A stretch of DNA of 64,000 nucleotides from Isoetes taiwanensis (taxonomy: Eukaryota > Streptophyta > Lycopodiopsida > Isoetales > Isoetaceae): positions 29,667,305 to 29,731,304 of the forward strand of contig JAJEKV010000004.1 in assembly GCA_021234155.1 (NCBI GenBank), written 5' to 3'. Position 1 is the first letter of the stretch, and the number at the start of each line of letters is the position of its first letter. Positions 1 to 64,000 of the stretch are shown here, in pieces. The position numbers were made by a program, and so were the translations under genes. A model generated the notes under the pieces. That model was not told the DNA's origin, made no database searches, and was given only the letters and a program-made list of their open reading frames with translations.

Positions 1-3
1 CTT

Positions 4-1124
4 CTAGGGATTTGCGTGCTTACTGGCGAACGCATTATCCTTAAAGCAAGCATTTACACCACAATCAAGTTGCGCCAATGCTTCCAATCTTCCAACCTCT
101 GATTTCAATGATATAGGGATGAAGAATGCCTTGTTGACCTTATCCGATGGAATAAACATGTCAAGAAGTGTAAAAGGAGTCTGAGAAAAAGCGACCAGCC
201 GACGAGAGACTCCTACTATTCGGACCGGCCCCTGAAGTTTTTCGACCGATTTGAGCGCTTCACAGGGCATCCACTAGCAATATGGCCAGCTTCTCCACAG
301 TAGAGGCAAATATTAGCCTCTCTCTGATGCTGCTTCTCGAGGCAAATAAAGGTCCTCGAACTGCCCGATCAATCTGCATAAGCTCAGGTCCTTACCTGCT
401 AGATTCTACAGATGAGACCAGGGAAGGCGTAGCTACAGGCGCTTGTGTAATTGGGAAGACCTAACTAAGTCTCTCTTGCCTACGTTCGAAGAGCTGATTA
501 TCACATCGAACTGCAAATCTGATGGCTTCTTCCAAAGTCTGAGGGTCCTCCATAGACAGTAGCATATCTTTCACATCCTCTCATAACCCCCTTCGGAAAC
601 AATCTCGAAGTGGAACATCATCCCAGGCAGTATCTACCGCAATTTGATGGAATTCTGATGCATATACTGATGTTGGACGAGAGCCTTGCCTTAGATTACA
701 AAGTTTTGTGACTGTTGCGCGCTGACGATCGGTGTCTCCAAAGCTTTGCCTCAAGCTCTGCAATAAAAACAGTAAAATCTTGCAACTCTGGGGCTCCTTT
801 CTCCAATAAAGGAGCAAACCAACTTAGAGCTGGCCCTGTGAGGAGAGAACCAATCAACGCAACTTGTTCCTGGGCCATGGGATATCTATGAGGATGAAAC
901 TGAATCACACGCCTGATCTGATTCAAAAAACCGCAGAGCTTGGACTGAGTGCCATCAAACTTCTCTGGCAGGCTGATCTTCGGCTCTGATAGCCTCAATC
1001 CTGAGCTAGAAGTAGATTCATGTGAAGCAACACATTTTTTAAGCTCTTTACTGTCCAATTTCAACTGCTGGCATACTTGAACAAGTTGCTGGACCTGCTG
1101 TAATAAAGTCAAAACCTCCTCCAT
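4..1124 (-). pseudogene. S1 sushi-like Ty3/gypsy gag and start of protease
   Basis: This is the 5' part of an LTR retrotransposon reading leftwards out of the window. The gag starts at the ATG at 1122-1124 (MEEVLTLLQQ). A capsid region follows, containing LPEKFDGTQSK, GSLLTGPALSWFAPLLE and FGDTDRQRATVTKL, a pattern I recognise from the Tf1/sushi (PEG10-type) gag family. A CCHC zinc knuckle (C-LY-C-GEAG-H-IASG-C) lies at 267-308. A protease-like stretch near the left edge (AQLDCGVNACFKD) has DCG where DSG or DTG is expected. Reading needs frameshifts near 745 and 265, and there is an in-frame TGA near 583. Reverse transcriptase and integrase would lie outside the window. The family assignment is by resemblance only. 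Confidence 0.75.
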
Positions 1125-1190
1125 AGATATAAAATCACCAAATATGAGCAAAAAAATGCTTAGGATCAAAGCAGGCAAGAACCATAAGGA

Positions 1191-1202
1191 ATTCCGGTTC
1201 AA
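1191..1202 (-). promoter_or_regulatory. Candidate self-priming primer-binding site of S1
   Basis: TTGAACCGGAAT on the minus strand, 2 nt downstream of the 5' LTR end. It is not a plant initiator-tRNA(Met) site and does not start with TGG. Its exact reverse complement (12/12) occurs inside the LTR at 1353-1364, at the expected transcription start. This is the arrangement known for Tf1/sushi elements, where the RNA 5' end folds back as primer. Confidence 0.5.
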
Positions 1203-1204
1203 AC

Positions 1205-1671
1205 TGTCATGAACCTACGCGAAAACAAGGAAAATATGTGGAAACAACGTAAGAAGTATGGAAGAAATACGCCAAGATCGGCAAGGAATCTGTATAATGG
1301 CTGAAGGCAAGCAGGAACACGAGACAGATGCCTAGAAGGCTCAAGACTGGCGTTGAACCGGAATGGTTCGACAAGAAGGAGATACCTCCTTATATATATA
1401 GGCCAGCGGTCAGGATCGCGCCACTCCAATAGATGAGATCATGCCAAGTGTCGTGCATGCATGTAGGCTCTAGAATATTCTAGAACCTCCTGGAAACAGC
1501 CCCACATATGAGAAAAACATGAGGGAATGTCTTTAACAAATATTGGTAGGGCACTTGGTAAAGGTTCAAACCTTGCTTCGTGCAACTACCCTTTTGCATC
1601 TGTGTGATGACCGTCTTTTGTACACACGAGTATAATGTTCGTATGATACGAATATCCGTATGGTCGTCACA
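1205..1671 (-). mobile_element. S1 5' LTR
   Basis: This 467 bp segment separates the outer element's integrase (1672 onward) from the S1 gag leader. On the minus strand it starts TGTGACGACC and ends TTCATGACA, with imperfect terminal inversion. It holds a TATA box at about 1390-1401. The integrase reading frame stops exactly at its right edge, so that boundary is good. The left edge is inferred from the TG...CA convention and the adjacent primer-site candidate. The partner LTR is off the left edge, so target duplication cannot be tested. Confidence 0.65.
1390..1401 (-). promoter_or_regulatory. TATA box in the S1 LTR
   Basis: TATATATATAA on the minus strand. It ends about 25-30 nt upstream of position 1364, which is where the 12-nt segment complementary to the primer-binding site begins. 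This spacing would make that segment the very 5' end of the transcript. Confidence 0.55.
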
Positions 1672-1852
1672 TGTCCTGTAGCAATCTTGTAACGAGTGTT
1701 GTAGGCCCATAAAACAGTAGGTAAGTTTTCCTGCCAATCAATTCTAGAAGCATCACAAATTTTCTTCAAAATGTTGATGAGTGTCTTATTGGTACTTTCA
1801 GCAAGGCCATTTCCTTGTGGATAATAAGGAGTACTCTTCTGATGATGAATGT
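1672..1852 (-). pseudogene. Outer gypsy element: C-terminal part of integrase core
   Basis: The translation contains HHQKSTPYYPQGNGLAE followed by STNKTL, the region around the catalytic Glu of a Ty3/gypsy integrase, then WQENLPTVLWAYNTRYK. The fragment is interrupted on both sides: S1 begins at 1671, and the E2 LTR begins at 1853. The upstream half of the same integrase resumes at 45642, 43.8 kb away. Joining the two at the duplicated 5 bp restores a spacing of exactly 35 residues between the second catalytic Asp and the Glu. The fragment is non-functional as it stands. Confidence 0.85.
1848..1852. repeat. Left target-site duplication of E2
   Basis: AATGT directly abuts the E2 LTR start at 1853. 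Its partner at 45642-45646 is AATAT, one mismatch (G/A), acceptable for an old insertion. The split integrase frame confirms the pairing. Confidence 0.7.
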
Positions 1853-2756
1853 TGTGACACTCCCTACATATACGGCCCCCGGCCATACACTCCATAGGAA
1901 ATCCCCCATCCAGTCCTTCGACTGCATGGGCTCTCTGTCTACCTCGCACTCCAGGGTGTTCCTAGTGCGAGAAGGGGACACGAAGGTGTCTTGCGCGCCC
2001 TTCTCCTATGGGCTCCTATAATAGCAGAAGCATAACCAATATCAGCACTAACAACAACAATACATCGAACTACCTCGAAGGGTAGCGCATTCATCCATCC
2101 ATAGATACAATAGAGATAAATATATGCCATAATACAGGAGAGCTCCTACCCAAGGCTCGGACTCATGGGAGGTAGACTGACGACTAGGCCACAAGATAGA
2201 GCAGACCGAGGCATAACAATGGCGGGGCTGGCTATAGAGAATGGCTAGGGTTGACCACTCCATCCGCCCCTCCTGTGCATACTTTGCAGATGGGCTAAAT
2301 CGGGCTCTGGCGTGAGTATGGCCTACCGGATACGCAATCTCATGGTATCACCCATCGAGACTACTCTGAGTTGCATCTTCTCGGTCCGATGAGGCAGGAA
2401 AGGTCGCATCTCTCTTCTTGGGGTCTAGAGGCTCCACGGGCGGCTAGAGAATCGTGGTGACACACGATTCTTACCCGACTGAACCCCCCAAAACAATAGC
2501 CAGGCCAACACCTGCAACTCTTGAGAGACAAGGTGACACCATTGCCCCAGGAGGTGTCGGACACATACCCGGCCCACTCGAAGTGACCGGCTATAGGCCT
2601 AGCCCGCTATGAGTCCCCAGTAGCCGCGTTCAGCAGGGACCTCCCTCCACTTTGCCTCTAGCCTCGTTATGTAGTGCTAAGTCACATCATAGCCCCTGTA
2701 GCCCGGTGGGTTCCTATGCACAGCCCGCATATAATAAGAACCAGGGATGGGTTCTG
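1853..2756 (-). repeat. E2 3' LTR, truncated
   Basis: This segment aligns with the first about 900 bp of the right LTR (44102-45641). Shared landmarks are TGTGACRCTCCCTAC, ACTCCATAGGAAATC, GCGAGAAGGGGAC and AATATCAGCACTAAC. Similarity stops at about 2756, just after a shared GGGTTCT; the remaining about 640 bp of LTR, including the CGTCACA end, is missing. Confidence 0.8.
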
Positions 2757-3064
2757 TACATACGCAATCTAAATTCCTGATGTATAAAGTTAAAAAATAC
2801 GTATTTTTTTGAAAAAAAATGTATTTTACGTATTTTTTAGTCGCCGGCCGAAAAAAAAAATTCGAGTACGTGAAAGTGGACTTAGAGTGTAATTGATGAA
2901 AGCAAGAATGCCTCTGTCATGACAGAATAATCACCTTTGGTGGGCAGTCCATGGGATGGCACTGAGAATCTAGAAATACGTTATGTTTGATGCCTTATTG
3001 ATAATGTTGCCCATAATTGGTGTGAAGTACATTCGGTTGCATGAAAATATTTTTATTTGTTGTA
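2757..3064. other. AT-rich interval without a gene
   Basis: I see no coding potential. It contains an AT-rich inverted repeat around 2789-2838, built on AAATACGTATTT copies. It lies between the broken LTR and the Helitron 3' end, and may mark the deletion scar of the LTR. Confidence 0.5.
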
Positions 3065-3094
3065 CAAGATGATTATGCGGCGGCGTGCCGCCGC
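3065..3094 (-). terminator. Helitron 3' hairpin and terminus
   Basis: There is a perfect 8-bp GC-rich stem (GCGGCGGC/GCCGCCGC, 2-nt loop) at 3077-3094. On the minus strand it is followed by ATAATCAT and then CTTG at 3065-3068, with host T next. Helitron 3' ends are usually hairpin plus CTRR, so CTTG is a deviation; position and flank otherwise fit. Confidence 0.55.
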
Positions 3095-3465
3095 TATAGT
3101 TAAACGGTTTTTTTTTTGTCATGTGCAAAGAGAAATGATTGTTTTAGGAATTGATGTATAGTAGTTGAATTTTGATGGCATTATATCTATGGTACTCAAG
3201 TGGTATCTATGCTTTGTAATTTGTATAGCTATAGCTATTTTGAATTGATAAAAGTAGGATGTTCAAAAGTTGAACGTGATGATCAATAGTCACATTTGTA
3301 TTTATATATTCAATCAAGGTTAATTGAGAAAGAGGCTATTATTTGACAGCGTGGATGTTTGTTTAATTGATGATGTATTTGGTTCGAGCGACAAAGATTG
3401 AATATGGAGATATGATTTACAGCGTGGAAACGCTATGTACATTGAAGAGAAACACAAAAATAATG

Positions 3466-5515
3466 CTAATGATTGAAGTCATGTATTTGTTTCAGTATGT
3501 TTTTGCATTCTGTAATCCAGTCTATATCAGCAACTTGTTGTATCGTAACTCTTTGCCTTGGTTCGTTGTTGTATTCGATCTGTATCACAGCAAGACGAAA
3601 TAGCCGAGGTGTCCATGTTGCTTTCTTTAGTTGATTGCGATAGGCTCGTTGGCTTGAGTCCTGTGATGGAAATAATGTTTTAGATTTTTTGAAGAATATT
3701 AGCATATTGGTATGTGTTGGGGAAACCTGATTTTTCATGGTGTGCAATTCGTCGGCAGTGGATCCGAGAATCTGTTGTGCCTGGTCATTGAATGTTGTTG
3801 CCTTTATTTCTCCTGTTGTGTCTATAAGATTTGTTGATAATATGTACCAAAAAGAGCAAAAAAGTATTGGCAATGAGTTGGAAGAATGTATAAGTAAGTA
3901 GATGGTTAGTACCTTCTCGATGTAGTTGTTTTTTTGTGGCACTTATCACACCAGAAGTCTGAGTCTTGTTCGATAACTTTTTTGTTGCATGAGGTGCATG
4001 CCTGATACGAAATGGGTTGATCTGGATTGATGAAGCTTATCGAAGCTTTGATGTTGAAGAAGAATGGCTTAAAAAAACCATGCAATTGAATTTTAGTCGA
4101 TTAGAATGCCGAAGAGTTCAGTAAATTGAGATACCTTATTGCTGATTGGAGGTGGCCGAATGTCTGATATGAAACTGCGCTCAGCATGAATGAAATCAGA
4201 TGTTGAAGCTGAACTTGTACGAAGAAGCATAACTTCTACAGGTGGATATGTTTTTTTGATTCCAGTGGTGTGGTACCTGAGGTTGTGAAGTTAAAGTGTA
4301 ATAGGTTTTTAGATAAAATAGTAATGCTGGACGGATTACCATGTATATAGATCGGAAGCAGCAGGTATGTCTGGACTTACGTAAATGAGACTGTTGTTTG
4401 TTGTTGATAAGGAGATACCTGTGGGCAGGTAGAAATGTAGAAAGTTAGTGGTCGTGAAGTAGGTAGATGGTTAGCAAACCTTGATATTCGGTAACGCGCA
4501 GATGAGTTATCATTACCACTGGAGCATCTTGAATTATTTGTAGAAGTTCTTGTCCTTTTGTTAATGCAAGATCACTCCATAAAGTAACGTTGACGGTAGT
4601 TTCACTGAATTTGTCATGTTTTGTGCTTAGTGAAGAGTTTAGTCGATGTGATATTCCTAATTAAGGTGAAGTGATGAAATACCTTTTGTCAAGTAGTGTG
4701 ATCTCGCGTTTTGGCACCGTTTGATTGTCAAGTTTCCTCCGTATAGACATTGTTGGGGAGACATGGAGAAGAATGCCGATAATATCTGTTGTGCAATGAA
4801 AAGAATAAGATGGAAACATCATGTTTTAATTATAGAAGGAAATGAATAGTTAGAAGAGTTGATTATGCGTACCAATAAGTGTTTTGGAGTTAACATACTG
4901 TAGCAGGTCATTTATTTTGGTGAGATGTTGTTGTGATGCGAGACTTGGAAGTTGAGTTTGTTCCTGGTCTTCAGCTTCTTCAATAACACTGTTCATGTTG
5001 AGTATCATTTGGTAATCGTTGTCGATTGTCGTGTAGCGTTTGTTTGCACGTCGTATGACTCCTTTTGAGATATAATATATCTGTATGCATATCCAAACAT
5101 GAATGAACACAAAGCTGTGAATTAATTTAGAGGAACAATGTTCGTTTGATATTGTTGTTACCTTATTGACTTCGAGCTTGTCGTAGAATGTACTAGCTGC
5201 ATCTTTGAAAATTGTTGCTTGTATTTGTGTACTCTGCAAATGTTGTAGTTGGTTAATGATATGCAATGATACGAATTAAGTTTGTGCAAATATTCTCACA
5301 TATTCATCGATTAGTTCGACGCTGAAAACACCACCTTGTCCACGTTTGTTGTTGAAGAATTTGAGAGGCGTTTTCGATGTGACTCGTGCCTTGACTGTCC
5401 AATTAGTGTCATAAGGATTTAGTTCGAAGATTGGACATATTGTTCTCTTGGATGTGGTTGGAGTAGGATGTGAAACAGCGGGAGTATCGTCTGTTTCTTT
5501 AGGTAGCTGCTCCAT
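3466..5515 (-). CDS. Helitron-encoded RPA1-like (replication protein A large subunit) gene, about 10 exons
   Basis: RPA1 binds single-stranded DNA; plant Helitrons are known to carry such genes. Exons inferred from the RPA pattern and splice sites are 5515-5300, 5233-5162, 5080-4873, 4785-4683, about 4625-4480, 4418-4340, 4276-4135, about 4067-3913, about 3853-3728 and 3660-3466. Visible domains are DBD-A (NPYDTNWTVKARVTSK, YYISKGVIRRANKRY), DBD-B (IIGILLHVSPTMSIRRK, VNVTLWSDLAL) and DBD-C with a CxxC...CxxC zinc ribbon (ACTSCNKK and FWCDKCHKK). The start ATG at 5513-5515 lies shortly before DBD-A, so the N-terminal protein-interaction domain of cellular RPA1 is absent. Most introns have GT and AG ends; the acceptor of the ninth exon is not canonical. 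I see no internal stop in the exons, so the gene may be intact. Confidence 0.85.
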
Positions 5516-6828
5516 GTTGGAAAATGGTTACCTGGACTGTATGTTTGAGACGAAAATAGAGGATGTTACTGCAGATATCTAGCAAGTTTTAAGGTTCCTA
5601 AAGGCAGCTCAATTGAAGAAGTGTTTTAGTATTAGGGATTTAACCAAATGATGTTGTTATAAGAGTGTGTTATTAAGATGGATCAAGACGTTATGCAGGT
5701 TTTTTGAAAAAAATGCGCGAACGTTTTTTTGTTAGAAAAAATTGAACACTAGTTGGGATATTAGGGATTTGAGAGATAGGTTACAAATCTGATAAAGTTT
5801 GTTGCTTCCTATATTTGCTAGGTAAGCTAAGAAACCTCTGCATGCCCTGTAAGAAGATTTTACAGAGTACGATGTTTCTATAACAGCAAAATGTATTTAA
5901 AGGCTAGGAAAACTAATCTTGAATAACATTCTGTTTTGGTAATACTGTATTATTAAGTGCCGGATCGCTGCGAATTGGACCTATAGGTATATGGCTAACT
6001 TTTATCTGGAAAAATCTAGAGTGAGGTAAGAAAAGTGCATGTGGTGCGGAAGATTTTCTGAGACTACCATGTATTCAAAACTAAATGATGTTGGTATAAT
6101 AGTATCTTATTAACAGGAAAAAATCGTGAAGTAGGTGTATGCCTAAGTTTTATGCTGAAGTTACCAAGATTTCTCAGAAAATCGACAGCATTTTCCCTTG
6201 TGAAAAATTGAACAGAGGTTGGGGTATTAGCAATTTAATAGATAGATTACAAACCTGATAAATTTTGTTGGTTCTTATGCCTTCTAAGTGAGGTAAGAAA
6301 ACTTTCCACACCCTGCAATAACATTTAACATAGTACGATGTTTCTATATCAGTCAAATGTATTTAAACACTAGGAAATCTGATCTTGAACAACATTGGAA
6401 ATGAAAGTAGTAAGATTTAATGATTTGGGATATTTACAGAAAGCTAAATAAATAAACACATTAGAGGAAGAAGATGCATGTACTCCATGCATAGTTGATC
6501 AATTCTATGGTCGAATTTAAAATGTTAAGATTTCGAATCTAAATAAAGTTTTAGTGTGTTTTGTCTCAATATTATGATAAAGCATGTGCAATGATCTGAT
6601 CAATTCTATCGGTGCCCTGTAATAAAATTGCCGCACTTGTTAGTATGGTATATGTTTTAGCTTCGAATGATCTAATCAATTTTATTTCAGCACTGACTTA
6701 TTATAAACCAAACGAAGTAGATGGATAAGGATAAGTTTTTGGAGCATTTTTAACAACTAATTCATTTAAATCGGCTTTATTTGCCTGCAAATTATTTTGC
6801 GAAATTAGCAATCCTATGTAAAAAATAC
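5516..6828. repeat. AT-rich spacer with a diverged direct repeat
   Basis: No gene seen. Segments at about 5735-5930 and 6202-6393 are direct repeats of about 190 bp. They share GAAAAATTGAACA, TTACAAA-CTGATAAA, ATTT-ACA-AGTACGATGTTTC and AAATGTATTTAAA. The spacer separates the RPA1-like gene from the helicase. Confidence 0.6.
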
Positions 6829-8837
6829 TCAAATATAAATATACCTGGTTATTCTAAGAGCTCCTGATAAACAACATTTGCCGTTGTCAATGATGTGTTT
6901 TCTTTGCGAAGCAAAATTAAGACGTCTTCTCTTCAACGCTGTATAGAGTTGTCCATGTGCAAAAACATCATTTCTTAGATCAAGGACAATCCTGTTTAGT
7001 GTAAGACCCTGGCAACTGTTGAATGTTGTAGAATATGCAAGTCTAAGAGGAAGTTGCCGCCTATGTATTGTCCATGGTCTATTATCTGGTTCATAAAAAA
7101 AATCCACTCGATATATTGGATGTACTGTGTCATTTTCTTTCGCTGTACTCCCAATGACTTTGACTATTACAAATTTGTCATGCATCTCCTCAATAATGAC
7201 TAGGGCATTTTTTACTAGCCCCTTCTCTCTATCTAATGTCTTCATTATATGGCAAATGGCGCCAACCTTTAGTTCTAGATTATGGTCTGGTATCCCTGGA
7301 TGTTTAAAATGCATCAAAAAGTCTGGGTTTGCATATGGATGGTCTTCTACATAGTGGTCATTCTCTGTAATATGATCTAGGCTATAATATTGCCTTCGTT
7401 CTCTATTTAGCAATGATAAGATGTGTCTATTAAAGTCAACAACATTGTGATTCAGTGGTGATAAAAAAGCTCGTTTCTCACATTCTGATGAGTCAGCCAG
7501 TGTTTCTCCTGGATATAAAAATTTGATTGCCTCATCAACGCTTGTAGTTGTTGCAAACATTGCAACAGAGACTAATGCGTTCTTAAAATCTTCTCCTATT
7601 TTGTCAACATAAGTAATTAATTCTTTATCACCTGCATTTCGAACCGGTTGATGTAACTTCAAAACATTGAATTCAGACCATAAGCTGGAAGATTTTATTG
7701 AGGCATTAATTGCGGCGGTTTTTCCAGCTCCACGTACAATAGGGGCTACCTGTCGGAAATCCCCAGCTGCCACAATACATTTTCCTCCGAATGGTTGTTT
7801 ATTGCCACACAACTCTTGGAGAAGGCTGTTTACTGCTAATATTACGCCTTGTTAGCCATGGGAAATTCATCCCAAATTATTAAGCTGCTTTCCATTATCA
7901 TCTGTGCATACCCAGATTTTCGAGTCATCAAAGAATGTATGTTCGTATTGTTCTCCAATACGGGTATTTGGAATAGTGAATGAGATGTTCGACCTCCGGG
8001 ATAGAGCAGTGCAGCAAGTGCGGTTGTTCCGCATGGTAAAGCTATTAGCTTGGATGCTCTTACATATAAACAAAGTGCATTGAGTAAATATGTCTTGCGA
8101 GTACCTGCTTTTCCATCAACGAAAACTGGTTTTGCTGCCTCTTTCCTGTCTATTATGTTGCATAACAGTTCAAATATTTCACGCTGATTATCATTTAATG
8201 ATGCAATCATCTTTTCTAGTCTTTCTTTGGTATGCATTTGTGTCTTTAAATTTCGACAATTCGTTGATGATATGCCTGTTTCTATCTGATTTCATTGGTA
8301 GTCCAAAGGCGGTTATGCTTGTCCCATGTTGCACTAGTGTATCATTTATTAGCTGTAGGCATTCATTGTAAGCTGACTCATCATCATTTTGATATTCTTC
8401 GAGTGCATCTCTTGCTAGTGCAAATCGATATCTATTCCATAGCTCTATCTTTGGTGCCTGGTCCATTAATAGTAATGCAAATAAGAATCTTGATTTGTGA
8501 CGGACTTAGAGATAGAACAAACTGCTTCTTCCATAACGAAGTTCAACTGATTATTTGTATCTACTAATCCAAATGCTTCTGCTGCCTTCTGATATGTTTC
8601 ATATTCTATACCATTTACTGTCCTTGCATCAGTCCAGCTTCTGCATGGTTTGTGTAGAAGTATCGGACGTAAGTAGAATGCTTCACCCACACGAGGAAGT
8701 AGCAATCGAATGCGGCACACTAAACTTTGGTTGCCTCGTCTTCTCACAATGTGGCCGCTATTCAACTCAATAGCATCGTTTGGTCTCCTTGAATTTTCTT
8801 TGTTGGCAATTAGTACATATTTTTCATTGTATTCCAC
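6829..8837 (-). pseudogene. PIF1-like SF1B helicase domain of the Helitron, complete copy (unit A)
   Basis: This is the C-terminal helicase of the RepHel protein, which unwinds DNA during rolling-circle transposition. Visible motifs are: Walker A near 8130 (FVDGKAGTRKTYLL; the Gly of GKT is Arg here but Gly in the other copies), Walker B (IIWDEFPM), motif III (VAAGDFRQVAPIV), and motifs V and VI (TFNSCQGLTLNRIV, HGQLYTALKRRR). It is the only copy that keeps motifs IV-VI. Frame breaks occur near 7846, where the tandem copies have one more G, and near 8222 and 8466. The protein ends after SGALRITRYIYI. Whether the breaks are real or sequencing errors cannot be told here. Confidence 0.8.
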
Positions 8838-10576
8838 GTATGTTAATTGGTCAAACTCTGAACTATTTGGTCTTAAGAAATATCTCGTCCAAAGAATGAT
8901 AGAGATGGTGAAGATTTTGTTGTTCGTCCAAACTGTTGTTTATTTTGTCCTTCCAAATGTAATGGAAGGCATCTGACAGCAGGTGTTTTCTTTGTTATGT
9001 TATATCCCAGTATTCTCCACGCTGCTTCTGTTGCAGATAAATATCGGCCATTGAGATAATCATGAACTTCATCAACTGGTTTCTTGGTTTTGTTATTGCC
9101 ATCTCTCTTGTCTTCCTGTACACTTGTAGAACTCTTTGCCTTTTCTCTTCCTTTAGCTTTATTTTTCTGCTCAAGCTGATATCTAATAGAGTCGAAGCCT
9201 TTGTAAATATAACTGTATACATATGAAAATATGTGAACTGTCGAAGCAACGTCAATTGTTTTGTGACAGTTCATTTTGTGCAATAAAAACTTGTTGTATG
9301 GCACAACATATGCATCATTCATATGTCTTCTTCTATACTGCATGTATCCTTTTTCATCTATATATGTGTTTTCTGTGACAGGACGAGGGAATTTCCAACA
9401 TCAATCTCCTTTTTCTGAACACCTAAAAGAATGATGGTGTATCATAAATTTCTCTACTTTTATTCGTTCAGATATATCTGTTGGCAATTCAGCAGAAATA
9501 AGTTCATCAATTACACTGATTGGAATATCTATTTCTGTTCTCAGTATTAAATGCGCATGACGTAAGCCCCTTTTCTGAAATTCCACAACATGAATCATAT
9601 AAGAGATAGGTCCAAAATACTGTTTTAGAAGTTTTTTTAGTTCATGTAGACGGCTATGGAATGCTCGACAAACAACTACTGGCAAATCTGCACTTGTTTT
9701 TCCTTGGACTGTTTTTTCTCGGATTTCATGCCAATCCGGATTAGTGGTCATAGTTATGAAGAAAGATGGATGTCCTTTTGATCTTGCTAAGGCGAGTGCG
9801 TCGGCAACTTGAGCTGTACACCAGCGGCGGCATCCTAAAAATGACGAGGCAAAATGACGTCATCTCCATTCTCATTATCATCATCGTCAAAGTCATTCTG
9901 GGTTGACAGATTCACTTTTTTATATCCTTCCGTCGATATGTAATTTAATCTTTCTTCTTCAACTCGTGAGAACATGTCAACTAAATATTCACCGCAAAGC
10001 CGTCCTAATTGTGTGAATCTTAGTTCATGCAATAGTCGTTGTCTATACCATTGAATCTGAGATAATCCAAATTCATTCCGTGGATTCCACCCTGCTGTTC
10101 CGTGCGGGAAAAATAGTGGATATTGTAGGGTTTCATATAGCGGATCTAAGATGCTCATAAACCTCGGCGAGCCTTCATGTCGCAGTAAAAAACCTACTAA
10201 CCTCGGCTCAATAACTGTTGTATTGCTCACGTCAGCAATAGCTGCTATTTCATCTTTTGTTGTTATATCGCCACTAATAAGCATCACGTCCTCTTTTTTC
10301 ATGTTTGCAACATTTTTTAAAGCTCGCACAAATGGATTTACGTCATCTAGCGGGCTGCCTATCTGTGAGACCCATTCAAATTTGATTTTATTTGAGGATG
10401 CTACCCTATAACGTTCTGACTCATCATAAATATACCAGCGCAAAGGATTACTTTGTTCTGACGTGGGTAACAGTCTGTGATATGTTCTCCCCATTATTGT
10501 AACAGATGATGGGGCAGTTAGATGGATAAACGAGCCGTTTACACCAAGTACACTGAGACAGAATAAATTATTTATT
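8838..10576 (-). pseudogene. Helitron Rep (HUH endonuclease) domain, unit A first copy
   Basis: Rep nicks and joins DNA in rolling-circle transposition. The HUH motif lies in GLRHAHLILRTEID (the other copies read LPHAHL). The two-tyrosine motif is SYVYSYIYKGFD, with tyrosines four apart as in KYxxKYxNKG of known Helitrons. Upstream are TNPDWHEIREKT and the conserved block PLFFPHGTAGWNPRNEFGL. Several frames are needed (8873-9343, 9401-9751, 9835-10494). A TGG-to-TCA type change at the CCW site near 9400 and the GC-rich segment near 9820 break the frame. The end from about 9093 onward is duplicated in the next block. Confidence 0.8.
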
Positions 10577-12090
10577 CTATCGTTTTGTTATTGCCATCTC
10601 TCTTGTCTTCCTGTACACTTGTAGAACTCTCTGCCTTTTCTCTTCCTTTAGCTTTATTTTTCTGCTCAAGCTGATATCTAATAGAGTCGAAGCCTTTGTA
10701 AATATAACTGTATACATATGAAAATATGTGAACTGTCGAAGCAACGTCAATTGTTTTGTGACAGTTCATTTTGTGCAATAAAAACTTGTTGTATGGCACA
10801 ACATATGCATCATTCATATGTCTTCTTCTATACTGCATGTATCCTTTTTCATCTATATATGTGTTTTCTGTGACAGGACGAGGGAATTTCCAACATCAAT
10901 CTCCTTTTTCTGAACACCTAAAAGAATGATGGTGTATCATAAATTTCTCTACTTTTATTCGATTCGAGATATATCATTGGCAATTCAATGTTAAATAAGT
11001 TCATCAATTACACCGATTGGAATATCTATTTCTGTTCTCAGTATTAAATGCGCATGAGGTAAGCCCCTTTTCTGGAACTCCACAACGTGTATCATGTAAG
11101 AGATACATGTAAAAAATTGCTTAAGGAGTTTTTTCAGCTCATGTAAACGACTATGAAACGCTCGACAAACAATGATTGGTAAATCTGCACTTGTTTTTCC
11201 TTGAGCAGTCTTTTCACGAATTTCATGCCATTCAGGATTATTGGTCATTGTTATGAAGAAAGTTGAATGCCCCTTTGATCTTGCTAAATGAAAGTGCGCG
11301 TCGGCAACTTGAGTCTGTACACCAAAAATGGCTGACTAAAAATGACGATGGCAAAATGACGTCATCTCCATCATTATCATCATCGTCAAAGTCATTCGGG
11401 TTGATGATTCACTTTTTATATCCTTCCGCCGATATGTAATTTAATCTTTCTTCTTCAACTCGTGAAAACATATCGACTAAGTATTCACCACAAAGTCGGC
11501 CTAATTCTGTGAATCTCAGTTCATGCAATAGTCGTTGTCTATACCATTGAATGCGAGATAATCCAAATTCATTCCGTGGATTCCACCTGCCGTTAGATGC
11601 AAGGGAAAAATAGTGGATATTGTAGGGTTTCATATAGCGGATCTAAGATGCTCATAAACCTCGGCGAGCCTTCATGTCGCAGACCAAAACCTACTAACCT
11701 CGGCTCAATAATCGTTGTATTGCTCACGCCAACAATAGTCGCTATTTCATCTTTTCTTTGTTATATCGCCACTAATAAGCATCACGTCCTCTTTTTCATG
11801 TTTGCAACATTTTTAAAGCTCGCACAAATGGATTTACTTCATCTAGCGTGTTTGCCTATCCGTGAGACCCATTCAAATTTGATTTTATTTGAGGATGCTA
11901 CCCTATAACGTTCGACTCATCATAAATATACCAAATAAAGGATTACTTTGTTCCGACGTGGGTAACAAATTGCGTGATATGTTCTCCCCATTATTGTAAT
12001 GGATGATGGGGGCAGTTAGATGGATAAATGAGCCGTTTACACCAAGTACATCGAGACGTAATAAATTATTTATTTTCCGTGAATCCCCCA
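10577..12090 (-). pseudogene. Second, diverged Rep segment (unit A internal duplication)
   Basis: This block repeats about 9093-10575 in the same orientation. Part of it (about 11070-11260) differs clearly from every other copy, mostly at third positions and with conservative changes (TNNPEWHEIREKTAQGKT; ADLPIIVCRAFHS; LLKQFFTCISYM). It is therefore not just a recent duplicate; it carries sequence of another Helitron lineage. The HUH region reads GLPHAHLIL. Many small indels at CAG/CTG sites break the frame. Confidence 0.7.
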
Positions 12091-13091
12091 AAAGTTATTA
12101 TCACAATACAATGCTTCAATTCTCTCCGGCGCTTTGGAAGTTTTGGTAATTTCCACTTTCCATTATTACAGTGAGAATCCTTTTCTCTCAGACTTAGCAA
12201 TTCCAATGCACACATTTCACATGTCTTATTCAAATTTGCAATCCACCTCTTGCATTGCAGATTTTACTTTTCATTTTTATATCAACTTTCCCCAATAGGT
12301 CGTTCCCACACAATGAATCAAGTTATCGCCCTGCGTGTTATTACTTATTATCTCGTTCATATTCTCTTTGGTAACATCTTTTGCATACATCATCTTTTTT
12401 GCTTATAATCGTCTTTTCTTGTACATGCCACTTATATCACCATGATCTCAGAACGCCCGCCTTATCATCCAAGAACGATTCCATGATTGGTTACTTTCTA
12501 CTTTGCGATGGCACTTATTAACTACCGTTCCTATGGTAGTCACATTCACCACACCTCCTTTAGGACGACCTCGTTTGCGAATAGTGATAGGAACTTCCTT
12601 ATTTTCCCTATCATTACATGCTTTTATGCCATCTCCTTTTCTTTTTCTCTTTGTTACATCATGATCTATAAACGCCGTCTTATGATCGTGAATAGTGACA
12701 GGAACTTCCTTACTTTCCCTATCATTACATGCTTTTATGCTATCCCTTTTTCTTTTTCTCTTTGTTACATCATGATCTGTAAACACTGTCTTATCATCTG
12801 AAGAACGATTCCATGATTCGTTACTTTCTACCTTGCGATGGTATTTATTAACCATCGTTCCTGCGGCAGTTGCATTCATCACACTTTCTTTAGGACGACC
12901 TCGTTTGCGAATGCTGTCTTGAATAGTGACAGGAACTTTCTTACTTTCTCTATTATTATATGCTTTCATGGTATCCCTTCTGCTTCTTTTCCTTTTTGTT
13001 AATTCAGACGTTTTTCTATGCTCGAGCTCCATTACTATATGGGTACCTCTATGACTGAAACTATAGAGATGTATGTTCCTGGATTTCATAC
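12091..13091 (-). pseudogene. Helitron RepHel N-terminal region with AT-hooks (unit A)
   Basis: The N-terminus starts at the ATG at 13087-13089 (MKSRNIHLYSFSHRG). It contains two RKRGRPK AT-hooks and basic repeats (TDHDVTKRKRKRDSIKACN). A cysteine-rich stretch resembling the Helitron N-terminal zinc region follows but is broken here. In unit 1 the same region is open for 515 codons (19785-21332), so the damage in this copy is local. AT-hooks suggest binding to AT-rich minor groove; the role in transposition is inferred. Confidence 0.7.
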
Positions 13092-13231
13092 GTGCAAATG
13101 TACAGAATAAATATGCTGGTTTTCGTTAATTCACTCAACCTCATTAATCAACTTCATTAGAAGTAATAGGAAAACGTAGAATTCTAGTGTAGATATTCAC
13201 TAAGTTTTTAAATTGCTGGCGTTAATTGTAA
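13092..13231 (-). other. Helitron leader, part adjoining Rep (unit A)
   Basis: Non-coding stretch upstream of the Rep ATG, near-identical to the same segments in the three tandem units. H1 interrupts it after position 13231; it continues at 16125. Confidence 0.75.
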
Positions 13232-13259
13232 CTAGTAATGGTGCCCAGCGTTGCTGGGC
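13232..13259 (-). terminator. H1 3' terminus: CTAG plus hairpin
   Basis: Stem GCCCAGC/GCTGGGC with a 3-nt loop at 13243-13259, followed on the minus strand by ACCATTA and CTAG. The same hairpin and CTAG end H2 at 42245-42272, so the two belong to one family. Confidence 0.9.
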
Positions 13260-14058
13260 TAATGTTGGGAACCCTCAATGAAGATTCAATCAACATATCC
13301 TACAATTTTTGTAGGAACTATCGTGTCTATGTATTAATAGGTTCATTTGTGCATTTTTGTTCAATAAAGGAAAAAGACCCTATAAAAAGTTTTGAAGCAC
13401 ACTCAATTAAATGAAATGTTCGTGCAACAATAATTTAGTTAGCCTCTTCATTGAATGTGCTACAAACACATACTGAATTCACTATTATACACAAAACCCA
13501 ACTTTCACATGGGTATCATTAATAATATACGTACAAATATCATGTATACATCAGTTGCATTTCTTTGCTGGCAATATTTTCTAGCATAGCACTTTAGATA
13601 TTATCCAATGTTCTCTCTAAGATGGCAAATAGTTTATGTTTATGCTTCATATATCTATATTGATTTGCCAATCATGTCTATATTGATTTGCCGAGTAGTC
13701 CCTAGGAACACATTTGTTCATACAAAACTATAGATTGAAGACCTCTTTAACATGATCATAATTTCATAACCATGCTAGATAACGTCTTTGAAGGTACCAT
13801 ACGCTAAATTCGCTATTATAAAATAGTTCTTTTTGTTGATTTATGAGCTTACAAAAAGGGCTCCAGTTTTGCATAGAATGCCAGTAGCAATCGTTCATAT
13901 AAAAGCATGCAATGTTGCTTCAAATACATAGGCATAAGTCAGCCGTAAACTAAAGTATGTCCTTGTTCATTTTTGGATTTATGAATTCAACACATTTTAG
14001 ACAAACTTTCTAGTCTATGCGTTAATCCGCATTTCGGGCATATGTCTTTGGCATGTTG
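13260..14058. other. H1 subterminal AT-rich sequence
   Basis: No gene recognised. The first bases (TTGGGAACC on the plus strand) match the subterminal region of H2 near 42230, consistent with shared 3' ends; beyond that I see nothing notable. Confidence 0.6.
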
Positions 14059-15478
14059 TTATCGGCTAATGGCCAGAATGAATTTAATTGGTTCAACAAC
14101 CACAACGAATCTAGAGCATGTCGATCCAACTTTGAAGTCAATTTCTATTATGTCCTTAAGAAGTTGTATTTGGTAATCGTGAAAAGGGGTTTGAAAAGTT
14201 GTATATTCTACGATATTGAAAAAAATCTTCCATGGACGTTTGCCAGGACATGACATAATCCTGAGCTTTTGCCAAAATGGAGGCCAACTACTTTTCAATA
14301 CATATAAGTGTGAAATGCAACAAAAAGAAATCCAATCTAGAAGGTTTGTGGCAGAACCATGCATATATTCTTGCATCGCCCCTTCAAAATGCATTTTTAT
14401 GTTGAAAACCTAAATAAAGAAGGCACATACAATTCACTCTTACATCACATCTTGACACTAAAGAGAAGAGTAACAGTTATGCATAACAGCTGTTGATAGA
14501 CATGCTGAAGCTGAGAGTAGAGGTGATTAACTCGTGATGCAAGATAATGTTCTCTAAGTCTGAAACCAACCCTTTTATCAAACTTTTTTAATATTTTATT
14601 TATTAAAGAAGAGTCAGGAGTTCCCTGCCAATTTGTCTGTACAGGACAAAGCATGAACATACTACTCTAAGTAACTCCACTACAATTTATTTTCACCTGG
14701 ATTGATGGGCGAGATGTGGACAATTCCAAACCATAGGAAAGCCACCAACGTTTATGTATCGCTAGCTTTTGTCTAACAGCATTTATGAACTCAGCTTTGT
14801 TGCAAAAGCCAGAATGAATCCAGAGCATGTGTACAACTTTGAAGTCAATTTCCATTCTGTCCTTAAGAAGTTGTATGTCGATACAACTTTGAAGTCAATT
14901 TCCATTCTGTCCTTAAGAAGTTGTATTTGGCATTGTGAAACGTTGGTTTGAAAAGTTGTTGTATATTCCACAATACTGAAAAAGTCATCCATTATCCAAT
15001 CTTTCATGGATCTTCGCCAGGATAGGACATAATCCTGAGCTTCTGCCAAAATGGAGCCCAACTACTTTTCAGTACACATAAGTGTGAAATGCAACAAAAA
15101 CAAATAGTGCCTGATTCTGTACCAATCCAAAATGTTTATGCTTCACTACAATTTATTTTCACCTGGATTGAAAACCATAGGAAAGCCACCAACGTTTATG
15201 TATTGCTAGCTTTTGTCTAACAGCCAGAATGAACTCAGCTTTGTTGCAAAAGCCAGAATGAATCCAGCCAGAATGAATCCAGAGCATGTCGATCCAACTT
15301 TGAAGTCAATTTCCATTCTGTCCTTAAGAAGTTGTATTTGGCACTGTGAAAAGTTGGTTTGAAAAGTTGTTATGTATTCCACAATACTAAAAAAGTCATC
15401 CATTATCCAATCTTCCATGGATCTTCGCCAGGATAGGACATAATCCTGAGCTTCTGCCAAAATGGAGCCCAACTACCA
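14059..15478 (-). repeat. H1 internal repeats
   Basis: Segments at about 14676-15075 and 15144-15478 are close direct repeats. Shared landmarks are ACTACAATTTATTTTCACC, GAAAGCCACCAACG and AGGACATAATCCTGAGC. A third, older copy lies at about 14059-14310. Within the first, a 48-bp piece is itself doubled at about 14831-14926. On the minus strand the copies read similar short peptides (SILAEAQDYVLSWRRSM), which suggests a captured and re-duplicated exon, but I cannot name a gene. Confidence 0.7.
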
Positions 15479-15874
15479 TTTTTCCTTCTGGCTAGGTATT
15501 TGCCCTCTAATGAAATGCTGCGTTTTCAAACCTGTACTAAGTAGAAATGGACATGCTTTGCCAGGAAAGACTTGTGATACACTTTGAGGATTCTGGCAGG
15601 AACAAAATATACCCATGGCAGAAAATACTCCGTTGCAGAAAACAATCTGTTGTAAGCGAAAATCCAGGATGAAAAATGGGACCTCTGCTAGTGTCGGAAT
15701 TGGTCCAAAACATAAAAACGTGAGAGAGCCGTAAGTTTTGAAAAGATCAAAGAGTGCATGATGAGGAAGGGCAAGGCACCAGACATATCCCTTCCATCTG
15801 CTGTGCGTTAACTGCGACATGTCATGGCAAACCATATCCAAAGCATGCCAAAGACATGGAAAATCCAGAAGCAA
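15473..15874 (-). CDS. Uncharacterised 133-codon ORF in H1, possible captured gene fragment
   Basis: The open frame has ordinary protein composition (DMSQLTHSRWKGYVWCL, FVCNGVFS-like aromatic stretches, several Cys). It directly abuts the repeat block, whose peptide MGSILAEAQDY would follow in the same direction. I do not recognise a domain. Non-autonomous Helitrons often carry host exons, so a captured fragment is the likeliest reading; it could also be a chance ORF. Confidence 0.3.
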   Translation of the reverse strand: MLLDFPCLWHALDMVCHDMSQLTHSRWKGYVWCLALPHHALFDLFKTYGSLTFLCFGPIPTLAEVPFFILDFRLQQIVFCNGVFSAMGIFCSCQNPQSVSQVFPGKACPFLLSTGLKTQHFIRGQIPSQKEKW

Positions 15875-16124
15875 ACTCGGCCGATGTAGTAGACTCGGCT
15901 TAAAGATTTCGAAACAGCATTGTATGTCTGGCCATTGGATCTAGAGCAACCACTGTTCCACTGTTTTACATGAGCTGTGTATGAATTGAAGGAGCAACCA
16001 CTGTTCCAGCTAAAATCCTCCAGACGAAAACGGGAGCTACAGGATATCTCAGAACCCTAAATGTCAAAATTAGGGTTAGGGTTTCGTTGACGACATACTT
16101 ACCCAATAACATTATAATATAAGA
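15875..16124. other. H1 5' region
   Basis: No gene. It contains short telomere-like text (TTAGGGTTAGGGTTT) near 16071-16085, and ends at the 5' TC terminus of the element (16124 on the minus strand). Confidence 0.6.
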
Positions 16125-17458
16125 TAAATGGAAATCACGATATTAGCGACCGAAACAAAAAGCTACGAACCTGATACCAATGATACAGTCTCACAAGATC
16201 AGTCCTAAATGTTCTTGTAATTGTCAATCTTTGTTCCCGTTTGCACATGTTAATTGAAGCAATGCAGTTTGCAAAACCTGTAACAAAGTTTTGCACAGTA
16301 TGAAGGCAGTTCTAGACAACATTAAATACAATTACGAAACATAGACATAAAGAAGCCTGCAAAAACTATATGTCCTGTTCCATTTTCCGCTGCAGCTTAC
16401 ATTTTTTTAAGTTCACCAGCATTTAGAAAGCCAAATGATATTCTTATAACACTCATTATCTTCTTGCATACACTCCAAAGCCAATTTTAGACGACATTAA
16501 ATACAATTAGCAAGTGTATACATAGAGGATCCTGAAAAACCACATTAGCTGTCATATCAGGTTCTATGTGGTTTAATACATCATATTCTTCGCTGTAATT
16601 CACATTTTAGGGGCGTGAACTAACAAAGAGATTTAAATGAAGAGGTCATTTAGCCCCGTGGAAAAATGTAGACCGTTCTGCGGATTTAAAATGCTAGCCT
16701 TGGGCCTCACAAGATGCATGCATAGAAGGCAGCTTTCCACCATGTTAAATGGGAACAATGAACAGATACACAAAGATCAGGTTAATTAGTACTGGGCAGG
16801 TTTCAGATTCTCAGAAATAGGACGTGAACAAAAGACTGACATCTGATAATATGAACTCCTTTCTAATACATGATAATTTGGCAACAGGCAAAAAAACTAA
16901 ACACATGCCAGACACACAAAAGGCTTAGAAACGAATTCCCTGCCAAATAACAAAATACATACACCACTCACCCTGATTCGCGTTTTCAATTCTATTTCCT
17001 CCTTTAACGTGCCTTACACTCCCCTCCAATACCACCTATCAAATCAAACCGCACACAGTTTCGGTTTGCTTCCCTAATTTCCTGGTGTCCACGAAATTCA
17101 GCATCCTCATCCCAATCAGAACCTCCTGCATCTCGCTCTTCTAAAACACGGCCCTTCCCGGCATTGAAAAAGCGCCACAACAGAACCAAAGCCCCTACCT
17201 TCCCAACTATGACCTCGGCCAGTGCAAGCTCCCCGGTAATTTTTTGCCAGTCTCCGCCTTCGCAACCTTTCTCCGCCCCCAAATCCTTCACACTATGGCC
17301 CCTCTCTGCAGTCACGCCGTACTCCTTCCATCCCATCCCAACTCGTAGCACACCAGCCAGGTGGAATTAATTCCCCCATACACGTCACCTTTCTCTCGCC
17401 AGGTGGAATTAATTCCCTCATACACATCACCTTTCTCTCGCCACGTCACCAAAAAAAC
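16125..17458 (-). other. Leader block of unit A with a GC-rich exon-like segment
   Basis: This sequence is repeated in all units (21475-22800, 26831-28159, 32181-33516). Its Rep-proximal 900 bp are AT-rich. The distal part, 17004-17351, is GC-rich and open on the minus strand for 115 codons (GELALAEVIVGKVGALVLL, RVLEERDAGGSDWDED). It is probably the start of a captured gene that I cannot name. A 40-bp direct repeat (GGTGGAATTAATTCCC...CACCTTTCTCTCGCC) lies at about 17360-17442. It may serve as the promoter region of Rep. Confidence 0.55.
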
Positions 17459-17469
17459 CATACATAATT

Positions 17470-18608
17470 TTTCCAGTTCCACGTACAATAGGGGCTACCT
17501 GTCGGAAATCCCCCAGCTGCCACAATACATTTTCCTCCGAATGGTTGTTTATTGCCACACAACTCTTGGAGAAGGCTGTTTACTGCTAATATTACGGCCT
17601 TGTTAGCCATGGGAAATTCATCCCAAATTATTAAGCTGCTTTCCATTATCATCTGTGCATACCCAGATTTTCGAGTCATCAAAGAATGTATGTTCGTATT
17701 GTTCTCCAATACGGGTATTTGGAATAGTGAATGAGATGTTCGACCTCCGGGATAGAGCAGTGCAGCAAGTGCGGTTGTTCCGCATGAGCTATTAGCTTGG
17801 ATGCTCTTACATATAAACAAAGTGCATTGAGTAAATATGTCTTACCCGATTACACCTTTTCCATCAACTAAAACCTGGTTTCTTTGCCTCTTTTCTGTCT
17901 ATTATGTTGCATAACAGTTCAAATATTTCACGCTGATTATCATTTAATGATGCAATCATCTTTTCTAGTCTTTGCTGGTATGCATTTGCGTCTTTAAATT
18001 TCGACAATTCGTTGATGATATGCCTGTTTCTATCTGATTTCATTGGTAGTCCAAAGGCGGTTATGCTTGTCCCATGTTGCACTAGTGTATCATTTATTAG
18101 CTGTAGGCATTCATTGTAAGCTGACTCATCGTCATTTTGATATTCTTCGAGTGCATCTCTTGCTAGTGCAAATCGATATCTATTCCATAGCTCTACTGCT
18201 GGTGCCTGGTCCATTAATAGTAATGCAAATAAGAATCGCAGTTGTGACGGACTTAGAGATAGGGCAACTGCTTCTTCATAACGAGTTCAGCCCGATTATT
18301 TGTATCTACTAATCCAAATGCTTCTGCTGCCTTCTGATATGTTTCATATTCTATACCATTTACTGTCCTTGCATCAGTCCAGCTTCTGCATGGTTTGTGT
18401 AGAAGTATCTGACGTAAGTAGAATGCTTCACCCACACGAGAAGTAGCAATCGAATGCGGCACACTAAACTTTGGTTGCCTCGTCTTCTCACAATGTGGCC
18501 GCTATATTCAACTCAATAGCATCGTTTGGTCTCCTTGAATTTTCTTTGTTGGCAATTAGTACATATTTTTCATTGTATTCCACGTATGTTAATTGGTCAA
18601 ACTCTGAA
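17470..18608 (-). pseudogene. Truncated Helitron helicase, unit 1
   Basis: The helicase is cut at the unit junction just after motif III (GGKCIVAAGGFPTGSPYC, frame-shifted) and lacks motifs IV-VI. Walker B (IIWDEFPMANKA) is intact. The Walker A region near 17850-17875 is damaged (reads KKPGFS then stop). The linker toward Rep (RVGEAFYLRQILLHKPC, ARTVNGIEYETYQKAAEAF) is present. Frame breaks lie near 17860, 18240 and 18290. Confidence 0.8.
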
Positions 18609-19655
18609 CTATTTGGTCTTAAGAAATATCTGTCCAGTAATGATAGAGATGGTGAAGATTTTGTTGTTCGTCCAAAGCTGTTGTTTATTTTGTCCTTCCA
18701 AATGTAATGGAAGGCATCGGCACGGCAGTGTTTTCTTTGTTATGTTATATCCCAGTATTCTCCATGCTGCTTCTGTTGCAGATAAATATCGGCCATTGAG
18801 ATAATCATGAACTTCATCAACTGGTTTCTTGGTTTTGTTATTGCCATCTCTCTTGTCTTCCTGTACACTTGTAGAACTCTCTGCCTTTTCTCTTCCTTTA
18901 GCTTTATTTTTCTGCTCAAGCTGATATCTAATAGAGTCGAAGCCTTTGTAAATATAACTGTATACATATGAAAATATGTGAACCGTCGAAGCAACATCAA
19001 TTGTTATGTGACAGTTCATTTTGTGCAATAAAAACTTGTTGTATGGCACAAGATATGCATCATTCATATGTCTTCTTCTATACTGCATGTATCCTTTTTC
19101 ATCTATATATGTGTTTTCTGTGACAGGACGAGGGAATTTCCAACAGCAATCTCCTTTTTCTGAACACCTAAAAGAATGATGGTGTATCATAAATTTCTCT
19201 ACTTTTATTCGTTCAGATATATCTGTTGGCAATTCAGCAGAAATAAGTTCATCAATTACACTGATTGGAATATCTATTTCTGTTCTCAGTATTAAATGCG
19301 CATGAGGTAAGCCCATTTTCTGAAATTCCACAACATGAATCATATAAGAGATAGGTCCAAAATACTGTTTTAGAAGTTTTTTTAGTTCATGTAGACGGCT
19401 ATGGAATGCTCGACAAACAACTACTGGCAAATCTGCACTTATTTTTCCTTGGACTGTTTTTTCTCGGATTTCATGCCAATCCGGATTAGTGGTCATAGTT
19501 ATGAAGAAAGATGGATGTCCTTTTGATCTTACTAAATGAAAAGGCGTCGGCAACTTGAGTTGTACACCAGTGGCGACTAAAATGACGATGCCAAATGGCG
19601 TCATCTCCATTCTCATTATCATCATCGTCAAAGTCATTACGGGTTGATGATTCAC
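18609..19655 (-). CDS. Helitron Rep domain, unit 1
   Basis: An open frame of 348 codons covers the Rep core: TNPDWHEIREKTVQGK, the HUH motif in GLPHAHLILRTEID, the zinc-like CSEKGDCCWKFPRP, and the two-tyrosine SYVYSYIYKGFD. Its N-terminal 30 residues come from a shifted frame around the GC-rich site near 19560, so the true protein joins the frame at 19785 upstream. Known role: single-strand nicking and transfer through a phosphotyrosine link. Confidence 0.85.
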   Translation of the reverse strand: MNHQPVMTLTMMIMRMEMTPFGIVILVATGVQLKLPTPFHLVRSKGHPSFFITMTTNPDWHEIREKTVQGKISADLPVVVCRAFHSRLHELKKLLKQYFGPISYMIHVVEFQKMGLPHAHLILRTEIDIPISVIDELISAELPTDISERIKVEKFMIHHHSFRCSEKGDCCWKFPRPVTENTYIDEKGYMQYRRRHMNDAYLVPYNKFLLHKMNCHITIDVASTVHIFSYVYSYIYKGFDSIRYQLEQKNKAKGREKAESSTSVQEDKRDGNNKTKKPVDEVHDYLNGRYLSATEAAWRILGYNITKKTLPCRCLPLHLEGQNKQQLWTNNKIFTISIITGQIFLKTK

Positions 19656-19784
19656 TTTTTTTATATCCTTCCGTCGATATGTAATTTAATCTTTCTTCTT
19701 CAACTCATTGAGAACATGTCAACTAAATATTCACCGCAAAGCCATCCTAATTGTGTGAATCTTAGTTCGTGCAATAGTCGTTGT

Positions 19785-21332
19785 CTATACCATTGAATCA
19801 CGAGATAATCCAAATTCATTAGTGGATTCCACCCTATTTGTTCCATGCGGGAAAAATAGTGGATATTGTAGGGTTTCATATAGCGGATCTAAGATGCTCA
19901 TAAACCTCGGCGAGCCTTCATGTCGCAGCCAAAAACCTACTAACCTCGGCTCAATAACTGTTGTATTGCTCACGTCAGCAATAGCTGCTATTTCATCTTT
20001 TGCTGTTATATCGCCACTAATAAGCATCACGTCCTCTTTTTTCATGTTTGCAACATTTTTTAAAGCTCGCACAAATGGATTTACTTCATCTAGCAGGCTG
20101 CCTATCTGTGAGACCCATTCAAATTTGATTTTATTTGAGGATGCTACCCTATAACGTTCTGACTCATCATAAATATACCGGTATAAAGGATTACTTTGTT
20201 CGGCGTGGGTAACGATGCGTGATATGTTCTCCCCATTATTGTAACGGATGATGATGGGGCAGTTAGATGGATAAATGAGCCGTTTACACCAAGTACATCG
20301 GAGACGGAATAAATTATTTATTTTCCGTGAATCCCTGCAAAAGTTATTATCACAATACAATGCTTCAATTCTCTCTGGCAGCTTTGGAAGTTTTGGTAAT
20401 TTCCACTTTCCATTATTACAGCAGAATCCTTTTCTCTCTATACTTAGCAATTCCAATGCACACATTTCACATGTCTTATTCCAGCTGCAATCCACCTCTT
20501 GCATTGCAGATTTTCTGTTCATTTTTGATATCAACTTTCCCCAATAGGTCGTTCCCACACAATGAATTTCGTTATCGTCTGTGTTATTACTTATTATCTC
20601 GTTCATATTCTCTTTGGTAACATCTTTGCCTACATCATCTTTTTTGCTTATACGTCTTTTCTTGTACATGCCACTTATATCACCATGATCTGTAAACGCC
20701 GTCTTATCATCCGAAGAACGATTCCATGATTGGTTACTTTCTACTTTGCGATGGCACTTATTAACTACCGTTCCTATGGTAGTCACATTCACCACACCTC
20801 CTTTAGGACGACCTCGTTTGCGAATAGTGATAGGAACTTCCTTATTTTCCCTATCATTACATGCTTTTATGCCATCTCCTTTTCTTTTTCTCTTTGTTAC
20901 ATCATGATCTGTAAACGCCGTCTTATGATCGTGAATAGTGACAGGAACTTCCTTACTTTCCCTATCATTACATGCTTTTATGCTATCCCTTTTTCTTTTT
21001 CTCTTTGTTACATCATGATCTGTAAATACTGTCTTATCATCTGAAGAACGATTCCATGATTCGTTACTTTCTACCTTGCGATGGTATTTATTAACCATCA
21101 TTCCTGCGGCAGTTGCATTCATCACACTTTCTTTAGGACGACCTCGTTTGCGAATGCTGTCTTGAATAGTGACATGAACTTTCTTACTTTCTCTATTATT
21201 ATATGCTTTCATGGTATCCCTTCTGCTTCTTTTCCTTTTTGTTAATTCAGACGTTTTTCTATGCTCGAGCTCCATTACTATATGGGTACCTCTATGACTG
21301 AAACTATAGAGATGTATGTTCCTGGATTTCAT
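19785..21332 (-). CDS. Helitron RepHel N-terminal region with AT-hooks, unit 1 (best preserved)
   Basis: 515 open codons start at MKSRNIHLYS. RKRGRPK AT-hooks lie at residues 61-67 and 171-177, within an internal duplication of about 110 residues (NKxHRKVESNxSWNRSSDDK recurs). TDHDVTKRKRK-type basic repeats lie between them. A zinc-like region follows (CEMCALELLSIERKGFCCNNGKW, YCDNNFC), then the conserved Helitron block VSQIGSLLDEVNPFVRALK and LQYPLFFPHGT. The frame is lost near 19790 at ATCACGAG, where other copies read ATCTGAG. It would continue into the Rep frame at 18609-19655. Confidence 0.85.
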   Translation of the reverse strand: MKSRNIHLYSFSHRGTHIVMELEHRKTSELTKRKRSRRDTMKAYNNRESKKVHVTIQDSIRKRGRPKESVMNATAAGMMVNKYHRKVESNESWNRSSDDKTVFTDHDVTKRKRKRDSIKACNDRESKEVPVTIHDHKTAFTDHDVTKRKRKGDGIKACNDRENKEVPITIRKRGRPKGGVVNVTTIGTVVNKCHRKVESNQSWNRSSDDKTAFTDHGDISGMYKKRRISKKDDVGKDVTKENMNEIISNNTDDNEIHCVGTTYWGKLISKMNRKSAMQEVDCSWNKTCEMCALELLSIERKGFCCNNGKWKLPKLPKLPERIEALYCDNNFCRDSRKINNLFRLRCTWCKRLIYPSNCPIIIRYNNGENISRIVTHAEQSNPLYRYIYDESERYRVASSNKIKFEWVSQIGSLLDEVNPFVRALKNVANMKKEDVMLISGDITAKDEIAAIADVSNTTVIEPRLVGFWLRHEGSPRFMSILDPLYETLQYPLFFPHGTNRVESTNEFGLSRDSMV

Positions 21333-22800
21333 ACGTGCAAATGTACAGAATAAATATGCTGGTTTTCGTTAATTCACTCAACCTCATTAATCAACTTCAT
21401 TAGAAGTAATAGGAAAACGTAGAATTCTAGTGTAGATATTCACTAAGTTTTTAAATTGCTGGCGTTAATTGTAATAAATGGAAATCACGATATTAGCGAC
21501 CGAAACAAAAAGCTACGAACCTGATACCAACGATACAGTCTCACAAGATCAGTCCTAAATGTTCTTGTAATTGTCAATCTTTGTTCCCGTTTGCACATGT
21601 TAATTGAAGCAATGCAGTTTGCAAAACCTGTAACAAAGTTTTGCACAGTATGAAGGCAGTTCTAGACAACATTAAATACAATTATGAAACATAACATAAA
21701 GAAGCCTACAAAAACTATATGTCCTGTTCCATTTTCCGCTGCAGCTTACATTTTTTTAAGTTCACCAGCATTTAGAAAGCCAAATGATATTCTTATAACA
21801 CTCATTATCTTCTTGCATACACTCCAAAGCCAATTTTAGACGACATTAAATACAATTAGCAAGTGTATACATAGAGGATCCTGAAAAACCACATTAGCTG
21901 TCATATCAGGTTCTATGTGGTTTAATACATCCTATTCTTCGCTGTAATTCACATTTTAGGGGCGTGAACTAACAAAGAGATTTAAATGAAGAGGTCATTT
22001 AGCCCCGTGGAAAAATGTAGACCGTTCTGCGGATTTAAAATGCTAGCCTTGGGCCTCACAAGATGCATGCATAGAAGGCAGCTTTCCACCATGTTGAATG
22101 GGAACAATGAACATATACACAAAGATCAGGTTAATTAGTACTGGGCAGGTTTCAGATTCTCAGAAATAGGACGTGAACAAAAGACTGACATCTGATAATA
22201 TGAACTCCTTTCTAATACATGATAATTTGGCAACAGGCAAAAAACTAAACACATGCCAGACACACAAAAGGCTTAGAAACGAATTCCCTGCCAAATAACA
22301 AAATACATACACCACTCACCCTGATTCGCGTTTTCAATTCTATTTCCTCCTTTAACGTGCCTTGCACTCCCCTCCAATACCACCTATCAAATCAAACCGC
22401 ACACAGTTTCAGTTTGCTTCCCTAATTTCCTGGTGTCCACGAAATTCAGCATCCTCATCCCAATCATAACCTCCTGCATCTCGCTCTTCTAAAACACGGC
22501 CCTTCCCGGCATTGAAAAAGCGCCACAACAGAACCAAAGCCCCTACCTTCCCAACTATGACCTCGGCCAGTGCAAGCTCCCCGGTAATTTTTTGCCAGTC
22601 TCCGCCTTCGCAACCTTTCTCCGCCCCCAAATCCTTCACACTATGGCCCCTCTCTGCGGATCCGCAGGTACTCCTTCCATCCCATCCCAACTTCGTAGCA
22701 CACCGGCCGGTGGAATTAATTCCCCATACCGTCACCTTTTCTCGCCCGGTGGAATTAATTCCCTCATACACATCACCTTTCTCGCCACGTCACCAAAAAC
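21333..22800 (-). other. Leader block, unit 1, with H1 empty site
   Basis: Non-coding near Rep, then the GC-rich exon-like part at 22409-22771. GTAA joins TAAATGG at 21474/21475 where unit A carries H1. Confidence 0.75.
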
Positions 22801-22811
22801 CATACATAATT

Positions 22812-23960
22812 TTTCCAGTTCCACGTACAATAGGGGCTACCTGTCGGAAATCCCCCAGCTGCCACAATACATTTTCCTCCGAATGGTTGTTTATTGCCAC
22901 ACAACTCTTGGAGAAGGCTGTTTACTGCTAATATTACGGCCTTGTTAGCCATGGGAAATTCATCCCAAATTATTAAGCTGCTTTCCATTATCATCTGTGC
23001 ATACCCAGATTTTCGAGTCATCAAAGAATGTATGTTCGTATTGTTCTCCAATACGGGTATTTGGAATAGTGAATGAGATGTTCGACCTCCGGGATAGAGC
23101 AGTGCAGCAAGTGCGGTTGTTCCGCATGAGCTATTAGCTTGGATGCTCTTACATATAAACAAAGTGCATTGAGTAAATATGTCTTGCCAGTACCTGCTTT
23201 TCCATCAACGAAAACTGGTTTTGCTGCCTCTTTCCTGTCTATTATGTTGCATAACAGTTCAAATATTTCACGCTGATTATCATTTAATGATGCAATCATC
23301 TTTTCTAGTCTTTGCTGGTATGCATTTGTGTCTTTAAATTTCGACAATTCGTTGATGATATGCCTGTTTCTATCTGATTTCATTGGTAGTCCAAAGGCGG
23401 TTATGCTTGTCCCATGTTGCACTAGTGTATCATTTATTAGCTGTAGGCATTCATTGTAAGCTGACTCATCGTCATTTTGATATTCTTCGAGTGCATCTCT
23501 TGCTAGTGCAAATCGATATCTATTCCATAGCTCTACTGCTGGTGCCTGGTCCATTAATAGTAATGCAAATAAGAATCGCAGTTGTGACGGACTTAGAGAT
23601 AGGGCAACTGCTTCTTCATAACGAGTTCAGCCCGATTATTTCTATCTACTAATCCAAATGCTTCTGCTGCCTTCTGATATGTTTCATATTCTATACCATT
23701 TACTGTCCTTGCATCAGTCCAGCTTCTGCATGGTTTGTGTAGAAGTATCTGACGTAAGTAGAATGCTTCACCCACACGAGAAGTAGCAATCGAATGCGGC
23801 ACACTAAACTTTGGTTGCCTCGTCTTCTCACAATGTGGTGGCTATATTCAACTCAATAGCATCGTTTGGTCTCCTTGAATTTTCTTTGTTGGCAATTAGT
23901 ACATATTTTTCATTGTATTCCACGTATGTTAATTGGTCAAACTCTGAACTATTTGGTCTT
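22812..23960 (-). pseudogene. Truncated Helitron helicase, unit 2
   Basis: Same cut after motif III as unit 1. Here Walker A is intact (VFVDGKAGTGKTYLLNAL, open from 23554 to 23021), and Walker B is in an overlapping frame (22773-23162). Frame shift near 23120, where the sequence reads TGAGCTATTAGC against TGGTAAAGCTATTAGC in unit A. Motifs IV-VI are absent. Confidence 0.8.
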
Positions 23961-25192
23961 AAGAAATATCTGTCCAGTAATGATAGAGATGGTGAAGATT
24001 TTGTTGTTCGTCCAAACTGTTGTTTATTTTGTCCTTCCAAATGTAATGGAAGGCATCTGACAGCAGGTGTTTTCTTTGTTATGTTATATCCCAGTATTCT
24101 CCCACGCTACATACATTTGCGGATAAATATCGGCCATTGAGATAATCATAAACTTCATCAAGTTTTGTTTCTTGGTTTTGTTATTGCCATCTCTCTTGTC
24201 TTCTGTACACTTGTAGAACTCTACGCCTTTTCTCTTCCTTTAGCTTTATTTTTTCGCTCAAGCTGATATCTAATAGAGTCGAAGCCTTTGTAAATATAAT
24301 CGTATACATATGAAAATATGTGAACCGTCGAAACAACATCAATTGTTATGTGCCAGTTCATTTTGTGCAATAAAAACTTGTTGTATGGCACAAGATATGC
24401 ATCATTCATATGTCTTCTTCTATCTTTGCATGTATCCTTTTTCATCTATATATGTGTTTTTCTATGACGGAGGACGAGGGAATTTCCAACAAGCAATCTC
24501 CTTTTACGAACACCTAAAAAGAATGATGGTGTATCATAAATTTCTCTACTTTTATTCGATTCGGATATATATCGTTGGCAATTCAGTGAGAAATAAGTTC
24601 ATCAATTACACCGATTGGAATATCTATTTACGTTCTCGATTATTAAATGCGCATGAGGTAAGCCCATTTTCTGAAATTCCACAACATGAATCATATAAGA
24701 GATAGGTCCAAAATCTTGTTTTAGAAGTTTTTTAGTTCATGTAGACGGCTATGGAATGCTCGACAAACAACTACTGGCAAATCTGCACTTATTTTTCCTT
24801 GGACTGTTTTTTCTCGGATTTCATGCCAATCCGGATTAGTGGTCATAGTTATGAAGAAAGATGGATGTCCTTTTGATCTTACTAAAGAAAAGGTCGTCGG
24901 CAACTTTGAAGCACGTACACGGGGCAACGGCCTCCTTAAAAATGGCGATGGCAAAATGGCGTCATCTCCATTCTCATTATCATCATCGTCAAAGTCATTC
25001 TGGGTTGACAGATTCACTTTTTTTATATCCTTCCGTCGATATGTAATTTAATCTTTCTTCTTCAACTCGTGAGAACATGTCAACTAAATATTCACCGCAA
25101 AGCCATCCTAATTGTGTGAATCTTAGTTCGTGCAATAGTCGTTGTCTATACCATTGAATCTGAGATAATCCAAATTCATTAGTGGATTCCAC
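23961..25192 (-). pseudogene. Helitron Rep domain, unit 2 (heavily indel-marked)
   Basis: Same Rep domain as unit 1, but broken by many small changes between 24100 and 24720. Nearly every change sits on a CAG or CTG triplet of the intact unit 3 copy. Pieces recognised: KPHLILR-equivalent region near 24640, DAYLVPYNKFLLHKMN (24221-24445) and TNPDWHEIREKTVQGK (24721-25017). It would be inactive if the sequence is correct. Confidence 0.75.
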
Positions 25193-26688
25193 CCTTTGTT
25201 AGATGCGGGAAAAATAGTGGATATTGTAGGGTTTCATATAGCGGATCTAAGATGCTCATAAACCTCGGCGAGCCTTCATGTCGCAGCCAAAAACCTACTA
25301 ACCTCGGCTCAATAACTGTTGTATTGCTCACGTCAGCAATAGCTGCTATTTCATCTTTTGCTGTTATATCGCCACTAATAAGCATCACGTCCTCTTTTTT
25401 CATGTTTGCAACATTTTTTAAAGCTCGCACAAATGGATTTACTTCATCTAGCAGGCTGCCTATCTGTGAGACCCATTCAAATTTGATTTTATTTGAGGAT
25501 GCTACCCTATAACGTTCTGACTCATCATAAATATACCGGTATAAAGGATTACTTTGTTAGGCGTGGGTAACGATCGTGATATGTTCTCCCCATTATTGTA
25601 ACAGATGATGGGGCAGTTAGATGGATAAATGAGCCGTTTACACCAAGTACACTGAGACAGAATAAATTATTTATTTTCCGTGAATCCTTGCAAAAGTTAT
25701 TATCACAATACAATGCTTCAATTCTCTCTGGCAGCTTTGGAAGTTTTGGTAATTTCCACTTTCCATTATTACAGCAGAATCCTTTTCTCTCTGTACTTAG
25801 CAATTCCAATGCACACATTTCACATGTCTTATTCCAGCTGCAATCCACCTCTTGCATTGCAGATTTTCTGTTCATTTTTGATATCAACTTTCCCCAATAG
25901 GTCGTTCCCACACAATGAATTTCGTTATCGTCTGTGTTATTACTTATTATCTCGTTCATATTCTCTTTGGTAACATCTTTGCCTACATCATCTTTTTTGC
26001 TTATACGTCTTTTCTTGTACATGCCACTTATATCACCATGATCTCATGAACGCCGCGTCTTATCATCAGAAGAACGATTCCATGATTGGTTACTTTCTAC
26101 TTTTGCGATGGCACTTATTAACTCGTTCCTATGGTAGTCACATTCACCACACCTCCTTTAGGACGACCTCGTTTGCGAATAGTGATAGGAACTTCCTTAT
26201 TTTCCCTATCATTACATGCTTTTATGCCATCTCCTTTTCTTTTTCTCTTTGTTACATCATGATCTGTAAACGTCGTCTTATGATCGTGAATAGTGACAGG
26301 AACTTCCTTACTTTCACTATAATTAAATGCTTTAATGCTATCCCTTTTTTCTTTTTCTCTTTGTTACATCATGATCGTAAATCTTTGTCTTATCATCTGA
26401 AGAACGATTCCATGATTCGTTACTTTCTACCTTGCGATGGTATTTATTAACCATCGTTCCTGCGGCAGTTGCATTCATCACACTTTCTTTAGGACGACCT
26501 CGTTTGCGAATGCTGTCTTGAATAGTGACAGGAACTTTCTTACTTTCTCTATTATTATATGCTTTCATGGTATCCCTTCTGCTTCTTTTCCTTTTTGTTA
26601 ATTCAGACGTTTTTCTATGCTCGAGCTCCATTATTATATGGGTACCTCTATGACTGAAACTATAGAGATGTATGTTCCTGGATTTCAT
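25179..26688 (-). pseudogene. Helitron RepHel N-terminal region, unit 2
   Basis: Pieces in order: MKSRNIHLYS with the first RKRGRPK (26338-26688), basic repeats, the zinc-like region MYKKRRISKKDD...CEMCALELLS (25549-26022), and ADVSNTTVIEPRLVGFWLRHEG (25179-25430). Frame breaks near 26045-26135, 26350 and 25560 coincide with short GC or CWG sites. Confidence 0.75.
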
Positions 26689-28159
26689 ACGTGCAAATGT
26701 ACAGAATAAATATGCTGGTTTTCGTTAATTCACTCAACCTCATTAATCAACTTCATTAGAAGTAATAGGAAAACGTAGAATTCTAGTGTAGATATTCACT
26801 AAGTTTTTAAATTGCTGGCGTTAATTGTAATAAATGGAAATCACGATATTAGCGACCGAAACAAAAAGCTACGAACCTGATACCAACGATACAGTCTCAC
26901 AAGATCAGTCCTAAATGTTCTTGTAATTGTCAATCTTTGTTCCCGTTTGCACATGTTAATTGAAGCAATGCAGTTTGCAAAACCTGTAACAAAGTTTTGC
27001 ACAGTATGAAGGCAGTTCTAGACAACATTAAATACAATTACGAAACATAGACATAAAGAAGCCTACAAAAACTATATGTCCTGTTCCATTTTCCGCTGCA
27101 GCTTACATTTTTTTAAGTTCACCAGCATTTAGAAAGCCAAATGATATTCTTATAACACTCATTATCTTCTTGCATACACTCCAAAGCCAATTTTAGACGA
27201 CATTAAATACAATTAGCAAGTGTATACATAGAGGATCCTGAAAAACCACATTAGCTGTCATATCAGGTTCTATGTGGTTTAATACATCCTATTCTTCGCT
27301 GTAATTCACATTTTAGGGGCGTGAACTAACAAAGAGATTTAAATGAAGAGGTCATTTAGCCCCGTGGAAAAATGTAGACCGTTCTGCGGATTTAAAATGC
27401 TAGCCTTGGGCCTCACAAGATGCATGCATAGAAGGCAGCTTTCCACCATGTTGAATGGGAACAATGAACATATACACAAAGATCAGGTTAATTAGTCTTT
27501 GGGCGGGGTTTGATTCTCGAAATAGGGCGTGAACAAAAGACTGACATCTGATAATATGAACTCCTTTCTAATACATGATAATTTGGCAACAGGCAAAAAA
27601 ACTAAACACATGCCAGACACACAAAAGGCTTAGAAACGAATTCCCTGCCAAATAACAAAATACATACACCACTCACCCTGATTCGCGTTTTCGATTCTAT
27701 TTCCTCCTTTAACGTGCCTTGCACTCCCCTTCAATACCACCTATCAAATCAAACCGCACACAGTTTCAGTTTGCTTCCCTAATTTCCTGGTGTCCACGAA
27801 ATTCAGCATCCTCATCCCAATCAGAACCTCCTGCATCTCGCTCTTCTAAAACCACGGCCCTTCGGCATTGAAAAAGCGCCCATGAGAACCAAAGCCTCTA
27901 CCTTCCCAACTATGACCTCGGCGATTGCAAGCTCCCGGTAATTTTTTGCGGTCTCGCCCGCCAACCTTTCTCAGCCCCCAAATCCTTCACACTATGGCCC
28001 TCTCTGCGATCCCGGCAGGTACTCCTTCCATCCCATCCCAACTTCGTAGCACACCAGCCAGGTGGAATTAATTCCCCCATACACGTCACCTTTCTCTCGC
28101 CAGGTGGAATTAATTCCCTCATACACATCACCTTTCTCTCGCCACGTCACCAAAAAAAC
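26689..28159 (-). other. Leader block, unit 2, with H1 empty site
   Basis: Repeats the unit 1 leader. Empty site at 26830/26831. The GC-rich exon-like part at about 27700-28030 is broken by several indels. Confidence 0.75.
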
Positions 28160-28170
28160 CATACATAATT

Positions 28171-29192
28171 TTTCCAGTTCCACGTACAATAGGGGCTACC
28201 TGTCGGAAATCCCCCAGCGATGCTGCCACAATACATTTTCCTCCGAATGGTTGTTTATTGCCACACAACTCTTGGAGAAGGCTGTTTACTGCTAATATTA
28301 CGGCCTTGTTAGCCATGGGAAATTCATCCCAAATTATTAAGCTGCTTTCCATTATCATCTGTGCATACCCAGATTTTCGAGTCATCAAAGAATGTATGTT
28401 CGTATTGTTCTCCAATACGGGTATTTGGAATAGTGAATGAGATGTTCGACCTCCGGGATAGAAGCAGTGCAGCAAGTGCGGTTGTTCCGCATGAGCTATT
28501 AGCTTGGATGCTCTTACATATAAACAAAGTGCATTGAGTAAATATGTCTTGCCAGTACCTGCTTTTCCATCAACGAAAACTGGTTTTGCTGCCTCTTTCC
28601 TGTCTATTATGTTGCATAACAGTTCAAATATTTCACGCTGATTATCATTTAATGATGCAATCATCTTTTCTAGACTTTGTTGGTATGCATTTGTGTCTTT
28701 AAATTTCGACAATTCGTTGATGATATGCCTGTTTCTATCGATTTCATTGGTAGTCCAAAGGCGGTTATGCTTGTCCCATGTTGCACTAGTGTATCATTTA
28801 TTAGTGTAGGCATTCATTGTAAAAGCTGACTCATCGTCATTTTGATATTCTTCGAGTGCATCTCTTGCTAGTGCAAATCGATATCTATTCCATAGCTCTA
28901 CTGCTGGTGCCTGGTCCATTAATAGTAATGCAAATAAGAATCGCAGTTGTGACGGACTTAGAGATAGGGCAACTGCTTCTTCATAACGAGTTCAGCCCGA
29001 TTATTTGTATCTACTAATCCAAATGCTTCTGCTGCCTTCTGATATGTTTCATATTCTATACCATTTACTGTCCTTGCATCAGTCCAGCTTCTGCATGGTT
29101 TGTGTAGAAGTATCTGACGTAAGTAGAATGCTTCACCCACACGAGAAGTAGCAATCGAATGCGGCACACTAAACTTTGGTTGCCTCGTCTTC
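28171..29192 (-). pseudogene. Truncated Helitron helicase, unit 3
   Basis: 194 codons open at 28128-28712, with Walker A (FVDGKAGTGKTYLL), Walker B (IIWDEFPM) and motif III (GDFRQVAPIVRGTGK). The frame then passes into the leader junction (IMYGFFGDVARER). Frame breaks near 28735 and 28805 separate it from the linker, and the linker from Rep. Motifs IV-VI are absent. Confidence 0.8.
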
Positions 29193-30365
29193 TCACAATG
29201 TGGCCGCTATATTCAACTCAATAGCATCGTTTGGTCTCCTTGAATTTTCTTTGTTGGCAATTAGTACATATTTTTCATTGTATTCCACGTATGTTAATTG
29301 GTCAAACTCTGAACTATTTGGTCTTAAGAAATATCTGTCCAGTAATGATAGAGATGGTGAAGATTTTGTTGTTCGTCCAAACTGTTGTTTATTTTGTCCT
29401 TCCAAATGTAATGGAAGGCATCTGACAGCAGGTGTTTTCTTTGTTATGTTATATCCCAGTATTCTCCATGCTGCTTCTGTTGCAGATAAATATCGGCCAT
29501 TGAGATAATCATGAACTTCATCAACTGGTTTCTTGGTTTTGTTATTGCCATCTCTCTTGTCTTCCTGTACACTTGTAGAACTCTCTGCCTTTTCTCTTCC
29601 TTTAGCTTTATTTTTCTGCTCAAGCTGATATCTAATAGAGTCGAAGCCTTTGTAAATATAACTGTATACATATGAAAATATGTGAACCGTCGAAGCAACA
29701 TCAATTGTTATGTGACAGTTCATTTTGTGCAATAAAAACTTGTTGTATGGCACAAGATATGCATCATTCATATGTCTTCTTCTATACTGCATGTATCCTT
29801 TTTCATCTATATATGTGTTTTCTGTGACAGGACGAGGGAATTTCCAACAGCAATCTCCTTTTTCTGAACACCTAAAAGAATGATGGTGTATCATAAATTT
29901 CTCTACTTTTATTCGTTCAGATATATCTGTTGGCAATTCAGCAGAAATAAGTTCATCAATTACACTGATTGGAATATCTATTTCTGTTCTCAGTATTAAA
30001 TGCGCATGAGGTAAGCCCATTTTCTGAAATTCCACAACATGAATCATATAAGAGATAGGTCCAAAATACTGTTTTAGAAGTTTTTTTAGTTCATGTAGAC
30101 GGCTATGGAATGCTCGACAAACAACTACTGGCAAATCTGCACTTATTTTTCCTTGGACTGTTTTTTCTCGGATTTCATGCCAATCCGGATTAGTGGTCAT
30201 AGTTATGAAGAAAGATGGATGTCCTTTTGATCTTACTAAGGCGAGTGCGTCGGCAACTTGAGCTGTACACCAGCGGCGGCAGCCTAAAAATGACGATGGC
30301 AAAATGACGTCATCTCCATTCTCATTATCATCATCGTCAAAGTCATTCTGGGTTGACAGATTCAC
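29193..30365 (-). CDS. Helitron Rep domain, unit 3 (best preserved)
   Basis: 390 open codons run from MNLSTQNDFDDDD through TNPDWHEIREKTVQGK, the HUH motif GLPHAHLILRTEID, CSEKGDCCWKFPRP and SYVYSYIYKGFD, to the linker KYVLIANKENSRRPND. It overlaps the upstream frame (30343-31227) by 23 nt in another frame, so one indel at the AAAAAAGT run near 30370 probably separates two halves of one protein. Confidence 0.85.
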   Translation of the reverse strand: MNLSTQNDFDDDDNENGDDVILPSSFLGCRRWCTAQVADALALVRSKGHPSFFITMTTNPDWHEIREKTVQGKISADLPVVVCRAFHSRLHELKKLLKQYFGPISYMIHVVEFQKMGLPHAHLILRTEIDIPISVIDELISAELPTDISERIKVEKFMIHHHSFRCSEKGDCCWKFPRPVTENTYIDEKGYMQYRRRHMNDAYLVPYNKFLLHKMNCHITIDVASTVHIFSYVYSYIYKGFDSIRYQLEQKNKAKGREKAESSTSVQEDKRDGNNKTKKPVDEVHDYLNGRYLSATEAAWRILGYNITKKTPAVRCLPLHLEGQNKQQFGRTTKSSPSLSLLDRYFLRPNSSEFDQLTYVEYNEKYVLIANKENSRRPNDAIELNIAATL

Positions 30366-32038
30366 TTTTTTTATATCCTTCCGTCGATATGTAATTTAAT
30401 CTTTCTTCTTCAACTCGTGAGAACATGTCAACTAAATATTCACCGCAAAGCCATCCTAATTGTGTGAATCTTAGTTCGTGCAATAGTCGTTGTCTATACC
30501 ATTGAATCTGAGATAATCCAAATTCATTCCGTGGATTCCACCCTGCTGTTCCGTGCGGGAAAAATAGTGGATATTGTAGGGTTTCATATAGCGGATCTAA
30601 GATGCTCATAAACCTCGGCGAGCCTTCATGTCGCAGCCAAAAACCTACTAACCTCGGCTCAATAACTGTTGTATTGCTCACGTCAGCAATAGCTGCTATT
30701 TCATCTTTTGCTGTTATATCGCCACTAATAAGCATCACGTCCTCTTTTTTCATGTTTGCAACATTTTTTAAAGCTCGCACAAATGGATTTACTTCATCTA
30801 GCAGGCTGCCTATCTGTGAGACCCATTCAAATTTGATTTTATTTGAGGATGCTACCCTATAACGTTCTGACTCATCATAAATATACCAGCGCAAAGGATT
30901 ACTTTGTTCCGACGTGGGTAACAGTCTGTGATATGTTCTCCCCATTATTGTAACAGATGATGGGGCAGTTAGATGGATAAATGAGCCGTTTACACCAAGT
31001 ACACTGAGACAGAATAAATTATTTATTTTCCGTGAATCCCTGCAAAAGTTATTATCACAATACAATGCTTCAATTCTCTCTGGCAGCTTTGGAAGTTTTG
31101 GTAATTTCCACTTTCCATTATTACAGCAGAATCCTTTTCTCTCTGTACTTAGCAATTCCAATGCACACATTTCACATGTCTTATTCCAGCTGCAATCCAC
31201 CTCTTGCATTGCAGATTTTCTATTCATTTTTTATATCAACTTTCCCCAATAGGTCGTTCCCACACAATGAATTTCGTTATCGTCTGTGTTATTACTTATT
31301 ATCTCGTTCATATTCTCTTTGGTAACATCTTTGCCTACATCATCTTTTTTGCTTATACGTCTTTTCTTGTACATGCCACTTATATCACCATGATCTGTAA
31401 ACGCCGTCTTATCATCCGAAGAACGATTCCATGATTGGTTACTCTCTACTTTGCGATGGCACTTATTAACTACCGTTCCTATGGTAGTCACATTCACCAC
31501 ACCTCCTTTAGGACGACCTCGTTTGCGAATAGTGATAGGAACTTCCTTATTTTCCCTATCATTACATGCTTTTATGCCATCTCCTTTTCTTTTTCTCTTT
31601 TGTTACATCATGATCTGTAAACACCGTCTTATGATCGTGAATAGTGACAGGAACTTCCTTACTTTCCCTATCATTACATGCTTTTATGCTATCCCTTTTT
31701 CTTTTTCTCTTTGTTACATCATAATCTGTAAACCCCGTCTTATCATCTGAAGAACGATTCCATGATTCGTTACTTTCTACCTGGCGATGGTATTTATTAA
31801 CCATCGTTCCTGCGGCAGTTGCATTCATCACACTTTCTTTAGGACGACCTCGCTTGCAAATGCTGTCTTGAATAGTGACAGGAACTTTCTTACTTTCTCT
31901 ATTATTATATGCTTTCATGGTATCCCTTCTGCTTCTTTTCCTTTTTGTTAATTCAGACGTTTTTCTATGCTCGAGCTCCATTACTATATGGGTACCTCTA
32001 TGACTGAAACTATAGAGATGTATGTTCCTGGATTTCAT
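30343..32038 (-). pseudogene. Helitron RepHel N-terminal region, unit 3
   Basis: Open blocks at 31562-32038 (ATG start, first AT-hook read as CKRGRPK), 31231-31500, and 30343-31227 (294 codons, zinc-like region, GRTYHRLLPTSEQSNPLRW, LFFPHGTAGWNPRNEFGL). Breaks are single-base: an extra T at 31601 and a TGA near 31228 where other units read GAT. Nearly intact. Confidence 0.8.
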
Positions 32039-33526
32039 ACGTGCAAATGTACAGAATAAATATGCTGGTTTTCATTAATTCACTCAACCTCATTAATCAA
32101 CTTCATTAGAAGTAATAGGAAAACGTAGAATTCTAGTGTAGATATTCACTAAGTTTTTAAATTGCTGGCGTTAATTCTAATAAATGGAAATCATGATATT
32201 AGCGACCGAAACAAAAAGCTACGAACCTGATACCAACGATACAGTCTCACAAGATCAGTCCTAAATGTTCTTGTAATTGTCAATCTTTGTTCCCGTTTGC
32301 ACATGTTAATTGAAGCAATAGCAGTTTGCAAAACCTGTAACAAAGTTTTGCATAGTATGAAGGCAGTTCTAGACAACATTAAATACAATTACGAAACATA
32401 GACATAAAGAAGCCTGCAAAAACTATATGTCCTGTTCCATTTTCCGCTGCAGCTTACATTTTTTTAAGTTCACCAGCATTTAGAAAGCCAAATGATATTC
32501 TTATAACACTCATTATCTTCTTGCATACACTCCAAAGCCAATTTTAGACGACATTAAATACAATTAGCAAGTGTATACATAGAGGATCCTGCAAAAAACC
32601 ACATTAGCTATCATATCAGGTTCTATGTGATTTAATACATCCTATTCTTCGCTGTAATTCACGTTTTAGGGGCGTGAACTAACAAAGAGATTTAAATGAA
32701 GAGGTCATGTAGCCCCGTGGAAAAATGTAGACCGTTCTGTGGATTTAAAATGCTAGCCTTGGGCCTCACAAGATGCATGCATAGAAGGCAGCTTTCCACC
32801 ATGTTGAATGGGAACAGTGAACATATACACAAAGATCAGGTTAATTAGTACTGGGCAGGTTTCAGATTCTCGGAAATAGGACGTGAACAAAAGACTGACA
32901 TCTGATAATATGAACTCCTTTCTAATACATGATAATTTGGCAACAGGCAAAAAACTAAACACATGCCAGACACACAAAAGGCTTAGAAACGAATTCCCTG
33001 CCAAATAACAAAATACATACACCACTCACCCTGATTCGCGTTTTCAATTCTATTTCCTCCTTTAACGTGCCTTGCACTCCCCTCCAATACCACCTATCAA
33101 ATCAAACCGCACACAGTTTCAGTTTGCTTCCCTAATTTCCTGGTGTCCACGAAATTCAGCATCCTCATCCCAATCAGAACCTCCTGCATCTCGCTCTTCT
33201 AAAACACGGCCCTTCCCGGCATTGAAAAAGCGCCACAACAGAACCAAAGCCCCTACCTTCCCAACTATGACCTCGGCCAGTGCAAGCTCCCCGGTAATTT
33301 TTTGCCAGTCTCCGCCTTCGCAACCTTTCTCCGCCCCCAAATCCTTCACACTATGGCCCCTCTCTGCAGTCACGCCGTACTCCTTCCATCCCATCCCAAC
33401 TCGTAGCACACCAGCCAGGTGGAATTAATTCCCCCATACACGTCACCTTTCTCTCGCCAGGTGAAATTAATTCCCTCATACACATCACCTTTCTCTCGCC
33501 ACGTCACCAAAAAAACCATACATAAT
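32039..33526 (-). other. Leader block, unit 3 (outermost), with H1 empty site
   Basis: Same leader as the other units, with empty site at 32180/32181 (CTAA|TAAATGG). The GC-rich exon-like part is open at 33119-33409 on the minus strand. It ends at about 33526, where the sequence becomes unique. Confidence 0.75.
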
Positions 33527-35426
33527 TTTATATGAGGAAGAGATATGTTCAAAGAAGATGATACCATTGTCATCTTGAATGGACAAAACATGTGCATCAA
33601 GAGTGGGGTAGGCTATGGGAGAGGAACAAAAGCACTACTCTTAGAGATATCAGAGACAATAACTTTAGTTACATAAAATAGTTTAGGTAGCGGTATAAGA
33701 AATTGGTTTATACTATATTGCAGATAGATGAGAACTCAAAAGGCTTTAAATTGAACATGATGTTCAGATAGAAATTGAATATGATCTCTAGATAGAAATG
33801 TTGCTTATTAATAAAGTTTCGGGCAACTTGAGCGGAGAACTCTCAAAAGTTTACATAGCGGAGAACTCTCAAAAGTTTACATACAATTTTTTGCAAGAAT
33901 GTAAAGTACCTCAACAACACAAATCAATAAAGATACATGTTCCACATTATCTTTTGCAACAATATTTGCTTACTTTACCAAACAACACACATCCAATTTA
34001 TCCGAAGTCTTACAGGGCTGTGGCCAAATCCAAGTTATATGATAGACAACAATCATTGATGATGCTACAGACTTTACAAATGGCTACATGTTTTTCCTTC
34101 TAGTTGGTAACCTGCTCCTCCCCTACTTAAACTGGATAAAAATCAAACTATATCTGGGTTTCAGAGGCATAACATAAGTGCATCAACATTATGTAGAAAC
34201 CTATATTATACAATACTGTATACAGTATACAGTATACTCTAGGTTTGTTGCAGCAACATATCTGCATTGTATTTCTATACCACTTCCATGGCATTCCATT
34301 CTAATTTGAAATAGTCTAGCACTCAATGGCACCTGCAAAAAGTTTATGCTCGTGTCAGATGGGGGAAAAGAAATTGGGCAAAAGTTCTTGCCCAAATCTG
34401 CAAGCAAGAAGCCTCATCGAATCTGCATGGCTACTTGCTTGTCTTGCTGCATCTGGCCAGAAAACATCCTAGCATTTACCCAAATCATTTCTAAATAATT
34501 GAACCCTCTTATAACCGAATAATACCATGCATGTTCCACAGTATCTTTTGCAACAATATTTGCTACACATCCAGTTTATCTCAAGTTCTACAGGGTTGTG
34601 GCCAAATCTTAATATCCTATATCCAAGTTATATGGTAGACAACAATCACTGATGATGCTACAGACTTTACATATGATTTATATATTTTTTCTTCTAGTTA
34701 GTAGCCTGCTCCTCTCCTACTTGAACTGGATAAAAATCACATATCACTTCCCAAGCATTTCATTCTAATTCAAAATGGTCTAGCACTGGCCCCTGCAGAA
34801 AGTAGTTTATGCTTGTATCAGATGGGTGAAAAGAAATGATGTCAACCAAATATTAAATTCCTAAGAAATCATATCAGAAACATACATCCTCTCTTATTAT
34901 TTTGAACAAAAATTTATAATCTCTTTATTTGCAAATATGCTGGAAAAACTTGGTTGATATTGAATCAGAAGCATGGCAAACAGGAAAAGTTTAAAAGAAT
35001 CAAGTGAATTAAGGATGGAACTATTTCTTAGAACTTTATGCATGCATTGGTTATGGTCAGCCACTTTACTAAAAAGCCCAATAGATATGTGCAGTATTCT
35101 GAGGTCCCTTTTCTTATCAGAAACGAACTTCTATCAATCAAATATAGCTTTCAGTGCTTTACTGTTATAGACAAAAAGACAAAAGCATTTCAAACCTGGT
35201 AGAAAGACAAAAGCATTTCAAACCTGGTAGAAATCGCTCCTGTAATCAATCCAGTTGTGTTTACTTCATGCTCGATTGCTCAGTTGTAGATCCATCAAAT
35301 GCAAAACTACAACTCCGGAAAGGAAAAGAGTGGGTCTACACTATCCGATTAAGAATGAAACAATTCACATAAGCCCAACATCTGTGGAAAAATAGATAAT
35401 AGTTTAGAAGAAGTTGCTGATGTCTT
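33527..35426. other. Non-coding interval with short repeats between Helitron array and E2 pol
   Basis: No gene recognised. A 26-bp direct repeat (GCGGAGAACTCTCAAAAG...) lies at about 33833-33885. A diverged duplication at about 33937-34340 and 34530-34830 shares TATCTTTTGCAACAATATTTG and GATGATGCTACAGACTTTAC. A 28-bp doublet (GACAAAAGCATTTCAAACC) lies at 35170-35232. A palindrome-rich ACTGTATACAGTATACAG lies at 34213-34240. The Helitron 5' end should lie here but I could not place it. Confidence 0.55.
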
Positions 35427-37110
35427 TTAATGCAACAGGTGACCATTTTTTTCTTGCCTCACGAAATCAACCAGAACCCGTTGTTCCACAATACCAAAGG
35501 CAGCGGGCAATGCCGTGTCGAGGATTAACTCGGGCACTATTTCAATTTGCTCCTCTGTCATCTCCAATAAAGTTGGAGTTTTCAAAACCTCCTCCAGGTT
35601 TGGAGTGTGCCTCTTCAACAGGCTCACATGGAAGACCTTATGGACTTTAAGATGGGCAGGTAAGTCGAGCTTGTAGGCTTGGCTCCCTACTTGCTCTAAA
35701 ATCTTGAAAGGTCCCGCCCACCTTGGAGCAAGCTTCTTATAATTGCCGATGTGAAGCTTCGCTTGCTTGACCTTGATCTTGAGCCAAACATTGTCCCCAA
35801 CTTGGAATTCTCTTGCGGTCCTATGCTTGTCAGCTATGCTCTTCTGCCGAGTCCTTGCTGCTAGAAGACATCCTCTCACTTCTTCCACAAGCTGCTGCAT
35901 ATCACGTGAGAAACTTCAACTTTAGACACTAGACTATGCCAAGTGCCTGGTGTCAAGCATGTGATAACCATTTGATCATAAAGGGGGACATTTCACATTT
36001 GAGAAGATTCTTGCTTGGTACTATTATACGGAAATTCTACCAAGTAGATATAGTCATCCCATTTAGATTGCTCCACACATAGTTCCTCAGCATATTTTCT
36101 ATGATTCAATTTGTGCGCTCCGTTTGGCCGTCTGTTTGGGGATGATAGGCCATGCTCATGGCCAACATGATCTGGATCGTGTTGAAGAAGTTCTTCTAGA
36201 AGGCACTTATGAACTTTGGATCCCTATCTGAAATAATTTCCCTTGGCATCCCATGCAATCTAAATATTTCCTTCGTGAAGAGCAAAGCGGTGTCCAATGC
36301 TGTATCCGTGGTTCGACATGGCAAAAAGTGAGCCATCTTAGATAACTTGTCGACTACTACCATTAAGGCATCATGGCCCCTTGCTGTTCTTGGGAGGCCG
36401 GTTGTGAAAGCCATGCTGACAACCTTCCACTTAGCTGTTGGCATTGCCAAGAGTTGCAAAGTTCTTGGAATTTGAAGTCTCGACCTTTGTTTGCTGATAA
36501 AGCTGACATTGTCGAATGTAGCTAGCTATCTCCTTCTTCATGCCAGACCAATAATAACTACTTCTTATCTTGAAGTAGGTTTTTATGAACCCTGCATGGC
36601 CGGCTATTGGGCTATTGTGAGTGTCATGAAGGATTAACTTCCTCACTCCTGATGATTCGGGGACTCAAAGTTTGTCCTTATGGTAGAGAAGATTTCCTTC
36701 CCTCTTATATCCTTTATAAGCTTCTCTTTCCTTGTCTGTCCTTGCTTCCTTGCAAAGACTAGCCCATATTTCCTTGAACTCCTTGCTTGAAGGCAAGACT
36801 TCTTCAATCTTCTTGCCGAAGTCGCTATGCAGTGTGGAGATGGCATTGCAATGAACTCGTGTCTCCAATGGCCTTCGAGAGAGAGCGTCCACAACCACAT
36901 TTAAATTTCTCGGCTTGTAGACTATCTCAAAGTCATATTCTTCGAGGAATTCCATCCACCGCCTTTGTCTCAAATTGAGGAGTGGTTGTGTAAAGATATA
37001 TCGGAGGCTCTGGTGATCTGTATCCAGCTGGAACTTCCTACCAAGCAGGTAGTGCCTCCAAATGCATAGGGCTCTCACTATATCCAAGAGTTCCTGGTCG
37101 TCGTGCTCTC
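35427..37110 (-). pseudogene. E2 pol remnant: RNase H and integrase
   Basis: Pieces in order from the right: RNase H and connection (TDHQSLRYIFTQPLLNLRQ, VVDALSRRP; 36643-37087); integrase zinc domain (HDTHNSPIAGHAGF...CQLY, second Cys of the last pair is Tyr; 36431-36646); integrase core (VVVDKLSKMAHFLPC, ISDRDPKFISAF; 36196-36459; YHPQTDGQTERTN near 36120); and C-terminal domain (VWLKIKVKQAKLHIGN, GPFKILEQVGSQAYKLDLP, VFHVSLLKRH; 35427-35900). Where E3 has its chromodomain this protein ends with VEQRVLVDFVRQEKNGH, so the chromodomain is divergent or lost. Gag, protease and reverse transcriptase are deleted. Stops near 36190 and 36080. Confidence 0.8.
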
Positions 37111-37526
37111 ACTATGGCCTTCGTCGTGCTCTCGGCCGAACAAGTTCCTAGATTGCCACTGATGTTGCTGATCCTGACCTTGGGACCTTGAGCCAGTGTT
37201 CTTGGCTGCAAGTATTAGTCATTATGGTTGTTATTTAAAGTTATACATCATATAACATCATTTATAGGTTAATTGTTGTTAGTCATAAAAGAAATCAAGT
37301 TGAAATTCAACTTATAAGTTAATAATGGGTTATAGTAGTTGATACATCAGAAGCTTGTGTTACAGAGAAATTAATAAGAGTACATGAAGGTTTTAAAACA
37401 GAGGAACAAGGGGGTGTTCCATCGTCGAGAGCCCTTCATGATCTTAAAGAAATTCTTCACATTTTTGAGTCACAGACCCTTGCCGACGTTGTGCAGGATG
37501 TTTCTGGATGATCCGCCTTCAAGAGC
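37111..37526. other. Deletion-joined stretch of E2
   Basis: Holds a short duplicated GTCGTGCTCTC (near 37095 and 37121) next to the RNase H fragment and otherwise AT-rich sequence. No gene recognised. The missing gag-protease-RT would normally lie between ORF2 and RNase H, so the deletion scar is probably here. Confidence 0.5.
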
Positions 37527-38941
37527 TCAATCCATTTGAGGTGGTGGAAGTGGAGGTGCTGTAGCCACGACGACCATCATTGGCACTTCCCTTAGGTGAC
37601 TACTGGCGGAGTCGAGGCTGTAGAGGACCACCGATCTTTTGAAGAGGATGATGTGATCTGTGTTGTCCCTCAACTTGGTGTGCTGGCCGAACCCTGAAAG
37701 TGCAATCAAGAGTGCACTATGGTCTCCTCCCCTCGTGGGCTGAACTCTTTGTGGAAGACTATCATCTGGCCCTGACTAAGGACTGCGAGGTAGTATCAAA
37801 GCGTCTTCCCCTTTTGGAATCCCGCTGCCTGCGACCCTGTGCCCTTCCTTTGAGCCGCTCCACCGTAGAGTGCTAGGAGGTCTTCATGGTCCCTCCACAT
37901 AGTGGTTGCACTGTCTAGGTTGATGCTGCTGGATGCCTCCCGCATACTTCGTGCTCGAACGGGTCGGCTAGAGCTTGGGCCCCTCCCAAGTTTGTAAAAC
38001 CTGCTTTGGATCGCTTGAAACTCCTTCTCTGGGATGATTAGCGGTTGTTGGTGATACAATTCCCTTATGTACTCATATGCGGCGGCGTCGGGCATCGTCT
38101 CGCCGGCATATGAGTGCCGGTCTGCTACTTCCCTTGGGGCTTCTTGGTATGAGTAGTCAATGAAGTCGCTCTGCTGTCCTTCTGCAGTCAGACCTAAGAG
38201 CTCGTCGATCCTGAGCCCTTTTTCTAAGCAGTATGGAAGATGGAGGATGTTAGGTGCAAGAATGTACTCCTCCCCTTCGATCACTATCGGAGATAGGGTT
38301 GTGATGTCAATAGGTGGTTCGTTGGCCCGCCTAGTGTCTTCATCATGCATTGATATTTGTCTCTCTATTATTGATACTTCCCTGCTCTCCCAATCTTGGT
38401 CGTCCTCCCTTTCCTGCTTATAGTCTTGCTTGATCTGAAGTGCCCCTGATGCAGTGCCGTGGTAGACATACTCTGTGGACTGAATCTCGTGGATCTGGTC
38501 CTGTTCTACTCTGGTGTTGGGTGGTGCAAGGTCCAAGGGTTGGATCAAAGGTTTCCCCACCTCTGTTGATTGCCCTGTAATGCATAAACAAATAATAGAA
38601 CCGCATGTGCCAAGACATACCTATGCCTGTGAGCCTTACACTCATATAATCAGGCATATTCTTCGTCCTATCCCACAACTGGCCGTTGACTCTAGATCCC
38701 CCGTCTAAGACTTGACTTAACGACTCCAAGGACATTCACTTGCCTCCCCTTGGGGGAAGACTGACTTCCCAGGTAAGACTTGTTGGTCATACTGGCATAC
38801 AATATCTGTGTAATAGGGGGTTCTAATCCAGGTTGCATGGAGGTCGAAGAGATGGTCAAAGACATGGAAGGCCTCCTCTGCAGGGACATCACAGATGTGG
38901 TTGGCACTATTGTACCATTCAACAAAGTTCGTGGGCGCCAT
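37527..38941 (-). CDS. E2 ORF2: element-borne gene of unknown function
   Basis: Starts at MAPTNFVEWYNSANH (ATG at 38939-38941), with a TATA box about 110 bp upstream. Includes DHLFDLHATWIRTPYYTDIV, a 254-codon open block (37796-38560; EGEEYILAPNILHLPYCLE), and a C-terminal block GFGQHTKLRDNTDHIILFK after a TGA near 37796. A GT...AG pair near 38640-38580 (GTAAGG to GCATTACAG) could be a short intron. The upstream gene of E3 (55799-57085) begins similarly (MARPTLQQWYVDGEHWD, then FD and YY at matching places), so I read both as one gene family. No known domain recognised. Confidence 0.5.
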
Positions 38942-39051
38942 TGAGCAGAGATTAAGGTAGAAAACGTTTGGGAAGGATTGACAAAGGTCTGGAAAATCGC
39001 CTAAGAGGATGAGAGCAAATTTGGTGAAGAGAAAATGGCAATTGAGGCCCC

Positions 39052-39059
39052 TTTTTATA
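39052..39059 (-). promoter_or_regulatory. TATA box of E2 ORF2
   Basis: TATAAAAA on the minus strand followed by GGGGCC, about 111-118 bp before the ORF2 ATG. E3 ORF2 has TATAAAACCCC about 84-90 bp before its ATG. The shared position argues that ORF2 is transcribed on its own, separately from the LTR transcript. Confidence 0.6.
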
Positions 39060-39568
39060 GACTAAGGCTACCTAGGTTTCCGTGCCCAAGACTCCTTGAG
39101 CAGGTAGACCTATGTTCTAAGGCTATGGATCTCCAAATTAGGTAACATGAAGTGCAAATCTAAGCAAAACAAGTCAAGAAACACTATATGGCAGTTGCTG
39201 GATCAAATTTCGACAAGTTTTGGTCAAACATGCTCGACTCGAGTTAGACCACGTGAAAGGCGTCTGCGTTCGGGACGCAGAGGCCATCGACGCGATCAGA
39301 ACCGAGTGGGTCATTTTTGGCAAAACTAGACATTTTCAAAAGCTACAAGACACTAAAATGCATGTTTGGAACAATTCTAGACTAATTAGCAACCTATTTT
39401 ATGTTAAGATGACATGAAAAAGTGCAATTATAGGTGATTCGAGTCAGATTGCGCGAAACGCATCTGCTTTCGCGAGCAAGGGCCATCGGTAGACCCGAGT
39501 GGGTTGACTTTGACATAAAATTTAATTTAAAGACGAAATTTTAAACTAGCATGTTATAGGATGTTGTA
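39060..39568. other. Upstream region of E2 ORF2 with imperfect repeats
   Basis: No gene. Two related segments at about 39238-39312 and 39440-39510 share GAGT-AGA, GCGTCTGC or GCATCTGC, GGCCATCG and CCGAGTGGGT. They could be upstream promoter elements of ORF2, or the start of Helitron H2; the H2 5' end is unresolved within about 39100-39750. Confidence 0.4.
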
Positions 39569-39804
39569 TCCAGCCCTAAATCGGAGGGCTAAGATTGGAC
39601 TCCATGAACGGCTAAGATTTGTTTTTGTTTTTAGATCACGACTAACCCTAACCATCAGACGTACTTCTAAAGAAGAAATTCTTCAATTCAGTTCCTTCAA
39701 GAAGCACCTCAACGGTTCTCGCGTCAACGGCACTACCCTGGGCACGAGGTGGTATAACATGCATGCTTTTCTGAATAATCCAACTTACGTTTTGGCTTCC
39801 ACAG

Positions 39805-40094
39805 TATGCTGTTACGATCTTGAACCTAACCCAGGAATACCATGGTGCTCATGCAAAAATCAATGTCCAAAATCCATGGGGTCAGGATCCACAAACAGAA
39901 TTTAGCATTGCCCAATTATGGGTCCTCGCAGGAAGCTATGAGAATAAGGATCTGAATAGCATAGAGGCAGGATGGCAGGTCTGTTATTTCCTAACTTATC
40001 CCGACTTTCTCAACTATGATCTATAACATTCTTGGTTTGAGGCATCATGCAGGTTTATTACTCAGAGACCCCGAGGCTCTTCATATATTGGACT
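39805..40094 (+). pseudogene. Captured exons of a neprosin-domain (DUF239) gene
   Basis: Exon 39805-39978 (preceded by CCACAG, followed by CAG|GT) encodes YHGAHAKINVQNPW, EFSIAQLWVLAGS and DLNSIEAGWQ. Exon 40053-40094 (GCAG before, GTGAGT after) encodes VYYSETPRLFIYWT. Neprosin-domain plant proteins have this order (GA.A.INVW..., SLSQIWVL, LNSIEAGWQV.P, TRLF.YWT). The rest of the gene is absent, so this is a fragment. Confidence 0.75.
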
Positions 40095-40377
40095 GTGAGT
40101 TCTCTTAGATCGAAACTTCTTATTTAGGCCTTGGTTAGTTTTATTCATCTCAGAGTTGTTCCATTCTTGCAGAGAGACGCATATCTTATCATAACTATCT
40201 TGGCATTATGAGATTGGTCTGTTCTGTTGCAGAGCTAATGTGATGCTTGATGGAGCTTTGGTCAGTCTACAAAGTCTATAATGCCAAAAAGTATGATCGC
40301 TGTCTTCAAGTAATTAAAGTTTTCCTTTATGTGTATGGTCTAGATCATTTTTATGAGTGGGCACTTCATAAATGCAG

Positions 40378-40890
40378 GAGAATGTCCACTTGATCTTGGT
40401 GGGTATTTTATTATCAGGGGAACTGAGAAGGTGATTCTGATACTATTGCAACTTTCTAAGAATCGGATAATCATTGATACTGATAGCAGTGGCAGGTATG
40501 TAACAGTCTAAGAAATTTACGATTATGCCATTATTCTTATCATGGTTCAGTTAAAATAGAAATTGTGCATCTAGATGGCTCAAAAATGCACATTGAAAAT
40601 TGGTTTCAAATGATGGCCTTTTCTGTGCCAATATGATACTGCTTAATTAAGAAGTCTTACATCAGGATTCCTTTTGTTAGTGTTCCGTTTTGTTAGTACA
40701 AAAAATTGATTGATGGTTTACTATTTTTCTTTTCAGTGTCACGGCTTCTGTGACAAGTAGTACACATGAACGTAAAAGCAAGACAAACATTCTTATGAAG
40801 CATGGCAAAATTTACCTTCATCTCAATACTTTCTCGGATGATGTATTAAAACTGTTCTTGACCAGGAGATTGTGAAGATGGTTGGTCAGG
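40378..40890 (+). pseudogene. NRPC2: Captured exons of RNA polymerase III subunit 2 (NRPC2/RPC2)
   Basis: Exon 40378-40495 (AATGCAG before, GTATGT after) encodes [20 protein letters not shown] and [14 protein letters not shown]. The next exon starts at 40737 after TTTTCAG and encodes VTASVTSSTHERKSKTNI and KHGKIYLHLNTFSDDV. After an internal deletion it gives DQEIVKMVGQEP. These blocks match the second-largest subunit of Pol III in its protrusion/lobe region. It is a small middle fragment and cannot encode the subunit. Confidence 0.8.
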
Positions 40891-41220
40891 AACCTAAGAT
40901 TTGGGGGCCCTTTGCACCATATGAGGTTGAGCTTAGGCCAAAGATTCGTGTAACAAATTATCATGTATCATCACTTCAGATGAACCGTGACCCTTTGTTC
41001 ACTGCTCCAATCTCAAATAGCTTAGGCCAAAGATCCATGTAACAAATTATCCTCTATCACCAAGGGCTTCAGATGAACCGTGACCCTTTGTTCACTGCTC
41101 CAATCTCAAATATGGCATCCATTTTACTTCCACGGCCACTTCCAGGTTCATTCCAATTTCTAGACCATGTTGAACCAAACTTCAAAGTAATATGGAATAT
41201 TGCGGCGTAGCTTAAGCAAT
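40891..41220 (+). pseudogene. Third captured fragment with a tandem duplication
   Basis: Continues the open frame with EVELRPKIRVTNYHVSSLQ and MNRDPLFTAPISN. An about 90-bp segment (TTAGGCCAAAGAT...CAATCTCAAAT) is repeated at about 40932-41018 and 41021-41112. Then comes a short tail PLPGSFQFLDHVEPNFKVIW. I cannot name the source gene; it may be a further host exon. Confidence 0.4.
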
Positions 41221-42244
41221 CATAGATGGTCTGTTGGGTGGTTGTGAATCGGACAACTTCTAAGCAACTCCATATTTGTTCTAGGAAACTTGCTCAAGCG
41301 AAGAATTTTCTGTGCTGTGTTGTTCTTATTTTAACAGAAGTATTATGCCATAATAGTGAAGGTCTAATGTGGTATGCTTGCATGCAAATGCCATAATGCA
41401 TTTAGCATCACATGAAGCGATCTGAATGCATATGATTGAGTATGTTTTGGCTTAGACAAAGATCATGGAGACTAAAATATACAAGCATATGTATTTAGCT
41501 CGGGAGGAGTAAATTCAACTTCAATTCTTGCACTGGCGAAGATGTAGACCAATCTAGAACGCACGAGGATGACATGCACAAAAAAACTTTAGAAAATTGG
41601 TTGACATTTTGAGGATGACATGCTCCAAAAAACTTTAGAAATTTGGCTGACATTTTGAAAGTGTCTTGGTGGGCATATTATTACTCCTATTTCACATAGT
41701 ATAGTTGAACATTACTAAAGGTTCAACATAAACATATTATTACTCCTATTTCACATAGTATAATTGAACATTACTAAAGGTTCAACATAAACATACTAGA
41801 GCTAAGTCAAATGGATATTAAAGCATAGGGCTTTTATGTCAAAGAGCAAGGGTACCAAATTATGCACTCTCTTCTCATTGTTGACTTATCATTTACGGGT
41901 TTCTAGCTAATCTTCAGCAACATTGGACACTATTACTATACTAAAATATAAATTTGGATATTTGGAAACATGCATATAGTTCTCAACAATCTAAAGTTAG
42001 AATGCACACAAAATTCCAGTTAAAAGTTTCCAACTTTAGTCCAATGCTCACTATGCCAACTTATCTCACCATTTAGGTTTTCTTCTAAGCATCGTTGCCA
42101 TAACTACGTAAAGACACACCTACTTATGCTCTTTTTGCTTCAACATGCACTTGATCCTATAGTAAATCATTGATAAGTGTGCATGTGTGAGAAAAGACCT
42201 CATCTCAAAAAAGACCACGTATCGTTGAGAGGTTCCCAACATTT
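41221..42244 (+). repeat. H2 3' half with short tandem repeats
   Basis: AT-rich, no gene. A 47-bp doublet (GAGGATGACATGC...TTTAGAAA) lies at about 41567-41658. A 59-bp doublet (ATATTATTACTCCTATTTC) lies at 41675-41793. Confidence 0.65.
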
Positions 42245-42272
42245 GCCCAGCAACGCTGGGCATCATTACTAG
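42245..42272 (+). terminator. H2 3' terminus: hairpin plus CTAG
   Basis: 7-bp stem GCCCAGC/GCTGGGC with an AAC loop, then ATCATTA, CTAG and flanking T. Nearly identical to the H1 end. Confidence 0.9.
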
Positions 42273-42381
42273 TAATAATAAGAACATTTTAATTACATTA
42301 TGAAAGGTTCTACACCAAACTGATTTACACAAAAAGGTAGCTTTATATGTATAATTTAACTAAGTACAAAATGGGAAGCTT

Positions 42382-43523
42382 CTAGGGCTTCTCCTTACGG
42401 ATTCTCCTGGCCAGGTGGAGATCCTTGGGCATTATTGTCACCCTCTTCGCGTGGATGGCGCACAAGTTGCCCTCCTCGAAGAGCTGCACTAGCTCCGCCT
42501 CTGCTGCCATTTGCAGGGATCGGACCGTTAGGGGTGTAACCCTATAATCGGTCCGGGACTCCTGCATAATCTCCCGGAGGAGCCGCTCGAATGGCACCTT
42601 CCAGATCAGGAGATTAATGCACTGCTGGAAGTGCCTAATCTCCCGAAATACCCGGGCGTGCTTCGAATTAGGTCCATGGTGGACCTTCTTCAGAGGCTCC
42701 GGCCGTGGTGGTGGTGGCTTTGGCTGGTTCTTCGGCCTCCCACCCTTGACGTACTTCTATATGTTCTGCTTACAATATCGGTCAGTGTACCTCCTCCACC
42801 TGCGGAGGTATTCTTGGTAGGCCTTCTTTCTCCTCTGGAACTCGCGGTCCTGCTTCAGCATGAACTCACGTTACCTTTGGCTTCTTCACTACCTTCGGTG
42901 GCTTGGGCCACTTCGGGTAGGGTGGACGGGTGTTGGAGTTAGATGTTTCCCCAGTGTTCTCTTCGGGCTCATCCTCCTCTTGCCCGCCGCTTCCTTCTTC
43001 CTCGTTCTCCTCCTCGTCCTCCTCGTCGGTAGCCTCCTGACAAGGTTCTTCGATATGGACCGTCCCTCGAGGCCGATCTTGGTTCCTCTTGGACCTTTTC
43101 TCCCTCCGCCTATCCTCCTTCTCCCTCTCCCTCTTCTTCCTCCGCGTCCGCTCCTCTGGCCATTCAGCTACCTTCTCCTTGCCCTTCTTCTTGGTGGAGC
43201 CGACTTCTTGCCGCCGCCGCTCCTCCTCCTCCTGTTGCTTTCCTTCCTCCTGGCCGCCCCCCTGCTGATGCTCCTCCTCCTGGTTCGACGACGGCCAGCT
43301 GGGCTCGACGGTTTCACCTGTCCTTTGGGTAGCTCCCGACGAGCTACTCTGCACCCGCTCATGGGAGGCATGTAAAGTCTCGTCCGTCGATGCGCTCCTC
43401 TTCCTCCCTCCCGGGATTGAGGTGCTCTGGGATCTTCTTGCTGCTACCCGCTGCTGCTTTTGCCATAGAAGGAGTATGTCTATGGCTCCTATACTTCTGA
43501 GCTGTGCACTTGGTTCGGGCCAT
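42382..43523 (-). CDS. E2-borne histone H3 variant with a long insert in the tail
   Basis: Starts [20 protein letters not shown], matching the canonical H3 N-terminus MARTKxTA, with K4 and K9 kept but R8 changed to Q and S10 to Y. A long charged insert of over 200 residues follows ([17 protein letters not shown]; acidic [10 protein letters not shown]). Then comes an H3 histone fold: [48 protein letters not shown] and [20 protein letters not shown], ending EKP. Loop 1 has canonical H3 length, not the longer CENH3 loop. The insert replaces the K14-K27 region, so no second ARKS motif is seen. Frame shifts near 43440 and 42868 and a TAG near 42760 interrupt it. The histone fold, from about 42640 to 42382, is open. 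A TATA box lies 181-192 bp upstream. Confidence 0.85.
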
Positions 43524-44084
43524 ATCTTATGGTTAAGAAAATGGATTAGCTTAAGCTGGAGATCAAGAAAGAGATGTTTAGGGTGAGATAGGATGAATAG
43601 GATGCTAAAATGGAAGAGATACTCTTAGGGCTAGGAATATTATCCAACCATTAATAGCTCTATTAATTAGCCTCCCTCCCCCCCTTCCCCCCATTAAATA
43701 CACCTATATATATACTATATTAATATATGGTTACTACTTTATTGTAATTAGAAATTCGATTTTTTTTAATTGTTTGGGGTGTTAATTATGGATTTGCGCC
43801 ATTTTTCACCTGGGTCTCAGATTGGAATGATTCTTCGACCCATTTTGGGTGAAATTTGACGTTCATGCATAATTTCCACTCCAATTTTACTAGAATGTTA
43901 ATTTGTCTCATACTTTTCCTGCACCTAACAACTTACTCTAACTTTACAACCCCACTACTTGGGAGAAAAAATTTTCCTCCCATTTTCGAGGTTCAATAGT
44001 GGGATTTTCATCCCATACTCTATTAGGCCGGTTAGACTACTTAGCTAAGGGTTATAGTCGTGCTAGTTCTTGGTCAACCAAGAA
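43524..44084. promoter_or_regulatory. E2 leader with TATA box upstream of the H3 gene
   Basis: On the minus strand, TATATATATAGG (43704-43715) is followed by a G-rich run (43671-43693, Cs on the plus strand) and then the H3 ATG at 43523. Otherwise AT-rich, no gene. An independent H3 promoter is plausible but not shown. Confidence 0.4.
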
Positions 44085-44100
44085 CATGGCTCTGATACCA
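44085..44100 (-). promoter_or_regulatory. E2 primer-binding site, initiator tRNA-Met type
   Basis: TGGTATCAGAGCCATG on the minus strand, 1 nt from the LTR end at 44102. This is the standard plant Met-initiator primer site and fixes E2 orientation and its 5' LTR. Confidence 0.9.
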
Positions 44101-44101
44101 T

Positions 44102-45641
44102 TGTGACGCTCCCTACAAAATATACGGCGCCCGGCCGTTTACTCCATAGGAAATCCACCATCTGGTCCTTCGACCGCATGGGCCCTCCGTCTATCCTGCA
44201 TTCCAAGGTGTCCCTAGTGCGAGAAGGGGACAGAAAGGTGTCTTGTGCGCCTTTCCCCTATGGGCTCCTATAACCACGGAAGCATAAATAATATCAGCAC
44301 TAACAACAACAATACATCGAACTACCGCGAAGATAGCGCATCCATCCATCCATAGATACAATAGAGATAAACATATGCCCAAAAAACAGGAGAGCTCCTA
44401 CCCAAGGCTCGGACTCATGGTGAGGTAGACAGGCGGCTAGGACACAAGATAGAGCAGACCGAGGCATAACAAATGGCAGGGCTGACTATAGACAATGGCT
44501 AGATTTGACCACTCCATCCGCCCCTCCTGTGCAGACTTTGCAGATGGGCTAAATTGTGCTCTGGCGCAACTATAGCCTGCCAGACGTGCAATATCATGGT
44601 ATCACCCATTGAGACTACTCCGGGTTGCATCTCCCCGGTCTGATAAGGCAGGAAAGGTTGCATCTCCCTTCCCGGGGTCTGGAGGCTCCATGGACGGCTA
44701 GAGAATTGTGGCGACACACGATTCTTACCCGAATGAACACCCCAAAACAATAGCCAGGCCAACACCTGCAACTTTTGAGGGGCAGGGCGACACCATTGCC
44801 CTAAGAGGTGTCAGACTCATACCCATTCGAAGTGACCGGCTATAGGCCTAGCCCGCTATGAGTCCCCAGTAGCCGCGCTCAGCAGGGACCTCCCTCCACT
44901 TTGCCTCTAGCCTCGTTATGTGGTGCTAAGTCACATCATAGCCTCCGTAGCCCGGTGGGCTCCTATGCACAGGCCGCATATAATAGGAACTAAGGGTTCT
45001 AAACTAGGGGCATCACTAAGTAATGGCTACTAGGTCTCTACCCCCCTTCCCAATTCAAGAGGAGCAAACATGATCAACCAACATCACATATCCACATATA
45101 ATAATAAGAATAACATCTAAATCCAATCATATACACCTAACTTACAGTTAGGGTTCATTGATTAGGGTTCAAGATCTAGACTAAGGGTTCTAGGAAGGCT
45201 CTACTAGAGATACGAAATGCTAACTCATCTGGAGCCCTACTTGGGAACTCCCTCCTGCTCCCGGCGTCTCCATGGTCTTCAAGGTGGTCGAAGTAGCTCC
45301 CACTCTTACTGATGCATACACGCTTTGGGGGTTGTTGTGCTATGCTGTGCCACATAGACGGTTCTCAAAATGGAGTTTCGAGCACGAATAGGGTTTGGCC
45401 ATTTATAGATTAGGGTTGATGTCACCTGCCACGTGGCCAGGGTGCTTCCGTGTGGGGAGTGCCCAATAGGTTAAGGCCATGTGGAAATGGTCTAAGGTTG
45501 GCTAAGTTATATGAATAACTTAGTCATGCCCCCTATTGCCACTAATCTATGATATACATACAAGGCTATGGTGATAGACCTGTATAGTGATGGACCTGGA
45601 AATATACGTATTTATGGCATATATTTCCGGGAAACGTCACA
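44102..45641 (-). mobile_element. E2 5' LTR
   Basis: 1540 bp, TGTGACGCTCC at the left edge and GAAACGTCACA at the right, forming a 7-bp inverted terminus. Aligns with the truncated left LTR (1853-2756), and more distantly with the E3 LTRs (shared GGGCCCTCCGTCTAT, CATCCGCCCCTCC, GGTGGGCTC-TGTGCACAGG). Confidence 0.9.
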
Positions 45642-45880
45642 AATATGCAAATAGTCCGTCAATTCTTTGATTGTGTGATCAACAAAATGAACACCTCGGT
45701 CACTTACAAGTTTCGTGGGCCAGCCGAAGCGTGTGATGATATGCGTGTAAAGTACCTTTGTCGTGCTGGCAGCAGTGTTATCCAGAAGCGCACAGGTTTC
45801 CGCTCACTAAGTGGTATAATCAGTGAGAACAAGTATATAGCGAGTAGTGAGGGAATTTGCAAGGAACTCCCTATATTTCA
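45642..45880 (-). pseudogene. Outer gypsy integrase core, middle part
   Basis: Encodes TRYILVLTDYTT, then DNTAASTTKVLYTHIITRFG and LVSDRGVHFVDHTIKELTD, the segment around the second catalytic Asp. Adjacent TAG and TGA codons stand at the K-W position near 45815. It ends at the E2 insertion (TSD copy AATAT at 45642-45646) and continues at 1852. Confidence 0.85.
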
Positions 45881-46984
45881 GAGGACAGGTAATAAAATTT
45901 TCTGCTTTTCATGTCAAAAAAAAATCTAAAATTGAACTGTTCATGTGACAAGTAAAAATAAAAAATGAAAATATTAAAGAAAAAAAAAAGCAAACTGTTA
46001 TATAATCCAGCAAAAGATGATGTTTCAATAAAACAAAATAAACTTTTAGTGATCCAATAGATAATGTAATCAAAATAGGCAAAAATCCAACAGATTATGT
46101 TTCAATAAAAAATAAGAGGTCCTGCATGCCTCTCTCTCTCTCTTAACCAGTAAGAAAGGCACATTTGCCATTCAATAGTCTCCACAGTTTCATTTAACCC
46201 GTAAGGTCCCATAACCCGTTGGGTTCCCGTGGACGTAAAAATTTATCTTATCTTATCTTATTTGAAAGACATAATGTCATGCTTGTATCCAAAGTTTCAA
46301 TGTTCATGCGTGATCTCAGATCTGTCTTTGTACAGTTTTGACAAGAAAAACCCCTTTCACATATAGCTGTACTTCCAGGAATAACCATGCATATTTGCCA
46401 TAATTTCTATTTTATTTCTAGTGAATCTTTCCCATAGAAGAATTCAATAATGCAAACGAATTGAATCATGACTAGATTTTACCTACTAACAAAAGCTTGA
46501 ATCATAAAGCTTGAGGCTTCAATACGTCAGATTCATGCTGCTCAAGAAGAGCTTCCCCAAATTCCTCAACAAATTTTCCCTAAAACTCTTCCAATTTGCC
46601 GCCTCCTTGCTGATTCATATGAATGCAATGCATCTGGATTATTCCGGAAATCTAAAAAAGGAATTCAAAATGAAGGACCAGGCTGCTTAAATATAGTTTG
46701 TGCTAAATTAAATTCCGTTGTTGGCTTTTCTTTTTGCTTTTATTATTGGTTATTATATAAGTAGGTAGATACTTAATATAATATCTTTATCTTAATAACA
46801 TATATATTATATATTATATATATAGAAGAAATTAAAAAAACAAAAACATATATAAATCTAATAAAAAATGACAAGAAAATATAACAATAATGTCTTTTAT
46901 ATGACAGGCACTAATTGTAGGTGCATGTCCTTCGAGCAAACTCTATAACCTGACTTTTCGTTTGCAATGCATATTTTTAATTTG
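45881..46984. other. About 1.1 kb insertion inside the outer integrase
   Basis: AT-rich, no recognised gene. It separates the D1-containing integrase segment (47000-47080) from the D2 segment. Contains a CT dinucleotide run at about 46130-46144, a TCTTA repeat at 46245-46261, and an (AT)n stretch at 46799-46823. No terminal repeats found, so its origin is unknown. Confidence 0.5.
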
Positions 46985-47824
46985 CAAATTTTGACAGGCC
47001 AGAGTGCTCAAGACAAGCAAGCACGGGAGTGTCGGCAGGTGGATCCATTGGCCCAATAAAATCCATTCCCCATTTGGTGAAGGGTAACGGCATGACAACT
47101 GGTATAATTTTTCTCGGCAGGATTGGGTTTCCTGCTTGCATATCGAATAGGCGTGTCAGTAAGAATCATATTCCTGGGAAAGAACAGCGCCGATGGCAAA
47201 GGCCAAGACATCAACATGGACATGAAAGGGTTTGTCCCATTGACGTGGAATAAGAACAGGAGCTTGAGTGAGCAGAACCTTTAGTTGTTGAAACGCTGCA
47301 TCTGCTTGGGGATTCCAAGCCCAAGCGGATTCGTCACCCGCGAGTTTATGAATGGGATCCGCAATGGCAACGAGTCTAGGAATGAAGGTTGTATAATAAT
47401 TTACCTGCCAAGGAATGAGCGTGTTTCCTGGATGGTTGAAGCTGCTTGAGCTTTGAGCAAGCAACCGATTTTTGCATGGTCCTGGTAATACCATCTTTAC
47501 TCACAATGTGGCCAAGAAGAACACCTGAAGTGACACAAAAAGTGCACTTTTCTGGAATCAAACTAATACCAGATTCATCACATTTTTAAAAAACTAACTC
47601 TAATTTGTCAAGATGATCATCCATGGAGTTGTAAGCAGAAAAATCATCTTGGAAGACTTGCAAAAACGCATTATCTTTCATGTAATCCTGAAAAACAGAA
47701 AGCATAATGCGTTGAACAGTAGAGGGAGAGTTGGATAATCTAAAAGGCACCACTTTGTAGGTAAAAGTGCCCCATGGCGTGGTGAATGTAGTTTTCAATT
47801 GATCTTCAGCTTTGATAGAAATTT
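46985..47824 (-). pseudogene. Outer gypsy reverse transcriptase (C-part), RNase H start and integrase start
   Basis: RT part: SIKAEDQLKTTFTTPWGTFT, VPFRLSNSPSTVQRIM and the catalytic FQDDFSAYN (47586-47824). Then VLLGHIVSKDGI, the connection and RNase H (PIHKLAGDESAWAWNPQAD, LTQAPVLIPRQWDKPFHVHVD), YASRKPNP, then abruptly the integrase start KWGMDFIGPMDPP. The end of RNase H and the integrase zinc domain are deleted. Frame shifts near 47480 and 47180. Confidence 0.85.
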
Positions 47825-49436
47825 TGTGACGCTCCCTGAACATATACGACCCTCGGACGTATACATACGGGGACTTTCCCCTCCCATGGCGACCAACTCG
47901 CCAGGAGCAGGGCCCTCCGTCTATTTCGGGCCATCTATAATATGATGCCCGAAAGAAGGACACGAAGGGGTCATTCGGCCCACGCCTTCAATGGGGCTCC
48001 TACGTCGCGGAAGCGTGAATACAAGGGTTAGCACACAGCATAAATCACGTATAAATAACCACCACGAAGGGTGGCATATCCATCCAAATACCAACGGCAA
48101 AGAATATGCATCTAAACCTAAGAAAACACCCCAAACCCATGGTTCTACCCCGTTCTGACTCAAAGTGAGGATCGACCGACGGCTAGGGCCTCAAGAGATC
48201 GCGACATGTAATCTTGACATGGCGCTGGCTGGCATAGAACATTGGCTAGGGTTGTCCACTCCATCCGCCCCTCCATTGCACACTTTGCGAGATGGGTCAA
48301 TTCACGCTATGGCGCCGCTATAGCCTTCCCGGAGACGCAGGGCTCGAGGCATCACCCCGCTGAGCCTACTCTGGGGTTCATGAAGTCCCCCGTCCGATGA
48401 GGCAGGTCGGGAAGCGTCCCCTTCCGTAATCACACGGTGGCTCCATGGGCGAAGCTAGAGAATACGTGCGCATCAGCGACCCCGCATCCGTGCAACTTAC
48501 TCGCCCTAAATCTACTCAAAGTGCAAGGTGCCCCATACGGGTCACACCTTCCCACCTGTGGAGTGTCAAACCCATACCCGCCCCTCACGACTGACGCTAT
48601 CATCGCCCTAGCTCGCTATAGGAGTCCCAGGAGCCTTTTATGTTCGTGCAAGACCCCACCTCCACTTCACCACTGTGTTCCTTGTCTGGTGCTAAGCCAG
48701 TACCATAGCATCTATGACCCGGTGGGCTCTTGTGCACAGGCCGCATTTAACGGGATAATACAGGGCTCTATCTAGGAGCATACTACAATAAATAGCCTCA
48801 GAGGTCTCTACCCCCCTTAATTCCCCATTTCCAGAGTAACACTAGGCTAACAACCACCAATCCATCCATTACAAGCAAAACCAGAATCGAAATATATAGA
48901 GAACCTACCTTTACAATCAAGGGTTAGTTCCTACGAGTAAACACAGAGAGAATAGACCAACAACCCAAACAGGTGCCCGCTATCCTAGAATTCACAACTA
49001 CACTAGCCACCCACCTGTATTTCGGCTCGACCCGTTGTCATTGGGGATCTCCATCTGCTTGGTCTTGGTGTTTAGCTTGTGTGAGATTCAGGGTGGCGCT
49101 CAGCTCTGGTCACAAGGGTGGCGCTCCACTGCTCAAGGTGAGTTGTGGCTGATATGGGGGTGGTGATCCACCCTATTGACCCCAATTAGCATTATCATGC
49201 TAACCAATCGAGGGTGGCCACGTGGCGCCTTCCCAAACCATAATTAGATTAATTATGGTTTTTAAATATTAGTTCCTTAATTATAGGTTATTATTGTCAA
49301 TAATTAAATTAGCATAGCTAATTTAATCCCTTTTTAAGTGAACCACCTAGGTTCCCATACCCCATGTGGCGTATGTATCCCTGGTGACGTGTCAACATAT
49401 TTATACTTATACCATATAAATACTTGGAACGTCACA
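47825..49436 (-). mobile_element. E3 3' LTR
   Basis: 1612 bp, starting TGTGACGCTCCC and ending GGAACGTCACA. On the minus strand TATTTATA-like text lies close to its start (49395-49425). No gene inside; short ORFs here are chance. Confidence 0.9.
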
Positions 49437-49451
49437 TTCTCCCCTCCTTAG
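49437..49451 (-). other. E3 polypurine tract
   Basis: AAGGAGGGGAGAA on the minus strand, directly upstream of the 3' LTR. Expected plus-strand primer of an LTR element. Confidence 0.85.
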
Positions 49452-50029
49452 AAATAATGCTGTCCTCAGCATTGGGGTTAGATACAGATATAATAAATGA
49501 CATTCTGAAGGAAGGTAATTCCTTATTTCAGAAGGTAATATATTAAAGCTTTCAAGTTTACAACAGTTTAAGCAGCAAAAGTACAATTCACATCCTTATC
49601 ATAATTAAAAAGTGCAAGGACCAAAGTCCAAGATTAACAACAGCAGAACATGTAGATAACATAAAGCGAAGAAATCGGGTCATCAGCAACCCCCTAACAT
49701 GGGACAGTCACGCATCAGCTCATCGGCCTGCACTTGGTAATATATCAGTTTATATATAGATAAAATAATTAGGTTGTGGTTGAAGGGTCCACCCCCTATA
49801 AAAAAAAATGAAAGAAAATTTATCTAGAAGGAACCTATCATGCCTATGGTTCGCAGTTCATTGTGGCGTAAGGAATGGTCAGGTTCCTATTATAGCCAAG
49901 ATGAATGCGGCTATGAAGTACATGCTTTACAAGCAGTTCGCGGTCATGTCCACATTGACAGTACACCACGTCCTAAGGAACACAAAGGTGATCCCATCAT
50001 CCGCAGAATCGTTGTTAATTACGATGCAT
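49452..50029. other. E3 3' untranslated interval
   Basis: Between the chromodomain and the polypurine tract. No gene seen. Confidence 0.6.
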
Positions 50030-51450
50030 CTACCCCCCTACCGATTCTCGGCGAATCAAGTCTTCAAGCTTACCGACGGGAGCGGGGTTGATAGCATCGT
50101 TGATGGTGCGGCCTTGAGATTCGCGCATGAAATCCGGATAGTGCTTCTCAAGATCTGTTTGCATCACCCACATAGCATCCCTCGGCAAGTGTTTCCATTT
50201 GACCAAGTATTGTAACATTTGACTCCTTCTGGTCTGTTTATAAGCTCGATCAAGAAGAGCTTCATGCACTATCTCTAGCTGTTCCTCTGTCATTTCGGGA
50301 GGGTTGGGGTTTCCAAAACCTCCTCTCGGATCAGGGTGTCTTTGCTTTAGAAGACTCACATGAAAAACCTTGTGGATCTTTAAAGCGGGTGGCAAGTCCA
50401 GCGATATGCTTGCTCCCCAACACGTTCAGTGATTTTGAGCGGTCCAGCCCATCCGGGTGCCAACTTCTTGCGATTACCAATCTTAAGCTTGGCTTGTTTT
50501 ACCTTAATCTTAAGCCAAACCGATTCACCCACTGAAGACTCGTGGGGTCCCCGTGCTTATCTGCTACACTCTTTTGACGACTGCGTGCAGCTAGCAAGTA
50601 ACCACGTACTTCCTCGACCAAAGCTTGCATCTCCAGGAGGAGTTGTTGAGAAACCTCCACTTTCGACACGGGGTTGTGCCATGTGTCAAGAGTAAGGCAT
50701 TGATAACCATAATTTATCATGAAAGGAGACATTCTGGAAGACTCCTGTTTCATACTGTTATAGGCAAACTCTACTAGATAAATATAGTCAGCCCATTGGG
50801 ATTGCTTACTCCACACATAACTTCGTAGCATATCCTCTATGATACGATTGGTACGCTCTGTTTGACCATCCGTCTGAGGATGATAAGCTGTACTCATAGC
50901 AAGCTTGGTTTGTATGGTGGTGAAGAAATCTTTCCAAAATGCACTTACAAATTTGGGATCTCTGGCAGATACAATGACCCGTGGCATTCCGCGGCAACCT
51001 CAAGATCTCTTTTGCAAAAAAGAAAAGATTATCAAAGCGGTGTCCCGGGTGGTGCGACATGGCAAGAAATGAGCCATTTTTGACAATTTGTATCGACCAC
51101 GACCATTAATGCATCATATCCACGAGAGAATGCGTGGAAGGCCCACTATAAAATCCATGGTTATCACTTCCCACTTAGCGTTGGGCACATCCAAAGGTTG
51201 CAATTCTCCTAGAGTCCTTAATTGTTTCGCCTTGGGTCGGCGACATACTTGACAATCGCTTAATGTACTGGCAATGTCCTTCTTCATCGAAGGCCAAAAA
51301 TAACTGGAGCGGATTTTAAAGTAGGTCTTCATAAAACCGCATGTCGGCTATATAGGGCTGTTTAGCGTGTCATGGAGGATTAACTTACGCACCTCTAAGT
51401 ATGAGGTACACACAACTTGTCCTTGTGATACAACAAATTGCCCTCTTTCT
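50030..51450 (-). pseudogene. E3 integrase with C-terminal chromodomain
   Basis: Core pieces: KWEVITMDFIVGLP (first Asp), VSARDPKFVSAFWKDFF (second Asp) and YHPQTDGQTERTNRIIED (Glu), with D-35-E type spacing. Zinc domain C-pair CQVC is visible near 51250. The C-terminal GPFK-type domain is followed by KIHKVFHVSLLKQRHPD and a chromodomain, SQMLQYLVKWKHLPRDAMWV and TDLEKHYPDF (50080-50240). Chromodomains of this group bind methylated H3 tails and direct integration. Frame breaks near 51000, 51100, 50540 and 50405. Confidence 0.85.
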
Positions 51451-52960
51451 TATATGACCGGAAAGCGCCACGTTCTTTATCCTGGCGTGCCTCCTTATTT
51501 AGACTACTCCAAATTTCATAGAACTCGGGATCGGTGGCTAAAGTTTGTTCTATCTGTTTACCAAACTCACTTGTGAGTGTCTAAATCGCATTACAATGGG
51601 TTCGGGTTACCAAGGGATGGCGTGATAATGCATCCGCAACCACATTGTGCTTTCCGTGCTTATACATGATCTCAAAATCATATTCTTCAAGAAATTCCAT
51701 CCATCTCCTCCCGACGGAGGTTGAGATTGGGTTGGGTGGTCAAATATCGGAGACTTTGATGATCTCAGGTCCAATCGAACCTTCTACCAAGGAGGTAGTG
51801 TCTCCATATTCGCAAAGCGAACAACAACAAGCAATTCCTGGTCATGGGTAGGATATCGCTGTTTTGTCTCATTCATCTTCTTTGAATCATAAGCAATAAC
51901 CCTCCCTCCCGCATTAGAACCCCACCGGTGGCAATTTTGTCGGGCATCGGGCTACTAGTTTATCCTTATCGATCGGGCAACGTGAGAACGGGTGCCGAGG
52001 TTAAGGCATCTTTAAGCCGCTGGAAACTTCCCTCGAACCTTAGTCTTCAAAGGCTCCATCCAATCCTTCACCTTCTCATGCTTGGTAAGATTTGTAAGAG
52101 GGGCTGCAATCCTTGCAAAATCCTTTTACAAATTTTCGGTAATATCCTCGCTAATCCCAAGAAATCATGGACTTCTGAGACATTTCCTCGAATAGGCCAT
52201 TCCCTTACAAACCTCTATCTTTGCGCAGATCTCAGAGTAATTCCCTCCTGCTGAAATAATATGACCCAAGTAATCAACCTTTGGAGTGGCAAACTTGCAC
52301 TTAGAGAACTTGGCAAAAGCTGATGACGCCTTAACTTTTGTAGAGCCAATTTAAGATGTTTCTCATGCCCCGTAGGGTCTTACCGTAGATGAGAATATCA
52401 CAAAGAAAATAACAACAAAGTCATCCAAGTATTGTCGGAAAACATCATTCATCAACCGCATAAACGCTATGGGGCATTAGTTAATCCGAAAAGGCATAAC
52501 GGTAAACTCATAATGCCCATATCTAGTGCGAAAAGCAGATTTATGGATGTCTTCCTCTTTAATTCTTATCCGATGGTATCCCGAAATAAGATCAATCTTT
52601 GAGAAATACTTGGCCCCTTGCAACAGATCCATCGGATCATCCGCCTTGGCAAAGCATAGCGATTTTGATAGTATGCTTGTTAAGTTGCCGATAATCAATA
52701 CACATTCTCAAGGAGCCATCCTTTTTCTTCACAAAAAGAATAGGGGCGCCAAAGGGCGAAACGCTAGGTCGAATAAAACCTAGGTTTAGCAGCTCTTGAA
52801 GTTGTTTCTTAAGCTCGCGGCTCGGGAAGACTCATACATGCACGGGCCTCTTTGGTGGGTTTAGCACGGCTCTAAAGCTATCTCACATTCTACCCTCTAA
52901 AAGGAGGAAGCTTCTGGATCTCGTCTGGGAAAAGATCGCTAAATTCATGGAGAATACTGG
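51451..52960 (-). pseudogene. E3 reverse transcriptase and RNase H
   Basis: [41 protein letters not shown] and [11 protein letters not shown] (52477-52698), then VFRQYLDDFVVIF. The catalytic DD region near 52395 is disturbed by a small indel. RNase H and its tail: [29 protein letters not shown] (51600-51720). Split over several frames. Typical chromovirus order. Confidence 0.8.
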
Positions 52961-53099
52961 CAATCCCCCGTGGCAAGGTGTTGATTACTTGGTTTTGCTT
53001 AGCATCTGACTCAATGGAAGCAAGTCTAATAACGCAGAGGAGCTTTTGCTTTGCGTGATAGCTTTATCTAACCGTCGAATGGACATAGACCGCATGATA

Positions 53100-53620
53100 G
53101 GGTTGAATGGTTCACCTTTTATAGTTACGCAGCTCCATTAGCCGCGCGTTGAAGGTAACTTCTTTCTTCTCATGAGCCTATGTTGGCTTTTGCGGATGCC
53201 AAGAATTCCATTCCAACAATGAGGTCGTATTTGCCAATATCCGTTAACTCGGCACCCATAGCAACCGGTGCCTCGGCAACCGTGATCTTAAGGTTGATGC
53301 GACGACCATGAGTATGTCTAACCTTACCACCGGGCTAAAGTGATGCCCCCCTGGGTGACCTTAGGGTTTCCGGTTGTAGGACCCGGGCCATTCTAGGAGA
53401 AGCAAAATTATGTGTACCCCCGTATCCATAAGAATTACAAAAGGCTTACCGCCTACTTGGCCTATGGTGGAAATGATACAGTGACTTTCAAAGATTGCCG
53501 CTTCTATAGCTGCAAGGATATGAGACGACGCGCGAATGTACTCGGGAGCCGCCCTCGCCGCCAGGTAATGTTGACTCAATATCGCCCCAGCCAAGGTCGG
53601 CCATGGCCACCGGGCGCCCG
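53100..53620 (-). pseudogene. E3 protease
   Basis: The active-site motif lies in KPFVILMDTGVH (near 53420) with a HNFAS-like continuation in the next frame. Upstream is a linker from the CCHC knuckle. Aspartic protease that would cut the polyprotein; broken by frame shifts. Confidence 0.7.
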
Positions 53621-54802
53621 TAACATATGGGCAATCTTCGCATGAAGTGTCCAGGCCTCATACACTGTGAACATGCCTTATCCCGGCAAATGTTTTCCTC
53701 GCCTCTTTAGGAATGGATTGTAAGAGGTTTGAACTTCCTTACCAAAGATTGTTTCGCTTTATCGGCGTGCTAAGGTGCTTAATTTCTTCTCCGGGCGGCC
53801 GTAAGAGTTCTGGCTGAGAGGCCCCGGACTTGAGAGCGGGGTTTGTAAGGTGTGGACGGCCATGGTCGCGTAGTAAGGAGCGGGACGCGGATATCGATTC
53901 CTTGGTATGTCCTCCTCGAGGCTCAATGCTTTAGCCTCGGCCGCAGAATCGATTGGGTCGATGGCCTTAACCATCCGCTTTGACCGATGGTGCCAAACCC
54001 TCAATATAGCCCTCCACCGCCTCTTTCTCATTCATACCTGTAGATACGCCTCAAAGCGATAAACTCATCCGTAAGCCCTCAGACGACATACTCTTCTCGC
54101 TCCAACCTCGTAGAAAGTTCGGATCTGTTGGCATTTATGTGCACGGGCACATAATGCGATTTGAAGGCCTTGGCAAACTTCTGAAGTTGCATCTACTCGC
54201 CCGTGATGTTTGGCTCGCATAGCCCTTCCACCAAACTGGGGCGCAGCAGGTAAGGTTTGTGGTGGCAACCTTTCCTGTATCCTTCTCTGTCATACCATAG
54301 GACCTGCCGAACTCCTTCATTTCGTCCAGCCAGGATTCGGCATTCAAGCCGCCTCTAGATTTCCCATCAAACTGGGCCAATTTCCTATTCTTCCATATAC
54401 TAGTTATGGCTGTATCAACTGTCTTGCGGTACTCCTTATCTCGGCGCTTTGCATGGCCACCAGATGATGCGGATGATTCAGATGACACTGAAGTGGCAGA
54501 CTTTGAGGAGGTGGCACTGTCCCTGGAGGAGCTCCGTCGGTGTTTAGAGTGGGACCTCTTTAGCACGGGTACAGGACTGGTTCGTGGTGGGGACGGCTGC
54601 TGTGCAGGTGGACTAGGCAGCAACGGAGGTAACTCCGGTGCATCCTGTTGTACATGCTGTGGTGGGTTAGCATGCAAGACGTAGGCCTGCAATTCGCCTA
54701 ACTATCTTTTCATCAGCATCAATTCTTGTTCGGGTGTTAATCGACTTGCATTTGAGGGTGGCTGCCAAGCGGCGGTGCGTGCCCCATCTAAATTAAACAT
54801 AA
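53621..54802 (-). pseudogene. E3 gag with CCHC knuckle
   Basis: Starts at about 54799 (MFNLDGARTAAWQPPSNAS). One TAG near 54703 precedes LGELQAYVLHANPPQHV. A Pro/Ser-rich stretch (LPPLLPSPPAQQPSPPRT) and the capsid KLAQFDGKSRGGLNAESWLD and MTEKDTGKVATTNL follow. The CCHC knuckle CSQCMRPGHFMRRL(C shifted) is at about 53628-53675. Frame breaks occur in the capsid near 54200. Confidence 0.75.
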
Positions 54803-54960
54803 GATGATATAAGAACATTTACAGCGACAATAAGTGTCATACAAGGTCATTTTTAAGTCGTGTCGAGAACAAAGTGAACACGCAAAAACCCACGGAAAAA
54901 TTTTAATTACAAGTGAAGTAACGGTTACATCCAAGAGCTTGATACTGACAGTAATTATGA
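54803..54960. other. Short spacer before E3 gag
   Basis: Non-coding on the minus strand; a possible gag leader. Confidence 0.4.
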
Positions 54961-55560
54961 CTTATAGTTATATAATACATACATGGACCTGATACAAGCC
55001 ATTTCCCTAGTCATAGTGAAGCATAGGAACACACAAAACTGGAAAATGCGGTTTAAGGGTTTCGCGTGGGGATACATGGCAAGATAGCGCGACACTTCAC
55101 GCATATCAGCTTCCTCGGCGAGCTTGTAACGCGCCCAAGCACCGATAATAACGGGTTGATAATCCCAAGTGGGGGCTAATAATCAGTAGGTTGAAGAGCC
55201 TTCGCAGCGTAGAAGATTTGCCGTAGATGATCATTAGCATCCTCAAAAGCTTCATGTGAGGTCATATTCCAATAATCCCAAGTGCGGGAAAGGGTCCATT
55301 TCAAATCATCGTAAGCACGTTCTCGAAGGAGAGTAACTATTTCCATCCCCTTGTCAGGATCATAAGGTTGTTCCGCACCCTAAGCTCCGCTATATCTCAT
55401 CGCCAACTTCCCGCTCGGGATACTTTATGTATCGTTCCCCATAGTCCTGTTCAGAGGTCCCTCGTTCATCTCTCCTTATCGGAATGTTATCCTATCTTCG
55501 CACTCGCCATGCTTTTCTTACGCAAAAGGGCGGAATGAGTATATAATACTAACATTTCCG
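54961..55560 (-). pseudogene. E3 ORF3: unknown reading frame upstream of gag
   Basis: Open pieces read YDPDKGMEIVTLLRERAYDD, KWTLSRTWDYWNMTSHEAFE and AKALQPTDY. After a shift come ARYKLAEEADMREVSRYLAM and HAKPLNRIFQFCVFLCFTMT, ending at a TAA near 54958. Protein-like composition (Trp, Tyr, Met-rich), no domain recognised. It could be the C-terminal part of ORF2 or a separate gene. Confidence 0.4.
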
Positions 55561-55798
55561 GGAGGCTTAATAACTTGTCATGGAAGAGGCTTATTCAAAA
55601 ATTGTATTGGCATTATGTATTGGACCGATACAATAAAGGGAAATCTCATCATGAAGTAATAACCATTTTTTTTTTTTTTTTTTAAACAATGCTGATTTCA
55701 AAGGCAAAATACATAAGACAATAATTTAGGAGCTGAATCCCTCGTCTTCGTCCATTGGTCGAGGAGGTGGACGAGAACGATCAAAGTGGCGCTTAGGG
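55561..55798. other. Interval with a 20-nt T run
   Basis: T run at about 55664-55683, otherwise AT-rich. No gene seen. Confidence 0.5.
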
Positions 55799-57085
55799 CT
55801 AGCGTAAAGGGCTGCTCGAGCCGCTGCCTCGTGTGGTAAGCAAGTAGCCAAAGGCCGCCACTAGAAGGCGCATGTTAGCGCAGCCCGCCACGCCTCCCAA
55901 TGCCGCTATAGCCAAATCTCTGGACCGAGTAATAGTGGTGACATGATAATCAATCTTCTTATGGCCTGGCTGAAGTAGATATGGCTCGAGCCCACCAAGA
56001 AGCTTCAAGATGGCCCTAAATTCTTGAAAGAACAAAGACCTCTCCTTGGCGGAAAGTCGAGAGAAAGAATCGGGCCACATGGTTGCCCATGGCCCTAACT
56101 TGAGGGTCGGTGGAGGTCTCGCCTTCCTTCTCCAAGTCGATGGGGAGCTTCTCTTCTTCTTCTCTCTCATCCCTAAGGCTGACCTTGGTGTCCCAAAGGT
56201 CTTCCTCGCCTTGACCCGCCCATAGTGATTTGCAGAGGCGGATCTCAAGAAGAGACCGTGCCGGTGCCGCAAATTGCTCTTCCGAGGTTGGGGTGTCACC
56301 TAGCAAGTAATCGGGAAGTGACGGAAGAGTCTCAACGGGCTCTTGTTCCTCGCCCGATATGCCAATAGGCTCTCTACCCGTGTAGGTTGCACCCAGGTGT
56401 AGTGAAGTCGATGAAGTCATCTTGGCAATATTCCGCAAGATCATAGAGAACCTCTACTTTCTGCTGGGGCGGACCCCAAGAAGAACATTGCCCACATGAT
56501 ATCGTTAAGGATTAGGTACTCTTGGTCATTCAAGAGCTTGTAGGGGAGAAGGTTTAACCCTTCGGGTTTCGTGGCCTTCTCGCCTACCGGGTGAGCTTCG
56601 TAGCAAGTTCCTTCCATCTCACAAAATCCTCGCTCATTGACGACTTCGTCATCTTCCGGGTCGGGGAGGCGAGGTGTAGAAGAAAGCTTCGGCCAGGATC
56701 TCCTCATCCTCTATGTACTGGTCCATAATAATGGCTGTCATAATCGAACCTCAAAACAGGTTTCCCGATCTATTGTGGCAATAGGGAGGTCAGTCCCCCG
56801 CCGTCCCGATGCCCTTGATGACGTTACGGGCATGATCATCACCCCCTAACATCTGGTGTAAGGTGTGGAAGTCGAGGTAAAGCTGCTCATCGTCATCATT
56901 ACCAACGCATGCAGGCACAATCTCCTCTCCATAGAAATGAAGGAAGGCGTAATAACTGGGTGGGCCTCGCATGTTGGAGATAAGATCTACCGGGCCGAAG
57001 CGGTGGGGGTGAAGAAGATCAAAGGAACCGCAGGGTCCCAATGCTCTCCGTCCACATACCACTGCTGCAGGGTTGGGCGAGCCAT
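55799..57085 (-). CDS. E3 ORF2: element-borne gene of unknown function
   Basis: Starts MARPTLQQWYVDGEHWDPAV (ATG at 57083-57085), with a TATA box 84-90 bp upstream. Then come RGPPSYYAFLHFYGEEIVPA, TLHQMLGGDDHARNVIKGIG, GFCEMEGTCYEAHPVGEK, LPYKLLNDQEYLILNDIMW, an acidic block LPSLPDYLLGDTPTSEEQ, and SAKERSLFFQEFRAILKLLG. It ends SGSSSPLR. Several frame shifts break it (near 57010, 56780, 56450, 56250). N-terminal layout and promoter match E2 ORF2 (37527-38941), although overall similarity is low. Not a known gypsy protein to my knowledge. Confidence 0.5.
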
Positions 57086-57168
57086 GAAGAGTGAAGGCGC
57101 AAAGGAGGAGAAAGAAGGCGCTGGAACAAGAAGAAAAAAAAAATGAAACCCTAATGGCCAAAAAGGGG

Positions 57169-57175
57169 TTTTATA
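57169..57175 (-). promoter_or_regulatory. TATA box of E3 ORF2
   Basis: TATAAAA followed by CCCC on the minus strand, upstream of the ORF2 ATG at 57085. Mirrors the E2 arrangement. Confidence 0.6.
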
Positions 57176-57340
57176 CTTTTTGGCACGTTTCCCCAAAATT
57201 ATTATTAAAATTATTATTTATTTAATAACATATATATTTTTTTTTTCAAAATATATATTTTTTTGTATTCACAAACCCAAAAATGGGGCTAGTACATCGA
57301 TAAATTACAAAATTTATACAACTAGAATACGAGCGCCTAA
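57176..57340. other. AT-rich spacer between H3 and ORF2 in E3
   Basis: Runs of A and T (ATTATTATTAAAATT; TTTTTTTTTTTCAAAA). No gene. The equivalent E2 spacer holds Helitron H2. Confidence 0.6.
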
Positions 57341-58013
57341 TCATCTAAGATCCCCTCGGATCCTTCGTGCCAAGTGAAGGTCCTTGGGCATAATAGTAAC
57401 CCGCTTCGCATGTATGGCACACAAGTTGGCGTCGCTCAAAAGCTCAATCAGGTATGCCTCGGCAGCCTCTTGTAATGCAAGGACCGCAAAGGCTTGAAAC
57501 CGCAAGTCGGTCTTGAATTCTGGCGATCTCCCGACGAAGTCATTTGGAAGGGAAGCCGACGGATCAATGGCTCCGGTAGTCTTCGATACTTGGCATTATC
57601 TCCCGGAGAGCTACCGTGCCAGGTCGGAACCTGTGGGGCTTCCGTGGCTTAAGGGTCGCTTTGAGCGACGGAATGGATTTACCTCCTGTCGAAGGATGCT
57701 TTGTGCGCTCTACGATCAACTCCCTTCTCTGAGCCGATGTCTTCTTGGCGATCGCGGCATCCTGTTGCAGTCGGGTCTTGTAGTGCACCCCACCCCTAAC
57801 CGGTCTAGATTTGGTCCTTTTCAGTCTCCGGTTACCCGGCCCGGTCGATTGCTGTGGGTTTGCTGATGGGTCCATGTTAACAGGGTTTGTCTGGGACTCA
57901 ACGTTCTGAGCCGCACCTAGGTCCTGCTGTCTATCATCAAAAGTCGCCATTGCTCCTCCCTGGCGATGGCCTAGCTGCTCCCTCCTCTGCTTCGTGCTCA
58001 CTTTGGCGGCCAT
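57341..58013 (-). CDS. E3-borne histone H3 variant with N-terminal extension and no K9
   Basis: Starts [15 protein letters not shown] (ATG at 58011-58013). A non-H3 extension of about 100 residues comes first, then a shortened H3 tail: RTK at 103-105, STGGK at 108-112, [17 protein letters not shown] at 123-139. Between RTK and STGGK only HP remains where H3 has QTARK, so K9 is missing; the ARKS around K27 is also missing. The fold continues [51 protein letters not shown] and [20 protein letters not shown], ending GDLR then TGA at 57341. Loop 1 has canonical length. Frame shifts near 57585, 57545 and 57525 lie in short GC-rich sites. The [10 protein letters not shown] ending is shared with the E2 histone (canonical KDIQLARRIR). 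Confidence 0.85.
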
Positions 58014-58800
58014 GGGAGTCTTCGCCTTCCTTTAGGAGCCGCCTCGTTCTTCAGCCCTAGCCTCTCTCCAAACGCACTTGAGTACTGGCCAATCTCCAGA
58101 TGATCTTGGTCCCGGCCGTGCCCGCGATATCTTCTTGGATGGATTCTAGATGGCATTTGTTGAAAACGAAGGACATTTTCAAAAATGAAACTATTGAGGC
58201 TTTCATTCCAAGAAAAGGTGGAAGGTTAAAGTATTCTGGTAGGTAAGTACACGACCCCTCCCCAAATAGTAAAAGCGATCCATCCTTAGGTCCGGTGGAG
58301 TGGGCTATTTGGTGCAAGTCTTCTAGTCGGGCGGATGCATGATCCTCCGAGCTTCGTTCCGACTAAGCTCCTGTGGTCTTCATCCCGGTCGGGCGAGGAT
58401 AAAACTTAACCACAGCCCATGCACGGTCCGGCTGCTCCACAAGAGTGTAGTCCCCGCCTTCATTCAACTTGAGGAGGAAGCTCGTTGAAGTGGAAGATAG
58501 GGTAGGGGACTCCGTCGCCCCCGACAAAGTGCTTGACAAAAAGGTTAAGAATGGTATCTATCATAGGGTCTTCCTCAAAGAAGATGCTCGACTAAGACGA
58601 CAAACAACCGATATATATTCGGTTTCTTGGATCTACTGGTCCGCCTTGAAGCCAAGATGTCGTGACTTTATAGGGACAACAAGGGAGAAAGGAGAAAGGA
58701 GGCTCAAGCAAGGCGGGATCTGCTTGAAAGGGGTAATCGAGGGCACCGAGGTGTAGGGGGTGTGCAAGGAAGACGCCGAGGTCCGCTATGGCGGATGTGG
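58014..58800 (-). pseudogene. Unknown reading frame between the E3 leader and H3
   Basis: Open pieces on the minus strand: SFLLKLNEGGDYTLVEQPDR then AWAVVKFYPRPG (about 58380-58480), HQIAHSTGPKDGSLLLFGEG, CTYLPEYFNLPPFLGMKASI and FNKCHLESIQEDIAGTAG (58057-58317). They look like one protein broken by indels, but no domain is recognised. E2 has no counterpart in this position. Confidence 0.35.
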
Positions 58801-59351
58801 AGCTTAGGTCCGGCGGCTATGGCGGAAAAAGGCGCTCAAGAGAAACACACGCCCGAAAAGACACTTCAAAATTCAAATTTTAACTTTTGACTTTTTATTA
58901 AAAATTTAAAAAAAATATTTTTTTTAAAAAGAAAAATTTCAAAACAGTACAGATAAAATATGCCGCGGACCGTGATGGGGGCCGACGTGTTTATATCTGG
59001 CGTTTTATTTTCAAAAGAAACACCTCGGATACCTCAGCCCCTTTTTGTTTTTCGGTGACTGTTGTCCGCTTTTGCCTCGGGAGGCGTGCCCCTAGGGTAT
59101 TTAAGAGGTGCCCGATCCATTGGAGCCATTTTAGCCCTTCATCCAGAAGCTACCTACAAAAAGTTATGGCTCCTAAACTTGGGTCCTCCAGCGCCTAGAC
59201 TTCCTTAGAATTTCTGATCGTTACCTTAACCTAGCACTAAATCAAACATGAAAGACTTAAACAATCACTCTTGCTTAATTCTCTCTCCTAACTACCGAAC
59301 TAGCGAGTTAGGGTTTTGTCGGGTGCTATGATTTCAGAAAAACGAAATCAC
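58801..59351. other. E3 leader
   Basis: AT-rich 5' untranslated region between the primer site and the first reading frame. No gene recognised. Confidence 0.6.
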
Positions 59352-59363
59352 GGCTCGATACCA
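59352..59363 (-). promoter_or_regulatory. E3 primer-binding site, Met-type with one indel
   Basis: TGGTATCGAGCC on the minus strand. The canonical site reads TGGTATCAGAGCC, so a CAG is read as CG, a further example of the CAG-specific differences in this window. Confidence 0.75.
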
Positions 59364-59364
59364 C

Positions 59365-60974
59365 CGTGGACTCCCCGAACATATCGACCCTTGGGACGTA
59401 TACATACGAGGACTTTCCCCTCCCATGGCGACACCAACTCGCCAGAGGCGGGCCCTCCGTCTATTTCGGGCCATCTATAATATGATGCCCGAAAAGAAGG
59501 GTTCTGAAGGGGTCATTCGCCCACGCCTTCAATGGGGCTCCTACGCCGCGGAAGCGTGAATACAAGGGTTAGCACACAAAGATAAATCACGATAAATAAC
59601 CACCACGAAGGGTGGCATATCCATCCAAATACCAACGGCAAAGAATATGCATCTAAACCTAAGAAAACACCCCAAACCCATGGTTCTACCCTGTTCGGAC
59701 TCCGGTGAGGATCGACCGACGGCTAGGCCTCAAGAGATCAGCGAGCGTAATCTTGACATGGCGCTGGCTGGCATAGAACATTGGCTAGGGTTGTCCACTC
59801 CATCCGCCCCCTGTGCACACTTTGCGGATGGGTCAATTCACGCTATGGCGCCGCTATAGCCAGGGGAGACGCAGGGCTCGAGGCATCACCCCTGGCGAGC
59901 CTACCTGGGGTTCATGAAGTCCCGGGCCCCGATGAGGCGTGTCGGGGAAGCGCCCCTTCCGTAATCACGGTGGCTCCATGGGCGAAGCTAGAGAATACGT
60001 GCCGCATCGGCGACCCCCGCGATCCCACATACCCGACTTACTCGCCCTAAATCTACTCAAAGTGCAAGGTGCCCCATACGGGTCACACCTTCCCACCCAG
60101 GGAGTGTCAGACCCATACCCGGCCCTCTACGTGACCGGCTATCAGGTCTAGCTCGCTATAGGAGTCCCAGGAGCCTTTTATGTTCGTGCAAGACCCCACC
60201 TCCACTTCACCATTGTGTTCCTTGTGGGGTGCTAAGTACCATAGCATCTATGACCCGGTGGGCTCTTGTGCACAGGCGCATTTAATCGGGATAATAGGGG
60301 GCTCTATCTAGGAGCATACTACAATAAATAGCCTCGAGAGGTCTCTACCCCCTTAATTCCCCATTTCCGAGTAACACTAGGCTAACAACCACCAATCCAT
60401 CCATTACAAGCAAAACCAGAATCGAAATATATAGAGAACCTACCTTTACAATCAAGGGTTAGTTCCTACGTAGTAAGTAAACACAGAGAGAATAGACCAA
60501 CAACCCAAACAGTGCCCGCTATCCTAGAATTCACAACTACACTAGCCACCCACCAGTATTTCGCTCAACCCGTTGTCATTGGGGATCTCCATCCGCTTGG
60601 TCTTGGTGTTTAGCTTGTGTGAGATTCAGTGGTGGCTAGGCCTCTGGTCACAAGGGGGTGGCTCCCACCGCTCAAGGTGAGTTGTGGCTGATATGGGGTG
60701 GTGATCCACCCTATTGACCCCAATTAGCATTATCATGCTAACCAATCGAGGGTGGCCACGTGGCGCCTTCCCAAACCATAATTAGATTAATTATGGTTTT
60801 TTTATATTAGTTCCTTAATTATAGGTTATTATTGTCAATAATTAAATTAGCATAGCTAATTTAATCCCTTTTTAAGTGAACCACCTAGGTTCCCATACCC
60901 CATGTGGCGTATGTATCCCTGGTGACGTGTCAACATATTTATACTTATACCGTATAAATACTTGGAACGTCACA
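59365..60974 (-). mobile_element. E3 5' LTR
   Basis: About 1610 bp, matching the 3' LTR along its length. Left edge slightly blurred (CACCGTGGACTCCCC against TGTGACGCTCCC). Right edge GGAACGTCACA, then AATTT. Confidence 0.9.
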
Positions 60975-61330
60975 AATTTGATTGTAGCCAGAGAAGCCAT
61001 CCATGAAGGAGTACATCTCGTGGCCTGCTACTTCTTCAAGAACCAGATCTGTGAAGGGTAGCAAAAAATGATCTCTTTTCGTGGCCATGTTGAGCTTTCT
61101 GTAATCCACGCGAACGCGTATTTTGCCATTATGCATGAGAGCAATAACAATTGGGCTCACACACTCAGAATGTTTGACCTCATAGATAAGTCCAGCAGCC
61201 AGAAGTTTATCAATTTTGGCTTTGACACGATCATGATAATTGGAATTGAGCCTGTACTATCGTTGCTAGATGGTGCATGCATTTGGTTTGGTAGGAATGG
61301 TGAGTTCCCCCAATTCTTTCTTGATTCCTC
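60975..61330 (-). pseudogene. Outer gypsy reverse transcriptase, N-part
   Basis: Encodes SPIVIALMHNGKIRVRVDYR and KLNMATKRDHFLLPF, then HEMYSFMDGFSGYNQI, the RT fingers and the first catalytic Asp region. Broken by the E3 insertion and continued at 47824. Confidence 0.85.
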
Positions 61331-62107
61331 GTAGATTTTTGTAACTCCACGCAAAGATGTGCTTGAATTTCTTGAAGAGACTTAAGGCGCGAGCTGGTTT
61401 GGGGAGATTAGCAGCCAGCCGGATTGGTTGGTTGTCTCCTAAATCAATAACTTCAACTTTCAGAGTTTGAATATACGGAATGACCTCTGTGTCTGTGATG
61501 GTATGAGAAGGAGGTTGGAATACCATGGGCGGCTCAGCACCCTTGGTGGAGAAAAATAGAGGCTGTTGAGTGGCGTCAATTGAGGGTTGCTTCATAACAG
61601 CAGCTACATCAACGATGCCTAAGATGTCAATGCGCTGAATGCGATTGCAAAGCGCAAGATAAGGATCCAGCAAGGTAGCCACAGCATGGTCTTGATCAAG
61701 ACTCATATCGCCCCAAGGGTCAACATATTCAGGTAGGAAGACAAAAGTAGACCAGCTACTGGGGCTTGGACTTGATAAGCGTTTTGAAGGTCCAAAGAAT
61801 CACTATCAGAGAGTGATGGTTCCGCGTGTTCAACAGAGATTGTCACATTTAAAGGTCTGAATGAGACTTGAACTCACTACCTTTGGAGTGGTAGTTGTGC
61901 GTCCTAACCAAAAAGGCACAGAGATGAGTTTACCAGTTTCGAGATCAATCGTGGCATTTCCATCAGTGATGACAAGTTGATCAGTAGCCCAGTAGTGAAT
62001 GCTTTTAGCCTAGCGGAGAAAAGATCGTCCAACCAGCATTTCATAATCACCTGGATCCTCGCCAACTTTTCAAACCCCAAATTCCAAGGGGAATTTGAGA
62101 TCACCAA
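61266..62107 (-). pseudogene. Outer gypsy protease-RT linker
   Basis: Contains GDNQPIRLAANLPKPARAL, KKFKHIFAWSYKNLRGI and KKELGELTIPTKPN, the stretch before RT in Tat/Athila-like elements (FAWSY..MPGI pattern). 146 codons are open; upstream pieces around 61904-62107 are in another frame. Confidence 0.7.
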
Positions 62108-62625
62108 TATTGATATGAAGAAAGAGGAGTGACGATATGTGATTGCGTGATATGGCCATTGGCAAGCTTGATGTCATAAGGAGCACGATAGATTTGAGTT
62201 ATGCCCAATTGTCACCGAAGTTCGTCTGTGATGAGATTGATAGCACTACCGCCATCAATTTGTACGTGATTAATTTGGTGATTGCCAACAGTAGTGTGAA
62301 TCGTGGGTGTAGAAGTAGCTACCGCGCCTACAAGAACTGTGGGCAGTGGCAACCGTTCCTTGAGTGCATGACATATCTTTAGGATGGTAGATAGACTGAG
62401 TGGAATCTTGATTTTGGCAAGCTCATCTTGTAGCTCCAAAGGAACATGAGCAAAGGTATCAGCAGGATCCAAGGATGTGGGTGTCTGAGGCATCGATGCA
62501 GAGACTTCATTTAGGAGTTCTACTTCAGCAACAATGTTGGGATACTGCTGAATGTGTGAGGGGGTCTTGGACGTCGAAGGCATCCTGACGCTGTTGAGCA
62601 CGTGTGGGGGCGTGAACATTAACAA
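62108..62625 (-). pseudogene. Outer gypsy protease
   Basis: HVQIDGGSAINLITDELR contains the DGGS active-site variant typical, as I recall, of Tat/Athila-like elements. Preceded by LPLPTVLVGAVATSTPTIHT. 137 codons open. Aspartic protease of the polyprotein. Confidence 0.75.
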
Positions 62626-63228
62626 GCGTGTGTTTTTCGGCAGCTTGCATTAGCTTGAGAATACTGTGACGAACTTTAGGCATAATATGAGGTATAAGCT
62701 TGTCAAGATCTGGGTCAAAATGGACCGTTTTTTATTTCTCATGAGGAATAGTGTCCACCACAAAAGCAGATTGCGTGTCGTGAGGGACGATCGTCAAAGG
62801 GCGCGTGCTCAGGTGCTGGCGTGAGACCACATCTACCCAATTGGATAGTTGAATGGGAGGATTGAGAGCTTCATATATTTCTTCTTGAGCCTATTGATCA
62901 AGAGCTATAGATGGAGTCGCTTATTGGAGTCGCTGTTCTTGAAGGGTACAAGGTGGTTTATTCAGTACGGGCCGAGGGCCCTGTTTACCATTGGCGACCC
63001 ACAGTTGATTGGTAGTGAGACGGACTGAGGCAGTTTGATTTGTTCCCAGGAGTCGTACCTGGATCTGAGAAGTTGGGAGCACACCGTGGTGTGACCCCAT
63101 TCTTCACAATGATAGCATTGAGCTTTGGAGGGATCAAAAGGAATGCGTGAGTTTTGATTTTGTGACAGCTGAGGTTGTTGAGATTGTGGATATTGCTGTT
63201 GCGGATATTGCTGAGGCGTGGTTTGAAC
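62626..63228 (-). pseudogene. Outer gypsy gag-protease linker and third CCHC-like knuckle
   Basis: A knuckle-like CYHCEEWGHTTVC lies near 63085-63125 (three residues, not four, before the last Cys). The rest is Gln/Pro-rich linker in broken frames. Confidence 0.6.
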
Positions 63229-64000
63229 CTAGAAGACCATTTTTTGTCGAAAAGACGTACGATGAGCGCAGGTGCATTCTTTAGTGGCATGATTGCACAT
63301 GTTGCAACGTTTGCAGTGAGGAGGACCATTAGTCGAATTGCACTCATTGGCTAGATGGCCTTGATAATTGCATACGTGACACCAAATTTGACTGCGTTGT
63401 GGTGGAGCAGACTGATGAGGTTGGACCGTATTTTGTAGAATCATGACAGGGGCATAAAAGGAAGATCTGTGAGAGGAACACCACGGGAAGACACATTGAC
63501 AGAATGGTTGACCAACTCGATCGCTTGGTCCAACGTCTTGGGGCGCAAGTACTCAGTCATAAGACGAATAACAAGAGGAAGACCTTGCAAAAACCAAACC
63601 AAGATCTGGCGTGGGGTATTCTTTGAGCTTGCTAACGAGAATATAGAAACGATCTGCAAAATCACAGGCAGACTCCGTGGGGTTGTTGTTGGAGATCATT
63701 GAGTTGCTTAAGAAGTTGTTGATCATCATCTGTGGTACTATAATGTGAGAGAAAGGCAGTCTTCATTTCTTGCCAGTTCTGTTTCCAGTGACTTTTATTG
63801 GCCATACGCCACTGATGAGGAGCCTACGCTGCGTGATGGAAAAAATATGGAACTTGAGTTGTGGCTGAGAGTGACTATTCAGAATAGCCAGAGCTTCAAA
63901 TTCCTCCATATGTGCTTGAGCACTTTGATCAAGGGGCTTCCCCTTGGCATTCCCAAAAATCAGATATGTAAGTTTGAGATTGTGTACAGTTGATGGGACA
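63229..64000 (-). pseudogene. Outer gypsy gag with two CCHC knuckles, cut by the window edge
   Basis: Capsid part: NTPRQILVWFLQGLPLVIR, MTEYLRPKTLDQAIELVNH (63441-63665). Knuckles CHVCNYQGHLANEC and CKRCNMCNHATKEC (63229-63444) both fit C-x2-C-x4-H-x4-C. Upstream capsid sequence runs to the right edge; the 5' LTR would be beyond it. Frame breaks near 63440 and 63670. Confidence 0.8.

Follow-up and report, generated by a model that had tools for sequence, protein, structure and literature searches.

Two chromovirus-like retrotransposon families of Isoetes taiwanensis encode histone H3 folds under strong purifying selection

The window, i.e. the complete stretch of 64,000 nucleotides analysed, contains two LTR retrotransposons on its minus strand, E1 and E3. 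In agreement with the sequence-only reading, E3 was identified as an insertion of its own, with paired LTRs and the 5-bp target site duplication (TSD) AATTT on both sides. It is a chromovirus, i.e. a Ty3/gypsy LTR retrotransposon with a chromodomain, and consists of the following parts:

47820..47824, no strand: left TSD AATTT
47825..49436, minus strand: 3' LTR (left copy), starting with TGTGACG and finishing with CGTCACA, ends intact
50033..50425, minus strand: C-terminal integrase piece and chromodomain (PF00385, E-value 1.8e-5)
50266..51809, minus strand: RNase H to integrase, DNA 68% identical to positions 35534-37063 of E1
54138..54701, minus strand: gag piece, labelled by reading and backed by the continuous gag-pol frame of the relative L014
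55802..57217, minus strand: ORF2 pieces; a single frame of ~480 codons in the relatives L016 and L020
57344..58781, minus strand: stretch matching the entire H3 open frame of the relative L023 (amino acids 6-484) in several frames (tblastn 5e-106)
57350..57520, minus strand: H3 fold, C-terminal 57 codons (H3 residues 77-133)
57567..58031, minus strand: open piece with linker and H3 tail region, ending at a 10-residue stretch shared with E1
59352..59363, minus strand: primer-binding site (PBS), 1 base shorter than the tRNA-iMet-type PBS of E1
59371..60974, minus strand: 5' LTR (right copy), inner end damaged
60975..60979, no strand: right TSD AATTT

On the minus strand the order inside E3 is H3 region, ORF2 pieces, gag, protease, reverse transcriptase (RT), RNase H, integrase and chromodomain, which includes the Ty3/gypsy order of RT, RNase H, integrase and C-terminal chromodomain; the domain labels were given partly by reading of the frames and of the relatives. 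The chromodomain scored 25.0 bits, 0.1 bit below the PF00385 cutoff of 25.1. The match to amino acids 6-484 of L023 counts residues upstream of the first methionine of that frame. The flanks of E3 (47589-47987 and 60948-61256) read as RT of another, older retroelement. The H3 of E3 had been placed at 57341..58013. H3 is indeed found there, but only its C-terminal part, the L023 match extending from 58781 to 57344. Likewise, the claim that E3 carries a diverged H3 stands for the presence of H3-like sequence, but this copy is without an intact H3, because the fold is split over three frames. A Pfam scan gave no match for the tail piece of E3 in the window. For E1 the following parts were found:

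1853..2755, minus strand: partner LTR, incomplete, K2P distance of 0.114 to the 5' LTR; TSD not readable
35430..37108, minus strand: RNase H and integrase pieces
37799..39061, minus strand: ORF2 pieces (37799-38620 and 38720-39061)
42385..42756, minus strand: H3 fold, 124 codons open (PF00125, E-value 7e-29)
42869..43624, minus strand: piece of an acidic/basic spacer
43494..43523, minus strand: H3 start, 8 of 10 letters of MARTKQTARK (runner-up in the window 5 of 10)
44088..44100, minus strand: PBS TGGTATCAGAGCC, exact
44102..45641, minus strand: 5' LTR

As claimed before, H3 occupies the equivalent place in both elements, between the PBS, which we take to be of the tRNA-iMet type in E1 and E3, and the gag-pol part. 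Frames from gag to RT were not seen for E1 in the window. Nested between E1 and its partner LTR, at positions 7700-33500, are tandemly arrayed units of ~5350 bp, which mostly agree at 91-99% and contain long frames resembling helicases (by reading, Helitron-like). AlphaFold modelled the E1 fold poorly (mean pLDDT 61), and nothing informative was obtained from a protein search with the ORF2 of E1 or from Rfam and tRNA scans. E1 and E3 share ~68% identity in the RNase H-integrase DNA and ~63% in the LTRs and are therefore old relatives. Between the two window copies, dN was 0.25 for the C-terminal half of H3, 0.24 for the best RNase H piece and 0.39 for the pooled pol pieces, the latter including frame noise. 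At codons for identical amino acids, silent differences were counted in 23 of 37 cases for H3 and in 157 of 263 for pol. The 24-residue core of H3 is identical at the protein level (dN 0), with codons differing at many silent positions.

The LTRs of E3 had been called near-identical, which is fair after allowing for sequence noise. Over 1566 aligned columns they are 96.9% identical, with 49 substitutions and 46 gaps; blastn identity with gaps is 92.6%. Gaps amounted to 3.8 per 1000 columns at a GC content below 0.40 versus 45.7 above 0.55, and 25 of the 46 had an opposite gap within 12 nt. The older LTR pair of E1 showed 7 gaps in 894 columns, none of them compensated, and three comparisons of tandem units were intermediate, with 35-58 gaps per ~5300 columns, of which 7-13 were compensated. 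Between E3 and L023, 62 gaps, 54 of them of a length not divisible by 3, were found in 2031 columns, and 3-24 gaps in five pairs of relatives. The indels of E3 are probably consensus errors in a young repeat, the alternative being true decay of this copy. Because the LTRs show similar noise, the frame breaks are probably sequence errors and, if so, tell little about the lineage. A simple decayed pseudogene lineage was set aside for the H3 of E3 on account of the LTR noise and of relatives possessing open frames.

Such relatives are numerous. A profile search with PF00125 in the 1.66-Gb genome yielded 150 scored loci, for which we counted by eye 15 top loci of host-type H3, 135 remaining loci dispersed on many contigs, and a stop in 5 of the 150; many had long open frames of up to 494 amino acids. 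The eight host loci that were read (L001-L008) encode a complete H3 beginning with MARTKQTARKS. Searching the genome with the fold of E1 gave 150 scored E1-like loci with 78-100% identity and open frames of up to 429 amino acids, and by reading about one quarter of them had stops within the match. The first-look counts of 8705 (PF00125), 9670 (E1 fold) and 8340 (P0044, a metagenome H3) were rejected as copy numbers, being loose candidates and not copies. E1 and E3 each represent, by one damaged copy, a large chromovirus-like family which encodes H3 between the PBS and ORF2-gag-pol.

Twenty E3-type loci were picked from the high scorers, mostly for long open frames, so that their frame integrity is biased, while their silent divergence is unselected. 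All 20 had a frame open through the fold (212-494 codons), with at least 424 codons in 15. The E3-type protein of ~400-460 amino acids is composed of an N-terminal domain of ~200 amino acids, a low-complexity linker, a tail-like stretch and the C-terminal H3 fold. PF00125 was detected above cutoff in L021, L022, L023 and L028 (all E-values at most 2.9e-41); the N-terminal domain of L023 had no Pfam or PDB match at E-values up to 1. The subfamilies (L021/L024/L027; L022; L028; the rest) are widely different. A protein search with the E3 tail returned 12 proteins with a histone domain, whose matches comprised 10-46% of the query. For the E1 type, 30 loci (L029-L058) were sampled, and L037 and L046 were dropped since the motif was not parsed, leaving 28. 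Their protein begins with the first residues of H3 (MARTK[CQ]T.RK), followed by a long acidic/basic spacer and a more diverged fold. In 19 of the 28 loci, one of them window E1, some frame starts with M[AV]RTK (MARTKQTYRK is an example from the family); by reading, position 9 is Lys in 16 of them. The canonical H3 tail (ARTKQTARKSTGGK...ARKS) is not retained beyond about its first nine residues in the E1 type, and ARKS occurs in 1 of 20 E3-type and 0 of 28 E1-type frames. The single exact ARKS lies in the tail region of the fetched frame L022:2441-3872 (VARKSGSQYK), possibly a remnant of the H3 K9 motif. A PBS with at most 1 mismatch was found upstream in 15 of the 20 E3-type loci, in 13 of these 15 with the LTR end 8 nt before it, and a PBS was present in 17 of the 28 E1-type loci. 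In both families H3 is followed by ORF2 of ~480 amino acids (window E1 and E3; L010, L016, L020, L024, L027), for which L016 and L024 gave no Pfam match near any cutoff. In L014 a long gag-pol frame directly follows H3 where others have ORF2, and ORF2 may therefore be absent from that copy.

The sequence-only reading had proposed that H3 was kept by selection inside the elements, and this was borne out. Pairwise NG86 estimates on codon alignments, restricted to pairs with dS from 0.05 to 1.5, gave median omega values of 0.047 for the E3-type fold (median dN 0.027, dS 0.587) and 0.061 for the E1-type fold. Usable were 82 of 190 pairs for the E3-type fold and 286 of 351 for the E1-type fold, from which loci with fewer than 120 open codons had been excluded; with 107 E3-type pairs, more than half, saturated at silent sites, the E3-type value comes from the closer pairs. 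For the remainder of the E3-type protein, omega was 0.147 in the N-terminal domain (38 of 153 pairs) and 0.155 in the tail region (60 of 190 pairs). Both folds are under strong purifying selection, and selection on the remaining parts of the E3-type protein is weaker but still clear. Omega values of 0.05-0.06 at a dS of 0.6-0.9 in two families, relatives with long open frames and damage in E3 that resembles the noise of its LTRs make it highly improbable that H3 is a passenger, carried along by chance and decaying. What speaks for a passenger is that E3 is broken in several places in the window, that a frame break and a stop precede the fold in E1, that stops are as frequent among the scored E1-like loci as given above, and that transposon-captured H3 in Pseudocercospora fijiensis is described as dead except for the original gene (PMC6710886).

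Relative to canonical H3, E1 is changed at 16 of 31 positions in 77-107 versus 2 of 24 in 108-131 (Fisher test, 0.0011), and E3 at 8 of 31 versus 2 of 24 (p-value of 0.16, not significant). Of the 24 positions from 108 to 131, 23 (E3-type) and 21 (E1-type) have the host residue in half of the loci or more. These residues, which we take to be the H3:H3' and DNA-contacting parts, are conserved in other H3s too, as expected for working H3s. Changes of the E3 type cluster at 86-107 (7 of 22 positions), and positions 41, 86, 87, 101, 102, 107, 124 and 135 are changed in both types; positions 87-90 presumably steer histone chaperones. Given that residues 108-131 are retained in spite of the replaced tail, the H3 of the elements would most likely still pair with host H4 and enter nucleosomes. 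A role in the particle, with the H3 fold serving as a DNA- or RNA-binding packaging factor and not in chromatin, is quite unlikely given that the residues of the H3 tetramer are kept. H3 alone needs H4; a gene for an H4-like partner was not noticed. For packaging one can adduce that H3 precedes ORF2 and gag as the first gene of the element and has basic and acidic low-complexity stretches, and that giant viruses are described as organising their genomes with histones of their own.

Whether the two families go back to one capture of H3 was addressed from several sides. A 10-residue stretch in the place of plant KDIQLARRIR had been put forward as a sign of shared lineage. It is present in both window copies, but, by reading, in none of the 20 E3-type relatives; KDLHLA occurs in 7 of the 120 other H3 matches listed and again in none of the 20, so the stretch was rejected as a derived character common to both families. 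Both types often have L124 (16 of 20 E3-type, 27 of 27 E1-type loci), and I101 and L124 are the majority residues of both. At ten sites both window copies differ from canonical H3, and three of these share the residue (chance ~0.035); among the three, E77 is the residue of the host itself and none of the 20 E3-type relatives has H125. In a fold tree with relatives, the E3-type clade (support 95) lies among canonical H3s and the E1 type forms a separate clade (100). Forcing both together costs 2.26 log-likelihood units (p-AU 0.456, a quick tree with few columns). Earlier trees with the window copies only gave p-AU values of 0.086 and 0.113 for the E1+E3 constraint and grouped E1 with the metagenome H3s P0102 and P0044 (96/92, 96/88); of the 132 proteins in the H3 sets, 4 were dropped in one and 2 in another.

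Of the earlier statement, the part that H3 was kept by selection is upheld; with a joint clade at p-AU 0.456, the part that it was not picked up twice is not established. We moderately favour one capture because of the same slot, the related ORF2 and the MARTK start found in E1-type loci and in L028. Across families, ORF2 gave a best blastp E-value of 3e-6 (12-sequence set; 27% identity over 145 amino acids) and hhalign E-values of 3.5e-5 and 3.2e-4, with probabilities of only 45 and 39%. Somewhat unlikely are two captures, in which the E3 type took a canonical H3 and the E1 type, perhaps by replacement in the slot, an already diverged variant, each then selected. They agree with the placement of E3-type H3 among canonical H3s, with residues Y82, V84, T85, P86 and T88 which E1 shares with P0102 (four of them with P0044) besides grouping with both, and with the lack of detectable homology between families outside the fold (hhalign probability 0.1%). 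Against two captures stand the compatibility of the joint clade once relatives are added, the slot, ORF2 and MARTK start named above and the shared I101/L124. Weakly in the same direction points a search of the Isoetes genome with P0044, where the 15 host H3s came top, the 135 lower rows were not individually read, and no E1-like host gene was recognised. P0044 and P0102 have the odd loop-1 motif YRV[TA]P.T in common with E1-type H3, and P0044 has two extra loop residues. A viral origin of this motif was discarded, as scans of viral_contigs with P0102, P0044 and the E1 fold gave no encoded relative.

Congruence of the H3 and RT trees had been suggested as a check. Between subfamilies the two were found incongruent in the four loci with H3 and RT in one element. 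RT was readable in 7 of 20 E3-type loci (6 of 12 fetched RT pieces and L014, with only 37 RT codons in the piece) and in none of four E1-type pieces. A continuity check left L023, L024, L027 and L028, from three subfamilies, with H3, ORF2, gag and RT colinear. L010 was not retained in support of an exchange of modules, since its ORF2 is separated from the paired pol by a second LTR and leader. This pol may therefore belong to another element, and the L010 pairs, with the two smallest p-values, were dropped. The same arrangement of H3 and ORF2, then a second LTR and leader, then a pol without H3 was seen in L010, L077 and L059 and reads as a nested or deleted neighbour element. Comparing fourfold sites, differences in the H3 fold versus RT were 26/36 versus 8/32 for L024-L028 (p-value of 0.0002), 25/34 versus 12/33 for L023-L027 (0.003), 23/36 versus 10/32 for L027-L028 (0.009) and 20/31 versus 10/33 for L023-L028 (0.012), while the within-subfamily pair L024-L027 showed 12/46 versus 7/33 (0.79). 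Along the element, in automatic pieces partly in overlapping frames, these four pairs and L023-L024 had fractions of 0.62-0.82 in H3/ORF2; the zones of gag and protease gave 0.28-0.58 and 0.23-0.40, respectively, and RT-RNase H gave 0.36-0.50. For L024-L027 the profile was flat (0.16-0.28). The upstream LTR/leader DNA of L023 and L028 is 74-84% alike, more than the silent sites of their H3; for L024 versus L028 a match of this region was not found. By silent sites the H3-ORF2 cassette is older than the adjoining gag-pol in this small sample of four loci, most simply because cassettes were exchanged, and such an exchange is supported.

Our overall explanation, to which we assign a probability of about 0.6, is that of two selected H3-bearing chromovirus families whose H3 acts as a chromatin-entering variant displaying the N-terminus of the element. 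In nucleosomes, the element H3 would display the N-terminal domain (E3-type) or the spacer (E1-type). The displayed part would tether the chromodomain-bearing integration machinery to chromatin, a tentative proposal; alternatively, at somewhat lower probability, the element H3 might make chromatin that host silencing marks less well. Marking or tethering would be within reach of an element that brings an H3 together with a chromodomain reader. The ARTK..RK tip is what H3K9-type chromodomain readers bind; it is kept by the E1 type and mostly not by the E3 type. Tethering would fit the E1 type better and silencing evasion the E3 type. As E1-type proteins retain K4 and in most cases K9, a general evasion of silencing by absence of K9 becomes less plausible. 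For the replaced E3-type tail no homology to the H3 tail was detectable (hhalign probability 1.4%); the loss of particular marks is therefore only suggested and was set aside as a firm claim. Slightly short of even odds, we see here a long-lived retrotransposon superfamily with its own chromatin-entering H3s, as tether or silencing shield, in which an old pool of H3-ORF2 cassettes is reshuffled among younger gag-pol parts in the manner of an arms race.

Few proteins are as conserved as host H3, which is the substrate of transposon silencing. As large families encode a modified H3 under strong selection, a core chromatin protein appears to be employed here by a genomic parasite in a version of its own. 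If true, a retrotransposon lineage keeping and diversifying its own H3 would be a parasite-side chromatin player, histone-level arms races would become testable, and the scored loci (135 and 150) would provide naturally occurring H3 variants by the hundreds whose tails have been replaced. Centromeric CENH3/CENP-A resembles the element H3s in being a divergent H3 whose long N-terminus evolves rapidly and which is altered around loop 1 and helix 2. CENH3 has a longer loop 1 than H3, but loop 1 of the element H3s has the canonical H3 length in both families, without extra residues (by alignment for E1 and by frames read against host H3), and a CENH3 origin of the E1 type was set aside on this loop length. 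Giant viruses are also selfish elements encoding histones; as described, Medusavirus has the full set of four core histones and Melbournevirus has doublets of H4-H3 and H2B-H2A, whereas here H3 was the only histone seen, and it has a large N-terminal extension. In the fungi Pyrenophora tritici-repentis and Pseudocercospora fijiensis, hAT DNA transposons captured H3, so that there too an H3 sequence of the host travels and multiplies with a mobile element (PMC6710886). These are DNA transposons with terminal inverted repeats and a transposase, while E1 and E3 are LTR elements with LTRs, PBS and RT instead. The P. fijiensis copies are reported as RIP-inactivated and many Pyrenophora copies as potentially active; in the available sections of that paper neither fusion to a new domain nor long-term selection within the element is described (PMC6710886), whereas here H3 is a selected gene of the element. 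With chromoviruses the elements share LTRs, a tRNA-iMet-type PBS, gag, protease, RT, RNase H, integrase and a C-terminal chromodomain (PMC3350952); they differ in possessing two extra genes, the H3 fusion and ORF2, between PBS and gag. The chromodomain of the chromovirus MAGGY reads H3K9 methylation (PMC3350952), and unlike MAGGY the E1- and E3-type elements additionally bring their own H3. A search with few terms of titles and abstract beginnings in the open-licence PMC literature found no LTR element with a histone gene. Chromoviruses with accessory genes and transposon-borne H3 are already known, and there is a strong case that the elements described here are more than a variant of these.
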